From contig CANJLW010000028.1 in NCBI GenBank assembly GCA_947475245.1, forward strand, positions 1 through 58,821: DNA of 58,821 nt, in the 5' to 3' direction. Made by a program: the position numbers and the translations under genes. This stretch comes from Acetobacteraceae bacterium. GTDB lineage: Bacteria > Pseudomonadota > Alphaproteobacteria > Acetobacterales > Acetobacteraceae. This document shows, in pieces, positions 1-58,821 of this stretch (its first letter is position 1; every line of letters begins with the position of its first letter). Below the pieces are notes generated by a model. The model saw only the letters and a program-made list of their open reading frames with translations, was not told the origin of the DNA and did no database searches.

Positions 1-103
1 AGGCAATGTGCCTCGAACACACCTGACACCGACACCCCTCACGCCCAACAGATACGAGCCGTATTGGCGATGAAATTGCGCGCCGAGATACCGCGTCCGC
101 AGG

Positions 104-151
104 TCAGATCATCGCTCGCCCAAAATCACGATGAATAAGATGGGCTAGCAT
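104..151 (-). pseudogene. Broken copy of the 26-aa hydrophobic peptide gene
   Basis: A 15-codon frame starts MLAHLI and then runs H-R-D-F-G-R-A-M-I to a stop. At nucleotide level it is a decayed version of the small genes at 44609, 44877 and 45138. It shares gttcaaccaggaggt ahead of the start, the first six codons are similar, and catcgtgatt is shared further in. About 14 bp coding for the leucine run are missing, which shifts the frame, and beyond that the codons for I-V-I-L-G can still be read in another frame. AGGAGG (158-163) lies 6 nt before the ATG. The basic tail and 3' hairpin of the intact copies are absent. Probably non-functional as a peptide. Confidence 0.6.
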
Positions 152-168
152 CTTTTACCTCCTGGTTG

Positions 169-197
169 AACGTCGGTGGGCCAATCCCGCCGACGTT
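169..197 (-). promoter_or_regulatory. 5' hairpin of the broken small-ORF element
   Basis: Arms AACGTCGG (197-190) and CCGACGTT (176-169) pair perfectly. A C-A mismatch follows, then three G-C pairs closing the loop ATTGG. The hairpin sits just upstream of the Shine-Dalgarno site, as in the array at 44523-45426. Relative to those copies, two base pairs have changed on both sides (C-G to T-A, and A-T to G-C), so pairing rather than sequence has been kept. Confidence 0.6.
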
Positions 198-331
198 CCT
201 ACCTTGGGCGATAAACCTTAATTTCCCGATAAAATCCCGTCCTTCACCCATCGGTTCGTAGACCTTTCGCCAATGCCTCCACAAAGGTAAGGGAACGCTG
301 GCACACGCCACATCGAAAGGGACGTTGAAGC

Positions 332-1237
332 ATGAGCAAACCTCGCATCGGCTATGTCGGCCTCGGAGTCATGGGCGGCGCGCTCGCTCGGCGCTTGCTG
401 CGGGAACACACGCTCACCGTGTTCGATCTGTCCGCCGAACGCTGCGCGGAATTCGCTGCCCTTGGAGCCATCGTTGTCGGCTCTCCGGCCGAAGTCGGTG
501 CCGCGTCCGATATCGTGCTGACCTGTCTGCCGACCTCCGCGCAGGTAAAGGAAGTCATTTTCGGCGATAATCACGGCCTGATCCGCGGCATGCAGCCCGG
601 TGGGATCATCGTCGATCAAACATCCGGCGCGACGTCGGAAACGCGCGCGATGGCGGAAACGCTGTCGGCATCCGGGATCGACCTGATCGACGGCCCGGTC
701 AGTGGCGGGCCACAGGGGGCAGACGCCGGCACCATCGCCATCATGGTCGGCGGTACGGACGCGCAATACGGTCGCGTCGCCCCCGTACTTCAGGTCATCA
801 GCCCCAACGTCGTTCATGTCGGACCTGTCGGCGCCGGGCACACGCTTAAGGCCGTCAACAACATGATGTCCGCCGGCAACCGCCTGCTGGCGTTCGAAGC
901 CGTGTCACTCGCCGCCGCAAACGGACTCGACCCGGCAATCGTTGTTGACGTGATTAACAAGTCGTCCGGGCGCAACAGCGCCACGCTGGGGACCTTCCCC
1001 AACAACATCTTCACCGACAATTTTGAGGCCCGTTTCACCCTGGCCCTGATGGAAAAGGACGTTGCCCTGGCAAACGATCTGGCGTCCGGCGACTTTGCCT
1101 CTCTGTCGCTGGCTCCGACGATCCTGCGCAACTACCGGCGCGCGATCGAACGGTTCGGACGCAACGGCGACCTGCACGATATGTTCCGCTTCTACGAGGA
1201 AGCGGCCGGCAAGCAGATCGCGAAGAAGCCCGCCTGA
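332..1237 (+). CDS. NAD(P)-dependent oxidoreductase, 3-hydroxyisobutyrate dehydrogenase family
   Basis: The 301-aa protein has the standard length and architecture of beta-hydroxyacid dehydrogenases. An N-terminal Rossmann fold has the dinucleotide loop G-L-G-V-M-G at residues 10-15. The substrate-binding motif DGPVSGG is at 120-126. The catalytic block has Lys173 and Asn177 in the usual K-x-x-x-N spacing, followed by an all-helical C-terminal domain. The family oxidises 3-hydroxyisobutyrate, tartronate semialdehyde, 6-phosphogluconate and related beta-hydroxyacids; the substrate cannot be told from the motifs. The start codon has only a weak ribosome-binding site. It is followed on the same strand by a binding protein 86 bp downstream, which hints at a small catabolic transcription unit. 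Confidence 0.85.
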   Translation: MSKPRIGYVGLGVMGGALARRLLREHTLTVFDLSAERCAEFAALGAIVVGSPAEVGAASDIVLTCLPTSAQVKEVIFGDNHGLIRGMQPGGIIVDQTSGATSETRAMAETLSASGIDLIDGPVSGGPQGADAGTIAIMVGGTDAQYGRVAPVLQVISPNVVHVGPVGAGHTLKAVNNMMSAGNRLLAFEAVSLAAANGLDPAIVVDVINKSSGRNSATLGTFPNNIFTDNFEARFTLALMEKDVALANDLASGDFASLSLAPTILRNYRRAIERFGRNGDLHDMFRFYEEAAGKQIAKKPA

Positions 1238-1287
1238 ACGCCGGCTATTGAGGCAATCGCGGTTCGGCGCAATCATCCCTTCTAATC

Positions 1288-1307
1288 CGCGCCCCAGAAG
1301 GGGCGCG
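1288..1307 (+). promoter_or_regulatory. Perfect hairpin just ahead of a ribosome-binding site
   Basis: Arms CGCGCCCC and GGGGCGCG pair over 8 bp around the loop AGAA, ending 4 nt before the GAAGGAGG ribosome-binding site of the gene at 1324. There is no T-run after it, so it is not a typical intrinsic terminator. It could act as an attenuator or an mRNA-stabilising element between the two genes. Confidence 0.4.
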
Positions 1308-1323
1308 ATCGAAGGAGGAAGCC

Positions 1324-2898
1324 ATGCGTCCGATCCAATCGGCGGCGCGCGCCGCCGCCATGCTTGTCATGTTGGCGACCGGCGCGCGGGCGGAGAACCT
1401 GACGCTGGCGGTGGGACCCGCCCCGTCCAGCGTCGATCCGCACTACAGCGTGCTGACGTCCAATGTTTCCCTCGCGACTCATATTTACGACGCGCTGATC
1501 AACCGCGATCCACGCAGCAAGCCGATCCCAGGATTGGCGCTGTCATGGACCATGCTCGACGATACGACGTGGGAGTTCAAACTCCGCCCGAACGTCACCT
1601 TCCACAACGGACAGCCATTCACCGCCGAGGACGTTGCCTTCACGCTGGAGCGTGTGCCCCAGGTCGTCAACTCGCCGGGCAATTTCGCGATCTACGCTCG
1701 GCCGTTTATTGCCGTGACCGTTGTCGATCCACTGACCGTGCGACTGAAGACCGCCGCTATCTATCCACTGGCCCCCGTCGACCTGCGCGAAGTCAAGATC
1801 ATCTCACGCAGCATCGGACCCAATCCGCAAACCGAGGACTTCAATAACGGCAAGAAGGCCTTCGGTACCGGCCCCTATCGTCTGCTGTCCTATCGCCCCG
1901 GTGACCGGGCGGAGTTGGGGCGCAACGAGACCTATTGGGGCACGAAGCCGCACTGGGAAAAGGTCGCCTACCGCTTCATCCCGAACGACGGTGCCCGCAC
2001 GGCATCGCTGCTGTCCGGCGATGTTACCTTGATCGAGGCTGTGCCGACCACCGACGCCGCGCGCCTGCGTACTGATCCGCGCGTACGGATTGAGGAAACC
2101 AGCAGCAGCCGGCTGGTCTATCTGTGGCTGGACCGATCCCGCTCCGGCCCGACGCCGTATGTATTCGGGCCGAACGGTGAAACGCTCGACAAGAACCCAT
2201 TGAACGACTTGCGCGTGCGACAGGCGCTCTCGCTCGCGGTCAATCGCGATGCGATCGTCGAGCGGGTCATGGAAAACGCCGCCACCCCTTCGGCGCAGTT
2301 CCTGCCGCCCGGCAGCTTCTCGTACGTCCCCGGCCTGAACCCGCCGCCATACGATCCACGCCGAGCAAAGGAGCTTTTGACGGAGGCGGGGTTCCCGAAC
2401 GGGCTGCGGGTGACCTTGCACGGGCCAAACGATCGCTATGTCAACGATGCCAAGATCATTCAGGCCGTCGGCCAGATGTGGCAACGTATCGGCGTACAGA
2501 CGGCGGTGGAGCCATTGCCGCTCGCCAATATGAACACCCGCATGGTGCGGACGGAACTGTCCACCTTTCTGATGGGATGGGGCACGTCCTCCGGCGAGGC
2601 ATCCAACCCGCTGCGGGCGCTGGTTGCCACCTACAACACGGAAAAGGGCCGCGGATCGAGCAATCGCGGGCGATATTCCAACCCGGAGACCGACGCGCTG
2701 ATCGAACAGGCGATGATCACCGGCGACGACGCAACGCGGGAGAAGCTGCTGCAACAGGCAACACGCATCGCGATCGAGGATGTGGCGTTCATCCCGCTGC
2801 ACATTCAGAAGAACGTTTGGGGGATGTCGCCCAAGGTCACCTATACGGCGCGCCAGGACGAGGAGACCCACGCAATGGGCATCCGTCCCGCGCGATAG
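1324..2898 (+). CDS. ABC transporter substrate-binding protein, peptide/nickel (SBP_bac_5) family
   Basis: The 524-aa protein starts with a basic N-terminus, a hydrophobic stretch and an A-R-A signal-peptidase-like site near residue 23. The mature part has the hallmarks of the DppA/OppA class: S-V-D-P-H near the start, W-E-F-K-L-R-P-N-V-T-F-H-N-G-Q-P-F, and T-A-E-D-V. Length is typical. The protein would be periplasmic and bind a peptide or another bulky solute. A strong GAAGGAGG ribosome-binding site lies 6 nt before the ATG. No permease or ATPase genes follow: the next gene, hisC, is convergent and ends 2 bp away. It must therefore use a transporter encoded elsewhere. Confidence 0.88.
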   Translation: MRPIQSAARAAAMLVMLATGARAENLTLAVGPAPSSVDPHYSVLTSNVSLATHIYDALINRDPRSKPIPGLALSWTMLDDTTWEFKLRPNVTFHNGQPFTAEDVAFTLERVPQVVNSPGNFAIYARPFIAVTVVDPLTVRLKTAAIYPLAPVDLREVKIISRSIGPNPQTEDFNNGKKAFGTGPYRLLSYRPGDRAELGRNETYWGTKPHWEKVAYRFIPNDGARTASLLSGDVTLIEAVPTTDAARLRTDPRVRIEETSSSRLVYLWLDRSRSGPTPYVFGPNGETLDKNPLNDLRVRQALSLAVNRDAIVERVMENAATPSAQFLPPGSFSYVPGLNPPPYDPRRAKELLTEAGFPNGLRVTLHGPNDRYVNDAKIIQAVGQMWQRIGVQTAVEPLPLANMNTRMVRTELSTFLMGWGTSSGEASNPLRALVATYNTEKGRGSSNRGRYSNPETDALIEQAMITGDDATREKLLQQATRIAIEDVAFIPLHIQKNVWGMSPKVTYTARQDEETHAMGIRPAR

Positions 2899-2900
2899 CG

Positions 2901-3959
2901 CTATGCCATGCAGTGACCCAAAGCGGCGATCAGCCCGTCGGTCTGTTCACGGGTTCCCACGGTGATCCGGAGGTAGTCGGTTATCCGGGGATTGGTGAAA
3001 TGCCGCACCAGAACGCCCTGGCCGCGAAGCCCCGCGGCCAGGTCGATGCCCCGATGGGCGGGATGATGCGCAAAGATGAAATTGGCCGTCGACGGCAGAA
3101 CCTCGAAGCCAAGCGCGACCAGACGGTCCGTCATGCTGTTTCGTTCCGCCATCACCATCGTTCGGCTTTTCTGGAAGTAGTCCTCGTCCGCCAGCGACGC
3201 GACGGCGCCGGCTTGTGCCGGTGTGCCGAGGGGGTAGGAGTTGAAACTGTCCTTCACCCTGACCAGCGCTTCGATCAGTCCGGCATCGCCGATCGCGTAG
3301 CCGACGCGCAGGCCCGCCAGCGCGCGCGATTTCGACATGGTTTGAACCACGAGCAGATTGGGATGTGACGCGATCAGAGGGATGGCCGTCTCTCCGCCGA
3401 AATCGACGTAGGCCTCGTCCACGATCACCGGCTTATCGGGGTGCGCCGAGACAAACTCCGCGATTGCCTGCCGGCTGAGCGCGATGCCGGTCGGCGCATT
3501 CGGGTTCGGGATGATGATGGCGCCGCTCGGCCTTTGATAGTCCGCAAGGCGAATGCGGAACGCGGCATCCAGCGGCACCAGTTCGGCGTCGATCCCGAAC
3601 AACTTGCAGTAGGTCGGATAGAAACCGTAGGTGATGTCTGGAAACAGCAGCGGCGCATCCTGCTTGAGCAGCCCGACGAACGCATGCGCGAGCACTTCGT
3701 CCGACCCGTTCCCGACGAACACCTGGTTGGCTTCGACGCCATGATAACGCGCCAGGGCCTGTCGCAGGCCCGTCGCCTCCGGATCCGGATAAAGCCGCAG
3801 ATTATCCGTCGCCGCGGCGCGGATCGCGTCCAACGCGTTCGGCGACGGCCCAAGCGGACTCTCGTTGGTGTTGAGCTTGATCAGCTTCGACGTGCGCGGC
3901 TGTTCGCCTGGCACGTATGGCTTCAGATCGTGCGCCAGCTTGCTCCAAAACCGGTTCAC
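2901..3959 (-). CDS. hisC: Histidinol-phosphate aminotransferase
   Basis: A 352-aa fold-type I PLP aminotransferase. It catalyses the transamination of imidazole-acetol phosphate with glutamate in histidine biosynthesis. Visible family landmarks are L-N-T-N-E-S-P-L-G-P-S near residue 30, G-N-G-S-D-E at about 83, N-P-N-A-P-T-G at about 152, V-D-E-A-Y near 180, and the PLP lysine at 210 in S-K-S-R-A-L-A-G-L-R-x-G. The start appears to be GTG. The gene is isolated from other his genes and lies downstream of the RND pump on the same strand. HisC-like paralogues can also act on aromatic keto acids, so the in vivo substrate is an inference. Confidence 0.88.
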   Translation of the reverse strand: MNRFWSKLAHDLKPYVPGEQPRTSKLIKLNTNESPLGPSPNALDAIRAAATDNLRLYPDPEATGLRQALARYHGVEANQVFVGNGSDEVLAHAFVGLLKQDAPLLFPDITYGFYPTYCKLFGIDAELVPLDAAFRIRLADYQRPSGAIIIPNPNAPTGIALSRQAIAEFVSAHPDKPVIVDEAYVDFGGETAIPLIASHPNLLVVQTMSKSRALAGLRVGYAIGDAGLIEALVRVKDSFNSYPLGTPAQAGAVASLADEDYFQKSRTMVMAERNSMTDRLVALGFEVLPSTANFIFAHHPAHRGIDLAAGLRGQGVLVRHFTNPRITDYLRITVGTREQTDGLIAALGHCMA

Positions 3960-4034
3960 TGGATGGGTCTCGTATTCATGACCGATGCTCCGTCAACGCT
4001 GAAAGCCTGAATGGCCTCACGATACCTGCGACTC

Positions 4035-7000
4035 TCAAGACTTCCCAAATCGCCGCTTTGCGCGCTCTCGCGCTTCCTGGAACACGACGTAGAGCATCGG
4101 GATCAGGAACACGCCGATCGTGCTGGCCACGATCATACCCGCGAACACGGCGGTTCCCACCGCGCGCCGGCTGAGCATGGCCGCGCCTTCGGCCCAAACC
4201 AGCGGGATCAGGCCGAAAATGAACGCGATGGACGTCATCAGCACGGCGCGGATACGCATTTCCGCCCCCAAGGCGGCGGCGTCGCGGATCGACATCCCTG
4301 CCTCGCGCCGTTCCTTCGCGAACTCCACGATCAGAATGCCGTTTTTGGCGGCGAGCGAAATCAGCACCACCATACCGATCTGGGCATAGAGATCGAGAGC
4401 CAGTCCGGACACCCACAACCCGCCGAACGCGCCGAGCACCCCGACCGTGACTGACAGGAGCACGGGAACCGGGATCATCCAGCTTTCGTAAAGCGCGACC
4501 AGGAACAGATAGGCGAACAGGATCGCCAACGCCATGATGATCAGCGTCTGTCCGGACGCCGCGCGTTCCTGATACGCTGTCCCCGACCATTCGTAGCCAT
4601 AGCCCGGCGGCAGCGTGCGCGCCGAAAGCTGATCCATCGCCACAAGCGCGTCGCCCGAAGATACCCCCGGCCTGGGTCCGCCGTTCACCGTCACCGCGCG
4701 ATAGTTGTTGAAGCGGCTGATGACCTGTGGTCCAAGCACGACACGTACATTCGCGATGGCCCGCAGCGGCACCATCTCTCCCAGCTTATTGCGAATATAA
4801 ATTTTGTAGACCGCCGAGACGTCGTTCCTGTCCAGCGCGTCGCCCTGGATGTTTACCTGCCAACTACGCCCGAACAGGTTGAAGTCGTTGATGTAGAACC
4901 CGCCCAACGTCGTTTGCAGCGCGTTGAATACGTCGGAGATCGATAGACTCAGCGCCTGGGCTTTCTCTCGGTCGATATCCAGCCAGACCGACGGGTTCGC
5001 GGCGGTGAACGTCGAGAACACCCGCGCCAACCGAGGATCCTGGTTGGCGGCACCGACCAGGCCCTGCATGGCGCTGGCCATCTCTGCGGGTTCGCGGCCT
5101 TCCAGGTTTTCCAACTGATATTCGAAGCCGCCGCTGGTCGACAGGCCGATGATCGGCGGCAGATTAAACGGGAAGACATTCGCGGTCCGGATTTGCTGCG
5201 CCCCACCGAACACGCGCCCGATCACGGCCTGTGCGCGATCGGTCACCAGCGTGCGATCCTCGAACTTCTTCAACCGTACAACCAGAAACGCCGCGTTCGG
5301 TTGATTGCCGCCATCCAGCAACGAGAATCCGACGATCGCCAGGACCCCCTCGACCTGCGGCATCGGCCGGATCAGACCTTCTACCTGTTCCACCACCGCG
5401 CGGGTGCGGTTGACGGAGGCACCGTCGGGTAGTTGCACCGCGACGAAGAACGCGCCTTGGTCTTCTTCCGGCAGGAACCCTGTCGGCGTCATCTTGCCGA
5501 CGTACCAGATGCCGGCGGCCGATGCGCCGATCAGCACCATCGACAGCAGTGACACCCGAACAAGCCGGCGCACGATCGCTGAATACCCGTCGCGCATTTT
5601 GTCGATGCCGGTCAGAATCCAGCCGACGGGGCCGCGCGGACGGTGCTGATGGCGCAGGAATATGGCGCACAGGGCCGGCGACAGCGTCAGCGCGTTGATT
5701 GCGGAAATCAGCATCGACACGCTGATCGTCACCGCGAACTGGCGGAACAATGTGCCGGATACGCCGGGGATGAACGCCACCGGGACAAACACAGAAAGCA
5801 GCACAAGCGAAATGGCGATGACCGGCCCTGTGATCTGGTCCATCGCCTTCTTGGTGGCGTCGGCGGGCGACAGGTCCGGTTCCTCGGACATCACGCGCTC
5901 GACATTCTCGACCACGACGATGGCATCGTCGACCACGATGCCGATCCCCAGCACCATCGCCAACAGCGAAATCGTATTCAACGAGAACCCCGAGGCCATC
6001 AGCACGGCCACGGTGCCGATCAAGCTGACGGGGATTGCCACGACGGGAATGATCGTCGCGCGCAAGCTGCCCAGAAACAGGAACACGACCAGCACGACCA
6101 GTCCGAACGCGATCAGCAGTGTCATCTCGACTTCATGCAGGGTCGACGCGACGAACGAACTGCTGTCGTAGAAGATGCGCGCTTTCAAACCGCTGGGGAA
6201 CCGTGCCCCCAACTCGTCCAGCGTCGCCTGCACCCGTGCGGAGGTCTGCACCGCGTTCGCGCCCGGTGCCAGATACAGCCCCACGGATACGGCGGGCTTC
6301 CCGTTAAGGCGGCTTTCCGTATCCATGTTTGCCGCACCCAGCGTCACCCGCGCGACATCGCGTACCCGTAGGGTGGAGCCGTCGGCATTGGCGCGCACGA
6401 CAATGTCGCCGAATTGTTCGGGCGTCGTCAGCCGCCCCTGGGTCTGAACACTCAACTGAAACTGGGTCGCGTCGGGCGTCGGGCGCGCCCCGATCCGTCC
6501 AACCGCGGCCTGCACGTTTTGCGACTGAATGGCGGCAATGACGTCGGACGGCGCCAGATTCAGCCCAACCAGCCGGTTCATGTCGAACCAGATGCGCATG
6601 GAGTAATCCAGCCGACCAAACATCAACGCATCGCCGACGCCCGGTGTGCGCGCCAACCGATCCAGCACGTTGATCGTGACGTAGTTGCTGATGAACAGCG
6701 GATCGCGCTGCCCGTCCTCGCTGTAAACCTGAAGGAACGCCAGGATCGCCGCGGATCGCTTACGCACCGTTACGCCGTAGCGCTGTACCTCCGCCGGCAG
6801 GCGGGCCAGCGCCTGTTGCACGCGATTGTTGACGTTGACCGCGTTGATGTCCGGGTTGGTCCCCAGTTCGAACGTCACGGTCAGCGTGTAGCTGCCGTCG
6901 TTCGCGCTGTTGGACTTCATGTAGATCATCTTGTCGACGCCGACGATCTGCGCTTCCAACGGTTGCGCCACGGTTTGTTCGACCACGGCGGCCGACGCAC

Positions 7001-7154
7001 CCGTAAAGGTCGTCGAAATAGTCACCTGCGGCGGGACGATGTCGGGGAACTGCGACAGTGGAATCCGTTGCCAGGCCAGCACGCCCGCCAATACCGTCAG
7101 GATGGAGATAACGATCGCAAGACGCGGCCGATCAACGAAAATCCCGGAAATCAT
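4035..7154 (-). CDS. RND-family multidrug efflux pump, inner-membrane subunit (HAE1/AcrB-like)
   Basis: At 1039 aa it has full RND length. It shows the AcrB layout: an N-terminal segment with F-V-D-R-P, a large periplasmic loop, a cluster of transmembrane helices, and a duplicated second half. The proton-relay aspartate pair is present in [14 protein letters not shown]. It would export hydrophobic or amphipathic compounds from the inner membrane and periplasm as a trimer, using the proton gradient. The adaptor gene is immediately upstream, with only 3 bp between stop and start. No outer-membrane channel gene and no adjacent TetR/MarR regulator are visible. The substrate cannot be predicted. 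Confidence 0.95.
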
Positions 7155-7157
7155 GGC

Positions 7158-8324
7158 TCAGCGGCTCGTCGAGACAGGGGCGGCGGCGGGGCCGGGATTG
7201 ACTGTTATGCCGGGTCGGACCCGTTGGATGCCTTCCACGATCACGGTATCGCCTTCCTTCAGGCCACCGGCGACGATTGCCACCGATGCGGTCGACTGGC
7301 CCAGTTGAATGCGACGGGTCTCGACCTTGTTTTCCGCGCCGACGACATAAACGTAACTACCTTGCTGATCCGACAGCACCGAGCCGCGCGGGATGCCCAG
7401 CGCCATGACCGGCTGAATGCCTTCCACAACCACGGTAACGAAGGCACCGTCAGTCAACGGGCGCTCTACGACGCCATTCGCCGCCGGCGTCTTGTTCGGT
7501 GGGTTGGCGATCCGCGCGCGCAGCAGGATCGTGTCCGTGTTGGTGGAAACGCTGGGATCGACGTAGTCCAACGTGCCCGTTGGGCCGTACAAGCTGCCAT
7601 CCGGCAATTTCAGCCGGACGACGACCGCGGTCATGCCCCCATGACCGGTGTAGCGCTTTACCAACTCGCTCAGCGCTCGGGACGCTACCGGAAAGACGAC
7701 GTACATCGGGTCTTGGCTGACGATCGTCGCCAGCGCGCCGCTGGTCGGCGACACGACATTGCCGACGCTGATCGCGGAACGGCTGATCTTGCCGGCGGTC
7801 GGGGCGCGGATTTCGGTGTACGCCAGATTGATCTGTGCCTGTCGCAGTTGTGCCTGCGCCGACAACACCTGCGCCGCCTGGGAGCGCTGCGTTGCCTGAG
7901 CGTCGTCATAGGCCGCGCGCTGTCCGGCGGGGGTGTTCAGCAGCTCCCGCGCCCGGGCCAGTCGAATATTGGCGTTTTCCAGCCGAGCCTGGGCGTCGGC
8001 GAGGGCGGCTTCGGCTTGTTGGGCGCTGTTCTCGAACGGGGGGCGTTCCAGGCGATACAGAAGATCGCCCGCCGCGACTTCGGAGCCTTCCGTGAACAGA
8101 CGCTGATCCAGAAACGCCGTCACGCGCGCGGTAAGCGAAACCCGATCCGCCGCCTGGATGCGCCCGACGAACTCCGACGTTTCCGTGATCGCGGTTTGCT
8201 CCGCCTTGATTACCCCAACCGAGGGGGGCGGCGCACCGGGAGCCTGTGCAAGGGCCGGTGAAAGCGCGTAAGCGAACAGATTGGCGACGAGCAGCGCTGA
8301 CAATCCCAAACCAGCCAATCGCAT
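7158..8324 (-). CDS. Efflux RND transporter periplasmic adaptor (membrane fusion protein)
   Basis: The 388-aa protein has an N-terminal hydrophobic segment ending A-L-A-Q-A, consistent with a signal peptide. A lipoyl/barrel-sandwich segment (V-G-R-I-Q-A-A-D-R-V-S-L-T-A-R-V) follows, then a helical hairpin rich in Q, A and L (E-A-A-L-A-D-A-Q-A-R-L-E-N-A). The returning half contains I-R-A-P-T-A-G-K-I, and a beta-barrel domain comes last. This is the AcrA/MexA type. It links the RND subunit to an outer-membrane factor. Co-transcription with the pump gene downstream is clear from the 3-bp gap. Confidence 0.93.
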   Translation of the reverse strand: MRLAGLGLSALLVANLFAYALSPALAQAPGAPPPSVGVIKAEQTAITETSEFVGRIQAADRVSLTARVTAFLDQRLFTEGSEVAAGDLLYRLERPPFENSAQQAEAALADAQARLENANIRLARARELLNTPAGQRAAYDDAQATQRSQAAQVLSAQAQLRQAQINLAYTEIRAPTAGKISRSAISVGNVVSPTSGALATIVSQDPMYVVFPVASRALSELVKRYTGHGGMTAVVVRLKLPDGSLYGPTGTLDYVDPSVSTNTDTILLRARIANPPNKTPAANGVVERPLTDGAFVTVVVEGIQPVMALGIPRGSVLSDQQGSYVYVVGAENKVETRRIQLGQSTASVAIVAGGLKEGDTVIVEGIQRVRPGITVNPGPAAAPVSTSR

Positions 8325-8551
8325 GTAGGTGTCCCCATATCCTGTTCGCGGAGCCGGTCATCGCCGAGCGGCTCTGTGTTCCCTGCTTATCAGGGCTGCC
8401 GGTGCAATAGGGATCGTCGGTGTCCGAGGTCAATCGGGCATCCCGAAAAGGTGCCGTTGCAAGGGTCCTTGACAAGCTCTGTCCGCGCCTCCCAAAGGTA
8501 TAGACGGGAAAGCAGCCGAAAAATTCGGCGAAACAGGGAGGCATAAAGAGA
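8325..8551. other. Divergent intergenic region between efflux pump and Liv transporter
   Basis: This 227-bp gap must contain divergent promoters. A TTGACA is present near 8470 on the plus strand, but the nearest -10-like TATAGA is 24 nt away, too far for a normal sigma-70 promoter, so I do not call one. No operator palindrome stands out. Confidence 0.3.
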
Positions 8552-9865
8552 ATGAGCAGACGTTGGTTTGCCCGGCTTGTCGGTGGGTTTCTGGCATGTG
8601 CCGCTCTGGTCTGCGCGACAGAGCCGTCCCAGGCGCAGGAGAAAAAGCTCAAGATCGGCGTCATCTACGATCTGACCGGCCCCTTCGCCGGCGGCGGGTC
8701 CGACCTGCACTATCTCGGCTCGAAGATCATCATCGACCACTTCATCAAGCAAGGCGGTGTCGAGGGTTATAAGATCGAGGCGGTCTACGCCGACGCCCAA
8801 AGCAAGCCCGATATTGCCATCAACGAAGCCATTCGTCTGATCGAGCAAGAAAAGGTCGACATGCTGCTCGGCATGTTCTCCTCCGCCCAATGCGTGCCCG
8901 CCGCCGCGCGCATCGATCAATTCAAGAAGTTCCTGTGGATGACGACCTGCATCTCATCCGCCGTGCTCGAAAATCGCCACTTCCGCCTCGCCTTTCGCCC
9001 GCAACCCAGCGGTCGGCAGTTCGGCATGATGTCGGCCGACTTCATCGCGCAGAACGCGAAGTCGAAATTCGGCAAGGATGCCAAGGACCTCCGCGTCGCG
9101 ATCGTGCACGAAGACGGTGCCTACGGCGTCGACGTGTCGACCGGCAACGAAGCCGGAGCGAAGGCCGCCGGCCTGAACGTGGTCATGAAGGAAGGCTATT
9201 CCGCCACCGCGCCCGACCTGTCTTCCCTGGTCACCAAGCTGAAGCGCGCTCGGCCGGACGTGATCCTTCACACCGGCTATAACCCCGATATTACGCTGCT
9301 GCTGCGTCAGTCGCGCGAACTCGGCCTGCGCTTTCAGGCTCTGATCGGCCACGGCGCAGGCTATGGGGTGTATTCCAAGCTGAAGGAATCGCTCGGCAAC
9401 GACGTGAACTACTTCTTCAACGTCGACCCGATTTCCATTTGGCTCAGCAATCCCTCGGCGCTGAAACCTGAACTGCTGCCAATCATTCAGATGGTCGGCG
9501 ACGAGTATCTGAAGGCGCGCCCCGACACGAAGATCAAATCCGCCCATGTCGGCATGGCCGCCAGCAACACATACCTGTTCATGAGCCAGGTCCTGCCGCG
9601 CGCCATCAAACAATACGGCGGCGTTGACTCCGAAGCGCTCCGCAAGGCCGCCCTCGACGTCGACCTGCCAGAGGGTTCCACCATGCTCGGCTTCGGCGCC
9701 AAGTTTGAGCCGGAGACCGCCGGCATGGCCGGTCAAAACACCCGCGGCTTCCCGGTCATCGTTCAGTACGTGAACGACGAGTCCAAAGTCGTATGGCCCA
9801 AGGCGCTGCAACAACAGGAAGCGGTGCTGCCGCTGCCGGCCTCTTCTCCCTACGCGGTGAAATAG
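8552..9865 (+). CDS. Branched-chain amino acid-type ABC transporter substrate-binding protein (LivK-like)
   Basis: The 437-aa precursor has a signal peptide of about 27 residues (basic start, hydrophobic core, S-Q-A-Q-E cleavage region). It continues K-I-G-V-I-Y-D-L-T-G-P-F-A-G, the classic opening of periplasmic-binding-protein type 1 (Peripla_BP_6) proteins. It heads a complete five-gene transporter operon with livG-, livF-, livH- and livM-like genes. Members of this family bind branched-chain amino acids, amides, urea, short-chain acids or aromatic acids. The oxidoreductases after the operon argue for a catabolic substrate rather than leucine. Confidence 0.9.
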   Translation: MSRRWFARLVGGFLACAALVCATEPSQAQEKKLKIGVIYDLTGPFAGGGSDLHYLGSKIIIDHFIKQGGVEGYKIEAVYADAQSKPDIAINEAIRLIEQEKVDMLLGMFSSAQCVPAAARIDQFKKFLWMTTCISSAVLENRHFRLAFRPQPSGRQFGMMSADFIAQNAKSKFGKDAKDLRVAIVHEDGAYGVDVSTGNEAGAKAAGLNVVMKEGYSATAPDLSSLVTKLKRARPDVILHTGYNPDITLLLRQSRELGLRFQALIGHGAGYGVYSKLKESLGNDVNYFFNVDPISIWLSNPSALKPELLPIIQMVGDEYLKARPDTKIKSAHVGMAASNTYLFMSQVLPRAIKQYGGVDSEALRKAALDVDLPEGSTMLGFGAKFEPETAGMAGQNTRGFPVIVQYVNDESKVVWPKALQQQEAVLPLPASSPYAVK

Positions 9866-9869
9866 CTCC

Positions 9870-10622
9870 GTGCTCGAGGTCAATGGGCTGGTCAAACGTT
9901 TCGGCGGCTTCACGGCCGTCGACAACGTCTCCTTCAAGGTCGAGCAGGGCGAGATCCTCGGTCTGATCGGCCCGAACGGATCGGGCAAAAGCACGATCTT
10001 CAACATGCTGTCCGGATTTTTCCCGCCCACGGCGGGATCGATCCGACTGCAGGGCCAGGAACTCGCGGGCGTCCCGCCGCACGCGATCATCCACCAGGGG
10101 ATCGGTCGCACGTTCCAGATCCCCCGGCCGTTCCATCGCCTGTCGATCTTCGAAAACGTCGCTCTGGCCGGGTTTTACGGCCAGAACCGTCCGACACGCG
10201 CCAAGGCCTTCGCTTCCGCCGAACGCGCGCTGACCCTCGTCGGCCTGCCACTCGACCGCGCCGCGATGGTCGATGGCCTGGGCGCGGCGGGCCTGAAAAA
10301 GCTTGAACTCGCCAAGGCTCTGGCGACTGAGCCAAAGCTGCTGCTCGCCGATGAGAGTCTCGGCGGACTCGACGAGCACGAAATGGATCAGGCAGCCGAC
10401 ATGCTGAACAAAATCCGCAACGAACTCGGCGTCACCATCATTTGGGTTGAGCATATCATGGGCGTTTTGATGCGGATCGTCGATCGCGTGATGGTGCTGG
10501 ATCACGGCGAAAAGATCGCCGAGGGCTTGCCGTCCGCCATTACCGGCGATCCCCGGGTCGTGGAAGTGTACCTGGGCAGCGACGCCACCGCCGTACAGGC
10601 GATGGCGGCGGCACGGGGCTAA
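9870..10622 (+). CDS. Liv-type ABC transporter ATP-binding protein (LivG-like)
   Basis: A 250-aa ATPase with Walker A G-P-N-G-S-G-K-S near residue 35 and Walker B L-L-L-A-D-E-S near 157. The C-terminus (G-V-T-I-I-W-V-E-H-I-M-G-V-L) is typical of LivG. The ABC signature is unusual: where LivG proteins normally have a readable L-S-x-G-Q variant, this one reads L-G-A-A-G-L-K-K-L-E-L-A. It starts with GTG 4 bp after the binding-protein stop. It forms the nucleotide-binding half with the next gene. Confidence 0.9.
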   Translation: MLEVNGLVKRFGGFTAVDNVSFKVEQGEILGLIGPNGSGKSTIFNMLSGFFPPTAGSIRLQGQELAGVPPHAIIHQGIGRTFQIPRPFHRLSIFENVALAGFYGQNRPTRAKAFASAERALTLVGLPLDRAAMVDGLGAAGLKKLELAKALATEPKLLLADESLGGLDEHEMDQAADMLNKIRNELGVTIIWVEHIMGVLMRIVDRVMVLDHGEKIAEGLPSAITGDPRVVEVYLGSDATAVQAMAAARG

Positions 10623-10629
10623 GGCGATC

Positions 10630-11343
10630 GTGACAACCATGCTCGATCTGTCCGGTATCGACGCCGGTTACGGCACATTCCAGGCTCTGTTCGATGTCTC
10701 CATCCAGGTCCGCGCCGGAGAGGCAATCGGCGTCATCGGCCCGAACGGTGCGGGCAAGACCACGTTGATGCGCGTAATCTCCGGTCTGATCCGTCCCACC
10801 AAGGGGCGCATCGACATGGAGGGGGCCGACCTGCTGACCACCCCCGCGCATAAGATCCTGGAACTCGGCATCGCCCACGTGCCGGAAAACCGCCGCCTGT
10901 TCCCGCGTATGACCGTAGAAGACAACCTGCGCATGGGGGCGTTCATCCCCTCCGCCCGCGCGAAATTCGCGCAACGGTTGGAGTTTGTCTACGATCTGTT
11001 CCCACGCATGAAAGAGCGTCGTGGCCAACTTGCGGGCACCATGTCCGGCGGCGAGCAGCAGATGTGCGCCATCGGGCGCGCGTTGATGTCGGAACCCCGC
11101 CTGCTGCTGCTGGATGAACCCTCCGCCGGCCTCGCGCCGGTCATCGTGCAACAGGTTTTCTCGCTGGTGGAGCGCATCCGCGCCAGCGGCCTGACCGTGC
11201 TGATCGTTGAACAAAACGTCCGCCAGGTTCTGCGCGTCGTCGACCGTGCCTATCTGCTCGAAGCCGGCTCGATCCGCGTCAGCGGAACGTCCGCCGAACT
11301 GATGGCAAGCGACACGATCCGCGAAGCCTATTTGGGCGTGTGA
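10630..11343 (+). CDS. Liv-type ABC transporter ATP-binding protein (LivF-like)
   Basis: A 237-aa ATPase with Walker A G-P-N-G-A-G-K-T-T, the canonical signature M-S-G-G-E-Q-Q-M, Walker B L-L-L-L-D-E-P-S-A-G-L and the switch region L-I-V-E-Q-N-V. It also carries the LivF-type H-V-P-E-N-R-R-L-F-P. It starts with GTG 7 bp after livG and its stop overlaps the start of the next gene. Its intact signature motif contrasts with the degenerate one in the partner ATPase. Confidence 0.92.
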   Translation: MTTMLDLSGIDAGYGTFQALFDVSIQVRAGEAIGVIGPNGAGKTTLMRVISGLIRPTKGRIDMEGADLLTTPAHKILELGIAHVPENRRLFPRMTVEDNLRMGAFIPSARAKFAQRLEFVYDLFPRMKERRGQLAGTMSGGEQQMCAIGRALMSEPRLLLLDEPSAGLAPVIVQQVFSLVERIRASGLTVLIVEQNVRQVLRVVDRAYLLEAGSIRVSGTSAELMASDTIREAYLGV

Positions 11344-12227
11344 AAGAAACCGTCATGGCCAATGTTTTCGATATTTACCTGTTGGAGGCGCTCATCAACG
11401 GCGTTCTCCTGGGCGGTGTGCTCGGGCTGCTGGCCCTGGGGCTTAACCTGATCTTCGGCGTGATCGACGTGGTTTGGATTTGCTATGCCGAACTGATCAT
11501 GATGGGCATGTACGCGATGTACTATCTGTACTCGGTCTATCACCTGCCATTCATCGTCGCGGCGATCCTCAGCATGGCCGGTGTCGGACTGCTCGGCGTA
11601 CTGCTGCATGTCATCGTCATACAGCCGTTGTTGGGTGCCGCGCCGATCAACCAACTGCTGGCAACCGGCGGTGTTCTCGCCCTGCTGCAAAGCACCGCGA
11701 CCATCGCCTTTGGGATTGACTTCAAGAACCTCGGCATTCGCCTGCCGGTCATCGAAGTCGCCGACATGTTCGTGAGTTACACGCGATTGTTGGCGTTCGG
11801 CGTTGCGCTGCTGGGCATGATTGGCATGTACCTGTTCTTGTCACGCACCTATACCGGGACAGCGATCCGAGCCATCGCGCAAGACCGCCAGATCATGCCG
11901 CTGATGGGCGTCGACACCAAACGCATCTATCTGATTACTTCGGCGATCGGCGGCGTACTGGCGGGCCTCGCGTCTTGCCTGCTGGTCCTTCAATACGACG
12001 TGCACCCCTTTATCGGCCTGACGTTCGGCCCAATCACCTTCATGATCTGCGTACTCGGTGGTCTCGGCAGCATGGTCGGTGGCTTCATTGCGTCGTTTGT
12101 CTTCGCGGAAATCATCTCCGTCGGCGGCCTCTATCTCGACCTCGAATGGGGTTACGTCTTTGCGTTCGTCTTCTTCATCGTGATGATGTTTGTCCGACCT
12201 CAGGGGTTGATGGGGCGCAAGTCATGA
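11340..12227 (+). CDS. Liv-type ABC transporter permease (LivH-like)
   Basis: A 295-aa polytopic membrane protein with many hydrophobic helices. It has the LivH landmarks N-G-V-L-L-G-G-V-L-G-L-L-A-L-G-L-N-L-I near the N-terminus and A-I-R-A-I-A-Q-D in the cytoplasmic loop that contacts the ATPase. The GTG start overlaps the livF stop as GTGA. An in-frame ATG five codons later (11355) is an alternative start. The stop overlaps the livM start as ATGA, so all permease and ATPase genes are probably translationally coupled. Confidence 0.9.
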   Translation: MKETVMANVFDIYLLEALINGVLLGGVLGLLALGLNLIFGVIDVVWICYAELIMMGMYAMYYLYSVYHLPFIVAAILSMAGVGLLGVLLHVIVIQPLLGAAPINQLLATGGVLALLQSTATIAFGIDFKNLGIRLPVIEVADMFVSYTRLLAFGVALLGMIGMYLFLSRTYTGTAIRAIAQDRQIMPLMGVDTKRIYLITSAIGGVLAGLASCLLVLQYDVHPFIGLTFGPITFMICVLGGLGSMVGGFIASFVFAEIISVGGLYLDLEWGYVFAFVFFIVMMFVRPQGLMGRKS

Positions 12228-13186
12228 GCCGGTTTTTCCCCTGGCTGATCGGTGCCGTCCTGATCGGGCTGCCCTTCGTCTATAATTCGCCCTATCCGCT
12301 CCACATCATCATCGTCGTACTGATCTGGTCGTTCGTGTACACATCCTGGGCGGTGATGGGACGCTTCGGCCTTGTGTCGCTGGGCCACGGCGGCTTCCTG
12401 GGTGTCGGTGCCTATGTCACCGCGCTTCTGTGGAACAATTTCGGCCTGTCGCCCTGGATCGGTATCCCGGTCGCCATGGTCGCCGCTGCCGCGCTGGCAG
12501 TTTTGATCGCCTATCCCTGCTCGCGCTTTCGCATCACCGGCCATTACTTCGCCCTGGTGACCATGGCCCTGAGCGCCATCGTCCTGCAGGTCATCACCGC
12601 CACCCGCGACGTCACCGGCGGTTCCCTCGGATATACCCCGCAACGCATCGCCGGTGGGGACTCGCTGTTTGCCTTCCAGTTCACCGCCAAGGAAACCTGG
12701 TACTGGATTGCCCTGCTGGTCTGGGGCTTGGGCCTGCTCGTCCGCTGGCAAGTAGAACGCAGCATGATGCGCTATGCCCTGGAAGCGATCTCCGAGGATG
12801 AAGACGCCGCCAGTGCCGCGGGCGTTCACGTCACCGTCGAAAAGCTGAAAATTACCGCGCTCAGCGCGGCGATGACCGCCTTGGGCGGGGCAATGTACTG
12901 CCAGTACCAGATGTTTATCTCACCCGATACGGTCAGCGGCATCTCCGCATCCTTGCAAATGGTCTTCGCGTCCGTCGTCGGCGGTATCTACGTCCTGATC
13001 GGCCCGACCGTCGGTGCCATCATCACCATTATGCTGGCGGAGGTCCTGCGGATCGGCTTCGGCACCGCCGCCGTTGGCTGGGATAACTTCGTTTACGGCA
13101 TCCTGCTGGTGTTGTTCATCATCTACCTGCCGCAGGGCATCGTCGGTTCTCTCCAGGCAAAATTCATGGGGAAGAAAATCGGCTGA
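12224..13186 (+). CDS. Liv-type ABC transporter permease (LivM-like)
   Basis: This is the second permease, 320 aa from the ATG at 12224. That start overlaps the livH stop by four bases. The reading frame stays open further upstream, but that part lies inside livH and is not hydrophobic. Several transmembrane helices are visible, along with the LivM motifs S-L-G-H-G-G-F-L-G-V-G-A-Y and A-L-E-A-I-S-E-D-E-D-A-A in the ATPase-contact loop. It ends the transporter operon, and a strong hairpin terminator follows. Confidence 0.9.
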   Translation: MSRFFPWLIGAVLIGLPFVYNSPYPLHIIIVVLIWSFVYTSWAVMGRFGLVSLGHGGFLGVGAYVTALLWNNFGLSPWIGIPVAMVAAAALAVLIAYPCSRFRITGHYFALVTMALSAIVLQVITATRDVTGGSLGYTPQRIAGGDSLFAFQFTAKETWYWIALLVWGLGLLVRWQVERSMMRYALEAISEDEDAASAAGVHVTVEKLKITALSAAMTALGGAMYCQYQMFISPDTVSGISASLQMVFASVVGGIYVLIGPTVGAIITIMLAEVLRIGFGTAAVGWDNFVYGILLVLFIIYLPQGIVGSLQAKFMGKKIG

Positions 13187-13198
13187 CCCGCATTTGCC

Positions 13199-13237
13199 AA
13201 GGTCGGGCACAGGCTTCAGACTCCGTGCCCGACCTTT
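13199..13237 (+). terminator. Intrinsic terminator after the Liv operon
   Basis: AAGGTCGGGCAC (13199-13210) pairs perfectly with GTGCCCGACCTT (13225-13236) around a 14-nt loop, and the sequence continues with a short T-run. It lies 13 bp after the livM stop, so the following oxidoreductase gene may have its own promoter or depend on read-through. Confidence 0.75.
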
Positions 13238-13255
13238 AACGACGCGGACGCACCC

Positions 13256-14437
13256 ATGATCCATCTCAGCCCCAAAGGCGCCGACTATCTGCAACGAGTC
13301 CGTGCGATCGGACCCATGATCGACGCTTCCGTCGACCAGATTGACGCCCAGCGCGACCTGCCGCCCGAGCTTTTCGCGGCCTTGCGCCAAAACGGTCTGT
13401 TCCGCCTGGTTCAACCCATCGATTACGGCGGCGCGGAGCTTGATCCACCCTCCCTTGCGCAGGTCATAGAAGCTGTGGCTCGCCATGATGCCAGTGTCGC
13501 CTGGTGCGTCGGGCAGACCAATATTTGCGCGCTGACAGCGGCTTATCTGGAACCGAACGTGGTCGCCGATATCTTTGGCCCCGATACCGGCATTTTGGCC
13601 TGGGGGCCGGGGCCTGGCACAGCGCACGCCGTACCGGGCGGTTATCGCGTGAATGGCAATTTCGACTTCGCCTCCGGCTCCCGCCTCGCCTCCTGGCTTG
13701 GTGCCCACGTCCCCGTCATCGAAGCGGATGGTCAAAAGCGCGTCGGTCCCGACGGAAAGCCTGTCAGCTACACCATGTTCTTCCCCAAGAGCAGCGTGGA
13801 GGTCCGCGACACCTGGTATACGCTCGGGCTACGCGGCACCGGCAGCGACAGCTACACGATCAAGGACCTGTTTGTGCCTGAGGCATACACCATGGCCCGG
13901 AGCGCGGAGGTAAAGCCGCGCGTAAGCGGAAAGCTCTACACGTTTACGCCGAGCACGCTTTACTCGTCGTGCTTTGCCGGGATTGCGATGGGCATCGCCC
14001 GCAGCTTTATCGACGCGTTCATCGCCGACATGCGGGATACCACACCACGTGGTGCCAGTCGTACCCGCGGCGAAAGCCATGTCATGCAGGCCACCGTTGG
14101 TCGGTCGGAGGCTCGGCTTCGGTCCGCCCGCATGTTCCTCTTCGGCTCCGTCAGCGAGATTTGGGAAGAGTCGCAACAGACCGGCGTACTGACCCAAGAG
14201 CAACTCATGACGATCCGCATGGCATCCACCTGGGCCATACAATCTTCAAAGGAAGTCGTCGCCGATCTCTACACTGCCGCCGGCGCGCTTGCGATCTTCA
14301 ACAGCAAACCGTTCGAACGGCGGTTTCGTGACGTTCACACCGTTACCCAGCAGATCCAGGGGCATCCGGCGCACTTCGAAACCGTTGGGCAGATCCTGCT
14401 CGGCCGCGAACCGGACCGGCCGATGTTCACGTTCTGA
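13256..14437 (+). CDS. Acyl-CoA dehydrogenase-like flavoprotein (probable monooxygenase subunit)
   Basis: The 393-aa protein has the acyl-CoA dehydrogenase fold order: a helical N-terminal domain with R-D-L-P-P-E-L-F-A-A-L-R-Q-N-G-L-F, a middle beta domain containing V-N-G-N-F-D-F-A-S-G-S and L-G-L-R-G-T-G-S-D, and a helical C-terminus with R-R-F-R-D-V-H. These features fit the DszC/HpaB-like oxygenase branch of the superfamily better than true fatty acyl-CoA dehydrogenases. Such enzymes use reduced flavin for hydroxylation or desulfurisation. It lies between the Liv transporter and a luciferase-like monooxygenase. The substrate is unknown. Confidence 0.8.
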   Translation: MIHLSPKGADYLQRVRAIGPMIDASVDQIDAQRDLPPELFAALRQNGLFRLVQPIDYGGAELDPPSLAQVIEAVARHDASVAWCVGQTNICALTAAYLEPNVVADIFGPDTGILAWGPGPGTAHAVPGGYRVNGNFDFASGSRLASWLGAHVPVIEADGQKRVGPDGKPVSYTMFFPKSSVEVRDTWYTLGLRGTGSDSYTIKDLFVPEAYTMARSAEVKPRVSGKLYTFTPSTLYSSCFAGIAMGIARSFIDAFIADMRDTTPRGASRTRGESHVMQATVGRSEARLRSARMFLFGSVSEIWEESQQTGVLTQEQLMTIRMASTWAIQSSKEVVADLYTAAGALAIFNSKPFERRFRDVHTVTQQIQGHPAHFETVGQILLGREPDRPMFTF

Positions 14438-14500
14438 ATTGACGGCGCGGATACCGATGGTAGCGTCCAGGACTGAGGCAAAAATACAGGGAAGACGGAC

Positions 14501-15643
14501 ATGAAAGTCGGTACCGCGCTCAACATGCTTGCACAACCGGGACGCTCGGACAGTGCTGTTTTCGCCGAACACATGCAACTCGGCGATCTCGCCGAACCGC
14601 TGGGTTTCGACTCGCTGTTTGCGCTGGAACATCACTTCACCGGCTACGCGATGTCGCCTTCGCCCTTGCAGTTCTTGTCCTACTATGCCGGGCGGACCAA
14701 GCGTATCCAACTCGGCACATCGGTCATCGTTATCCCCTGGCACGACCCGATCCGTATTGCCGAACAGATCGCGTTGCTGGATGTCATGTGCGGCGGTCGG
14801 TGTATCTTCGGCTTTGGCCGCGGTGCCGCCCGTGTCGAATACGACGGCTTCCGCGTCCCGATGGACGAAGCCCGCCCGCGCTTCAAGGAAGGCCTCGACA
14901 TCATTCGCCTCGGTCTTACTCAGTCGAGCTTTGAGTACGAAGGCCAGTTCTTCAAAATCCCCCGCACCTCCATCCGTCCGGCACCGATTTCGCACCCCGA
15001 ACGCCGGTTTTACGGTTCCGCCAACAGCCCGGAATCCATGAAACTGCTGGCGAGCGAGGGGCTGGGGCATCTGATCGTGATGCATAACGAATGGTCCAAG
15101 GCCGCCCACGAAGTCTACGACTTCCATAAGATCGCCCGAGACCACGGGCACGCGCCCAAGCCGCCGATTATCGTTACCAACGTATCCTGCGCCGAATCTC
15201 GCGATGAAGCCCAGGAGCGAGCGATCACATGGTTGGGAAAAAAGTGGGACTCAGTCGATAACCACTACAAATTTTCCGACGGTGGGCTGTCCTCGGTCAA
15301 GGGTTACGAGGCTTACAACAAGATCGGGCGCACCTACGCCAAAATGGCGGATATGACGCACCGGCAGAAAATGACCGACACCTACGTCAAGATTCAGGTG
15401 GTCGGTACGCCGGATGATTGTATCGAGCAGATCTCGCGCCTGCGCGCGCTAACCGGATTGGATCATTTGGTGTGTGAGTTCGCCTATGGCGGTATCCCGC
15501 ACGAATTGTCGGAGCAGACAATGCGCCTGTTCGCCGACAAGGTATTGCCGGTGCTGCAACGCGACCCACACTTCACTCGTCCGCCGGAGATCGTCACGGA
15601 ATTGCCGCCACTGACCGAGGAAACCGTGTTCGTTCCCGCCTAG
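14501..15643 (+). CDS. LLM-class flavin-dependent oxidoreductase (luciferase-like monooxygenase)
   Basis: The 380-aa TIM-barrel protein has bacterial-luciferase-family features: E-H-M-Q-L-G-D-L-A-E-P-L-G-F-D-S near residue 22, A-L-E-H-H-F-T-G-Y, L-G-T-S-V-I-V-I-P-W-H-D-P at about 73, and V-G-T-P-D-D-C-I-E-Q-I in the C-terminal part. Family members oxidise aldehydes, sulfonates, long-chain alkanes or similar compounds with FMNH2 and oxygen. No dedicated flavin reductase is in the neighbourhood. It lies 63 bp after the acyl-CoA-dehydrogenase-like gene, probably in the same transcript, and ends at a convergent hairpin. Confidence 0.85.
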   Translation: MKVGTALNMLAQPGRSDSAVFAEHMQLGDLAEPLGFDSLFALEHHFTGYAMSPSPLQFLSYYAGRTKRIQLGTSVIVIPWHDPIRIAEQIALLDVMCGGRCIFGFGRGAARVEYDGFRVPMDEARPRFKEGLDIIRLGLTQSSFEYEGQFFKIPRTSIRPAPISHPERRFYGSANSPESMKLLASEGLGHLIVMHNEWSKAAHEVYDFHKIARDHGHAPKPPIIVTNVSCAESRDEAQERAITWLGKKWDSVDNHYKFSDGGLSSVKGYEAYNKIGRTYAKMADMTHRQKMTDTYVKIQVVGTPDDCIEQISRLRALTGLDHLVCEFAYGGIPHELSEQTMRLFADKVLPVLQRDPHFTRPPEIVTELPPLTEETVFVPA

Positions 15644-15654
15644 CACTCGTCGTG

Positions 15655-15679
15655 CCCGGCACCATCTTCGGGTGCCGGG
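15655..15679. terminator. Shared hairpin between convergent LLM oxidoreductase and ychF genes
   Basis: CCCGGCACC (15655-15663) pairs with GGTGCCGGG (15671-15679) over 9 bp. It lies between the stop at 15643 on the plus strand and the stop at 15690 on the minus strand, so it can serve both genes. Confidence 0.65.
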
Positions 15680-15689
15680 TTCGTCCGGG

Positions 15690-16784
15690 CTACACGTTGA
15701 AGCGGAACAGCAGGACGTCGCCGTCCTTGACCAGGTATTCCTTGCCTTCGATCCGCATCTTACCGGCTTCCTTGGCGCCGCCTTCGCCCTTGTAGGTGAC
15801 GTAGTCGTCGTAGCCGATAGTTTCGCACGCGATGAAGCCGCGTTCGAAGTCCTTATGGATCGCCGCCGCCGCCTGCGGCGCCTTGGTACCGCGTGTGATC
15901 GTCCAGGCGTGGGTTTCTTTCGGTCCGCAGGTGAAATACGTCAGCAGCCCCAACAACCCGTACCCGGCCCGGATCACGCGATCTAACCCACTATCGGCCA
16001 GGCCGAGCCCTTCCAGGAACTCCGCTCGGTCGGCCTCGGGCAATTGCGACACCTCGGCCTCGATCGCCGCGGAGACGATCACAGACCGCGCGCCCTGCGC
16101 GGCCGCCATCGCTTCGACCGCCGTGGAAAACGCATTTCCGGTCGCGGCGGACGCCTCTTCGACGTTGCAAACATACAACACCGGCTTGGACGTCAGCAGT
16201 TGCAGCCGCCGTACGGCTTCTTCCTGCCCGGCCGGGATCGCGGTGCGCGCCGCCTTGCCGTTATGCAGCGCGGCCACCAAGGGTTCCATCAGGGCTGCCG
16301 CGGCAGCCGCCTCCTTGTCGCCGCTCTTGGCGCGCTTCTGCGCCTGAACCAGCCGCTTTTCCAGGCTGTCCAGGTCCGACAGCATCAATTCGGTCTCGAC
16401 AACTTCCGCGTCGCGGATCGGATCGATGGATCCCTCGACATGGGTAACGTCGCTGTCCTCGAAACAGCGCAGTACATGCACGATCGCGTCGACCTCGCGG
16501 ATATTGGCCAGGAATTGATTGCCCAGGCCTTCGCCCTTGGACGCACCGCGAACCAGCCCCGCGATATCCACGAATTCTAACGTCGTCGGCACGATCTTGA
16601 TCGATTTGCCGATCTGACCCAGCACGCCAAGGCGCGGATCGGGCACGCCGACGCGCCCGACATTGGGTTCGATCGTGCAGAACGGATAGTTGGCAGCCTG
16701 CGCCGCGGCCGTCGCGGTCAGTGCATTGAACAAGGTCGACTTGCCGACATTCGGCAGCCCGACGATCCCGCAGTTAAAGCCCAT
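15690..16784 (-). CDS. ychF: Ribosome-associated P-loop ATPase YchF (Obg family)
   Basis: At 364 aa this is the standard YchF length. The P-loop [14 protein letters not shown] is at residues 8-21, then [28 protein letters not shown] (switch region), and a C-terminal TGS domain ([13 protein letters not shown]). YchF proteins hydrolyse ATP rather than GTP, bind ribosomes and respond to oxidative stress. It lies directly downstream of pth, whose TAG stop abuts the ychF ATG without a gap, a very common bacterial pairing. Confidence 0.96.
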
Positions 16785-17363
16785 CTATTTGGTTTCCTGT
16801 GTCAGCAAGGCGACCCGCGTCATGAAGTCCGGCTGTTTCGCCTGCGCCAACAGCGGTGCCGCATCGGCTACGGCGTCGAGCAACGTCACAAGCCAATCTC
16901 GATCTTCCTTGCCGAAATCGCCAAGCACGTACCCCATGACACGTTCCTTGGAACCTGGGTGGCCGATACCGAGGCGCACGCGCCAGTAGTTCTGATCGCC
17001 GAGCATGCGATCCATGCTGCGCAGGCCGTTATGACCGGCGGCGCCGCCGCCTTGTTTCACACGCACTTTGCCGGGCGCGAGATCGAGTTCGTCGTGGAAC
17101 GCCGCGATCGACGGTGGCGGCAACTTGTAGAATGCCGATGCCTGCTGCACCGACTCGCCGGAGTTGTTCATGTAGGTCATTGGCTTCAAGGCCAAGACCT
17201 TCTCTCCGCCGATATTGCCTTCGGCGACCAAGCCCTTGAATCGCTGCCGCCACGGGGTGAACCCGTGGCGGTGCGCAATCGTATCAAGGGCCATGAAGCC
17301 AATGTTATGGCGGTTTCGCGCCATGCCGGGCTCCGGATTGCCAAGGCCGACCCAGAGCAGCAT
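16785..17363 (-). CDS. pth: Peptidyl-tRNA hydrolase
   Basis: At 192 aa it is typical for Pth. The opening [11 protein letters not shown] has the substrate-binding asparagine, [10 protein letters not shown] carries the catalytic histidine, and F-H-D-E-L-D-L carries the catalytic aspartate. [12 protein letters not shown] is also intact. It releases tRNA from prematurely dropped peptidyl-tRNAs. It sits 6 bp after rplY and abuts ychF, forming a translation-quality cluster. Confidence 0.97.
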
Positions 17364-17369
17364 GCACGA

Positions 17370-18029
17370 TCAGCCCTTCTTGGCGCCGCCCTTGGCCGGG
17401 GCCTTGCCTTTGGCCGGCGCGGCTTTGGCGGCTGCTGCCGCGGCTTCGGCCGCGGTCAGTTCGATCTTGGCCGGCGGCACGACGGTGGCGACGACGAAGT
17501 CGCCCTCGATCGTCGGGCGCGCGTGTTCCGTGCCCTTCAGGTCGTGCCAGCGCACGTTATCGTTGAAGTCCAGCGCGGCCAGATCGGCGGAGAACTGCTC
17601 CGGCAGGTGATCCGGATCGCACATCACCTCAACCGCGTGGCGCACGACGTTCAGCACGCCGCCGCGCTTCAGGCCGGGGCATACGGTGTCGTTTTCGAAG
17701 TGCACGGGGACCGACACACGAATACGCTCGCCCGGGGCCAGGCGTTGGAAGTCGACATGCTGCGGCGTGTCGTTCACGGGATGGTACTGCACGCCGCGGA
17801 TCAGCGCGCGCACGACGTCGCCGCCCGTTGAAAGCTCGTAAACCCGAGATTGCCAGCCGCCCTTATGCAGCTCGCGGATCACGACGCGCGGGTCGAGCGC
17901 GATCAGGTTGGGTTCCTGATGTCCACCATAGATAACGCCGGGCACCTTGCCCGCCCTCCGAGTCGCTCGCGCCGCCCCCTTACCGGCTCGCAAGCGTGAC
18001 TCGGCCTCGATCGAAACGATATTGGCCAT
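17370..18029 (-). CDS. rplY: 50S ribosomal protein L25, long (CTC/TL5) form
   Basis: The 219-aa long form has the N-terminal 5S rRNA-binding L25 domain (L-R-A-G-K-G-A-A-R-A-T-R-R-A-G-K-V-P-G-V-I-Y-G read in two parts), the C-terminal beta domain, and a low-complexity A/K/P tail. An AGGAG ribosome-binding site sits 6 nt before the ATG. The rplY-pth-ychF order is widespread in alphaproteobacteria. The gene follows the flagellar cluster on the same strand, but about 100 bp of spacer with a hairpin suggests its own transcription start. Confidence 0.95.
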   Translation of the reverse strand: MANIVSIEAESRLRAGKGAARATRRAGKVPGVIYGGHQEPNLIALDPRVVIRELHKGGWQSRVYELSTGGDVVRALIRGVQYHPVNDTPQHVDFQRLAPGERIRVSVPVHFENDTVCPGLKRGGVLNVVRHAVEVMCDPDHLPEQFSADLAALDFNDNVRWHDLKGTEHARPTIEGDFVVATVVPPAKIELTAAEAAAAAAKAAPAKGKAPAKGGAKKG

Positions 18030-18050
18030 AACTCACTCCTGAATGACAAA

Positions 18051-18076
18051 GCGCCGACCTCCAGGGGTGCCGGCGC
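18051..18076 (-). terminator. Possible hairpin between the SGNH gene and rplY
   Basis: GCGCCG (18051-18056) can pair with CGGCGC (18071-18076), with a few further inner pairs. There is no T-run. It could end the flagellar/SGNH transcript or act in the rplY leader; the evidence is only the inverted repeat. Confidence 0.3.
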
Positions 18077-18130
18077 GGCCGCGATCTAGCGCGACCGGGG
18101 GGGCTGGGTCAAACCCGCATTGCGCCGTAC

Positions 18131-18862
18131 TTAACGCGCGCCGGCCAACAGGAACCGCGCCAACGTCTGACCGAGGCAAGAATGCAGCTCCGCGACGGCT
18201 TTGCCGCGCTCGGCCTTCGCGACCTTTTCCAGATCGATCCGCCCTTCATTCGCCCAGGCGCGCATCAGATCGAAGCGATGAAACAGGGTGACCCCAGCAG
18301 CAGAAGCGGCGGAGCGTAGCTCCGCATGATAGGGGTCCAGGTCGGTGTTGGCGCGCAAGTATCGGCTGAACTGCGGGTCGATCAGCACGACCTCGGCCCC
18401 CGCTGCCCGCGCGGCCGCGATCCCGGCGGCCAGATCGGCGCGGAACGCTTCGGGCTTTACGCCGCGCACAGCCTCTACCGTGCCGGTTTGCCACAATACC
18501 ACTGCGGCGGGCTGCTGCTTCAGCGCCCCTTGAAGCAGCGGTACCATTGCCGCCGCCGTCATGCCCTTACCGCCCAGCACACGCAGAACGGTCGTGACGG
18601 GCGGTTGGCCGGTGCGCAACGCCTCTGTCGCTCGATAGGGGAACGATGCTCCCTCCGCGCCGTCGGCGTGTTCTCCAACGGTCGTGGCCGATCCGATGGC
18701 CAGCACCTGGATCGGGTCGCCTTTGCGCAGCGCCGTCAGCAGTCCGGTCAGCGGCTTATCGGGTGCCGCATAGGTATCCGGCGCGATGCAATTCTGCGCG
18801 CGGGCGATCGACGGCACCGCCCACAAACCCAGCAACAGCAAGCAGATCGATGAGTATCTCAT
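18131..18862 (-). CDS. Exported SGNH/GDSL-like hydrolase family protein
   Basis: I choose the ATG at 18862 (243 aa) because it gives a clean signal peptide (M-R-Y-S-S, then a leucine-rich core, ending A-R-A-Q) and does not run into the upstream flhG gene. The mature part reads L-A-I-G-S-A-T-T-V-G, where the block I nucleophile motif GDS has become GSA, and L-W-Q-T-G-T at block III. The catalytic D-x-x-H block near the C-terminus is not clearly preserved. A periplasmic esterase or an acetyl-handling protein is possible. Its position directly behind flhG suggests co-expression with the flagellar operon. Confidence 0.6.
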   Translation of the reverse strand: MRYSSICLLLLGLWAVPSIARAQNCIAPDTYAAPDKPLTGLLTALRKGDPIQVLAIGSATTVGEHADGAEGASFPYRATEALRTGQPPVTTVLRVLGGKGMTAAAMVPLLQGALKQQPAAVVLWQTGTVEAVRGVKPEAFRADLAAGIAAARAAGAEVVLIDPQFSRYLRANTDLDPYHAELRSAASAAGVTLFHRFDLMRAWANEGRIDLEKVAKAERGKAVAELHSCLGQTLARFLLAGAR

Positions 18863-18876
18863 GACCGTAACCGCTA

Positions 18877-19644
18877 TCAGGCCGCACCGGCGTCGGCAAG
18901 CCATGCGGCCAGGGCTTCGACGTCCGCCGCCGCCGCGCAGGTCGGGTGCCGGGTGAGCAACGGCGTCTGTCGTCGGATCGCGTCCCGTACCCTGTCGTCG
19001 CGGCGAATGACCCCCGCCAGGGCTGGTTCGCGCCGTAGAAACGTCACGCAGGCCTGCCGCAGCGTGGCATATGTGCGTTCCCCTGCGGTCTGTGTCGTGG
19101 CCTGATTGACCACGACGCAGGCCTTTCCGTCGGGCCGATCCGCTTTATGAAGTTTTAGCACGGCATAGGCATCGGTAAGGCTGGTCGGTTCTTCCGTCGC
19201 GACCACGATCAACAGGCCCGCCGCCGCCGCCATGCGCCTTACGCCGCTTTCCACCCCCGCGCCGAGGTCCATCAACACGCAATCATACGCGCTACTGGCG
19301 CGCCGCAGGCCGACCAGGGCGCGGTCCAGTTCACCCGGCTCCAGAGTCGACAGCGCGCCCGATCCGGACTGTCCCGCGACCACGTCGAAGCCACCATCCG
19401 CATGGCGCTCTACCGCTTGCGCCAGTGTCACGCGGCCGGCGATCACCGCGCCGAGGTCATGTGCCGCCAACAGGCCGAGCTGTACATCGACATTGGCCAG
19501 CCCTAGATCGCCGTCGAACAGCAGCACGCGCCGACCCATGCGGCTTAATGCCTGCGCAAGCGTGATCGCCAGCCAGGTCTTGCCCACGCCCCCTTTCCCC
19601 GAAGCGATAGCGATCAATCGTGTTTCGGCGCTCTTTTCGATCAT
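18877..19644 (-). CDS. flhG: Flagellar number regulator, MinD/ParA-like ATPase
   Basis: The 255-aa P-loop ATPase opens with the deviant Walker A G-K-G-G-V-G-K-T, followed by L-L-F-D-G-D-L-G-L-A-N-V-D-V-Q-L-G. This is the FlhG/FleN/YlxH form of the MinD family. V-V-V-N-Q-A lies in the middle. It controls flagellar number with the GTPase FlhF. Its start overlaps the flhF stop as ATGA. I see no clear N-terminal D-Q-A-x-x-L-R motif of the kind that activates FlhF in other FlhG proteins. Confidence 0.85.
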   Translation of the reverse strand: MIEKSAETRLIAIASGKGGVGKTWLAITLAQALSRMGRRVLLFDGDLGLANVDVQLGLLAAHDLGAVIAGRVTLAQAVERHADGGFDVVAGQSGSGALSTLEPGELDRALVGLRRASSAYDCVLMDLGAGVESGVRRMAAAAGLLIVVATEEPTSLTDAYAVLKLHKADRPDGKACVVVNQATTQTAGERTYATLRQACVTFLRREPALAGVIRRDDRVRDAIRRQTPLLTRHPTCAAAADVEALAAWLADAGAA

Positions 19645-20525
19645 GATCGTGTCCCGGTTTTCATCAGGCGCCGTCCCAGCCAGGCCGGAGTCAGCGGAAT
19701 CAGACCATCGGCGGCGTTCGGTCCGATCCCGGCTTCCGTCAGCGGCAATCCCTCGGCATCCGATGCGGCGAGGATGCCGCCCAGCCGTCGTGCGAGATCC
19801 AGCCGCGTCGCGATCAGGAACCTGGCCCCGATCGCCGCGTAGCCGTGCGCGAGGTCGATCGACTCTCCAACATCCAGCCCCGCAGGAAGCACCAGCGCGA
19901 TCGTCGCGTTCGCCGCACCGGCCAGGGTGCGCATCTCGTCGGCCTGCGCGGGGTCGAATGGGTCGGTGCCGCAGGCGTCGATAAACACAGGGGAACCGTC
20001 GCTTCGTCCGCTGACCGCGCGCCCGAGCGCGGTCGGATCATCCGCGACGGTCAACCTCACCCCCAAGACCCGGGTGAAGGCCTCCAACTGTTCGGTTGCG
20101 CCGGCCCGTTTGGCATCGACCGTGATCACCAGGGGTTGCGTGCCCGCCATCACCAGGCGAGTGGCCAGCCGAACACAGGTCAGCGTCTTTCCCGCGCCGG
20201 GCGGCCCGACAAGCAGCAGAGGCCGAGCATCTCTTTCCAGAGGAAGCAGGGCGAAGCGCAAGGTTTGGGCGATGGCTGTTTCCAGCGCGCCGGTTTCCAG
20301 AGCTTGTGCCAAGGCGGTGGGGATCGCGTGATACTCCAACACCGCGATGCGCGCCCTGTCCATTTGTATGGGTTCGGGGACGTCCGCGGTTTCCAGCGCG
20401 GCTGTGACCTCGATCCCGCCAGCGACGGCGCGGGTGCCCAGGATCAGCGCGTCGGCACCCAACTCCGCGCGCACCCGCGCCATCGCTTCCGCGACATGCG
20501 CCGCGCGGAACAGCTTCAGGCGCAT
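19641..20525 (-). CDS. flhF: Flagellar SRP-like GTPase FlhF, short form
   Basis: The N-terminus (M-R-L-K-L-F-R-A, then A-L-I-L-G-T-R-A-V-A-G-G-I-E-V-T) is the FlhF B-domain. The G-domain has G1 G-P-P-G-A-G-K-T, then D-A-K-R-A-G-A-T-E-Q-L in the SRP-GTPase position. At 294 aa it is clearly shorter than usual FlhF proteins, which have a long linker. The normal D-T-A-G-R motif reads D-A-C-G-T-D-P-F-D here, so nucleotide hydrolysis may be altered. FlhF marks the flagellar pole. It lies between flhA and flhG. Confidence 0.82.
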   Translation of the reverse strand: MRLKLFRAAHVAEAMARVRAELGADALILGTRAVAGGIEVTAALETADVPEPIQMDRARIAVLEYHAIPTALAQALETGALETAIAQTLRFALLPLERDARPLLLVGPPGAGKTLTCVRLATRLVMAGTQPLVITVDAKRAGATEQLEAFTRVLGVRLTVADDPTALGRAVSGRSDGSPVFIDACGTDPFDPAQADEMRTLAGAANATIALVLPAGLDVGESIDLAHGYAAIGARFLIATRLDLARRLGGILAASDAEGLPLTEAGIGPNAADGLIPLTPAWLGRRLMKTGTRS

Positions 20526-20547
20526 CCGAGCGCCACCTTCGTGTAGG

Positions 20548-22632
20548 TCATATCGTGGCCATCGTGCGGATGCGGGCGCGCGCGGAAATCTCGGCCTGCG
20601 CCAGCACCGGGGTCATCGGACGAATCCGCTCCACGATAGCGCGCACGTGGAAGCGGATCGCCCCGCTGGTCAGCAACGCGGGCGACTCGCCGCCGGCCGA
20701 TGCGGTATCGAATGCAGTGCGAAAGCGCGCCATGAAGTCCTGCAGCCGGCTCGGCGACATCGCGAGTTGGCGGTCCTCCGGCGGGCCCACCAGCGCCTCG
20801 GCGAAAGCCGTTTCCCATTCCGGGGACAGCGTCACCAAGGGAATGAAGCCATTCGGCCCCGTCTGCGAGTCGCTGATCTGACGCGCCAACCGCGTCCGCA
20901 CATGTCCGACAATCGCCGGTATAGGACGGATGCCGCCGGCGACGGCCTCTTGAATACCCTCAAGGATGGTCGACAGATCGCGCACCGACACGCGCTCTGC
21001 CAGCAGGGCCTGCAAAACCCGCTGAACCCCGCCGACGGTAATTTGGGAGGGGATCAGATCGCTGACCAATCGCTGTTGATCGCGTGGCAGTTCGTCCAGC
21101 AGTTTCTGCGTCTCGGCATAAGACAACAGCTCCGCCATATGTTCGCGCACCAACTCCGTCAGATGCGTCGCCAGCACGCTGGGCGGATCGACCACGGTGC
21201 AACCCAGGAACAGCGCTTCGTCACGGACAGAAGGATCGATCCACAGCGCGGGCAGGCCGAAGGTCGGTTCCCGCGTTTGTTCTCCCGCCAGATTCGGCGT
21301 GCCGCCTTGCGGGTCCATCGCGAGCACCATCGTGGGTCGCAAGTCGCCGCGTCCGGCCTCGATCTCCTTGATTCGGATCAAGTAGGTCGTCACGTCCAGT
21401 TGCATATTGTCCTGGATCCGCACCGGCGGCAGCACGAAGCCCATCTCTCCGGCGATGGCGCGTCGCAGGCCCTTGATCTGCTCCGTCAGGCGCGGCGCGT
21501 CGCCGCCGGCCATCGACAGCAGACCGTAGCCGAGCTCCAATCGGATCATATCGATCCGCAGCGCGTCCGCGATCGGTGCGTCGCTTGACGCGACCGGCGC
21601 CGGCGTTGCCTCCTCGTCGACTTCTGGATGACGCATACGCATCCAGGCGCCGCCCCCCGCCAGCCCAGCCAGCGCGAGGAAGGGCAGGGCGGGCAACCCC
21701 GGCATCATCGCCAGAATCGCCGCCGCGCCGGCGGCCATCGCCAGCGGTTTGGGCCGACCGCCCAATTGACGCACCAACGCGGTGTCGGCGGAGCCTTCCG
21801 TGCCGCCCTTGGTGACGACGATGCCCGCGGCGGTTGAAACCAGCAAAGCCGGAATCTGCGACACCAATCCGTCGCCGGCCGTCAATGTCGTGAAGGTCGC
21901 CGCCGCGTCGGCGAACGCCATGCCGTGCCGCGTCAGGCCGATCGTCAGTCCGCCCAGGATGTTGATGACCGTGATGATCAGCGCCGCGATCGCATCGCCA
22001 CGCACGAATTTCGCCGCGCCGTCCATCGCGCCGTAGAAACCGCTTTCCTCTTCCAACTCGCGCCGACGCAGGCGCGCGGTTTTCTCGTCGATCAGTCCGG
22101 ACGACAGGTCGGCGTCGATGGCCATTTGCTTGCCCGGCATGCCGTCCAGGCTGAACCGAGCGGCGACTTCCGCGATGCGCCCGGAACCCTTGGTAATGAC
22201 CATGAAGTTCACGACCAGCAGGATGGCGAACAGGATCAACCCGATCACCACATCCCCGCCCATCAGGAACCCACCGAACGCCGCCACCACATGCCCTGCC
22301 GCGCTCGGGCCTTCATGCCCGTGCGACAGGATCAGCCGCGTTGTGGCGACGTTCAACGACAGGCGCAGCAGTGTCGTCAGCAGCAACAGGGTCGGGAAGC
22401 TGGTGAAATCCAGCGGCCGGTGCAGGAACAGGGCCACCATCAGCACCAGGACGGATGCCGTGATTGAAAGCGCCAGCCCCAGATCGAGCAGCATCGTCGG
22501 CAGCGGAATGATCAGTACGGACAGCAAGGCCACGACGCCGATCGCCAGCCCGATATCGCTGCCCGGCGCGTATTTACGCATCCGTTCGGCGAGATCCGGC
22601 AGGCGATCGGAGAGGGAACCGGCGTCGGCCAT
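20548..22632 (-). CDS. flhA: Flagellar type III export gate protein FlhA
   Basis: At 694 aa this is the standard FlhA length. The N-terminal half holds about eight transmembrane helices and the signature R-L-S-L-N-V-A-T-T-R-L-I-L, the FHIPEP family region. G-R-I-A-E-V-A-A-R-F-S-L-D-G-M-P-G-K-Q-M and A-I-D-A-D-L form the conserved loop. The C-terminal half is the cytosolic nonameric ring domain that docks substrates. It lies 6 bp after flbD. Confidence 0.97.
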   Translation of the reverse strand: MADAGSLSDRLPDLAERMRKYAPGSDIGLAIGVVALLSVLIIPLPTMLLDLGLALSITASVLVLMVALFLHRPLDFTSFPTLLLLTTLLRLSLNVATTRLILSHGHEGPSAAGHVVAAFGGFLMGGDVVIGLILFAILLVVNFMVITKGSGRIAEVAARFSLDGMPGKQMAIDADLSSGLIDEKTARLRRRELEEESGFYGAMDGAAKFVRGDAIAALIITVINILGGLTIGLTRHGMAFADAAATFTTLTAGDGLVSQIPALLVSTAAGIVVTKGGTEGSADTALVRQLGGRPKPLAMAAGAAAILAMMPGLPALPFLALAGLAGGGAWMRMRHPEVDEEATPAPVASSDAPIADALRIDMIRLELGYGLLSMAGGDAPRLTEQIKGLRRAIAGEMGFVLPPVRIQDNMQLDVTTYLIRIKEIEAGRGDLRPTMVLAMDPQGGTPNLAGEQTREPTFGLPALWIDPSVRDEALFLGCTVVDPPSVLATHLTELVREHMAELLSYAETQKLLDELPRDQQRLVSDLIPSQITVGGVQRVLQALLAERVSVRDLSTILEGIQEAVAGGIRPIPAIVGHVRTRLARQISDSQTGPNGFIPLVTLSPEWETAFAEALVGPPEDRQLAMSPSRLQDFMARFRTAFDTASAGGESPALLTSGAIRFHVRAIVERIRPMTPVLAQAEISARARIRTMATI

Positions 22633-22638
22633 GCCCGA

Positions 22639-23973
22639 TCAGGCCGCCACGCCGGCGGCGGGCTTCGGCACGTCCACGCCGCCGGCCGCGTAGTCGCGCA
22701 GCTTGTTGCGCAGGGCGCGGATCGAAATACCCAGGATGCTGGCCGCATGGGTGCGATTGCCCAGCGTGTGGGTGAGCGTCTCGATAATCAGGTCGCGCTC
22801 CACATCGTCCATCCGCCGACCGACCAGCGACGTTACCCCGACATGGGCACCATCCACGCTCGGTCGCCGATGACCCCCGGACCCGACTTCGATCGCGCCG
22901 ACATCGATCGTCGCGCCATCGGCCAGCAGTACCGCGCGATGCAGCGTATTCTCCAACTCCCGGACGTTACCCGGCCAGCCATGCCCGCCCAACCGCAGGG
23001 TGGCGGAGGTCGACAGCGGTCGATACGGCAGGCCGTTCAACGCGGCGTATTTGCGACCGAAATGCTCCGCCAACGCCGGAATATCGCCGGGACGCTCACG
23101 CAAGGCGGGCACGTGCAGGGAAACGACATTCAGCCGGTAGTAAAGGTCTTCGCGAAACTTCCCGTGTCGAATTTCCGCCGGCAGGTCGCGGTTGGTGGTT
23201 GCCAGGATACGCACATCGACCTTGACCGGCGCCGATCCACCCAGCCGATCGATCTCGCGCTCCTGCAGGGCGCGCAGCAGCTTGGACTGCAACCGGATGT
23301 CCATCTCGCTGATTTCGTCCAGCAGCAGCGTGCCGCCATCCGCGGCCTCGAACCGGCCGACTCGCCGAGCGACGGCCCCGGAAAAAGCACCCTTCTCGTG
23401 GCCGAACAGTTCGGACTCGAGCAAGTGTTCGGGGATCGCGGCGCAGTTCAATGCCACGAAGGGGCCTGCGTCGCGGCGCGATCGACGATGGATATGGCGT
23501 GCTATGACTTCCTTGCCGGTACCGGATTCACCCTGGATCAGCACCGACGCCTCCGACTTCGCGACCTGTTCCGCTCGGCGTAGGGCCGCGATCATGGCGG
23601 GATCGCGCGCGATCAGTGCGTGACTGTCGCCCGACGCGGCTTCCAGGATCGCCGCGATCAGATCGGGATCGGGCGGCAACGGCAGGTATTCCCGCGCACC
23701 GGCCTGGATCGCGGCGACGGCGGCATCTGGGTCGTTTCCCGATCCGCAGGCGACGACCGGCACCAAAATCCGTTCGCCGGTCATGGAGCGGATCAGTCTG
23801 CCGATATCGTGCGACAACTCGCACAGCACGACATCGACGCGCGCGTCCGCGCGCAGTCGCGACAATGCCGCGTCGAGGCCATCGGCCTGATCCAGTTTCG
23901 CCCCGCGACCGATGGCGATCCGGGCGGCTTGCCCCAGGTCGCCGGCCAGCGAGCCGATGATCAGAACCCTCAT
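22639..23973 (-). CDS. flbD: Sigma-54-dependent flagellar transcriptional activator (FlbD-like)
   Basis: The 444-aa protein has a receiver-like domain (about 1-120), an AAA+ domain (about 130-370) and a Fis-type HTH at the C-terminus (I-L-G-I-S-I-R-A-L-R-N-K-L). The AAA+ part has Walker A G-E-S-G-T-G-K-E, L-N-C-A-A-I-P and the arginine-rich sensor regions. The sigma-54 contact loop reads G-A-F-S-G-A, not the usual G-A-F-T-G-A. The receiver has lost the acidic pair and has Glu (L-C-E-L) where the phosphorylated Asp should be, as expected for FlbD, which is controlled by protein partners. It overlaps fliN by four bases. Confidence 0.88.
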   Translation of the reverse strand: MRVLIIGSLAGDLGQAARIAIGRGAKLDQADGLDAALSRLRADARVDVVLCELSHDIGRLIRSMTGERILVPVVACGSGNDPDAAVAAIQAGAREYLPLPPDPDLIAAILEAASGDSHALIARDPAMIAALRRAEQVAKSEASVLIQGESGTGKEVIARHIHRRSRRDAGPFVALNCAAIPEHLLESELFGHEKGAFSGAVARRVGRFEAADGGTLLLDEISEMDIRLQSKLLRALQEREIDRLGGSAPVKVDVRILATTNRDLPAEIRHGKFREDLYYRLNVVSLHVPALRERPGDIPALAEHFGRKYAALNGLPYRPLSTSATLRLGGHGWPGNVRELENTLHRAVLLADGATIDVGAIEVGSGGHRRPSVDGAHVGVTSLVGRRMDDVERDLIIETLTHTLGNRTHAASILGISIRALRNKLRDYAAGGVDVPKPAAGVAA

Positions 23974-24287
23974 GACGGTGCCCGGTCCGCCTTGACGATT
24001 TCCGTCATCGTGACACCCAGCCGCGTGTCATCCACCATCACCACCTCGCCGCGCGCGACCAGCCGGTTGTTCACGTAGATGTCGATGGCCTCGCCCAGTT
24101 TGCGGTCCAGTTCGACCACCGCGCCGCGGCCGAGCTTCAGAAGTTGGCTGACCTGCATGGTCGATTTGCCAAGAACGGCGCTGACGGTGACGGGAATGTC
24201 GTAGACCGCCTCCAACTCCCGCGCGGTTCGGGGCGTTCCGGCATCGCCCGACTCCGGCAATTCGGTAAGTTCCATGTCAGGCGACAT
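23970..24287 (-). CDS. fliN: Flagellar motor switch protein FliN
   Basis: The 105-aa protein is a single SpoA (surface presentation) domain with I-P-V-T-V-S-A-V-L-G-K-S-T-M, L-K-L-G-R-G-A-V-V-E-L-D-R and V-N-N-R-L-V-A-R-G-E-V-V-M-V-D, all typical of FliN. It forms the C-ring with FliG and FliM. FliM is not encoded here. The listed start (24287) overlaps fliH by 11 bp. A second in-frame ATG at 24275, 1 nt after the fliH stop, is equally plausible. Confidence 0.93.
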   Translation of the reverse strand: MSPDMELTELPESGDAGTPRTARELEAVYDIPVTVSAVLGKSTMQVSQLLKLGRGAVVELDRKLGEAIDIYVNNRLVARGEVVMVDDTRLGVTMTEIVKADRAPS

Positions 24288-24990
24288 GTTCGACCTCTTT
24301 CGTCGTTACAGGTTGAGGGGACAGGAAATCGGCCGCTTCCAGAACGTCGGCGATCTTGCGCCATAGTGACGCCGTATCGCGGGTGGCGTCGCCGTTGCGC
24401 CAGGCGATCCGGATGTCGCCGCTTTGCACGGCGTCGGTGGGCACGATCCGCACTTTCGGGACCATGTCGGGGTCCAACTGCTCGATTTCCCGCGCGATGG
24501 CAGGGGCGGAATGCGGGTTTACGCGCAGCGTGACCATCGGCTCCTGATGCAGTGATGGAATGAGTGTACGCACGATGGCGCGCACTTCCCGGTCCCCATG
24601 CCGAGCGCAGAGGGCGGGAAAAGCAGTGGCGAAACTGTCCATGACAAGGCGCGCGATGGACTCCGCGCTCGCTTCGGCGATTGCGGCGGCTTCCTCTCGC
24701 GCGTCCCGCATCGCCGCGGCGATATCCGCCAGAGCCTTGCGCGCCACCGGTACGGACGCGGTTTCGGCCTCGGCCAGCCCCGCGCGACGGCCGTTGTCCC
24801 ATGCCTCCGCCCGCGCGGCCTCCAGATCGGACAAGGAGAATACCGGCGCGACGATCTCCGGCTCGGGCGGCGGCGGCGGTTCGACCGGCGTATCGAAATC
24901 CTCGTCGAAAAATCCCGTCCGTGCCGTCTTCGCGGGTTCGTCCCAGTCCGTGTCGTCGAAGGACGGCAGCATGAACTCTGCGGGTCGCAT
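24277..24990 (-). CDS. fliH: Flagellar assembly protein FliH
   Basis: The 237-aa protein has an acidic, proline-rich N-terminus (E-P-P-P-P-P-E-P-E), then an alanine- and glutamate-rich helical section with regularly spaced small residues (A-A-A-M-R-D-A-R-E-E-A-A-A-I-A-E-A-S-A), and a C-terminal domain like that of FliH/HrpE/V-ATPase subunit E. It regulates the export ATPase FliI. Sequence identity in this family is low, so the call leans on position between fliG and fliN. Its ATG overlaps the fliG stop as TGATG. Confidence 0.8.
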   Translation of the reverse strand: MRPAEFMLPSFDDTDWDEPAKTARTGFFDEDFDTPVEPPPPPEPEIVAPVFSLSDLEAARAEAWDNGRRAGLAEAETASVPVARKALADIAAAMRDAREEAAAIAEASAESIARLVMDSFATAFPALCARHGDREVRAIVRTLIPSLHQEPMVTLRVNPHSAPAIAREIEQLDPDMVPKVRIVPTDAVQSGDIRIAWRNGDATRDTASLWRKIADVLEAADFLSPQPVTTKEVEHVA

Positions 24991-26012
24991 CAGTAGATAA
25001 CCTCTTCATCCTTGCCGGAGCCGATTTCGATTTGGCCTTGCGCGGCGAGTTCCTTGGCCAGTACGACGATGCCGCCTTGTGCTTCGTCGACGTCGCGCAG
25101 CTTGACGGGGCCCAGACCTTCCATGTCGTCGCGCAGCATCTTGGCGGCGCGCTCCGACAGGTTGGACAGGAACATCTCCTTGATCTTGTCCGACGCGCCT
25201 TTGAGCGCGATCGGCAGCTTGTCCTTCTCGATGGAGCGCAGCAGGGTCTGGATCGCGGAGCCCGACAGGCGTTGCAGGTCGTCGAAGGTGAACATCAGCG
25301 ATTTGATTCGTTCGGCGGCCTCGCGGCTGCGTTCCTCCAGGCCATTGAGGAAGCGGGTTTCTGCCTGGCGGTCGAGGTTGTTGAAGATGTCCGCCATCAA
25401 CTCGTGCGCGTCGCGGCGGGCGCTGCGGGCGAGGTTGGACATGAATTCCGACCGCAACGTGCGTTCGACGCCATCGAGCACGTCTTTTTGCACGGTTTCC
25501 ATCCGCAGCATGCGCATCACGACTTCCATCGCGAAGGCATCGGGCAGCAGCGAAAGGACGCGCGCGGCGTGATCGGCGCGCACTTTGGACAACACCACGG
25601 CGACGGTTTGCGGGTATTCGTTCTTCAGGTAGTTTGCCAGGACCTCCTCGTGGACATTGCCCAGCTTGTCCCACATCGTGCGGCCTGCAGGACCGCGGAT
25701 TTCCTCCATGATCTGCGATACGCGGTCGCGCGGCAGAGCCTTCATCAACAGGCTCTCGGTGCTTTCGTAGTTGCCGACCAGACTGCCCGAACTGCCGATG
25801 TTTTCGACGAATTCATTACAAATCCGCTCTACCGCGTCGGCCTTGATCGCGCCGAGCTGAGCCATGGCCGAAGAAATTTCCTTGATTTCGTCTTCGTGCA
25901 TCATTGCGAACAGGCGCGTGCAATGGTCCTCCCCCAGCGCGAGCATCAGGATTGCCGCCTTTTGCGGCCCCTTCAGATTGCGGCCATCGTCGACCTTGAC
26001 CAGATTAGCCAT
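24990..26012 (-). CDS. fliG: Flagellar motor switch protein FliG
   Basis: Starting at the ATG at 26012 the product is 340 aa (M-A-N-L-V-K-V-D). An upstream in-frame ATG at 26033 would lie further inside fliF. Landmarks are [15 protein letters not shown], the middle domain with [11 protein letters not shown], and the C-terminal motor domain with L-F-T/M-F-T-F-D-D-L and [13 protein letters not shown]. It carries the torque-generating charged face. The start overlaps fliF by 8 bp. Confidence 0.96.
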
Positions 26013-27702
26013 TTTCCTGCGCCATCCATCCACGCATGATCGCCAGGGTTTCGTCGGGGTGCTTGTCGACCAGGTCGGTCAGCTTGCGCAGAGAGGAGGC
26101 GCGCATCTGGCCTTCGATCTGCGCAATGTCGACCATGCTGTCGTCTTCCAGCAGCGCGACGCCGCCACCTGCGGCACCGCCGGCGATCAACGCCGTCGAT
26201 CCCGATCCGGCCGCCCCGCCGGGTGCCTCGCCATGTCCGCCGGGTCCGGCCAGCGCGCCGGCCGAGCCACCGCCGGCCAGCGCCATCGTCGCATCGGTCG
26301 ATGCCATCCCGGCCGGAGCCAGCGCGGTCACCCGCATAATCATGGGGCGCAAGACCAGCAGCAACGCCAGCAGGCCGATCACGCCGAACAGCGCCGTCTG
26401 CGCCAATCGCATGATGTCGGACTTTTCCAACTTGAAGCCCAACCAGCCCGGCGCTTCCGGTGCCGGTGTTTCGTCTCCGACAAAGCGCATGCTGACGATT
26501 TCCACGCGATCGCCGCGCTTGTCGTCGAACCCGATGGCGCTCTTCACCAGCGTGCCGATCCGCTCCATCTCCTCCGCCGAGCGTGGCTGCCAGGATCGCT
26601 TGCCGTCGGCGGCGACCTGCTCGATCCCATCCACCATCACCGCCAGGCTGATGCGGTCGAGTTGCGGCTGCTCGCGGATCAGGGTGCGCACCGTGCGGCT
26701 GATTTCGAAGTTGGTGGTTTCTTCCTGGCGGCCTTCCTGCGTTCCGCCGCCCTGATTGCCGGACTCCGCGTTCGGTAGGCTGTTCTGGACCGATACGGTC
26801 GCATTCTGCTCGGTGGTCTTGCTGTTGGAGTTCACCGATTGCGTGCTGCGGGTGACCTGTCCCTCCGGGTCGTACCGCTCCTGGGTTTCGTTCACCCGAT
26901 CGAAGCTCATGCGCACCGCCGCTTCGGCGCGCACGCGCCCTGGCCCAAGGCTGCGTTCCAGCATCTCCTCCACCGCCCGTGACAGCCGCAACTCCGTCGC
27001 TCGGCGCAGTTCGTCCGCCGACATCGCCGCCGTAACCTGACTGACCGGTTCCCCCGCGCGCGCCAGCAGACCGCCGCGTGAGTCCACGACCGAGATGTTT
27101 TGCGCCCGAAGTCCGGGAACCGCGGCGGCCACCAGGTTCAGGATTGCCTGCACGCCTTCGCGATCAAGCCGCTGCGTGCCGGTCATGGTCATCAGCACGC
27201 TGGCCTGTGCGTCCTGCCGGTCGCGGGAAAAGGGCTCCCGACGCGGCAGAACCAGATGCACGCGGGCTTGTCGCACGCCGCGAATGGCGCGGATCGTGCG
27301 CGCGATTTCCCCCTCCAACGCGCGGGTCTCGTTGATCTTTTGTTGGAAGTCGGTGAATGCCAGACCGTCGCCGCGGTCGAACAACTCGTACCCGATCGAA
27401 CCGCCTGACGGCAGTCCCTCTCGCGCCAGTAGCAGCCGAGCGTCGGGGATTTGATCAGCGGCGACGAGGATTTGGCTGCCGCCGCCGGCGATGCGATACG
27501 GGATATGTTTGCGGTTGAGGTGTTCGACCACCTGCGCGGACTCACGAAGGTCGAGGTCGCCGTACAGCAGCGCCATCTGCTCTCCGGTGCCGCCGCGCAG
27601 GACCATGACCGACAGCAGCGCCAACATGCCGAGCGCGACGGCACCCATGGCGGCGAGACGTGCCGCGCCCAAGGCGCGGAAGCCGTCCAGCAGCGCATTC
27701 AT
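26005..27702 (-). CDS. fliF: Flagellar MS-ring protein FliF
   Basis: The 565-aa protein has a transmembrane helix at about 15-37, the YscJ/FliF ring-building domain (L-Y-G-D-L-D-L, then [15 protein letters not shown]), the FliF_C domain, and a second transmembrane helix near 440-460. A glycine/alanine-rich stretch and the FliG-binding C-terminal segment follow. It forms the MS ring and heads the operon. There is no good Shine-Dalgarno site near its ATG. The start is overlapped by the stop of a small leader ORF, so coupled translation is likely. Confidence 0.96.
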
Positions 27703-27731
27703 GCTTCATGCTCGCGTTGGTGTCCCGTCAT
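27699..27731 (-). CDS. 10-aa leader ORF translationally coupled to fliF
   Basis: Reading the minus strand, AGGAGG is followed after 6 nt by ATG and the codons [10 protein letters not shown], then TGA. That TGA overlaps the fliF ATG as ATGA. The leader has a near-ideal ribosome-binding site while fliF has none at normal distance, so ribosomes may reach fliF by termination-reinitiation. The ORF is too short to judge conservation from one sequence. Confidence 0.5.
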   Translation of the reverse strand: MTGHQREHEA

Positions 27732-27772
27732 CGCCGGCCTCCTGCCGTCGCGGACACAATGACGCGATAGTC

Positions 27773-27788
27773 TTAGCGAACCCTTAAC
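27773..27788. promoter_or_regulatory. CtrA-like binding box upstream of fliF
   Basis: TTAG, seven bases, then TTAAC: eight of nine positions of the alphaproteobacterial CtrA consensus TTAA-N7-TTAAC. It lies about 71 bp upstream of fliF and about 75 bp upstream of the divergent gene at 27863. CtrA commonly controls early flagellar operons in this class, so this is a plausible entry point for cell-cycle or motility control. Confidence 0.5.
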
Positions 27789-27862
27789 GGGCGGGCAGAT
27801 TTTGCCCAGGCGCGCGGTCGCCACCCTGCTATGATCGAACGGGATCGCGAAGGAAGCGTGGA

Positions 27863-28411
27863 ATGTTCGATCTGGATCAGTTTATCGCCGATTGCGAAGC
27901 CGCCGTCGCGGCGGATGGCGGGCAGCGTGGGGTGCGGGAAGCGATGGCGCGTGTCGTATCCGACCGAGCCAGCTTGATCGCGCGCCTTGGCGAGCCGAAG
28001 CGCGCGGGGATCGAATTGCTGCACCGATCGAAGACCGTGACCATCCTTAATCTGGTCTGGGGACCGCACATGACGGTGATGCCGCACAACCATCACATGT
28101 GGGCGGTGATCGGCATTTACGGCGGGCGCGAAGACAACATCTTCTGGCGCACCCTGCCGTCCGACGCCAAATGGCCGATCGAGGCAGCCCGCGCGTCGTC
28201 GCTGATGCCCGGCGATTCCTGCCCCCTCGGCAAGGACATCATCCATTCCGTCACCAATCCGCTGGGTAAGCTGACCGGTGCGCTGCACGTCTACGGCGGC
28301 GACTTCCTGAAGCAGGAGCGGGAGGAGTGGCACGAGGAAAGCCTCGAATGCGCCCCCTACGACAGCGCCAAGGCTCGCCGCCTGTTCGAGGAATCGAACG
28401 CCCGCCTGTAA
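27863..28411 (+). CDS. Cysteine dioxygenase-like cupin protein
   Basis: The 182-aa single-domain cupin has P-H-N-H-H-M-W-A-V-I-G-I-Y-G-G near residue 74, which supplies two iron ligands and the usual cupin motif 1. The third ligand is a histidine in K-D-I-I-H-S-V-T-N or A-L-H-V-Y-G-G-D in motif 2. Length and spacing match bacterial cysteine dioxygenase type I relatives, which oxidise cysteine, 3-mercaptopropionate or similar thiols. The typical C-Y cross-link region is not obvious, so 3-mercaptopropionate dioxygenase-like activity is an alternative. It is followed 59 bp later by an amidohydrolase. Confidence 0.72.
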   Translation: MFDLDQFIADCEAAVAADGGQRGVREAMARVVSDRASLIARLGEPKRAGIELLHRSKTVTILNLVWGPHMTVMPHNHHMWAVIGIYGGREDNIFWRTLPSDAKWPIEAARASSLMPGDSCPLGKDIIHSVTNPLGKLTGALHVYGGDFLKQEREEWHEESLECAPYDSAKARRLFEESNARL

Positions 28412-28470
28412 GTCGACGCGCAGGGAGGTTCGGCTTAAACTGTCGCCTGGAACGTCCAAGGCAGGCAGTC

Positions 28471-29277
28471 ATGACCGCACCCAATCCCGGCCCCCTCGTC
28501 GATACCCACGCCCATATCTACCTGACCGACCAACCGTTGGTCGAGGGTGCCACCCATCGTCCGAAGCACGCCTTCACTACCGAGGATTATCTGAAGACCC
28601 TCGATGATCATGGCGTGCTGTTCGGCGTGATCGCCGCGCCCAGCTTCCTGGGCAGCTATAACGACTACACGCTGGACGCGTTGCGGACCCATCGGCGTCT
28701 GCGCGCGACGGCGATCGTGGAGCCGAATATCGACCTGTACAACCTCAAGGGCATGGACGCCGACGGTATCGTCGGTATCCGCTTTTCACTGCGCGACTAT
28801 GCGGGGCTGCCTGACCTGACCACGCCCGAATACAAGCGGCTGTTACGCCGCGTCGCGGACCTGGGCTGGCACGTGCATATCTATGCCGAGGGCGAACGTA
28901 TCGCCGCGTTGGCACCGGTGCTGATCGACTCAGGGGTCAATCTGGTCATCGACCATTTCGGCAATCCAAGCCCGGAATTGGGTGTTCAATCGCCGGGCTT
29001 CCAGGCCGCGCTGCGGGCGGTGGACAGTGGGCGCTGCTGGGTGAAAATCTCCGCCCCCTACCGTTCCCCCGGCTGCGATCACAAAGCCCTGGCGGCGAAA
29101 CTGATTGAGGTCGCGGGGCCGGAGCGTCTGCTGTTCGGCAGCGATTGGCCGTTCGTGGGGCACGAGACAAAGATCACATTCCGTCAGACGATAGACTGGT
29201 TCGAAAGCTTCGTCCCCGACGCCACCATCAGAAATCGTATCGGCTACACAGCCGCTCGGCTGTATCGCTTCGCGTAG
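28471..29277 (+). CDS. Amidohydrolase family 2 metal-dependent hydrolase
   Basis: The 268-aa TIM-barrel protein starts at the ATG at 28471. The frame is open further upstream, but that part overlaps the preceding gene. V-D-T-H-A-H-I-Y near residue 10 gives the H-x-H metal motif, and L-L-F-G-S-D-W-P-F gives the catalytic aspartate. This is the group containing 2-pyrone-4,6-dicarboxylate lactonase, aminocarboxymuconate semialdehyde decarboxylase and related lactonases. The substrate is unknown. It lies between the dioxygenase-like gene and a binding protein, suggesting a small catabolic cluster. Confidence 0.82.
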   Translation: MTAPNPGPLVDTHAHIYLTDQPLVEGATHRPKHAFTTEDYLKTLDDHGVLFGVIAAPSFLGSYNDYTLDALRTHRRLRATAIVEPNIDLYNLKGMDADGIVGIRFSLRDYAGLPDLTTPEYKRLLRRVADLGWHVHIYAEGERIAALAPVLIDSGVNLVIDHFGNPSPELGVQSPGFQAALRAVDSGRCWVKISAPYRSPGCDHKALAAKLIEVAGPERLLFGSDWPFVGHETKITFRQTIDWFESFVPDATIRNRIGYTAARLYRFA

Positions 29278-29284
29278 GTGAACC

Positions 29285-30274
29285 ATGAGAATTCTTCTTG
29301 GAATAGTCGTCGCGTGTTTGTGGATCGGAGCCGCGCGCGCCGAAACGGATACGCTGCGACTGGGTATTCAACCCGGTCTGACCTATTTGCCGTTCGCGGT
29401 CATTCAGTATGAAGGGCTGATCGAGAAAGCCGCCGCGGCGGCGGGCGTGCCGAACCTGAAGGTGACCTATAACCGCTTCTCCGGCGGGCCGGCGATGAAC
29501 GACGGGCTGATGTCCGACAACATCGATATCGCCGCGACCGGCATTCCGTCCTATCTGACGCTTTGGGCCAAGGCGCGCGGCAAGCTGACGATGCGCGGAC
29601 TGACATCGTACGGCTATATCCCGATTGCGCTGGTGACACGTAACCCGGACGTGAAGACCGTTGCCGACTTCACCGACAAGGATCGTATCGCGCTGCCGGG
29701 CGTCAAGACGTCCGTCCAGGCGATCTTCCTGGCGATGGCCGCCGAAAAGGCGTTTGGTCCGGGGCAAAGCGGTCGGCTCGACGCGATTACGGTCACGCGG
29801 TCGCATCCCGACGGAATGGCGGCGATCCTGAGCAACAGCGAGATCAACAGCCACTTTACCATCCCGCCTTATCTGAATCTGGAGCTGAAGCGCCCCGATA
29901 TCCATATGGTAACGACGTCGCAGGAAATCGTCGGCAGTCCGGTTTCCAACGGTGTTGTCTATCTGACGGAACGCTTTCACCAAGCGAACCCCAAGGTCGT
30001 GGGGGCGGTCTACGAGGCGATCAAGCAGGCGATCGCGCTGATCAATGCCAATCCGCGACACGCGGCGGAGATGTATCTGAAAATCTCCGAGGAACGCACG
30101 CCCGTTGCCGAGATCGAGGCAATGATCACCGCGCCGGGCAGCGTCTACGACATCGCTCCGCACGGCTTCGTGGCGATGGCAAAGTTCCTGCACCGCACCG
30201 GCATGATCGGGGCGGAGCCGAAGGACTGGAAAGAGCTTTTCCTGCCCTACGTACACGGCGAAAACGGCAGCTAA
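29285..30274 (+). CDS. NitT/TauT-type ABC transporter substrate-binding protein
   Basis: The 329-aa precursor has a signal peptide ending A-R-A-E. The mature part begins L-R-L-G-I-Q-P-G-L-T-Y-L-P-F-A-V-I-Q-Y-E-G-L, the SsuA/NMT1-like opening of nitrate, taurine, sulfonate or thiamin-precursor binding proteins. It starts 7 bp after the amidohydrolase stop and is surely co-transcribed with it. No permease or ATPase gene follows, so the membrane part must be elsewhere. A strong terminator hairpin shared with metH follows. Confidence 0.85.
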   Translation: MRILLGIVVACLWIGAARAETDTLRLGIQPGLTYLPFAVIQYEGLIEKAAAAAGVPNLKVTYNRFSGGPAMNDGLMSDNIDIAATGIPSYLTLWAKARGKLTMRGLTSYGYIPIALVTRNPDVKTVADFTDKDRIALPGVKTSVQAIFLAMAAEKAFGPGQSGRLDAITVTRSHPDGMAAILSNSEINSHFTIPPYLNLELKRPDIHMVTTSQEIVGSPVSNGVVYLTERFHQANPKVVGAVYEAIKQAIALINANPRHAAEMYLKISEERTPVAEIEAMITAPGSVYDIAPHGFVAMAKFLHRTGMIGAEPKDWKELFLPYVHGENGS

Positions 30275-30279
30275 CGAAC

Positions 30280-30310
30280 ATCGCCTCTCCCGCAGCGCGG
30301 GAGAGGCGAT
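30280..30310. terminator. Shared bidirectional terminator between convergent SBP and metH genes
   Basis: ATCGCCTCTCCCGC (30280-30293) pairs perfectly with GCGGGAGAGGCGAT (30297-30310) over 14 bp with a three-base loop. It lies between stops at 30274 (plus) and 30316 (minus). Confidence 0.8.
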
Positions 30311-30315
30311 CTGTA

Positions 30316-33300
30316 TCAGACCGAGAAATACTTGGCGCGCGGGTTAAGCACGACAATCGCGCTGGTCGATTGTTCTGGGTGTAACTGGAACTCGTCAGAC
30401 AGATCGACGCCAATCCGTTCGGCGCCGAGCAGCTTGAGGATCGGTGCCTGGTCTTCCAGTCGTGGGCAGGCGGGATAGCCGAAGGAGTAGCGGGAGCCGC
30501 GATAGCTCTGCGCCAGCATCTTCTCCATATCGCGATCGTCTTCCGCGGCGAAACCCAGCTCGGATCGAATGCGCTTATGGGTGTATTCGGCCATGCCCTC
30601 GGCCATTTCGACCGAAAGGCCGTGCAGATACAGATAGTCCTGGTAACGATTTTCCTCGAACCAGACACGCGCGGTGTCGGATGCCTTCTGACCGACCGTC
30701 ACGACCTGCAAGCCGATCACGTCGCGTTCGGCATCGTCGACGTCGCGGAAGAAGTCGGCGATGCACTCGCCGTCTTCTTTCGGTTGGCGCGGCAGGGTGA
30801 AGCGGGCGACCTCGGTCGTGCCGTTCTGTTCGAACAGGATCAACTCATTGCCCTGTCCCGCGGCCTTCCAATAGCCGTACGCGGCCTGGGGACGCAGGAT
30901 GTCCTGCTCCTCGCAGATCGACAGCATGCGACGCATGACCGGGCGCAGTTCCTGCTTTGCCCAACCGATGAAGTCATCGAGCGATCGACCTTGTTTACGG
31001 AAGCCCCACTGGAACTGGTACAGGCTCCGCTCGTTCACGAAAGGCACGATCGCCTTGGCCGGCGCTTCCAAAATCCGCGCGCCCCAGAACGGCGGTTCCG
31101 CTACCGGCACATCGCGCGTCAGCCGGCGGCGCCGTTCGCGCACCACGGCGACGTCGACCGGGCGGAAAGCGCGCTCATCCGCCTGACCCAGCGTGCGCGC
31201 GGTATTGCGAGCCTTGCCGGACCGTTTCGACTGCACGGCGGCCAGATAGTCGTCGAAGCCGTTGCCGGTGACCCGGTCCATCAAATGCAGGCCGTCGAAC
31301 GCGTCGCGCGCATAGGCGACCCGACCGCAGGCATAGGATTGCACGCAGGCGTCCTCCACGTAGTTGCGGGTCAGCGCCGCCCCGCCCAGCAGCACCGGGA
31401 TTTCGATGCCTTGGCGGGACATCTCTTCCAGGTTCTCCCGCATGACGACGGTCGACTTCACCAGCAATCCCGACATGCCGATGGCATGCGCCTGGTGTTC
31501 CGTTACGGCCTTCAGCATGTCGGCCAGGGGGACTTTGATGCCCAGATTGACGACGCGATAGCCGTTGTTGGTCAGGATGATGTCGACCAGGTTCTTGCCG
31601 ATGTCGTGCACGTCGCCCTTCACGGTCGCCAGCACGATCGTGCCCTTTTCCTGGCCGTCGACCCGTTCCATCAACGGTTCCAGATACGCGACCGCCGCCT
31701 TCATGGTTTCGGCGCTTTGCAGCACGAACGGCAACTGCATCTTGCCCGCGCCGAACAACTCGCCGACCACCTTCATGCCATCCAGCAGGACGTTGTTGAT
31801 GATGTCGAGCGGGGGAAGCGTCAGCAGGGCCTCGTCCAGATCGTCCGACAGGCCCTTGCGATCGCCATCGACGATCCGATCCTTCAGACGGCCCTCGGCG
31901 GTTTCCGCGCGCTTCTTCACCGTTGCGTCGGCGGCCTTGCGGCCGGCAAACAGTTCCAGCAGCTTTTGCAGCGGGTCGTAACCCTCGGACCGGCGGTCGA
32001 AGATCAGGTCTTCCGCGACCTTGGCTTCCTCCGGCGCGATCAGATGCAGCGGGCGGATTTTCGACACGTGCACGATGGCGCCGGTCATGCCCGCGCGCAC
32101 GGCGTGATCCAGGAATACCGAGTTCAGCACGGCGCGCGCCGCCGGGTTCAAGCCGAAGCTGACATTCGACAAGCCGAGAACGATCTGCACGTCGGGGAAT
32201 TCAGCGCGGATGGCGGCGATGCCTTCCAGCGTCCACAGAGCGAGCTTGCGGTCGTCCTCGTTCCCGGTGGCGATCGTGAAGGTCAGCGGATCGATCAGCA
32301 GGTCCGACTGCGGCAGGCCGTACTTGTTGCAGGCGAAGTCCACCAGCCGACGGGTGATGCGCAGCTTGTCCTCGACGGTTTTGGCCATCCCGACTTCGTC
32401 GATTGTCAGCGCGATCACGGCGGCGCCGAACTGCTTCGCAAGCTTCAGGCGATCGGTCGCGTGGCCCTCGCCGTCCTCGAAATTGATCGAGTTGATGATC
32501 GCCTTGCCGCCATGCAACTTCAAGGCGGCGGCGATCACCGGTGTTTCCGTGCTGTCGATCACCAGCGGACTGTTCACCGAAGCGGTGAACCGGCGGATGA
32601 CTTCGTTCATCTCGCCGATTTCGTCGCGTCCGACGAAGGCGGTGCAGATATCCAGCGCGTGGGAACCCTCGCCGATCTGCTCGCGGCCCATCGACACGCA
32701 GCCGTCCCAGTCATGCGCTTCCTGTAGCTCGCGCCATTTCCTGGAGCCGTTGGCGTTGCAGCGTTCGCCGATGGCGAAGATGGTGTTTTCCTGCCGGAAC
32801 GGAACCGCCTGATACAGGCTGGCGACGCCGGGTACCCAGATTGACTTGCGCGGCACCGGGGCAGGGCGGAAGCCTGATGTCCCCGTGCGTCGTCGCAGCA
32901 TCGCATCCAGCGCCTGGATGTGCGGGATGGAGGTGCCGCAGCAGCCGCCGATCAGATTGACGCCGTCCTCTCCGACGAAACGATCGAGCCAACTCGCCAG
33001 ATCGGCCCCACTGAGCGGGTAATGTGTCTGCCCGTCCACCAGTTCCGGCAGGCCGGCGTTCGGCTGGACGGAGATCATGCCGGGCCAGTTCTTCGCCAAC
33101 CAGCCGACATGTTCGGCCATTTCCTGCGGTCCGGTGGCGCAGTTCAGGCCCATCAACGGCACGTCCAGAGCATGGATCACGGCGGCGGCGGCGGCGATGT
33201 CGGGGCCGACCAGCAGCGTGCCCGTCGTTTCGACGGTGACCTGGACGAAGATCGGGGTGTCGGTGCCGGCGGCCAGACGAGCGATTTTCGCGCCGTTCAC

Positions 33301-33810
33301 CGCCGCCTTGATCTGTAAGGTGTCCTGGCAGGTTTCGATCAGGATGGCATCGACACCGCCCGCGATCAGACCGCGGCATTGCTCCGCCAGCGCCGCCTCC
33401 AGCGGATCATAAGCGATATTGCCCAGGCTCGGCAGTTTCGTGCCCGGCCCGACGCTGCCGACCACCCAGCGATGCCGGCCGTCGCTGAAGGTTTCGGCGG
33501 CCTCGCGCGCCAGTTCCCCCGCGATCTTGTTGATCTCGAAGGCGCGGTCCGTCAGGTCGAACTCCGCCAAGGTCACCGGCGATGCGCCGAAGGTGTTGGT
33601 TTCCACCATGTCCGCCCCGGCCTCGAAGTAGCCGCGGTGGATTTCGCGTACCAACTCGGGACGCGACAGCACCAGCACGTCGGTGCAGTTCTCTCGGCCC
33701 CAATAGTCTTTCTCGGTATCCAGGGTCAGCGCCTGGACACGACTGCCCATGCCGCCGTCGCACAACAGGACGCGGTCGCGCAGGGCATCGAGCAAATGGG
33801 GACGGGACAT
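30316..33810 (-). CDS. metH: Cobalamin-dependent methionine synthase
   Basis: The product is 1164 aa from the ATG at 33810, which has AAGGT 8 nt upstream. The homocysteine domain carries the zinc cysteines Cys224 (G-L-N-C-A-T-G-P) and Cys290/291 (G-G-C-C-G-T-S). The pterin domain (about 340-600) has D-S-T-E-T-P and N-S-I-N-F-E-D-G. The cobalamin domain has D-V-H-D-I-G, with the cobalt-ligand histidine at 735. The C-terminal AdoMet-activation domain starts near 880. It transfers a methyl group from methyl-tetrahydrofolate to homocysteine. It lies 11 bp downstream of an ArsR-methyltransferase gene. metF is not adjacent. Confidence 0.97.
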   Translation of the reverse strand: MSRPHLLDALRDRVLLCDGGMGSRVQALTLDTEKDYWGRENCTDVLVLSRPELVREIHRGYFEAGADMVETNTFGASPVTLAEFDLTDRAFEINKIAGELAREAAETFSDGRHRWVVGSVGPGTKLPSLGNIAYDPLEAALAEQCRGLIAGGVDAILIETCQDTLQIKAAVNGAKIARLAAGTDTPIFVQVTVETTGTLLVGPDIAAAAAVIHALDVPLMGLNCATGPQEMAEHVGWLAKNWPGMISVQPNAGLPELVDGQTHYPLSGADLASWLDRFVGEDGVNLIGGCCGTSIPHIQALDAMLRRRTGTSGFRPAPVPRKSIWVPGVASLYQAVPFRQENTIFAIGERCNANGSRKWRELQEAHDWDGCVSMGREQIGEGSHALDICTAFVGRDEIGEMNEVIRRFTASVNSPLVIDSTETPVIAAALKLHGGKAIINSINFEDGEGHATDRLKLAKQFGAAVIALTIDEVGMAKTVEDKLRITRRLVDFACNKYGLPQSDLLIDPLTFTIATGNEDDRKLALWTLEGIAAIRAEFPDVQIVLGLSNVSFGLNPAARAVLNSVFLDHAVRAGMTGAIVHVSKIRPLHLIAPEEAKVAEDLIFDRRSEGYDPLQKLLELFAGRKAADATVKKRAETAEGRLKDRIVDGDRKGLSDDLDEALLTLPPLDIINNVLLDGMKVVGELFGAGKMQLPFVLQSAETMKAAVAYLEPLMERVDGQEKGTIVLATVKGDVHDIGKNLVDIILTNNGYRVVNLGIKVPLADMLKAVTEHQAHAIGMSGLLVKSTVVMRENLEEMSRQGIEIPVLLGGAALTRNYVEDACVQSYACGRVAYARDAFDGLHLMDRVTGNGFDDYLAAVQSKRSGKARNTARTLGQADERAFRPVDVAVVRERRRRLTRDVPVAEPPFWGARILEAPAKAIVPFVNERSLYQFQWGFRKQGRSLDDFIGWAKQELRPVMRRMLSICEEQDILRPQAAYGYWKAAGQGNELILFEQNGTTEVARFTLPRQPKEDGECIADFFRDVDDAERDVIGLQVVTVGQKASDTARVWFEENRYQDYLYLHGLSVEMAEGMAEYTHKRIRSELGFAAEDDRDMEKMLAQSYRGSRYSFGYPACPRLEDQAPILKLLGAERIGVDLSDEFQLHPEQSTSAIVVLNPRAKYFSV

Positions 33811-33821
33811 GGCTATTACCT

Positions 33822-34757
33822 TCAGGCGGCGTTGCGGGTGGCAGGCCAGATGCGGACATCGAGCGGTCCTGGAACGGTCAGCGGCTTGTCGGCCGCGGCC
33901 CCGGAATCGCTCAACAGGCGGTGCATGGTGGTGTCGGAAAAGCCGCGCCAGCGATGCGCGAGCCGTGTTGCCAGATCGAAGCGTTCGTGTTCGGCGAGAT
34001 CGATCACAATCAGCCGTCCGCCCGGGCGCAGCGCGCGCAGCGCCTCGGCGATCGCGCCGGCCGGGTCCTCGGCATAGTGAAGCACCATCTGCAGGACCAC
34101 GATGTCGAACGAGGCATCGGTCAGCGGCAGACGATACATATCCCCCAGCCGCACCGCGCAATGGGCGTATTCGGCCTTGGAGAGCCGAGCGCGGGCGAGA
34201 GCGAGCATGGCTTTGGAGGCATCGATGCCGAGGGCCTCGGTCACGCGCGGCGCCAGCAACTCCAGCACACGTCCGGTCCCGGTGCCGATATCGAGCAGGC
34301 GGCCGGCCCCTTGGTCGGGGATCAGCGACAGCAGTGCCGTTTCCACCGCCAGGGCGGGAAGGTCGAGCGCGCGCATCTCGTCCCAATCGGCACCCTTGCC
34401 GCGAAAGCTCTCCGACGCGATTCGCGCGCGTTCGGCCAGGACCCGCGCGACCTGTCGGCGGTCGGATTCCAGCACGGGATCATCGTCCGGCAGGCGCGCG
34501 ATCAGGTCTCGGGCGAAGGCACCCTGCGCGCCCGTCGGCAGCGCGAACCAGACGTTGGAGCCTTCGCGCACGCGGTTCAGCAGGCCGCATTCGCACATCA
34601 GCTTCAGGTGGCGCGACAGCCGGGGCTGCGACTGACCGAGGATTTCCGTGAATTCCATCACACAGAACGCGCCGCGTCCGGCCAGGGCCAGAAGCCTCAG
34701 CCGGGTCGGCTCCGCCGCCGCGCGCAAGGTGGTGAGGAGGTGATCCATGGCCGACAC
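33822..34757 (-). CDS. ArsR-type regulator fused to a SAM-dependent methyltransferase domain (SahR-like)
   Basis: The 311-aa fusion has an N-terminal winged-helix domain of about 90 residues (R-L-R-L-L-A-L-A-G-R-G, then S-Q-P-R-L-S-R-H-L-K-L-M as recognition helix) followed by a class I methyltransferase domain with motif I L-L-D-I-G-T-G-T-G-R-V. The start is GTG at 34757 or ATG at 34748. The latter leaves more room for the palindromic operator just upstream. Proteobacterial methionine genes are often controlled by the ArsR-family repressor SahR, which senses S-adenosylhomocysteine. The position in front of metH makes this a good SahR candidate. Whether the methyltransferase domain is catalytic or only a ligand sensor is unknown. 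Confidence 0.8.
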   Translation of the reverse strand: MSAMDHLLTTLRAAAEPTRLRLLALAGRGAFCVMEFTEILGQSQPRLSRHLKLMCECGLLNRVREGSNVWFALPTGAQGAFARDLIARLPDDDPVLESDRRQVARVLAERARIASESFRGKGADWDEMRALDLPALAVETALLSLIPDQGAGRLLDIGTGTGRVLELLAPRVTEALGIDASKAMLALARARLSKAEYAHCAVRLGDMYRLPLTDASFDIVVLQMVLHYAEDPAGAIAEALRALRPGGRLIVIDLAEHERFDLATRLAHRWRGFSDTTMHRLLSDSGAAADKPLTVPGPLDVRIWPATRNAA

Positions 34758-34759
34758 AT

Positions 34760-34781
34760 GACATAAAGATATCCTTATGTC
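34760..34781. promoter_or_regulatory. Palindromic operator upstream of the ArsR-methyltransferase/metH operon
   Basis: The core acataaagatatccttatgt (34761-34780) is a near-perfect inverted repeat around GATATC, with one mismatched pair; one more G-C pair extends it on each side. It ends only 2 bp from the GTG start and 11 bp from the ATG start, so bound protein would block transcription or translation initiation. Its size and symmetry fit an ArsR-family site, most simply an autoregulatory site for the downstream regulator and metH. Confidence 0.65.
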
Positions 34782-34903
34782 TATCGTGTCGTGGGTTTGC
34801 CATGGGACGCCGGTTGGTATCCCGCGTCAGGAGAATGGCAATTCCATCACATCGGAGCTTTACGTGTTCGTCGCGGCGACCTATCACGCGTCCTGCAAAC
34901 GGA

Positions 34904-34978
34904 TGGGGCGTCGCCAAGCGGTAAGGCAACGGATTTTGATTCCGTCATTCGGAGGTTCGATCCCTCCCGCCCCAGCCA
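34904..34978 (+). tRNA. tRNA-Gln (anticodon TTG)
   Basis: A complete cloverleaf can be drawn. The acceptor arms TGGGGCG (34904-34910) and CGCCCCA (34968-34974) pair, the anticodon stem is ACGGA/TCCGT, and the loop TTTTGAT places the anticodon TTG at 34936-34938. The T-arm GGAGG-TTCGATC-CCTCC is standard. G75 is the discriminator and CCA is encoded at 34976-34978. It reads CAA codons, and CAG by wobble. Confidence 0.96.
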
Positions 34979-35011
34979 ACCAATCCAATCCTCAACGTTC
35001 CGCCATTCGGA

Positions 35012-35635
35012 TCAGCGCAAGGCCCGTCCGGCGTCGAAGCCCAGAAAGCCGATCGACGGAATCGGCGTGCCGCCGTCACCGGCGAACAGGCGCGGCGTGG
35101 TCGGGGTGGGCTGCACCGGCGCGGCGCGCACGGGTTGCGGCTTACGGTCATTGACCGGACGCGACGCGGCGGCCGCGGTCGAGGCATCGCGCGCGCCTCG
35201 ATCGGTCTCCGCCCGCAGCGACAGCAACAGGAACGCGATCTCGTTACGTCCCAGATCGACGGCGAGTTCGGTGGATGTCAGGCCGAGCGCGTTGCGCGCG
35301 TTCAGATCCGCGCCGCGCATGACGGCATCGCGGGCAACCGCCAGATCGCCGCGGTTGATGGCATCGAACAGTGCCTCCGTCGGGGCCATGTCGGTGGGGG
35401 AGCGCAAGGCAGGGGCCACGGCGGTTGGGTTGTTGCGCACGCCGGGCAGGCCGGGCGGCTGGATGACCGGTGCTTCCGGTGCCTGACCCCGGTTGCGCCG
35501 CCCGGATTGCAGGGCTTCGCCGGCGCCGTTGCCGAACTGTGCCAGGCACGGCACAGCCCAGAAAACGCCGATGGCGAGCATCAGGGCGGCGAGGACGACC
35601 GAACGGCGAGGGGTGGATATGATCATGAGCGTCAT
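35012..35635 (-). CDS. Exported ankyrin-repeat protein
   Basis: The 207-aa protein has an N-terminal signal sequence (R-R-S-V-V-L-A-A-L-M, then a hydrophobic core ending L-A-Q). A short ankyrin region follows at about 92-155, with A-L-F-D-A-I-N-R-G-D-L, V-M-R-G-A-D-L-N-A-R-N-A-L-G and T-S-T-E-L-A-V-D-L-G-R-N-E-I-A-F-L-L-L. The C-terminus is disordered and rich in R, P and A. Ankyrin repeats mediate protein contacts; the partner is unknown. A perfect CtrA-like box lies immediately upstream. Confidence 0.65.
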   Translation of the reverse strand: MTLMIISTPRRSVVLAALMLAIGVFWAVPCLAQFGNGAGEALQSGRRNRGQAPEAPVIQPPGLPGVRNNPTAVAPALRSPTDMAPTEALFDAINRGDLAVARDAVMRGADLNARNALGLTSTELAVDLGRNEIAFLLLSLRAETDRGARDASTAAAASRPVNDRKPQPVRAAPVQPTPTTPRLFAGDGGTPIPSIGFLGFDAGRALR

Positions 35636-35640
35636 TTACC

Positions 35641-35656
35641 TTAACCGCGGTTTAAC
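35641..35656. promoter_or_regulatory. Perfect TTAA-N7-TTAAC (CtrA-like) box
   Basis: TTAA, CCGCGGT, TTAAC: all nine consensus positions of a CtrA site are present. The box begins inside the tspO stop codon and ends 21 bp upstream of the ankyrin gene's first start codon. Because it lies so close to that start, binding would be expected to repress rather than activate, unless translation starts further in. Confidence 0.5.
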
Positions 35657-36204
35657 CACCAGAAGCCAAGATTGAGCCAGGTCGCGAACAGGACCCAGGC
35701 GAGGTACGGCCACAGCAGGACTTCCGCCAGCCGGCTGACGCGGCGAAACGCGCGGATCGTCGCGATCAAAAGCACCAGCAACAACAGAATGCCGATCAGC
35801 GCGGCACCGGGGTTGCGCAGCCCGAAGAACAGCGGCGTCCAAAGCGCGTTGGCGGCCAGATGCCAGCCCCACAGGCGCAGCGCCGGTCCGGCGCCGGCGC
35901 GCTTCCAGACCAACCAGGCGGATGCGCCCATCATCACGTACAGCGTCGTCCAGACCGGGCCGAACACCCAGTTCGGCGGCTTGCCCGGCGGGGCGTTCAG
36001 CGTCGGATACCAATCGTGCACGGATGTCGCCGTCAGCGCGCCGCCGGCGGCACCGACCAGCAGGCACAGCCCCACGAACCCCAGCAGCGCCAGCCACGGG
36101 CGCGACGGAGTGAACCGCGGCTCGTTCGGGGCTCCTCCACCGGCACCCGGCAGCGGGGGCAGCGCGGATGGGGCGGGCGGTTGGAAGGCGACGGAGGCCG
36201 TCAC
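35641..36204 (-). CDS. tspO: TspO/MBR family membrane protein
   Basis: The 187-aa protein from a GTG at 36204 overlaps the stop of the upstream gene as GTGA. The tryptophan-rich five-helix TspO domain occupies about residues 35-187: W-Y-P-T-L-N-A-P-P-G-K-P-P-N-W-V-F-G-P-V-W-T, then W-L-V-W-K, L-N/A-N-A-L-W-T-P-L-F-F-G and a final W-L-N-L-G-F-W-W-L-N. The first 33 residues form a proline-rich extension. TspO proteins bind porphyrins and related tetrapyrroles and take part in stress and photosynthesis-gene control in alphaproteobacteria. Confidence 0.88.
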   Translation of the reverse strand: MTASVAFQPPAPSALPPLPGAGGGAPNEPRFTPSRPWLALLGFVGLCLLVGAAGGALTATSVHDWYPTLNAPPGKPPNWVFGPVWTTLYVMMGASAWLVWKRAGAGPALRLWGWHLAANALWTPLFFGLRNPGAALIGILLLLVLLIATIRAFRRVSRLAEVLLWPYLAWVLFATWLNLGFWWLNRG

Positions 36205-37298
36205 CAGCCGTTGATCCGCGGCCACACGGCGACGACCTCCTGCTCTCCATCCACGACGTAGTAGCGATCGTGCGCGGCGGTGGTCATACAGGTGTGGTTC
36301 GGCGCGACACGCAGCTTGCCGCCGATCGGCAGGTCGATCGGGTAGGCCGGATCGAGGTCGATCACGCCGTGTTCCTGATAGGCGCGTCGCACGATCGCAT
36401 TGCCGTAGACCCGACCGCCGGCCAAATCCAGCGCCAGGCCAAAGCCGTAATCGTGCGGCGTATCGGCGGTGCTGCGGTCCTTTGACAGCGCCATGCCCCC
36501 GGCATCGACCAGGATCTTACCGGGGCGACGGCCGATCACGCTGGCCAGCACCGTCACCGCGATGCCGTCCAGGCCGTGCGTTTCGATTTCCGCCTGGAAC
36601 AGATCGCCGAACATATAGACGCCGGCGCGTACTTCGGTGACGCCGGCCAGGTTTTCCGCGTGGCGGGCGGTCGGCGAACTGCCGACGGAAACGATCTCGA
36701 TCCCGTGCCCGGCTTCGCGCAGGCGCGCGGCGGCCAGGGATGCGGCGGCGCGCTCCGCCTCGGCGATTTGCGCCATCTCGCGCACGCTGCGTCCGGCATA
36801 GGAATGCCCGGCATGGGTCATGACGCCGCTCAGCGCGCCGCCCAGGCGGGTGGCGAGTTCCAACAGCAGGTCGTCGTAGGGCGCGATCCCGCCTCGCCCC
36901 TCCCCGCTGTCGATCTCGATCAGTGTGCGCGGCGGGGTGGGCAGGGCACCGATCATCGTGGCGACGTCGGGATCGTCGGTCAGCACGATCATGCGCGCGC
37001 CCGACGTGTTCAGCCGCACGACCTGCGCTAATTTCTGCGGCGTGATGCCGACCGCGTAGAGAATATCGACGATCCCATGGGCGAAGAAATACTCGGCTTC
37101 CGCCAGTGTGGAGACGGTGATGCCGCCGAACTGTCCGGCGATGGCGAGGCGCGCGACGTCGATGGATTTCGCGGTCTTCATATGCGGGCGCAGCGGCACC
37201 TTGTGGCGCGCCAGCGCGGCGGACATGACCCGCAGATTGCGCTCCAGCACCGTTCGGTCGAGCACGAGGCAAGGGGTCGGCAGATCGGCGAGCATCAT
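36201..37298 (-). CDS. D-threonine aldolase / DSD1-like PLP-dependent enzyme
   Basis: The 365-aa protein has the alanine-racemase-like barrel. The PLP lysine is Lys41 in R-P-H-M-K-T-A-K, and a C-terminal metal-binding segment reads P-N-H-T-C-M-T-T, as in D-threonine aldolase and D-serine dehydratase. These enzymes cleave D-3-hydroxy amino acids to glycine and an aldehyde or dehydrate D-serine. The ATG overlaps the M81 peptidase stop as ATGA, so the two are coupled. Its stop overlaps the tspO GTG. Confidence 0.85.
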   Translation of the reverse strand: MMLADLPTPCLVLDRTVLERNLRVMSAALARHKVPLRPHMKTAKSIDVARLAIAGQFGGITVSTLAEAEYFFAHGIVDILYAVGITPQKLAQVVRLNTSGARMIVLTDDPDVATMIGALPTPPRTLIEIDSGEGRGGIAPYDDLLLELATRLGGALSGVMTHAGHSYAGRSVREMAQIAEAERAAASLAAARLREAGHGIEIVSVGSSPTARHAENLAGVTEVRAGVYMFGDLFQAEIETHGLDGIAVTVLASVIGRRPGKILVDAGGMALSKDRSTADTPHDYGFGLALDLAGGRVYGNAIVRRAYQEHGVIDLDPAYPIDLPIGGKLRVAPNHTCMTTAAHDRYYVVDGEQEVVAVWPRINGW

Positions 37299-38836
37299 GG
37301 GGTGGGCTTCCAGTCGGCGTTGTCGTCGATGGGCAGGACGGGGCGCGGCATGTGTTGCCAGTCGAAGCGCGACAGGATCGGGCTGGTCAACCCGGGCGCG
37401 TCGACCTCGACCACATCTTCATGCCGGAAAAACTCGTCGTATCCGCCCCGGAAATGGCCGCGCGACTTCACCACGACAACCCGCGCGGCGGCGATATCGA
37501 GGCCGAAGGCTTCAAAGAAAACGGGGTCCGCGCACTGGAACCGGTTGGAGATGACAACCACGACGATGCCGCCGATCCGTAATGCCGCGGATGGTCCGGG
37601 ATCGAGCGTATTGTTCGCGTAAATCCCCCGCCGCCCGAGCATCGGGCCGATATGCAGGCGCTGGACGAAGGCTTCGGCCGCGAAGGGACGCGAGAAGCTG
37701 TCGATCCCGTCGCCGTTGAACCGTGCCGGGAACGTCGCGCCTTCGCCCAGGCTATGGGCCTGCTCCGCCAGGGCCGGATCGTGGATCACGCCGACCAGGG
37801 CATCGCGCACGCCGGCGTTGTGAAACGCTTCCAGGATCCACATCGTGTTGCCGCGTCCGCCGCCGCCGGGGTTGTCGGCGACGTCGGCGAAGGCCAGGGC
37901 GTGAAGCGAAGGGTCTTCGGTCGCCTTCGCGCGCGCGGTGGCGTCTTCCAACGCGGTCAGGCTGGGGCGGAACAATGCCCGTCGGTCCCAACCGGCGACG
38001 GCGATCTCTCGCGCCAGGCTGTCGGCGGCGTCCTGGTCGGTGGCGGTGACGACCACGGTCAGGCCGTTGAACGGCGTGTCGGCAAAGGCGAACCCGCCCA
38101 TGACGGACACGTTCAGCACCCGGCCGTCGTATGGGGCCTCCCGCATGCGGCGCTGCCCCAGATCGATCAACTCGCCATAGGGGCGGTGATGCGCGTCGGC
38201 CCCGGTCAGCATGGTCACGGTCGGCGGCACGATCGGCAGACGGATTTTTGCCAGGAACGTCTTCGTCCCCGTCAGCAGGCGTCGCATCGTCAGGGCGGCT
38301 TCCTCGCCCCGCGCGCGCATGTCCAGATGCGGGTTGGTGCGATAGCCGATATAGGCGTTCACCAGATCGACATCCGCGTCGGACACATTGGCGTGCAGAT
38401 CGTAGGTCGCGACGATCGGCACGTTCGGCCCGACGATCTCCCGCACCAGGGCCAACAGCGTGCCTTCGGGGTCATGATCCTCGGTCGTCAGCCCCGCGCC
38501 GTGCAGCACGCAATAGACCCCGTCCAGCGCCCCCGCCGATCGCAGGTCGCCGGCCCAGCGGGTCATGGCCCAATCGAAAAACTCCTGCTCCACCGGTCCG
38601 TTCGGTTCAGCCATCGCCAACAGGCTCGGCACCGGCTCCCACGCGCCCGCGGCGTCCATCGTCGCCACGAAGCCGGGCATTTCACCCAGCATCGACGGGG
38701 ATGTCGATCGGGCGTTGGCCAACATGACGGCGCCGGAGAGCAGCGTGCGCGCGGCGAAATCCGCCTCTGTCGCGATGGGCGCGAAGCGGTTGCACTCGAT
38801 GGAAAACCCCAAAAGGGCGATGCGCGGCGCGGACAT
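37295..38836 (-). CDS. M81-family metallopeptidase (MlrC-like)
   Basis: The 513-aa protein starts R-I-A-L-L-G-F-S-I-E-C-N-R-F-A-P, the typical MlrC N-terminus. It carries the zinc-site segment A-T-Y-D-L-H-A-N-V-S-D and G-Y-R-T-N-P-H-L-D near residues 150-180, followed by the MlrC C-terminal domain (D-N-P-G-G-G-G-R-G-N-T). The founding member degrades linearised microcystin fragments, but most relatives are of unknown substrate. Its coupling to a D-threonine-aldolase-like gene suggests a role in breaking down unusual or D-amino-acid-containing peptides. Confidence 0.82.
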   Translation of the reverse strand: MSAPRIALLGFSIECNRFAPIATEADFAARTLLSGAVMLANARSTSPSMLGEMPGFVATMDAAGAWEPVPSLLAMAEPNGPVEQEFFDWAMTRWAGDLRSAGALDGVYCVLHGAGLTTEDHDPEGTLLALVREIVGPNVPIVATYDLHANVSDADVDLVNAYIGYRTNPHLDMRARGEEAALTMRRLLTGTKTFLAKIRLPIVPPTVTMLTGADAHHRPYGELIDLGQRRMREAPYDGRVLNVSVMGGFAFADTPFNGLTVVVTATDQDAADSLAREIAVAGWDRRALFRPSLTALEDATARAKATEDPSLHALAFADVADNPGGGGRGNTMWILEAFHNAGVRDALVGVIHDPALAEQAHSLGEGATFPARFNGDGIDSFSRPFAAEAFVQRLHIGPMLGRRGIYANNTLDPGPSAALRIGGIVVVVISNRFQCADPVFFEAFGLDIAAARVVVVKSRGHFRGGYDEFFRHEDVVEVDAPGLTSPILSRFDWQHMPRPVLPIDDNADWKPTP

Positions 38837-39054
38837 GCGGTCAGGTCTCGATCAAATGAAGCTCTCCCCCCAAAGGACATCCATTGGGGATATCCATCGG
38901 GGAGCGGCGGGAGCGCGAAACGCTCCGGGTGAGGGAGGGCGCACTATCTCACCATGCGCCCCCCGGTTTCTAGCCCCGCCCCGCGCGTTGGCAAGGCGAT
39001 CGTGTCCGGGTGTGGGCGGGTCCTGGCTTCGGGCTTTGGGTAGGCAGTTTCTCT

Positions 39055-39661
39055 GGGTGCATAGGGTTCTTCCACCGGGATACGCGCTTCGGCCGCGCGG
39101 GCATGTCGGGTGGGTCGGTGCTTGTCTGCCGAGCGTTGGTTTTGGCTGGGAGGAAGGCTGAGTTTCCGGGAGGTCGCGGAGCTTGGGCTTCGCCCACTGA
39201 GTCTCAGGGCGCATGAGGTTCTTCCGCCGAGAAAGGCGCTTCGGCCGCAGGCAGGTGGGAGGGGTCGGTGCCGGGTTGCCGGGTTTTGATTTTGACTGGG
39301 AGGAAGGCTGAGTTTCCAGGAGGTCGCGGAGACGGGGCTGCTCGGCCTGGGTCTCAGGGCGCATGAGGTTTTTCCGTCGCGAAAAGCGCTTTGGCCGCAG
39401 GCAGGTGGGAGGGGTCGGTGCCGGGTTGCCGGGTTTTTTGATTTTGACTGGGAGGCAGGCTGAGTTTCCAGGAGGGCACGGAGACGGGGCTGCTCGGCCT
39501 GGGTCTCAGGGCGCATGAGGTTTTTTCGTCGCGAAAAGTGCTTCGGTCGCGCGGACGTCCCGGGATGGGTCGGTGCCGGCTTGCTGGGTTTTGGTTTTTG
39601 CTGGGAGGGAGGCTGAGTTTCCAGGAGGTCGCGGAGGCGTGGCTGCGCGGCCTGGGTCTCA
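39055..39661. repeat. Four tandem ~151-bp repeats (minisatellite)
   Basis: Using the anchor gggcgcatgaggtt (gggtgcatagggtt in the outer copies), units begin at 39055, 39207, 39357 and 39509, and a further partial unit begins at 39662. Spacings are 152, 150, 152 and 153 bp. Each unit contains ggtgggaggggtcggtg-like text, a ctgggagg-aggctgagtttcc block and a gaggtcgcggag block. The two middle units are the most alike. Weak similarity continues upstream to about 39000. Unit lengths are not constant multiples of three, which argues against a repeat protein. Confidence 0.8.
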
Positions 39662-40010
39662 GGGTGCATAGGGTTTTGTTCGCGGGGGGCGAGATTGGCG
39701 CACGCGGGGCGATCCCAACCCTCCGTGCTCTTCGCGATCCTTTGACTTCCTTTGTGTTGAATCCTGAGACGGTGATCCAGACTCTCACGGTGCAAGGGGT
39801 TTTTCCGCTCGGAAACGGGCACGCGCGGAACAGGGGGTTCGCGGCAGGTTTCGGCCGCGCCTTCGTCATTCCAGTGTCGGGCAGACCATACGGCCGAGCG
39901 CATGACGGAGCGCCGGTCGGGGGGCGACGGGGAAGACGGGGGCATACGCAGGGGTTCGGCCATGCAAGGGTACTACCCAAACGCCGACAGCGCGCCAATC
40001 GTTGCGTGAT

Positions 40011-40047
40011 GCCCCTCGGGCGGGGGAGCGGTTAAAGCCCGAGGGGC
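40011..40047 (-). terminator. Terminator-like hairpin after the ThDP enzyme gene
   Basis: GCCCCTCGGGC (40011-40021) pairs with GCCCGAGGGGC (40037-40047) over 11 bp with a 15-nt loop. It starts 14 bp beyond the stop at 40061. The T-run is poor. Confidence 0.5.
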
Positions 40048-40060
40048 GCGTGCGATCGTC

Positions 40061-41680
40061 TTAGCCGCGGGCCGGCGCGATGAACTCCCACGGCGCGTAT
40101 TCCTTGCCGATGTCGGTCATCACCTCGATCAGCGTCGGCGCGTTGACGGCCAGTGCCTCTTTCAGGGCGACGCGCAGACCGTCGGCGTCGGTCACGCGCC
40201 AGGACTGCACGCCAAAGGCCTTGGCGAAGGTCTGGAAGTCCGGATTGCTGAGCGCCGAACCGGACTCCCGCCCGTCAAACATGCGCAACTGGTCGCGCAT
40301 GACGTTGCCGTAGGCGCTGTTGTTGAACACCACGGTCACCAGGTTGATGCCGTGGCGCACGGCCGTCGCCAGATCGGTGCCGCCGAACAGAAAGCCGCCG
40401 TCGCCGGTGACCGCGACGACCGGGCGGTCGGGAAATGCGACCTTGACGCCCAGCGCGGTGGGGAAGCCCGCGCCCAGCGTGCCGGAAAAGCCGGAGGTGA
40501 TCAGGCTGCGCGGCGAATGAAACGGCATGCCGAACCAGGACACATAGCCGACCTGGGTCATCTCGTCGCAGAAGATGCCGTTCTCCGGCAGCACGTCGCG
40601 GATGGCCTCGATATACGACAGTTGCGGCTGGACCTTTTGGATGGCGACCGCGGTATCGGCCTTGGCCTTGGCGATCTCGGCGGCGCGCGCGCCGTCCGCG
40701 CGGGCGGAGACCATTGCCGTCAAGGCTCGGGCGGCATCGGCGGTGTCGGCGACGATGCCCAGGGAGACATTCAGGCGGCGCATCTCGATCGGGTCGATGT
40801 CGATCCGGGCGATTTTCAGCCCGTCCGGCATCTTGCCCCAACGCGTCGTGGGTACTTCCAGCCGGGTGCCGAAGGCGACCAGCAGATCGGTTTTCGGCCA
40901 CAGCAGATAGCCGGCGGGAATGGTCAGGCCGAGGGGATGACGGTCGTCGACCACGCCGCGTCCGCCGCGGAACGACACGACGGGCGCGCCGGTCTTTTCG
41001 GCCAAGGCGAGGATTTCCGGGCTGGCGTCGCTGGCGCCGCCGCCCACCCAGATCATCGGCGCCTTGGCCTCGTTCATCATTTTGGCGAGGGCCGCGATCT
41101 TCTCGGGATCGGGGATGGGATTGGCGAAGGTCGGCAGCGGGTCTTGCGGCGTGACCTCGGCGGTCGCGGTGAACTGATCCCAGGGCATTTCCAGCGAGGC
41201 CGGACCGCGCCGTCCGGACATCATCTCCTGAAACGCGCGGGCGACCTTCATCGGGGCGTCGACGGGATGTTCGATGCGATCGGCGTGTTTCAGCAGCGTC
41301 TTCAGGGTGGCGAGTTGGTCGGGCAGTTCGTGCAACTGTCCGCGGCCGCGACCGATATAGGCGCTGGGGACCTGTCCGGTCAGGCACAGCACGGGCGCGT
41401 TGACGCCCCAGGCGGTGGCCAGGGCCGCGGTGGTGTTCAGCACGCCGGGGCCGGGAACCACGGCATAGGCGGCGGGCTTGCCGGTGGCGCAGGCATAGCC
41501 CAGGGCCATATAGGCCGTGGTTTGTTCATGACGCGCGTTGATGAGGCGGAGGCGGTTGGCGTTGCGGGCGAAGGCGTCGAACAGGCCGTAGACCTGCACG
41601 CCGGGCAGACCAAAAATGGTGTCGATGCCGTGCCGCAGCAGGCTGTCGACGATGGCTTCTCCGCCGGTCATTTTGGGCAT
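40061..41680 (-). CDS. Thiamine diphosphate-dependent enzyme (acetolactate synthase/benzoylformate decarboxylase-like)
   Basis: The 539-aa protein has the three-domain ThDP decarboxylase layout. The N-terminal PYR domain has F-G-L-P-G-V-Q-V-Y and the catalytic glutamate Glu52 in R-H-E-Q. The central domain follows, and the C-terminal PP domain has V-T-G-D-G-G-F-L-F and N-N-S-A-Y-G-N, the ThDP-magnesium motif. The lack of an adjacent small subunit and the absence of other branched-chain amino acid genes argue against biosynthetic acetolactate synthase. A catabolic 2-keto acid decarboxylase or carboligase is more likely. It appears to be transcribed alone. Confidence 0.85.
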   Translation of the reverse strand: MPKMTGGEAIVDSLLRHGIDTIFGLPGVQVYGLFDAFARNANRLRLINARHEQTTAYMALGYACATGKPAAYAVVPGPGVLNTTAALATAWGVNAPVLCLTGQVPSAYIGRGRGQLHELPDQLATLKTLLKHADRIEHPVDAPMKVARAFQEMMSGRRGPASLEMPWDQFTATAEVTPQDPLPTFANPIPDPEKIAALAKMMNEAKAPMIWVGGGASDASPEILALAEKTGAPVVSFRGGRGVVDDRHPLGLTIPAGYLLWPKTDLLVAFGTRLEVPTTRWGKMPDGLKIARIDIDPIEMRRLNVSLGIVADTADAARALTAMVSARADGARAAEIAKAKADTAVAIQKVQPQLSYIEAIRDVLPENGIFCDEMTQVGYVSWFGMPFHSPRSLITSGFSGTLGAGFPTALGVKVAFPDRPVVAVTGDGGFLFGGTDLATAVRHGINLVTVVFNNSAYGNVMRDQLRMFDGRESGSALSNPDFQTFAKAFGVQSWRVTDADGLRVALKEALAVNAPTLIEVMTDIGKEYAPWEFIAPARG

Positions 41681-41765
41681 ATTCGTGTTTCCTTCCCTTT
41701 TGCCGGGAGGGTGACACGATCAGCGGGCCGATGGGAAGAAGGCCAATGGGACGAAGCGACGGTCG

Positions 41766-42611
41766 TTACAGCAACCGCGCCGCCCGCGCGCCCCAAACCG
41801 CGCCGACGGCGATGCCTCCCGCCAGGACGGCCGTCAGCAAGCCGGAAAAGCGTCCGGCGAATTTCAGGCGTCCCGACAGTGCCGTCATCAGCAGCAATGC
41901 GATGAATGGCGACAGCGCCGCGAGATCGATTGCCTTGAACCCGCCGCGCGGCAGGCGGCCCAGCGCGAGTTCCGCCAGCGCGCAGGTGGCCGCCAGTCCG
42001 GTCGCCGGGGCCAGCAAGACCAGGGTGATCATTTTCGGCGCGGCGAGCATCGGCAGCGAGGCGGCGGCGGGGACCAGCGCCAGCAACACCCACATCCAGG
42101 GCGCGGAGACGCACCAGAGCGCGCCGGCCAGGACCAGGCTTGCCGTCGCCGGGCGCAGCGGATCGGCGAGTTTCCCGCCCATCAACCATCCCGTTGCCAG
42201 AACCGCGGCGGCGATCGCGGCCATGGTCTGCCAGGCGGCCAAGGCCTCGATCCGCGCGCGGGGGGCGCCGCCCAGCCACCACGCGGCCAGCAGCGCGGCG
42301 ATCAGCAGGGGCGGCCAAAGGCCTCGGCGGGGGGCGAAACGCGCGGAGGCCCAGGTCAGCAGCAGCAGGACGATCGCCAGCGGCGTCAGCCGATCCACGG
42401 GCAATCTTGGGGTGAGCGTGAAGGGCGTGTTGCTCATGCCGTACCAGCCCGCCAACAATCCGGCGGCACCGGTGGCGGCGCAGATCGAAGCGGATTTTGT
42501 TGCCCTGCCGAGGAGAGCGAGGACAAGGCAAACGGCGAGAGCGATCAGGGGACCGCGAAATTCGTTGAGAAGGGCGACATCCCCCTTCCCGAAAAGACCG
42601 TGCATCAGCAT
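41766..42611 (-). CDS. Multi-pass membrane protein of unknown function
   Basis: I do not recognise this 281-aa protein. It has roughly nine hydrophobic segments separated by short basic loops (R-A-T-K, R-F-A-P-R-R-G, R-A-R-I-E). It is rich in Ala, Leu and Trp and has no obvious catalytic motif. The start is placed at the first of two close ATGs (42611, 42605). The frame is open upstream to 42668, but those residues are not hydrophobic and approach the divergent cytochrome gene. It may be an integral partner of the neighbouring electron-transport genes. Confidence 0.5.
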   Translation of the reverse strand: MLMHGLFGKGDVALLNEFRGPLIALAVCLVLALLGRATKSASICAATGAAGLLAGWYGMSNTPFTLTPRLPVDRLTPLAIVLLLLTWASARFAPRRGLWPPLLIAALLAAWWLGGAPRARIEALAAWQTMAAIAAAVLATGWLMGGKLADPLRPATASLVLAGALWCVSAPWMWVLLALVPAAASLPMLAAPKMITLVLLAPATGLAATCALAELALGRLPRGGFKAIDLAALSPFIALLLMTALSGRLKFAGRFSGLLTAVLAGGIAVGAVWGARAARLL

Positions 42612-42694
42612 TGTCGCGGGATGAATTGTCGTTGCCGACGAGTCAAGCAATCGAATGACGAAGGGCAACCGAACGACGAAAGGGTCGAGCCAGA

Positions 42695-43363
42695 ATGCGT
42701 CAACTTCACCTTCCGATGCGGATTTGGGATGCGCCGACTCGCCTGTTTCATTGGGCGTTGGTCATCCTGGTGTTTCTGTGCTGGCTGACGCACTACAAAA
42801 CCTGGACCGAGTTGCATTTCCTGTCAGGCTACGCGGTGCTGGCCTTGCTGTTGTTCCGGGTGGTCTGGGGGGTAATCGGCAGCGACACGGCGCGGTTTAC
42901 TCAGTTCCTGAAGAACCCTTTGGAAGCGTTGCGGCATCTGTCGCATCTGCACCGTCGCGAGCCGGATCTGGAGGTCGGTCATAATGCCGCCGGCGGCTGG
43001 ATGGTGGTGGTTATCCTGCTGATGCTGTTGGCGCAGGTGACGACGGGATTGTTCAACAACACCGACGATATCTCGGAAGATGGCCCGCTGGCGCGGTTCG
43101 TGGGGCGGGAAAACAGCAACTGGTTCGGGCATTTGCATGCGTTGAACTTCAAGCTGATTCAGCTTGTCATTCTGGCGCATGTTTCGGCGATCGTGCTGTA
43201 TTTCGTGCTGAAGGGCCACAACCTGGTGCGGCCGATGATCACCGGGAAAAAGCGTATGCCGGGGGCGATGCCCGCGCCGCGCATGGTGCATCCGGTATTG
43301 GCGCTGATCGTCCTGGCGGTCGCCGCCGGTGCCGTCGCGCTGTTTGTTCGTCTGGTATCCTGA
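42695..43363 (+). CDS. Cytochrome b561-like membrane protein
   Basis: The 222-aa protein begins with R-I-W-D-A-P-T-R-L-F-H-W-A-L-V, the hallmark of prokaryotic cytochrome b561/Ni-Fe hydrogenase b-type subunits. H-F-L-S-G-Y is in the second helix, followed by further helices with G-H-L-H-A-L-N-F-K-L-I-Q and A-H-V-S-A-I-V-L-Y. The histidines in these helices ligate two haems b. It probably passes electrons between quinol and a periplasmic cytochrome. The next gene is a convergent cytochrome c'. Confidence 0.85.
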   Translation: MRQLHLPMRIWDAPTRLFHWALVILVFLCWLTHYKTWTELHFLSGYAVLALLLFRVVWGVIGSDTARFTQFLKNPLEALRHLSHLHRREPDLEVGHNAAGGWMVVVILLMLLAQVTTGLFNNTDDISEDGPLARFVGRENSNWFGHLHALNFKLIQLVILAHVSAIVLYFVLKGHNLVRPMITGKKRMPGAMPAPRMVHPVLALIVLAVAAGAVALFVRLVS

Positions 43364-43374
43364 TCGCGCGTTTT

Positions 43375-43403
43375 CGACCGGCGAGGTTTTGCCTCGCCGG
43401 TCG
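43375..43403. terminator. Shared hairpin between convergent cytochrome genes
   Basis: CGACCGGCGAGG (43375-43386) pairs perfectly with CCTCGCCGGTCG (43392-43403) over 12 bp around TTTTG. It lies between the cytochrome b stop at 43363 and the cytochrome c' stop at 43413. Confidence 0.7.
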
Positions 43404-43412
43404 AACGTCGCA

Positions 43413-43853
43413 TTACTTCGCGCGATAGGCGTTGTGGCACGCGCCGCAGGTCGCGCCGACGGCTTTCGCCTCGGTCGCGACGAGTTCGGCGTCGCCGGCC
43501 TTGGCCGCGTCCGCGAGCTTGGTCGCCGCGGCGCCCATGGCCATCGCGGCTTTCTGGAAGCCGGCGGCGTCGGAGAAGACTTCCGGCAGAGCCTTGGTGT
43601 TGCTGCCGGCCGCGGTGCCCTGCGGGAACAGCGACGGCATGATGGCGGCATAGCGCGTGATTGCGCGGGCGCGGCCTTCGAGGGTCTTGACGTCGCCCTT
43701 GAGCGCGATCACGGCGTTGATGCCGGCGAAGTCGCCGCCCAGCAGGGCGAACGCGACCTGGCGGGTTTCGATCAGATTGGGGCCGCTTTGGGCCTGTGCC
43801 ATCCCCGACGCGGCCAGAACCATCGCCGACGCCAATGCAAGCTTCTTTAACAT
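43413..43853 (-). CDS. Cytochrome c' family protein
   Basis: From the ATG at 43853 the product is 146 aa with a signal peptide (M-L-K-K-L-A-L-A-S-A, ending A-Q-A-Q). The frame is open further upstream, but those residues are arginine-rich and lack a signal. The single haem-binding motif C-G-A-C-H lies nine residues from the C-terminus, and a four-helix bundle rich in alanine precedes it. Both are diagnostic of cytochrome c'. It acts in the periplasm, often in NO or electron handling. It pairs with the convergent cytochrome b561-like gene. Confidence 0.9.
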   Translation of the reverse strand: MLKKLALASAMVLAASGMAQAQSGPNLIETRQVAFALLGGDFAGINAVIALKGDVKTLEGRARAITRYAAIMPSLFPQGTAAGSNTKALPEVFSDAAGFQKAAMAMGAAATKLADAAKAGDAELVATEAKAVGATCGACHNAYRAK

Positions 43854-43980
43854 GCCTGTAAACCTTCCCCTGTCGATTACGCGGGCCGTGGTTGCCACTT
43901 TTGCTCCCGGCCGCGATGAAGCACTACCAGACGGGCGTCGGCGCGCAAGCCGCCCCCTCCATTGAGCAAGGACGCACCGG

Positions 43981-44529
43981 GTGGCGATAAATTCCATTGC
44001 TGTTTTTTGTGGATCTCGGGCGGGCGCCGATCCCGCCTATGCCGATGCCGCGCGTGCTTTGGGGCGTGGTTTGGCGGAGTCCGGCATTCGATTGGTTTAT
44101 GGCGGCGGGCGGGTTGGCATGATGGGGATCGTGGCCGACGCGGTGCTGGCGCATGGCGGGGCGGTGCTGGGGATCATCCCCGAGTTCCTGATGCGCAAGG
44201 AGGTCGCCCATCGCGCGCTGACGGAGTTGATCGTCACCGACAGCATGCACAGCCGCAAGGCGCGGATGGCGGCGGAGGCCGACGCTTTCCTGTGCATGCC
44301 CGGCGGGTTGGGTACGTTGGACGAGACCCTGGAAATTCTGACCTGGCGGCAATTGGGATTGCACGCGAAACCGGTCCTGCTGTGCGATGTCGGCGGTTGG
44401 GTTCGGCCCTTTGTCGCGGCTTTGGAGGCATCGGTGACGCAGGGCTTCGCCGCCGCCGAGGTGTGTGCGTATTACGAGGTTCTGAGCGATGTGCCCGCCG
44501 TGTTGGCACGCCTGGGCGCCGAGCGCTAA
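43981..44529 (+). CDS. LOG-family protein (TIGR00730, lysine decarboxylase-like)
   Basis: The 182-aa protein has a GTG start with AAGGA 9 nt upstream. Motifs are V-F-C-G-S-R-A-G-A-D-P near the N-terminus, G-G-G-R-V-G-M-M-G at 41-49, S-R-K-A-R-M at 91-96 and P-G-G-L-G-T-L-D-E at 107-115. This is the Lonely Guy signature, with phosphoribohydrolase activity on cytokinin nucleotides or purine nucleotides. The older annotation as lysine decarboxylase is usually wrong. Its stop codon lies within the first unit of the small-ORF array. Confidence 0.9.
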   Translation: MAINSIAVFCGSRAGADPAYADAARALGRGLAESGIRLVYGGGRVGMMGIVADAVLAHGGAVLGIIPEFLMRKEVAHRALTELIVTDSMHSRKARMAAEADAFLCMPGGLGTLDETLEILTWRQLGLHAKPVLLCDVGGWVRPFVAALEASVTQGFAAAEVCAYYEVLSDVPAVLARLGAER

Positions 44530-44561
44530 CGATTGCTTAGGATGTTGGTGTCAGAAATGGA

Positions 44562-44590
44562 AACGCCGACGGAATTGGTCCGTCGGCGTT
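44562..44590 (+). promoter_or_regulatory. 5' hairpin of array unit 1
   Basis: AACGCCGACGG pairs with CCGTCGGCGTT (11 bp) around AATTGGT. It ends 5 nt before the AGGAGG ribosome-binding site, so it is in the 5' leader of the small ORF and could control ribosome access or RNA stability. Confidence 0.75.
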
Positions 44591-44608
44591 CAACCAGGAG
44601 GTGCAGAG

Positions 44609-44689
44609 ATGCTCAACCATCTCATCCTCTTGCTCCTGATCATCGTGATTCTTGGCATCGAAGTCAAGATTACGATGAAGCGGAAGTAA
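44609..44689 (+). CDS. Small hydrophobic membrane peptide, array copy 1 (type I toxin-like)
   Basis: A 26-aa peptide starting M-L-N-H-L-I-L-L-L-L and ending E-V-K-I-T-M-K-R-K. Residues 5-17 are almost entirely I, L and V and can span a membrane; the tail is strongly basic. AGGAGG is 7 nt upstream. I do not recognise the family. Length, hydrophobicity, tandem copies and flanking hairpins resemble the Ibs, Ldr and TisB type I toxins, but small stress or complex-stabilising membrane peptides look the same. Differences between the three intact copies are synonymous or conservative in the membrane segment, which suggests selection on the peptide. Confidence 0.7.
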   Translation: MLNHLILLLLIIVILGIEVKITMKRK

Positions 44690-44695
44690 GGGCCG

Positions 44696-44719
44696 GGCCG
44701 GTCCATACGTGGACCGGCC
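44696..44719 (+). terminator. 3' hairpin of array unit 1
   Basis: GGCCGGTCCA pairs with TGGACCGGCC (10 bp) around TACG, 6 nt after the small-ORF stop. There is no T-run. It may be a terminator or a stabilising 3' end. Confidence 0.6.
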
Positions 44720-44828
44720 TACCCCTGGTGCCACCACGCGGGTTACGGGCGTCGGCGAGGGCGAACGTGCGGCGCTGGAAGCGGTGCGGGCGCTAACGAT
44801 TGCTTAGGATATCGGTGTCAGAAATGAA

Positions 44829-44858
44829 AACGCCGACGGGAATGAGCCCGTCGGCGTT
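44829..44858 (+). promoter_or_regulatory. 5' hairpin of array unit 2
   Basis: AACGCCGACGGG pairs with CCCGTCGGCGTT (12 bp) around AATGAG. The loop differs from copies 1, 3 and 4 while the stem is kept and lengthened by one pair. Confidence 0.75.
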
Positions 44859-44876
44859 CAACCAGGAGGTGCAGAG

Positions 44877-44957
44877 ATGCTGAACCATCTCATCCTCTTG
44901 CTCCTGATCATCGTGATGCTTGGCATTGAAGTCAAGATTACGATGAAGCGGAAGTAA
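44877..44957 (+). CDS. Small hydrophobic membrane peptide, array copy 2
   Basis: 26 aa, identical to copy 1 except for Met instead of Ile at position 14; the other nucleotide differences are synonymous. It has the same AGGAGG spacing, the same basic C-terminus and its own hairpins on both sides, so it looks like an independent expression unit. See copy 1 for interpretation. Confidence 0.7.
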   Translation: MLNHLILLLLIIVMLGIEVKITMKRK

Positions 44958-44963
44958 GGGCCG

Positions 44964-44987
44964 GGCCGGTCCATACGTGGACCGGCC
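44964..44987 (+). terminator. 3' hairpin of array unit 2
   Basis: The same 10-bp stem and TACG loop as unit 1, 6 nt after the stop. Confidence 0.6.
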
Positions 44988-45090
44988 TACCCCTGGTGCC
45001 AGCGTGTGGGTTTGGGGCTTCGACGAGGTCGGACACGAGGCGGAAGGCCAGGCGCTAACGATTGCTTAGGATATCGGCGTCAGAAATGGA

Positions 45091-45119
45091 AACGCCGACG
45101 GAATTGGTCCGTCGGCGTT
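45091..45119 (+). promoter_or_regulatory. 5' hairpin of array unit 3
   Basis: Identical stem and loop to unit 1 (11 bp, AATTGGT). Confidence 0.75.
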
Positions 45120-45137
45120 CAACCAGGAGGTGCAGAG

Positions 45138-45218
45138 ATGTCCGCACATCTCATCCTCTTGCTTCTGATCATTGTGGTTCTTGGCATTGAAGTCAAGATT
45201 ACGATGAAGCGGAAGTAA
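45138..45218 (+). CDS. Small hydrophobic membrane peptide, array copy 3
   Basis: 26 aa starting M-S-A-H-L-I-L-L-L-L; positions 2-3 (L-N in copy 1) have become S-A, and Ile14 is Val. The membrane core and the tail E-V-K-I-T-M-K-R-K are unchanged. The replacements at the N-terminus show that the polar start can vary while the hydrophobic core and basic end are kept. Confidence 0.7.
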   Translation: MSAHLILLLLIIVVLGIEVKITMKRK

Positions 45219-45224
45219 GGGCCG

Positions 45225-45248
45225 GGCCGGTCCATACGCGGACCGGCC
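45225..45248 (+). terminator. 3' hairpin of array unit 3
   Basis: GGCCGGTCC pairs with GGACCGGCC. A single T-to-C change opens the tenth pair seen in units 1 and 2, leaving a 9-bp stem. Confidence 0.55.
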
Positions 45249-45351
45249 TACCCCTGGTGCCACCGCGCGGGTTTGGGGCGTCGACGAGGTCGGACACGAG
45301 GCAGAAGGCCAGGCGCTAACGATTGATTAGGATATCGGCGTCAGAAATGGA

Positions 45352-45380
45352 AACGCCGACGGAAATGGTCCGTCGGCGTT
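45352..45380 (+). promoter_or_regulatory. 5' hairpin of array unit 4 (truncated unit)
   Basis: AACGCCGACGG pairs with CCGTCGGCGTT around AAATGGT. The unit keeps its leader, hairpin and AGGAGG but has lost the 3' part of the ORF and the second hairpin, so a transcript started here has no local stop before rpsF. Confidence 0.7.
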
Positions 45381-45398
45381 CAACCAGGAGGTGCAGAG

Positions 45399-45426
45399 AT
45401 GCTAACCCATCTCATCCTCTTGCTCC
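45399..45426 (+). pseudogene. Truncated small-peptide gene, array copy 4
   Basis: The start M-L-T-H-L-I-L-L-L matches the intact copies, with the same Shine-Dalgarno site. After about 45426 the sequence departs completely (next residues P-G-S-T-G-G). The frame then stays open without a stop for about 100 codons and enters rpsF in frame at 45720. It is a broken copy of the peptide, or the start of an N-terminally extended S6. Confidence 0.65.
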
Positions 45427-45719
45427 CGGGATCGACAGGGGGACGCCACCGTCTCACACCGGTCGCCCAACCGCCATTCCCGAGGCCTGGAACGCCACGT
45501 CGGACCCCACACCCAACCCGACCCACTCACGCTATCACGCCCTACGCGCCGGGAATCCCGCCGCGAACGACAAAACGACATTGCGTCCCCACCGAAACCG
45601 TGCTTCAAGCCCGCCCTTCCCTGCCGGGAGCGACGGCATCTCTCCCGGCTATGCCCAGCGTCCATCCCGGACGTGGCCCGACACAGGCCAGGGCAGAGAT
45701 AAGCCAGAGGGGTGCATTC
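45427..45719 (+). other. Leader region of the rpsF operon
   Basis: These 293 bp between the truncated array copy and rpsF hold no gene that I can support. The sequence is C-rich and non-repetitive. I looked for an S6-S18 leader binding structure and could not define one with confidence. Confidence 0.4.
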
Positions 45720-46184
45720 ATGCCGCTATATGAAACCATACTGATCGCGCGCAACGACGTGACGCAGCAGCAGGTCGAGACCATCGCCGACGAAATCGGC
45801 GCGGAACTCGAAGCCGACGGCGGCGCCGTTAAGAAGCGCGAATACTGGGGCCTGCGCGGCCTCGCCTACCGGATCAAAAAGAACCGGAAAGGCCACTACA
45901 TGCTCCTCGGTCTCGACGCCAAGCCCACCTTCATCAAGGAAATGGAGCGTAAGCTCGGCCTGAACGAAGACATGCTGCGCTTCATGACCATCCGCGTCGA
46001 AGAAATCGAGGAAGCGCCCTCGTCGATCCTGTCGCGCAAGTCCGACGAGCGTGAACGCACCTTCCGTGGACCGAAACCCGCCGGACGCTTCGAAAGCGGC
46101 CGCCGCCGGGGCTTCGACGACCGTGAAGAATTCCGCGCGCGCGACGAAGGCGTGCCCGACTTCCGCGCCGGGCTGGAGGAGTAA
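45720..46184 (+). CDS. rpsF: 30S ribosomal protein S6
   Basis: The product is 154 aa from the ATG at 45720, which has GAGGGG 8 nt upstream. The N-terminus M-P-L-Y-E-T-I-L-I-A-R is the S6 start, and G-L-R-G-L-A-Y-R-I-K-K-N-R-K-G-H-Y is the typical core. A charged C-terminal tail of about 45 residues, common in alphaproteobacteria, makes it longer than E. coli S6. It heads rpsF-rpsR-rplI. The same frame is open upstream to the truncated small-peptide copy at 45399. Confidence 0.97.
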   Translation: MPLYETILIARNDVTQQQVETIADEIGAELEADGGAVKKREYWGLRGLAYRIKKNRKGHYMLLGLDAKPTFIKEMERKLGLNEDMLRFMTIRVEEIEEAPSSILSRKSDERERTFRGPKPAGRFESGRRRGFDDREEFRARDEGVPDFRAGLEE

Positions 46185-46190
46185 TCGAAG

Positions 46191-46463
46191 ATGTCCGATA
46201 CCGATATCAATCCCGCCGCCCGCCGCACCGCGGTCGGCGCTCGCCGGCCTTTCTATCGCCGCCGCAAGTCCTGCCCGTTCTCCGGCCCCAACGCGCCGAA
46301 GATCGACTATAAGGACGTGCGCCTGCTGTCGCGCTTCCTGTCGGAACGCGGCAAGATCGTGCCGTCGCGCATCACCGCCGTCTCGGCGAAGAAGCAGCGT
46401 GAACTCGCCGTCGCCATCAAGCGCGCCCGGTTCCTCGCCCTTCTGCCGTACATCGTCGCTTAA
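46191..46463 (+). CDS. rpsR: 30S ribosomal protein S18
   Basis: The 90-aa protein has [13 protein letters not shown] near residue 20, I-D-Y-K-D-V-R-L-L at about 40 and [18 protein letters not shown], the S18 signature. S18 pairs with S6 on the platform of the small subunit. It begins 6 bp after rpsF. Confidence 0.97.
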
Positions 46464-46474
46464 GGAGGCAGAAC

Positions 46475-47041
46475 ATGGCCACCGTTGATTTGGTCCTGCT
46501 CCAGCGCGTCGAAAAGCTGGGGCAAATGGGCGACGTGGTAAAGGTGAAGCCGGGCTATGCCCGCAACTTCCTTTTGCCGCAGAAGAAAGCGCTCCGCGCC
46601 ACCAAGGCGAACCTGTCCCGCTTCGAGGAACAGCGCGCCCAGCTTGAGGCGCAAAACCTCAAGCGCCGCGAAGAAGCCGAACGCGTCGCCGAACGCGTGG
46701 GCGGCCTGTCGGTCGTCATCATCCGTCAGGCCGGCGAATCCGGCGGTCTCTACGGATCGGTGTCCAGCCGCGATATCTCCGACGCCTGCACCGCGGGCGG
46801 CCTGACGATCAATCGCACGCAGGTCATCCTTAACAACCCGATCAAGACATTGGGTCTGACCAAGATCACCGTATCTCTGCATCCGGAAGTCACCATCCCC
46901 GTCACCGTCAACGTCGCGCGCAGCGCGGAAGAAGCGGAACGCCAGGCCAAGGGCGAACGGGTCGGCGCGAACGAGGAAGAAGACGAAGCCCCCTCCGCCG
47001 AGGAAATGCTCGAAACGGAACTTCAGGCCGAACAAGCCTGA
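46475..47041 (+). CDS. rplI: 50S ribosomal protein L9
   Basis: 188 aa. The N-terminal RNA-binding domain has [21 protein letters not shown], followed by the central helix and the C-terminal domain ([11 protein letters not shown]). It is about 40 residues longer than E. coli L9 because of an acidic tail ([10 protein letters not shown]) typical of alphaproteobacteria. AAGGAGG precedes the start. Confidence 0.97.
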
Positions 47042-47073
47042 TCATCCGCCAGATACGCTTCTAACGACGATCG

Positions 47074-47159
47074 CCCCGTTCCGGGGACCGATCCGGACCG
47101 ACCGGGGCCAATTCCCCCGCGAAGGTTCGGATTCGGTCACGGAACGGGGTTTCGTGTTT
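47074..47159 (+). terminator. Large hairpin terminator after rplI
   Basis: CCCCGTTCCG (47074-47083) pairs with CGGAACGGGG (47140-47149), followed by the T-rich TTTCGTGTTT. Inside, ACCGATCCGGACC can pair imperfectly with GGTTCGGATTCGGT, extending the structure. It ends the ribosomal operon about 75 bp before dnaB. Confidence 0.6.
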
Positions 47160-47232
47160 CCGGACTTCCCCCCGCTATCCACAGCCGGCCCCCCTGCGCA
47201 CGCGGGGGGATGAGGCCTATGGTGGCGGAATC

Positions 47233-48732
47233 GTGAACACAATCGATTCCCCCCTCCTCGGCCTGTCCCAACGTCTCCCTCCCTCCAACGTCCAGGCGGA
47301 GCAAGCCCTCCTCGGTGCTTTGCTCGCGAACAACAAGGCCTATGAACGGGTCTCGGAGTTCCTGGCCCCCGAACACTTCGCCGATCCCATCCATGGCCGC
47401 ATCTTCCAGGCCATCCAACGCCGCGTCGAAGCCGGGCAACTCGCCGACGCGGTCACACTGAAAGCGGAATTCGAACATTCCGGCGTGCTGGAGGAAGTCG
47501 GCGGCACCGTCTATCTGGCCCAATTGCTGACCGCCATGGTCGGCATCATCAACGCCGGTGAATACGGGCGCGCCATTCACGATGCCTGGGTCAGGCGTCA
47601 GTTGATCGATCTCGGCGAAGTCGTGGTCAACAACGCCTTCGGCATCGACGGCGCGCTCGACGGCGTCCAACAGATCGAGTCCGCCGAACAGGCGCTGTTC
47701 GAACTGGCGACCCAAGGCGGGTCCGACGGCGGCTTCGTAACCTTCGAACGCGCGCTGACTGACGCGATCCTGGGGGCGGAACGTGCCTTCAAACGCGCCG
47801 GCCACGTCTCCGGTCTCAGCACCGGTCTGCGCGATCTCGACATCAAAATGGGCGGCCTGCATCCGTCGGATCTGATGATCCTCGCGGGGCGACCGGGCAT
47901 GGGCAAAACCGCGCTGGCCACCAAGATCGCCTTTGGTGCCGCCAAGGCACTGATGGCCGAGGCACGCGCCATCGACCCTAACGGCGTGGCCAAGGCGCAG
48001 GTCGCGATCTTCTCGCTGGAAATGAGCTCGGAACAGCTCGCCACCCGCCTCCTCAGCGAAGAAGCCCGCATCTCCGGCGATCGCATCCGACGCGGAGAGA
48101 TCGGACAGCGCGACTTCGATAAATTCGTCGAAGTCTCCCGCGAAATCGCCTCTCTGCCGATCCAGATCGACGATACGCCGGCCATCACGATGTCGGCCCT
48201 GCGCACACGCTGCCGACGCCTGAAGCGGACCAAGGGGCTGGCCCTGGTCGTCGTCGATTACCTCCAACTGATGCGTCCGGCGGCCGGCACCAAGCCGGAA
48301 AACCGCGTGCTGGAAATCAGTCAGATCACCCAGGGGCTGAAGGCCCTTGCCAAGGAAATGGCGGTTCCCGTCATCGCCCTGTCGCAGTTGTCGCGCCAGG
48401 TCGAAAACCGCGAGGACAAGCGACCGCAATTGTCCGATCTGCGTGAATCCGGCTCGATCGAACAGGATGCCGACTCGGTGCTGTTCGTCTATCGCGACGA
48501 TTACTACCTGGAACAGAAGATGCCGAAGGAAGTCGCCTTTGACGGCGGCAGCGACAAGTTCCACGCGGCGATGGAAGAATGGCAGCAGAAGATGGCGTTG
48601 GCGCACAACAAGGCCGACCTGATCATCGCCAAACAGCGCCATGGCCCGACCGGCACCGTGGCGCTTTACTTCGAGGGTGAGTTCACCCGCTTCGCCGATC
48701 TCGATCAGACCCATTCGGACTATGCTGGCTGA
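47233..48732 (+). CDS. dnaB: Replicative DNA helicase
   Basis: 499 aa with a GTG start. The N-terminal domain is at about 17-150 (N-V-Q-A-E-Q-A-L-L-G-A-L) and the RecA-like ATPase has Walker A G-R-P-G-M-G-K-T at 219-226. S-L-E-M-S-S-E-Q-L, V-V-D-Y-L-Q-L-M (Walker B) and D-L-R-E-S-G-S-I-E-Q-D-A-D follow. A short insert after Walker A (A-R-A-I-D-P-N-G-V-A-K) is an alphaproteobacterial trait. It unwinds DNA at the fork. Its end overlaps alr by 11 bp. Confidence 0.97.
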   Translation: MNTIDSPLLGLSQRLPPSNVQAEQALLGALLANNKAYERVSEFLAPEHFADPIHGRIFQAIQRRVEAGQLADAVTLKAEFEHSGVLEEVGGTVYLAQLLTAMVGIINAGEYGRAIHDAWVRRQLIDLGEVVVNNAFGIDGALDGVQQIESAEQALFELATQGGSDGGFVTFERALTDAILGAERAFKRAGHVSGLSTGLRDLDIKMGGLHPSDLMILAGRPGMGKTALATKIAFGAAKALMAEARAIDPNGVAKAQVAIFSLEMSSEQLATRLLSEEARISGDRIRRGEIGQRDFDKFVEVSREIASLPIQIDDTPAITMSALRTRCRRLKRTKGLALVVVDYLQLMRPAAGTKPENRVLEISQITQGLKALAKEMAVPVIALSQLSRQVENREDKRPQLSDLRESGSIEQDADSVLFVYRDDYYLEQKMPKEVAFDGGSDKFHAAMEEWQQKMALAHNKADLIIAKQRHGPTGTVALYFEGEFTRFADLDQTHSDYAG

Positions 48733-49813
48733 CGCCGCCGGCGCGGTCCTGACCGTCGATCTCGCCGCCCTGGTCGCCAATTGGCGACTGCTCTGCTCGC
48801 TCCACCCGTCCGGTCCGGTTGCCGGCGTCGTCAAGGGCGACGGCTACGGTCTTGGTGCCGCGCCGATCGCCGAGGCGCTGTTCGCCGCCGGGTGCCGCCA
48901 CTTTTTCGTGGCGCTGCCCCAGGAAGCGATGGCCATCCGTCTGCGCGTGCCGGGGGCGATGGTGGCGGTGTTGTCGGGGCTGATCCCGGGCACGGAAGAT
49001 GCCTTCATCGTGCGCGACATCACCCCCGTGCTGGGGTCGCTGGCGGAAATCGACGCCTGGACCGCGGCCGGAAAGCGCGCGGGGGTTCGGCTGCCGGCCA
49101 TCCTGCATGTCGATACCGGCATGGCTCGCCTCGGTCTGGATCAGACCGCATGGCACGCGGTATGCCAGGACCCACTTCGGCTTGCGGGTATCGAGGTGCG
49201 CTATCTGCTGTCGCATCTGGTCTCCTCCGAAATCCCGACCGACCCCACCAACGAAACCCAACGCACCCGTTTCGCCTCCATCCGCTCGGCTTTTCCCGCC
49301 ATTCCCGGCAGTTTCGCCAATTCCTCCGGCATCTTTCTTGGCCCCGATTGGGGGTCCGATCTCGCGCGACCCGGCGCGGCGCTCTACGGCATCAACCCAA
49401 CGCCGGACCGACCGAACCCGATGCGCCCGGTCGTCGCCCTGCACGCCCGTATCCTGTCCACCCGCGACATCCCGGCGGGCACCGCCGTCGGCTATAACGC
49501 GACCTGGACGGCCACCCGCCCGACCCGCATCGCCACCGCCGCGATCGGCTATGCCGACGGCCTGCATCGCGCGGTTTCCGGCAGGCTGACAGGTTTTTTT
49601 GACGGCACGCCCATTCCGCTGGTAGGGCGTGTGTCCATGGACCTGACCACCTTCGACGTGACCGACTGCCCCGCCGCCGAAGTCGGCGGGTGGATCGAGA
49701 TCATTGGCCCGTCCCAATCCCCCGACGCCGTCGCGGCGGTTGCCGGCACGAATGGGTATGAGGTACTGACGTCGCTCGCGCCGCGTCTGCGACGGGTCTA
49801 TAAGCCCGCGTGA
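48722..49813 (+). CDS. alr: Alanine racemase
   Basis: 363 aa from the ATG at 48722. The PLP lysine is Lys38 in V-V-K-G-D-G-Y-G-L-G. The barrel contains H-V-D-T-G-M-A-R-L-G, and the C-terminal domain has the catalytic tyrosine in A-V-G-Y-N-A-T-W and G-R-V-S-M-D-L-T. It interconverts L- and D-alanine for peptidoglycan. The frame is open further upstream, but that part overlaps dnaB; the chosen start overlaps it by only 11 bp. The stop overlaps the next GTG start as GTGA. Confidence 0.95.
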   Translation: MLADAAGAVLTVDLAALVANWRLLCSLHPSGPVAGVVKGDGYGLGAAPIAEALFAAGCRHFFVALPQEAMAIRLRVPGAMVAVLSGLIPGTEDAFIVRDITPVLGSLAEIDAWTAAGKRAGVRLPAILHVDTGMARLGLDQTAWHAVCQDPLRLAGIEVRYLLSHLVSSEIPTDPTNETQRTRFASIRSAFPAIPGSFANSSGIFLGPDWGSDLARPGAALYGINPTPDRPNPMRPVVALHARILSTRDIPAGTAVGYNATWTATRPTRIATAAIGYADGLHRAVSGRLTGFFDGTPIPLVGRVSMDLTTFDVTDCPAAEVGGWIEIIGPSQSPDAVAAVAGTNGYEVLTSLAPRLRRVYKPA

Positions 49814-50595
49814 ACACCGTTCTCGACCTGCTGGCGACGATCGGCAAAGCGGTGATCGGCATGTGCCGCTCTACCGGCAGCCTCGCCGTGTTCGCCATCG
49901 TCGGCCTGTCCCATATCGTCCGCCCGCCCTTCTATGGGCGGTTGTTCGGCAAGGCGCTGATGGAGATCGGCTATTTCAGCCTCCCCGTCGTCGCGCTGAC
50001 GGCGGTATTTACCGGCATGGTGCTGGCGCTTCAGTCCTATACCGGCTTCGCGCGCTTTTCCGCCCAGGGCGCGGTCGCCAACCTGGTGGTGCTGTCGGTG
50101 ACACGCGAACTCGGCCCGGTCCTCGCCGGGCTGATGGTGGCGGGCCGGATCGGCGCCGCGATGGCGGCCGAACTCGGCACCATGCGCGTGACCGATCAGA
50201 TCGACGCGCTGACGACGCTGTCCACCAACCCGATGAAGTACCTGGTCGCGCCGCGCCTGCTCGCGGGCATCGTCGCGCTGCCGTTTTTGGTGCTGATCGC
50301 CGACATCCTCGGCGTTCTCGGCGGCTTCATCGTTTCCACCATGAAGCTCGGCTTTAACCCATCCACCTACCTGACCAACACGATCAATTTCGTGCAGACC
50401 GAGGATGTGGTCTCCGGCCTTGTGAAGGCGGCGGTGTTCGGTTTTCTGATCACCCTGATGGGGTGCTATCAGGGCTACCACAGCAAGGGCGGCGCCCAGG
50501 GCGTCGGCGCGGCCACCACTTCCGCGGTGGTCGGCGCCTCCATCCTCATCCTGGCCTTTGACTACGTCCTGACCGAGATGTTCTTCGCTCGCTAA
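49810..50595 (+). CDS. mlaE: MlaE-type ABC transporter permease
   Basis: The 261-aa protein of the MlaE/TTG2B family has five to six hydrophobic helices and the central motif G-R-I-G-A-A-M-A-A-E-L-G-T-M-R-V-T-D-Q-I-D-A-L. It is the permease of the lipid-trafficking system that keeps outer-membrane asymmetry. The usual next gene, the ATPase mlaF, is missing: the downstream gene is convergent and unrelated. The GTG start overlaps the alr stop. Confidence 0.9.
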   Translation: MNTVLDLLATIGKAVIGMCRSTGSLAVFAIVGLSHIVRPPFYGRLFGKALMEIGYFSLPVVALTAVFTGMVLALQSYTGFARFSAQGAVANLVVLSVTRELGPVLAGLMVAGRIGAAMAAELGTMRVTDQIDALTTLSTNPMKYLVAPRLLAGIVALPFLVLIADILGVLGGFIVSTMKLGFNPSTYLTNTINFVQTEDVVSGLVKAAVFGFLITLMGCYQGYHSKGGAQGVGAATTSAVVGASILILAFDYVLTEMFFAR

Positions 50596-50601
50596 GTCGG
50601 A

Positions 50602-51015
50602 TCACATCCCCGCGGGCGGATCGCAAACCACGGTCTTCATGTCGGCCGGCACGGAGACTTCCAGGATCTCCATCTCATCCGCCGTCGCGGTCTCGTTATG
50701 GCGCGTGCCGCCGGGGATCATCATCGAATCGCCCTGTCCCAGGCGCACCTTCGTGCCGTCTTCGAATTCCAGATCGACCCAGCCCTTGAGCATGTAGATG
50801 AACTGCTGCTCGCACACATGGTAGTGCCAGCCGGTCGGCTCCGAGAGGCCCTGCGAGGCCAAGGTCACCTGCGCGCGCATGCGCCCGTTGGTGGCGTCGG
50901 TCACGCCGAGTTCGCGGTATTTGAAGAAGTCGCGGCGGCCCGGGACGAATTTCGCGTCGTTGATCGGGGCGATGGCCAGCTTCTGCTGCGGCAAATCGGT
51001 CACACTGTCGTTCAT
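50602..51015 (-). CDS. Cupin domain protein
   Basis: The 137-aa single cupin has G-W-H-Y-H-V-C-E-Q-Q-F-I-Y-M-L-K-G-W (motif 1 with two histidines and a glutamine) and P-G-G-T-R-H-N-E-T in motif 2. It probably binds one metal ion. Small cupins of this type are often isomerases, decarboxylases or sensors in aromatic or sugar catabolism; the role is not defined. It is divergent from the amidohydrolase at 51180. Confidence 0.7.
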   Translation of the reverse strand: MNDSVTDLPQQKLAIAPINDAKFVPGRRDFFKYRELGVTDATNGRMRAQVTLASQGLSEPTGWHYHVCEQQFIYMLKGWVDLEFEDGTKVRLGQGDSMMIPGGTRHNETATADEMEILEVSVPADMKTVVCDPPAGM

Positions 51016-51179
51016 GGGGTTTTCCTCCGTTCAGGCAGCGCTCAGGTAAAGCCGTTTTGGTTCGGCGCGCAACAGAGGATCGGCTGATCGGACAGCCCGA
51101 GGCGCGATCGCCTCTTGCCCCCGACGCGGCATCGAACCAGTTTGCCGCTCTGATTGACCCGAGACCCCGAGACCGCATC

Positions 51180-52109
51180 ATGCCCGACCGCGACCTGCCG
51201 ATCGTCGACGCCCATCACCATCTGTGGGATTTGGAAGGTCCCATCCGCTATCCCTGGCTTCAGTCCGGCGGACACAGCTGGCTGGGTGATTATTCGCGCA
51301 TTCGCCGCAGCTATCTGCCGCCGGAATACCGGCGCGATACGGCGCTGCATAACCTTGTCGCGTCGGTGCATGTCGAGGCGGAGAGCGACCGATCGCAGCA
51401 ATTGGCGGAAACGGCGTGGTTGACCCAGATTCACGCGCAGTACGGCATTCCGAACGCCATCGTCGCCCATGCCTGGGTCGATACGCCGGACGCCGAGGAA
51501 ATTCTGGCCGGCCAAAAGGCGTTCCCCTTGGTGCGCGGCATCCGCACCAAGCCGGTGATCGCGTCCGGGCCGAACGACAGCGTGCGCGGCCAGAAGCGCA
51601 GCCTGCAGGACCCGCAATGGCGCAAGGGGCTGGCTCTGCTGGAGAAATACGATCTGTCCTGGGACTTGCGGGTGCCCTGGTATCACCTGGCCGAAGCGGC
51701 GGAGGTCTGTCGCGAACACCCCAATATGCGCATCGTCCTGAACCACACCGGCTATCCGCTGGATCGTTCGCCGGAACAGCTCGCGGTCTGGAAGCGGGGT
51801 ATGGAGATGCTGGCATCCTGCCCCAATGTCTGGTGCAAGGTGTCCGGCCTGACGGTGAAGGATCAGCCCTGGACCTGGCAGGTCAACGGCGCGGTCATTC
51901 GCCAGGCCATCGGCATTTTCGGCATCGATCGCTGCATGTTCGCCTCCAACCATCCGGTGGACGGGGTGAAGGCCAGTTGGGACTGGATTTACACGCAATT
52001 CAAATACATCGTGGCCGGGCTGTTGCCGGAAGATCGGCGGAAGCTGTTCGCCGAGAATGCACTGAAATTCTACCGAATCGAACTACCGGCACCGAACGGC
52101 AACAGCTGA
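51180..52109 (+). CDS. Amidohydrolase family 2 hydrolase (lactonase-like)
   Basis: 309 aa from the ATG at 51180. V-D-A-H-H-H-L-W-D-L at 9-18 is the metal motif, followed by the L-x-Y-P-W-L segment of fuconolactonase-like proteins. W-D-L-R-V-P-W and the late M-F-A-S-N-H-P-V-D segment are also family-typical. Members open lactones such as L-fuconolactone, 4-sulfomuconolactone or 2-pyrone dicarboxylate. It lies with two SDRs directly downstream and a divergent cupin, consistent with a sugar or aromatic acid pathway. Confidence 0.8.
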   Translation: MPDRDLPIVDAHHHLWDLEGPIRYPWLQSGGHSWLGDYSRIRRSYLPPEYRRDTALHNLVASVHVEAESDRSQQLAETAWLTQIHAQYGIPNAIVAHAWVDTPDAEEILAGQKAFPLVRGIRTKPVIASGPNDSVRGQKRSLQDPQWRKGLALLEKYDLSWDLRVPWYHLAEAAEVCREHPNMRIVLNHTGYPLDRSPEQLAVWKRGMEMLASCPNVWCKVSGLTVKDQPWTWQVNGAVIRQAIGIFGIDRCMFASNHPVDGVKASWDWIYTQFKYIVAGLLPEDRRKLFAENALKFYRIELPAPNGNS

Positions 52110-52128
52110 GGAAAGAGGAAACCAAGAC

Positions 52129-52911
52129 ATGGAACTGAACCTGCGGGGCCGCACGGCCCTGATCACCGGTGCTTCCAAGGGCATCGGACTGTCCAGCGCC
52201 GAGGTGCTGGCGTCGGAAGGCGTCAACCTTATTCTGGTGTCGCGCACCCAGTCGGATCTGGACGCCGCGCGCCAGAAAATTGCCGCGCGCTTCAATGTCA
52301 ACGTGCGGGTGCATGCCTATGACCTGTCCGACAGCCGCAACGTCGATGCGCTGGTGGCGGAGCATGCCGACATCGACATCCTCGTGAACAACGCCGGCGC
52401 AATCCCCGGCGGCGATTTGCAGCAGATAACCGAAGACCGCTGGCGCGCCGCCTGGGACCTGAAGGTCTTCGGCTATATCAACATGTGCCGCCGCTTTTAT
52501 GCCGAAATGAAGACCCGCCGACGCGGCGTGATCATCAACGTCCTCGGCATGGCCGGGGAGAAGATGGACCGCGGCTATATCGCGGGTTCCACCGGCAATG
52601 CCGCGCTGATGGCGTTTACCAAGGCGCTCGGCGGTTCCGCCGGCGACGACGGCCTGCGTGTGGTCGGCATCAACCCCGGCGCGATCGCCACCGACCGGCT
52701 GGTGACTCTGATGAAGGTGCGCGCGGCCAACAGTCTGGGCGACGAAAATCGCTGGGAAGAGCTGATGAAGCCGCTGCCGATGGGCCGAGCGGGGAAGCCG
52801 GAGGAAATCGGGACGATGGTGGCGTTTCTGGCGTCGGACATCTCGGCCTATACCACCGGCACGATCATCACGATTGACGGGGGCGCGGTGAATCGCGGCC
52901 CCATGTTTTAG
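52129..52911 (+). CDS. Short-chain dehydrogenase/reductase, atypical active site
   Basis: The 260-aa SDR has the cofactor motif T-G-A-S-K-G-I-G at 13-20, N-N-A-G at about 87 and N-P-G-A-I-A-T-D-R in the C-terminal half. The normal catalytic Y-x-x-x-K is absent. In the aligned place the protein reads I-A-G-S-T-G-N-A-A-L, so Tyr and Lys are replaced by Gly and Asn; the nearest Tyr is three residues earlier. The fold and NAD(P) site are intact but catalysis may be altered. It is co-directional with the amidohydrolase (gap 19 bp). Confidence 0.8.
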   Translation: MELNLRGRTALITGASKGIGLSSAEVLASEGVNLILVSRTQSDLDAARQKIAARFNVNVRVHAYDLSDSRNVDALVAEHADIDILVNNAGAIPGGDLQQITEDRWRAAWDLKVFGYINMCRRFYAEMKTRRRGVIINVLGMAGEKMDRGYIAGSTGNAALMAFTKALGGSAGDDGLRVVGINPGAIATDRLVTLMKVRAANSLGDENRWEELMKPLPMGRAGKPEEIGTMVAFLASDISAYTTGTIITIDGGAVNRGPMF

Positions 52912-52922
52912 GGAATACGACC

Positions 52923-53666
52923 ATGGATTTGAACAACAAGGTCGCCGTCGTTACCGGCGCATCCGGCGGCATCGGCGAAGCGACCGCTAAACGTCTGGCG
53001 GAGGCCGGCGCACGGGTCATCGTCGGTTACAACAGCAATGCCGACGTTGCCGAGAAGATCGCGGCCGCCCTTCCCGGCACGGGCCATCGCGCGGTGCGCA
53101 TTCCGATGCTCGATACGGCGGAAATCCGTGCCGTCGCGGCCATGGTCGAACGGGAGTTCGGGCGTTGCGACGTGTTGGTGAACTCCGCCGGGTTCACCCG
53201 CATGGTGCCCCACGCCGATCTGGAAGCGCTGACGGACGAGCTGATCGATTCGATCTTCGCCGCCAATGTGCGCGGTCCCTTCGCCACCGTGCGGGCCTTT
53301 GCGCCGCTGATGAAGAAGTCCGGCGACGCCGTGATCGTGAACATTTCTTCCGTCGCCGGGATCACGGGATCGGGCAGCAACATCGCCTATGGCGGTTCAA
53401 AAGCCGCTTTGGACACGATGGCACTGTCGTTGGCGCGCGTTCTGGGGCCGGAAATCCGCGTGATGACGGTTTCCCCCGCCGCGGTGGATACCGCCTTCGT
53501 GCCGGGGCGCACGACGGCCATGGTGGAACGCGTCGCGGCGTCCACGCCGCTTAAGCGCGTCGTCCAGGCCGACGAGGTGGCGCAGGCCGTCATGGCGGCG
53601 GTCACGCATCTGACCTCCTCCACCGGCTGGGTCATCCCGGTCGACGGCGGAAAATTGGTGGGGTAG
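52923..53666 (+). CDS. Short-chain dehydrogenase/reductase, classical
   Basis: The 247-aa classical SDR has T-G-A-S-G-G-I-G at 11-18, V-N-S-A-G at about 89, the catalytic serine in V-N-I-S-S-V-A-G, and Tyr/Lys in I-A-Y-G-G-S-K-A-A-L. Unlike its neighbour it has a complete active site. It probably reduces or oxidises a ketone or alcohol in the same pathway. Its 3' end overlaps the convergent glycosyltransferase gene by 35 bp. Confidence 0.9.
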   Translation: MDLNNKVAVVTGASGGIGEATAKRLAEAGARVIVGYNSNADVAEKIAAALPGTGHRAVRIPMLDTAEIRAVAAMVEREFGRCDVLVNSAGFTRMVPHADLEALTDELIDSIFAANVRGPFATVRAFAPLMKKSGDAVIVNISSVAGITGSGSNIAYGGSKAALDTMALSLARVLGPEIRVMTVSPAAVDTAFVPGRTTAMVERVAASTPLKRVVQADEVAQAVMAAVTHLTSSTGWVIPVDGGKLVG

Positions 53667-54501
53667 CGGAACCGCCGGGCTTGCGCGGTTGGATTGCGGC
53701 CCTGGCCGCGTCCAGCCGAGCACGCGCCTCGGCGAAAAGGGTGGCGCCGTCCTTGCCGCGGGTGTCTTCCCAGCTTTTGAGGCGATCGACCATGTCGTAG
53801 ATCGCGCGCAGCAAGGCGACGGCCGCCGGATATCCATCCGGATTCGGATCGCGCGTGCGTTCCAGCCAGTAATCGATGCGGGCATGCGCGAAGGCGACCA
53901 GCGACAGCCCGTCTTGCTCCACCCGGACCCGATCGCGGCGCGCGGTATAGCGGTTGGTGCGTTCGATCCAACTCGCGACGTCCGGGTGCGACAAATGATG
54001 GATACAGGCGCCGGCGTCGGGCGATACCTTCATCACGCGGTCGGACTTCATCGTCATCCCCGCATGGACGGTGGGGCCGAACTCCACCGCGCCCCGGCGA
54101 AAGCAGCGCACGTGATGTTCCGGCCAGTAATAGGCCCGTTCGTCATGTTCCCCGAGGATGTAGTGCCGGAGCGGCAGCGCGTAGATGTCCGCGCGCGGTT
54201 CCTGCAATTCGTTGTCCAGGAACTGCGAGGCTTCCGCCGACAGGCATTCGTCGTCGTCGAGGAACACGATCCAATCGTGCGCGCATTGTGCCAGCGCATA
54301 GGCGCGGGTTTCTTCCACGGTCGGCGTCCAGGGGACGATCAGCACGCGATCCGCCAGGCCCGTGGCGACCGCGGGGGTATCGTCGGTGGAGGACTTGTCC
54401 ACGACGATGACTTCATCGGCGAAGCCTATCCCACGCAGGCAGGTTGGAAGCATCGCCGCCCGATTATAGGTAACAACGAATGCGCTGATCTTGGTCCGCA
54501 C
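53632..54501 (-). CDS. Glycosyltransferase family 2
   Basis: The 289-aa GT-A protein starts K-I-S-A-F-V-V-T-Y-N-R-A and contains V-I-V-V-D-K-S-S-T-D-D-T and the metal-binding motif W-I-V-F-L-D-D-D-E-C-L near 80. A-Y-Y-W-P-E-H-H-V-R-C-F-R follows. It transfers a sugar to an unknown acceptor, probably for surface glycans. Its stop lies inside the 3' end of the convergent SDR gene. The methyltransferase gene is upstream on the same strand, so the two may belong to one surface-modification unit. Confidence 0.88.
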   Translation of the reverse strand: MRTKISAFVVTYNRAAMLPTCLRGIGFADEVIVVDKSSTDDTPAVATGLADRVLIVPWTPTVEETRAYALAQCAHDWIVFLDDDECLSAEASQFLDNELQEPRADIYALPLRHYILGEHDERAYYWPEHHVRCFRRGAVEFGPTVHAGMTMKSDRVMKVSPDAGACIHHLSHPDVASWIERTNRYTARRDRVRVEQDGLSLVAFAHARIDYWLERTRDPNPDGYPAAVALLRAIYDMVDRLKSWEDTRGKDGATLFAEARARLDAARAAIQPRKPGGSATPPIFRRRPG

Positions 54502-54570
54502 GGCTGGCCCTCCGTCATGTCACGGCCAAACATACGTCAGCAGTGATGAACGAATGGTTAACGCCGCGGC

Positions 54571-55524
54571 TTAACCGAACAGATGACGTTTCAGCCGCGG
54601 CCAATAGGCCCGCAGAAACTGGCGGAGCGATCCGGCCAGGACGTTCCGTTCGGCTTCCGCCGCCGCCGCGCGATCGTTGGCGGCGTTCTTCTCCGCCTCG
54701 GCTGCCGCGGCACGATGGTTTGCTTCGTCGCGTTGCGCGCGCAGCGTTTCGGCCGCCAGGGAATCGGTATCTAGGTCGCTACGATCGATAAACAGGCTGT
54801 CGGGGAGAGCAGGAAGCGGGGCGTTGGACGCGACCGCCACCAGATAGGGCGCGTTCGGCAGCGTGGTCCCGCGGGTAAACCGCGTCTGGCCGAGACGTTC
54901 GAATACCAGCGGGGCGGCGGCGGTGGGCGTGTCGGTCAGCAGCACCGAGCCGAGCATGGGCCGCTGCGTCAGGATTGCCACGTTGGCGAAATGCCGATGC
55001 AACAGCGCGATGAATTCCGCGCGGGTCAGTTCGCGCACGTGAAAGGGGTTGGGTGTCGATCCCGGTGGGGAATAAACTTCCCGATCCGGGGTGCTGACGA
55101 TAAACCGACCGTCCGGACGCAGCACGCGGAAGACTTCGGACACGAAATCTTCCTGGCGATCGAAATGCTCGATGGTTTCGAAGGAGACCACGGCGTCGAC
55201 GCTGGCGTCCGCAAACGGCAGGTCGCGCGCGTCGCCTTGCATGAAGGTCAGATTGGGGCGTGGGAAGTTGCTTTGCGCCGATTGCACGGTTTCGTGATCG
55301 TACTCGACGCCGACGACCGATCGCGCGACCTGCGCGAGTTGCGCCGATCCGTAACCCTCCCCACTGGCGACATCGAGCACGTCGAGGTCCCCGCAGAGGG
55401 CGCGGGCGAACAAGTAACGGTGGTAGTGCTCGATCTGGGTTTGGCCGGACAGGGCGGAGGTCAGACGTTCTCCGGTGAACGGTTGCGGTCGTTCGGCAGA
55501 CTCGCGTGGGAAGATTTCGTCCAT
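54571..55524 (-). CDS. SAM-dependent methyltransferase with coiled-coil C-terminus
   Basis: 317 aa starting at the ATG at 55524. The frame is open much further upstream, but that overlaps the next gene and lacks protein-like composition. Motif I is L-D-V-A-S-G-E-G-Y-G-S, with an E-Y-D-H-E motif II and F-E-T-I-E-H-F later. The last 70 residues are alanine- and glutamate-rich, with repeats such as E-A-E-K-N-A-A-N-D-R that predict a coiled coil. It probably methylates a glycan or a small metabolite. The 70-bp gap to the glycosyltransferase contains two TTAA motifs with a 9-bp spacer, not a canonical CtrA site. Confidence 0.82.
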   Translation of the reverse strand: MDEIFPRESAERPQPFTGERLTSALSGQTQIEHYHRYLFARALCGDLDVLDVASGEGYGSAQLAQVARSVVGVEYDHETVQSAQSNFPRPNLTFMQGDARDLPFADASVDAVVSFETIEHFDRQEDFVSEVFRVLRPDGRFIVSTPDREVYSPPGSTPNPFHVRELTRAEFIALLHRHFANVAILTQRPMLGSVLLTDTPTAAAPLVFERLGQTRFTRGTTLPNAPYLVAVASNAPLPALPDSLFIDRSDLDTDSLAAETLRAQRDEANHRAAAAEAEKNAANDRAAAAEAERNVLAGSLRQFLRAYWPRLKRHLFG

Positions 55525-55538
55525 GCGCAAACTCAACC

Positions 55539-56366
55539 CTAGTTGAGTCGTGAGCGCAACTCTTCCATCGCCAGCCGGACGCGATCGGCGGCGGGGCCTT
55601 CGGGGATCAGGCGCAGGAAGCGATCGTAGCAGCGCATTGCCGCGCCGATCTGTTCCTGATGTTGATGCATCGACGCGGCCTGCTTCCACAGTTCGGCCTG
55701 GTCGGGCGCGATGCGCAGCATATCTTCGATGCAGGTGATCGCCCCGGCGAAGTCCGACGCCTGCAGCCGGCGGGTCATGATGTTGTTCTGCAGTCGCAGA
55801 AGGATGCGGCGCGGACCGACCGGGCGCAGCAGCCCCGGCCGCAGTTCGGCTTTCTCGCCCTCGACCTGTTTCAACAGGACACGCAGATCGCGGACGCCCA
55901 ACGGCGTGCCGCCATTGAAGACATCGAGCACGACCTGGCCGGATTTGCCTTGCAGGGCGATCAGGAAATGGGCGGGAAAATCGACGCCGTTGCCGGCCCA
56001 TCCGGTGGCCTGCGCGGTGTGCAGCCACAGAATGCCCAGCGCGACGGGCAGGCCGCGTCGGCGCTCTATCACGCGGATCAGATTGGCGTTGGCGAGATCG
56101 TCGTAGGATTCGGTATCACCGGCATAGCCGTAGCGCCCGCCCAGCAGGCCGGACAGGGCGATGGCGCGGGCCGCCACATCGTCCTCGTCAATCGTGTCGG
56201 CGAGGGTGACGGCCTGGCGGGCCAGATCGGACAGATGGGCGCGTGCGCTTTCCCAATCCGCGTCGGGACAGTCGATCCGCGCGAGTTGCAGCGCGGCGTC
56301 GGCGATGTCGATTTCCGCGTCGGGAAGCTGGCCGATGGCTTCCAGTGTGGCTCTGGGGTCAGACAT
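55539..56366 (-). CDS. SirB1-family transglutaminase-like/TPR protein
   Basis: The 275-aa protein has the SirB1 N-terminal domain: Y-D-D-L-A-N-A-N-L-I-R-V-I-E-R-R-R-G-L-P-V-A-L-G-I-L-W, then G-V-D-F-P-A-H-F-L-I-A-L. A C-terminal tetratricopeptide-like helical region of about 90 residues (D-M-L-R-I-A-P-D-Q-A-E-L-W-K-Q-A) follows. The transglutaminase-like catalytic triad is not complete, as is usual for this family. Function is unknown; SirB1 proteins are widespread and often lie near translation or envelope genes. Confidence 0.75.
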   Translation of the reverse strand: MSDPRATLEAIGQLPDAEIDIADAALQLARIDCPDADWESARAHLSDLARQAVTLADTIDEDDVAARAIALSGLLGGRYGYAGDTESYDDLANANLIRVIERRRGLPVALGILWLHTAQATGWAGNGVDFPAHFLIALQGKSGQVVLDVFNGGTPLGVRDLRVLLKQVEGEKAELRPGLLRPVGPRRILLRLQNNIMTRRLQASDFAGAITCIEDMLRIAPDQAELWKQAASMHQHQEQIGAAMRCYDRFLRLIPEGPAADRVRLAMEELRSRLN

Positions 56367-56492
56367 TCAGCGCATGCGATCCATGGGAAACACCGGTTAT
56401 GATCGTCCTAGGCTCGCAGACGCCGTTATGCCGACCGAGGGTGGCGTCGGCCGACACGCAATGCCGGACCGATCGCCACCCAGGCGCGGGTG

Positions 56493-58500
<2,008 letters not shown>

Positions 58501-58821
58501 ACGCGCATGATGCCGGGGGGCGTACGCGGTGTCAAATTATGTTGGGGGTGGGTGGAGAGCGGACCGTTGGAGTTCGGCCTGCGGGTTGTGGCCGGCACTT
58601 TCGTGCGGCGCGGGAAGCAGGATTGGCGCGGCAGATCGGACGTGTTTCTGTTTCGCACTGGATTTTCGCAACACGTAAAGCTTTATTCCTAACCCACCTT
58701 ATTCATCGCATGCCAGGGATTCGTTGGCGGGCGTAGCGTAATCGTCTGATTTGATGCAGAGATTTGGGTGTCGAGACCAACATCTGCCGAATCGGACGGT
58801 GCCACACCCGCCATGGTCGAA
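58501..58821. other. Upstream region of the thiC riboswitch
   Basis: The last 320 bp contain the thiC promoter but no gene that I can support. Short reading frames occur on both strands without a ribosome-binding site or recognisable product. A locally AT-rich patch near 58670-58700 may belong to another promoter. Anything upstream of thiC continues beyond the window. Confidence 0.5.
58507..58535 (-). promoter_or_regulatory. Sigma-70-like promoter of thiC
   Basis: On the minus strand, TTGACA (58535-58530, a perfect -35) is followed after 17 nt by CATCAT (58512-58507, four of six matches to TATAAT). Transcription would start near 58500, exactly at the beginning of the riboswitch, which supports the call. 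Confidence 0.65.

Follow-up and report, generated by a model that had tools for sequence, protein, structure and literature searches.

Type I toxin-antitoxin modules are difficult to detect: there is little sequence in common between their toxins, which are also below the size that is routinely annotated. In Escherichia coli, Ldr/Rdl and Ibs/Sib are tandem or multicopy genes for short hydrophobic peptides, accompanied by cis antisense RNAs. The systems that appear closest to the locus described here are AapA/IsoA and hok/Sok. AapA/IsoA modules of Helicobacter pylori and its relatives occur in several chromosomal copies and encode a 30-aa membrane peptide with charged ends; the AapA mRNA has a stable 5′ stem-loop, and in its full-length form it is silenced by a 5′-3′ interaction with an anti-Shine-Dalgarno (anti-SD) sequence at the 3′ end. 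Opposite the ORF lies IsoA, a cis antisense RNA of 80 nt (PMC6733600, PMC8309996).

The window, that is, the whole analysed stretch of 58,821 nt from an Acetobacteraceae genome, contains at 44523–45426 on the plus strand a tandem array with a period of 261, 3.4 copies and 90% matches (Tandem Repeats Finder). An ungapped repeat search placed the starts of the repeats 268, 261 and 261 nt apart. This bears out the three complete and one truncated units claimed by the initial annotation, as well as the design it gave for each: a 5′ hairpin (12 bp), the SD AGGAGG, a 26-codon ORF and a 3′ hairpin (10–11 bp). The intact ORFs, each of 26 codons plus a stop, lie at 44609–44689, 44877–44957 and 45138–45218 on the plus strand; the third encodes the MSAHL... 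variant, so the annotated change of the N-terminus from L-N to S-A is real. The 5′ hairpins, to which we assign no strand, occupy 44562–44590, 44829–44858 and 45091–45119, and the 3′ hairpins 44695–44720, 44963–44988 and 45224–45249 (plus strand). All are apparent in the sequence; both hairpins of copy 1 are additionally backed by covariation, both of copy 2 by the predicted fold, and the 5′ hairpins of copies 1 and 3 by the repeats. The truncated copy 4 (45316–45426, plus strand) has a promoter box (45316–45330), a 5′ hairpin (45352–45380), an SD (45386–45391) and an ATG at 45399 followed through 9 codons; it breaks off at 45426, without antisense promoter, 3′ hairpin or tail. Taken with a little flanking sequence (44826–45008), the transcript predicted for copy 2 folds at −99 kcal/mol, whereas its dinucleotide shuffles reach −60.4 ± 4.0 (z −9.55). 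The array is not a chance product.

The array sits before rpsF and downstream of a LOG-like gene. We considered whether it is a ribosomal-protein leader and rejected this, as 29 out of 29 other rpsF loci had no unit or LOG-like gene within 1.5 kb; the comparison covered 30 loci of 31 matches in 32 genomes, with shorter upstream DNA at two of them (about 250 bp in L153 and about 1.44 kb in L165).

The unit, about 205 bp long, belongs to a family. Within the genus (Rhodopila-like, Acetobacteraceae), a covariance model matched 214 times, in 29 out of 33 genomes; it also matched strongly in 7 further genera of Acetobacteraceae. In a class-wide sample of 385 genomes, the window's own genome gave the sole match at E ≤ 1e-6. 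That genome, of a freshwater bacterium, holds at least 15 full-length units among its 18 matches. The initial annotation had named a lack of intact copies outside the locus as a reason to abandon its proposal; such copies do exist, as intact ORFs were found in other genomes as well as at numerous further loci. The units are multicopy, dispersed as single loci and tandem arrays, and some are decayed. Related copies are not independent, so all unit counts given here overstate the number of events. A phage or plasmid origin was rejected, as no match was found in phages or plasmids; viral contigs gave no exact match to a pattern that itself fits just 38 out of 95 units.

Multicopy, tandem dispersal, decayed copies and strongly covarying hairpins would all suit a structured non-coding RNA or a mobile repeat of the REP/MITE kind, in which the ORF is incidental. 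The reading frame makes this highly improbable. An ORF was in the expected place in 95 of the 98 units scoring at least 70 bits with a nucleotide profile (the other 3 were dropped), and in 87 of the 98 it had 25–31 codons with a start and a stop. The gap between the 5′ hairpin and the ATG is kept at 13–23 nt, and the structures centre on the SD and the start codon. Selection is also frame-specific: for 40 disjoint pairs, with 9 out of 95 units of other lengths left out, pN/pS was 0.55 in frame, whereas the other frames gave 1.17 and 1.35. The value of 0.55 indicates only moderate constraint; the ORF is under purifying selection, and the check proposed by the initial annotation, substitutions against the reading frame, came out in favor of the frame.

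The peptides, usually of 25–27 residues, are cationic and hydrophobic. All 127 distinct sequences have a positive net charge (+1 to +9), and 91 contain a 15-residue stretch with a mean hydropathy of at least 2.0; one of the 127, from L203, probably comes from a decayed copy read in the wrong frame. A subfamily (...LKLLLRIVVKIDVKVK...) with charges along its whole length, whose best 15-residue hydropathy is about 1.3–1.4, may therefore be amphipathic rather than membrane-spanning. Thus, the short hydrophobic, usually cationic peptide ORF typical of type I toxins is seen here in the in-frame pN/pS and the composition, with translation predicted.

The Pfam and NCBIfam libraries contain the Ldr, Ibs, Hok, Fst and TisB families, and none of these curated models matched. 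For 32 peptides, Pfam returned no family at E ≤ 1 and NCBIfam TatA-type models alone, at chance level (E 0.31 or worse). Known proteins and solved structures were rejected as candidates, none having matched, and so were known RNA families: no Rfam model reached the gathering score over the array, and such matches as there were proved weak, at E 0.93 or worse. The comparability with Ldr/Rdl and Ibs/Sib put forward by the initial annotation thus holds for the design, which is alike, and not for family membership: in contrast to those systems, the units match nothing in Pfam or Rfam, and NCBIfam no better than by chance.

The cationic composition would also be expected of an antimicrobial or signalling peptide that is secreted or active in the envelope, tight translational control then serving as self-protection. 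We give this reading even less credence than that of an incidental ORF, since no neighbor gene recurs at all loci and the antisense architecture described below is arranged in cis, per copy. The neighbors were compared with each other only, not named, so a transporter or an immunity gene may be among them.

The hairpins are conserved as structures. Two-sided changes were found in 23 out of 36 base pairs vs 10.4 ± 1.6 in shuffles (0/500), and one of the covarying hairpins covers the start codon. In copy 1, this start-codon hairpin (GAGATG/CATCTC, 44606–44623, plus strand) emerges from both the fold and covariation. Across the family, 92 out of 120 of its outer pairs are retained vs 77.8 ± 3.1 (0/2000); later units give weaker support, with 66 out of 111 vs 55.7 ± 3.5 (4/2000).

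Additionally, the 3′ tail of each unit is complementary to its own SD region. In copy 1, the SD region ACCAGGAGGT (44593–44602) is predicted to pair with the tail ACCCCTGGT (44721–44729) with one A bulged; the tails of copies 2 and 3 lie at 44989–44997 and 45250–45258, all on the plus strand. For 40 representatives, the duplex of SD and own tail averaged −11.03 kcal/mol vs −8.70 ± 0.35 after swapping tails between units (0/2000 swaps), and four control segments gave z from −0.7 to 1.3. Since it was on reading the first loci that we had noticed the pairing, we repeated the test on 40 regions fetched afterwards. These held 55 profile hits, of which 51 yielded an ORF; the duplex test was run on 37 units, near relatives among them; units out of the length range, with unclear hairpins or tail, or repeated were dropped. 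Own pairs again scored better (−13.53 vs −9.82 ± 0.46, n = 37, 0/2000). Just 5 of the 40 SDs have their own tail as the best partner.

According to the predicted folds, the SD would be unpaired with a mean probability of 0.20 with the tail and 0.49 without it, and the AUG of 0.12 (means of 40). In 14 of the 40 units, the ORF or the leader pairs with the SD once the tail is removed, so that the predicted openness of the SD rises by less than 0.1; the AUG is mostly open in 4. No T-tract follows the 3′ hairpin (0/40 with 4 T in 8), so the end of the mRNA is not fixed by sequence; the tail is probably part of the plus transcript, given its complementarity to the SD. An inert primary transcript with an occluded SD, as in type I modules, is thus suggested by prediction and covariation alone, and a 5′-3′ long-distance sequestration of the SD, as in AapA/IsoA, by prediction and the tail-swap test.

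A candidate antisense RNA emerges from the opposite strand. Exactly three sigma70-like sites were found in 44400–45720 (0.4 expected), all on the minus strand and one per intact copy: TTGACT-N17-GATGAT at 44639–44667 and 44907–44935 and TTGACT-N17-AATGAT at 45168–45196. Sites scoring at least 9/12 occur in 30 of the 86 units of the first set (which excludes peptides above 32 aa, repeats and units without a full tail) vs 12.2 ± 2.9 when synonymous codons are randomised, and in 19 of 43 later units vs 7.7 ± 2.1. The putative promoter inside the ORF is thus conserved beyond codon choice, with a weak −10 element (56 of the 86 units fall below 9/12). TCAAG is invariant in 40 out of 40 aligned units, and 45 of 47 later ones have it at the expected position. 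When V19 and K20 were counted, the anchor was one codon off in at least 2 of the 40 rows (L097 and L060), so those counts are slightly low. We also tried to explain the fixed GTCAAG by a mid-ORF hairpin (codons 15–16 with 19–20). This was rejected, as it showed no two-sided changes (74% of cells paired) and GTCAAG is fixed even where the hairpin cannot form; an antisense −35 element would explain it better.

The 5′ hairpin resembles an antisense terminator. On its minus-strand side, at least 4 T in 8 follow in 33 out of 40 units vs 4 out of 40 on the plus-strand side; a terminator scan of the array found a single site, where shuffles give 1.0. The 5′ hairpin of copy 2 is likewise a terminator-like site for the antisense RNA. 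Given a putative promoter inside the ORF and a terminator-like 5′ hairpin, we predict an antisense RNA of about 80 nt spanning the ribosome-binding site, which in copy 1 would extend over 44553–44632 (minus strand). There the 5′ hairpin, followed by a T-tract, lies near the probable plus-strand transcript start and would double as the terminator of the antisense RNA.

The plus strand of the array yielded no sigma70-like site. Upstream of the 5′ hairpins there is a CtrA-like box, at 44526–44540 in copy 1 (CTAA-N7-TTAG, two mismatches to TTAA-N7-TTAA), 44793–44807 in copy 2 and 45055–45069 in copy 3, all on the plus strand. The copy 1 box overlaps the stop codon of the LOG-like gene. A box with up to two mismatches is present in 81 of the 86 units (8.3 expected from base shuffles), perfect in only 6; the strict pattern TYAA-N7-TTMA finds none of the window's own boxes because each carries two mismatches. 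In 78 of the 86 units, it lies 37–39 nt upstream of the 5′ hairpin, a distance that would put it at the −35 position. Most CtrA-activated promoters of Caulobacter are reported to have a single site at −35 (PMC11264516). This is consistent with CtrA control of the units.

A cell-cycle-type promoter box would also suit a physiological role, and purifying selection and the narrow length range are what one would expect of a regulated, non-toxic small membrane protein (a stress, respiratory or envelope modulator) whose mRNA is switched off until needed. We regard this as unlikely: many copies per genome, divergent sequences and a predicted antisense promoter inside the ORF fit toxin modules better, and no neighbor gene is common to all loci. 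The alternative raised by the initial annotation, a small membrane protein of a stress or respiratory complex, thereby gains no support but is not refuted.

The anatomy of the cassette, with its SD-tail pairing, start-codon hairpin and predicted antisense promoter and terminator, makes it probable, in our judgment, that every unit forms a self-contained module resembling type I toxin-antitoxin systems, with a silenced mRNA, an antisense RNA and a membrane-acting peptide. The multi-copy, type I toxin-like small-protein family proposed by the initial annotation gains support from the same features, together with the copies elsewhere and the in-frame selection. In such a module, a plus transcript would start at or just upstream of the 5′ hairpin, with the CtrA-like box in the −35 place, and encode a peptide acting at the inner membrane. 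The full-length mRNA would be silent, its 3′ tail pairing with its own SD across the whole ORF and the small hairpin over the start codon adding to the effect. Loss of the tail by trimming would free the SD in most units. The antisense RNA, running from the ORF over the start codon and SD to the 5′ hairpin, would pair with any activated mRNA, which would be blocked or destroyed. The peptide would be made only when antisense RNA runs out relative to mRNA, and would then slow or depolarise the cell.

So understood, the units resemble AapA/IsoA in their multicopy occurrence and 5′ stem-loop and, by prediction, in a small membrane peptide, silencing by a 3′ anti-SD and a cis antisense RNA of approximately 80 nt. 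Pfam and NCBIfam, which may or may not hold an AapA model, gave no AapA-type match. The units differ in belonging to another bacterial class, in matching no family model, in their tandem arrays and CtrA-like box, and in that the start-codon hairpin appears to fix residues 4–5 and the antisense promoter the codons of residues 19–20. With hok/Sok, they would share an mRNA 3′ end that keeps translation off and activation by 3′ processing, whereas hok encodes a 52-aa toxin and has an upstream reading frame, mok; no counterpart of mok was noticed in the units.

A bolder reading, which we put forward only tentatively and consider somewhat doubtful, is that Acetobacteraceae have their own, lineage-specific superfamily of type I toxins, which is connected to CtrA, the regulator of cell cycle and motility. 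About 80 nt of DNA would be read three ways, as peptide, mRNA switch and antisense promoter, so that RNA needs rather than protein needs would dictate several residues or codons: His4-Leu/Arg5 would be set by the start-codon hairpin and the Val19-Lys20 codons by the antisense promoter. Given the expansion to at least 15 copies in one genome, toxin release might be cell-cycle-gated.

Our literature search found no type I toxin described for Acetobacteraceae, and the family is apparently undescribed. Because a single genus supplies 214 model matches, covariation reveals a good part of how the RNA would work. One carrier, Acidisphaera sp. S103, is presumably in culture, as its record is not titled as a metagenome assembly, which makes the predictions testable. 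The findings suggest that 5′-3′ silencing of the hok/AapA type has evolved anew in another lineage. Should CtrA truly bind the promoter box, they would also link these peptides to the alphaproteobacterial cell cycle.

The initial annotation described three complete tandem units followed by a truncated one, and Tandem Repeats Finder, a repeat search of the window and reading of the sequence bear this out. The array lies at 44523-45426; three of its units have an intact ORF of 26 codons, and the fourth ends prematurely at 45426. The gene upstream (43981-44529) encodes what we take to be a LOG-family-like product, and its stop codon is overlapped by the promoter box of copy 1; the gene from 45720 onward is presumably rpsF. 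As this LOG-array-rpsF order was absent at the 29 other rpsF loci examined, the truncated copy 4 probably marks the end of a rearrangement. Its ATG opens a 261-codon frame (45399-46184, plus strand) that continues in frame into rpsF without a stop, which may be due to chance; a leftover promoter at this copy could drive rpsF.

Other features were seen in the window. A cassette relict on the minus strand (135-197) keeps the 5′ hairpin, Shine-Dalgarno sequence (SD) and start codon, and its downstream part is broken. A second tandem array (39050-39669, about 4 copies of 150 bp) is apparently unrelated to the peptide units. A TPP riboswitch (58378-58504, minus strand), whose Rfam score of 54.8 barely exceeds the gathering cutoff of 54.3, precedes a long minus-strand ORF (56493-58325).

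Judged by sequence, the units are a family and no local oddity. The tBLASTn and covariance-model searches proposed in the initial annotation found copies at other loci and in other genomes. With the peptide as query (tblastn, E ≤ 1), 23 of 98 genomes were matched, the window's own included, all from the window's genus. A profile of 23 peptides matched 26 of 33 genomes of that genus (E ≤ 0.1), and 9 of 150 genomes in a wider sample of the Acetobacteraceae. A nucleotide profile recognized 98 units of at least 70 bits at the fetched loci; the ORF is in the expected place in 95, measuring 25, 26, 30 or 31 aa in 86 of them and 27 aa in one further unit. Built from 40 representatives, a covariance model detected, at E ≤ 0.001, 214 matches (summed over the table) spread over 29 of the 33 genomes; some of the weaker ones may be due to chance or lie on the opposite strand. 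Of these matches, 18 belong to the window's own genome, and among those listed 15 are full-length. At the same threshold 38 of 299 family genomes were matched; counting as real only matches above 40 bits, this sample holds 11 carrier genomes from 7 genera outside the window's genus. In a class-wide sample of 385 genomes, which contained a few of the same family and was searched with stricter filters, the window's own genome was the sole match at 1e-6.

Named genomes were also scanned with an exact pattern, which matched 34 stretches, with titles such as Rhodopila, Acetobacteraceae, Asaia, Rhodospirillales and Acidisphaera sp. S103. The pattern covers 38 of the 95 units of the profile set, so the scan misses most members; the genus name Rhodopila comes from the titles of these matched public records. 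Some titles look unreliable: the CAMCDA01 and CAMBXJ01 records ('Asaia bogorensis') appear to group with the window's genus, as does CALQHT020000234.1, whose title 'Nitrosovibrio sp. Nv4' is probably wrong.

Units occur singly or in tandem, flanked by differing genes. Some neighbours recur between loci, which suggests shared ancestral sites, and comparison of the loci revealed no neighbour common to all. Locus L227 of the window's own genome (G000:C21:16896-17582) carries three divergent tandem copies whose core differs (28-29 aa, ...KALVIILRR) and which keep the SD-tail pairing. Altered or decayed copies (loci L026, L009, L061, L025, L083, L019, L051 and L039; L031, L090 and L020) show read-through of the usual stop, a lost start, a frameshift or a deletion, and L019 looks interrupted by other DNA.

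The substitution pattern indicates that the ORF is a real gene. Across 40 disjoint unit pairs, codon positions 1, 2 and 3 carry 132, 98 and 186 substitutions, and the suggested dN/dS comparison reveals in-frame constraint (pN/pS 0.55 vs 1.17 and 1.35 in shifted frames). Net charge is positive in all 127 distinct peptides, and in the window's three the mean hydropathy of a 15-residue stretch exceeds 3.1.

From 5′ to 3′, each unit comprises a TTAA-N7-TTAA-like box, an A-rich stretch, the 5′ hairpin (95 of 95 units), SD, start codon (ATG, GTG in a few units), ORF, stop, 3′ hairpin and tail. RNAalifold recovered both hairpins from the 40 representatives, with two-sided changes in 18 of 24 pairs. 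For the structure that includes the start-codon and mid-ORF hairpins the count was 23 of 36 (10.4 ± 1.6 in shuffles), a signal lost when partners are slid. In the start hairpin, the start codon and the three preceding bases pair with codons 4-5. Its outer pairs form in 92 of 120 cases (shuffled 77.8 ± 3.1, 0/2000) and more weakly in units fetched later as a second test (66/111 vs 55.7 ± 3.5, 4/2000). Units with ACG instead of GAG as these preceding bases often have CGT instead of CTC as codon 5 (Arg for Leu); RNA pairing thus appears to dictate residue 5.

The strongest single result is the pairing of the tail with the SD. In the window, ACCAGGAGGT of the SD region pairs across the ORF with ACCCCTGGT of the tail, one A being bulged, in both the predicted minimum-energy and centroid folds. 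Over 86 units, the own tail gives -11.0 kcal/mol vs -8.9 ± 0.23 for swapped tails (0/1000 swaps). The 40 representatives gave 0/2000, with z from -0.7 to 1.3 for four control segments, and in the later units the gap was larger (n = 37, 0/2000). With the tail removed in silico, the SD is unpaired with a mean probability of 0.49, up from 0.20. Some units depart from this picture: the own tail ranks first for 5 of 40 SDs, at a median rank of 7.5, and by fold prediction 14 of 40 SDs are not freed by tail removal because other parts of the unit then pair with them. The latter could be a second, local lock resembling the SD hairpins described for aapA3 (PMC6733600). The message is predicted to hide its own start through start-codon hairpin and tail.

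An antisense RNA is also predicted. Val19-Lys20 is written GTC AAG in 90 of 95 units and ATC AAG in 4 of the other 5, and the lysine preceding Val19 is AAA in 68 of 76 (genome usage: GTC 0.48, AAG 0.74, AAA 0.26). On the minus strand GTC AAG reads CTTGAC, the alphaproteobacterial -35 consensus. A promoter scan of 44400-45720 found three sites (0.4 expected); each intact copy has one, on its minus strand. Minus-strand sites scoring at least 8/12 occur in 73 of 86 units vs 45.7 ± 3.7 with synonymous codons randomised, and at least 9/12 in 30 vs 12.2 ± 2.9; later units gave 32/43 vs 22.8 ± 2.1 and 19/43 vs 7.7 ± 2.1. The transcript would run through the AUG and SD and end at the 5′ hairpin, beside which a stretch of 8 bases with 4 or more T occurs on the minus side in 33 of 40 units and on the plus side in 4. 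The terminator scan of the window gave one site at a 5′ hairpin, no excess over shuffles. The -10 is weak, so the antisense RNA counts as predicted.

In 81 of 86 units the promoter box departs from TTAA-N7-TTAA by no more than two mismatches, and 6 of these are perfect; base shuffles would give 8.3. In 78 of 86 it lies 37-39 nt upstream of the hairpin. PMC11264516 places a CtrA site at the matching position in most CtrA-activated Caulobacter promoters, and the box here is a putative CtrA site. The window's own boxes, with two mismatches each, did not match the strict pattern, and a sigma70 scan of the array's plus strand gave no promoter.

The units, read here from sequence, share their design with described type I systems. 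PMC8309996 describes processing at the 3′ end for hok, and C-termini of cationic character common to several type I toxins. Pfam and PDB gave no match, Rfam none above threshold and NCBIfam chance-level matches only, and thus the units are assigned to no known family. Judging from listings, our literature search found nothing relevant on Rhodopila toxin-antitoxin systems, on Acetobacteraceae type I toxins (Fozo et al. 2010 could list relatives) or on CtrA joined with type I toxin-antitoxin systems. With good confidence, the units are best read as type I toxin-antitoxin-like modules that form a new family. CtrA control and toxicity, if true, would make them more than that.
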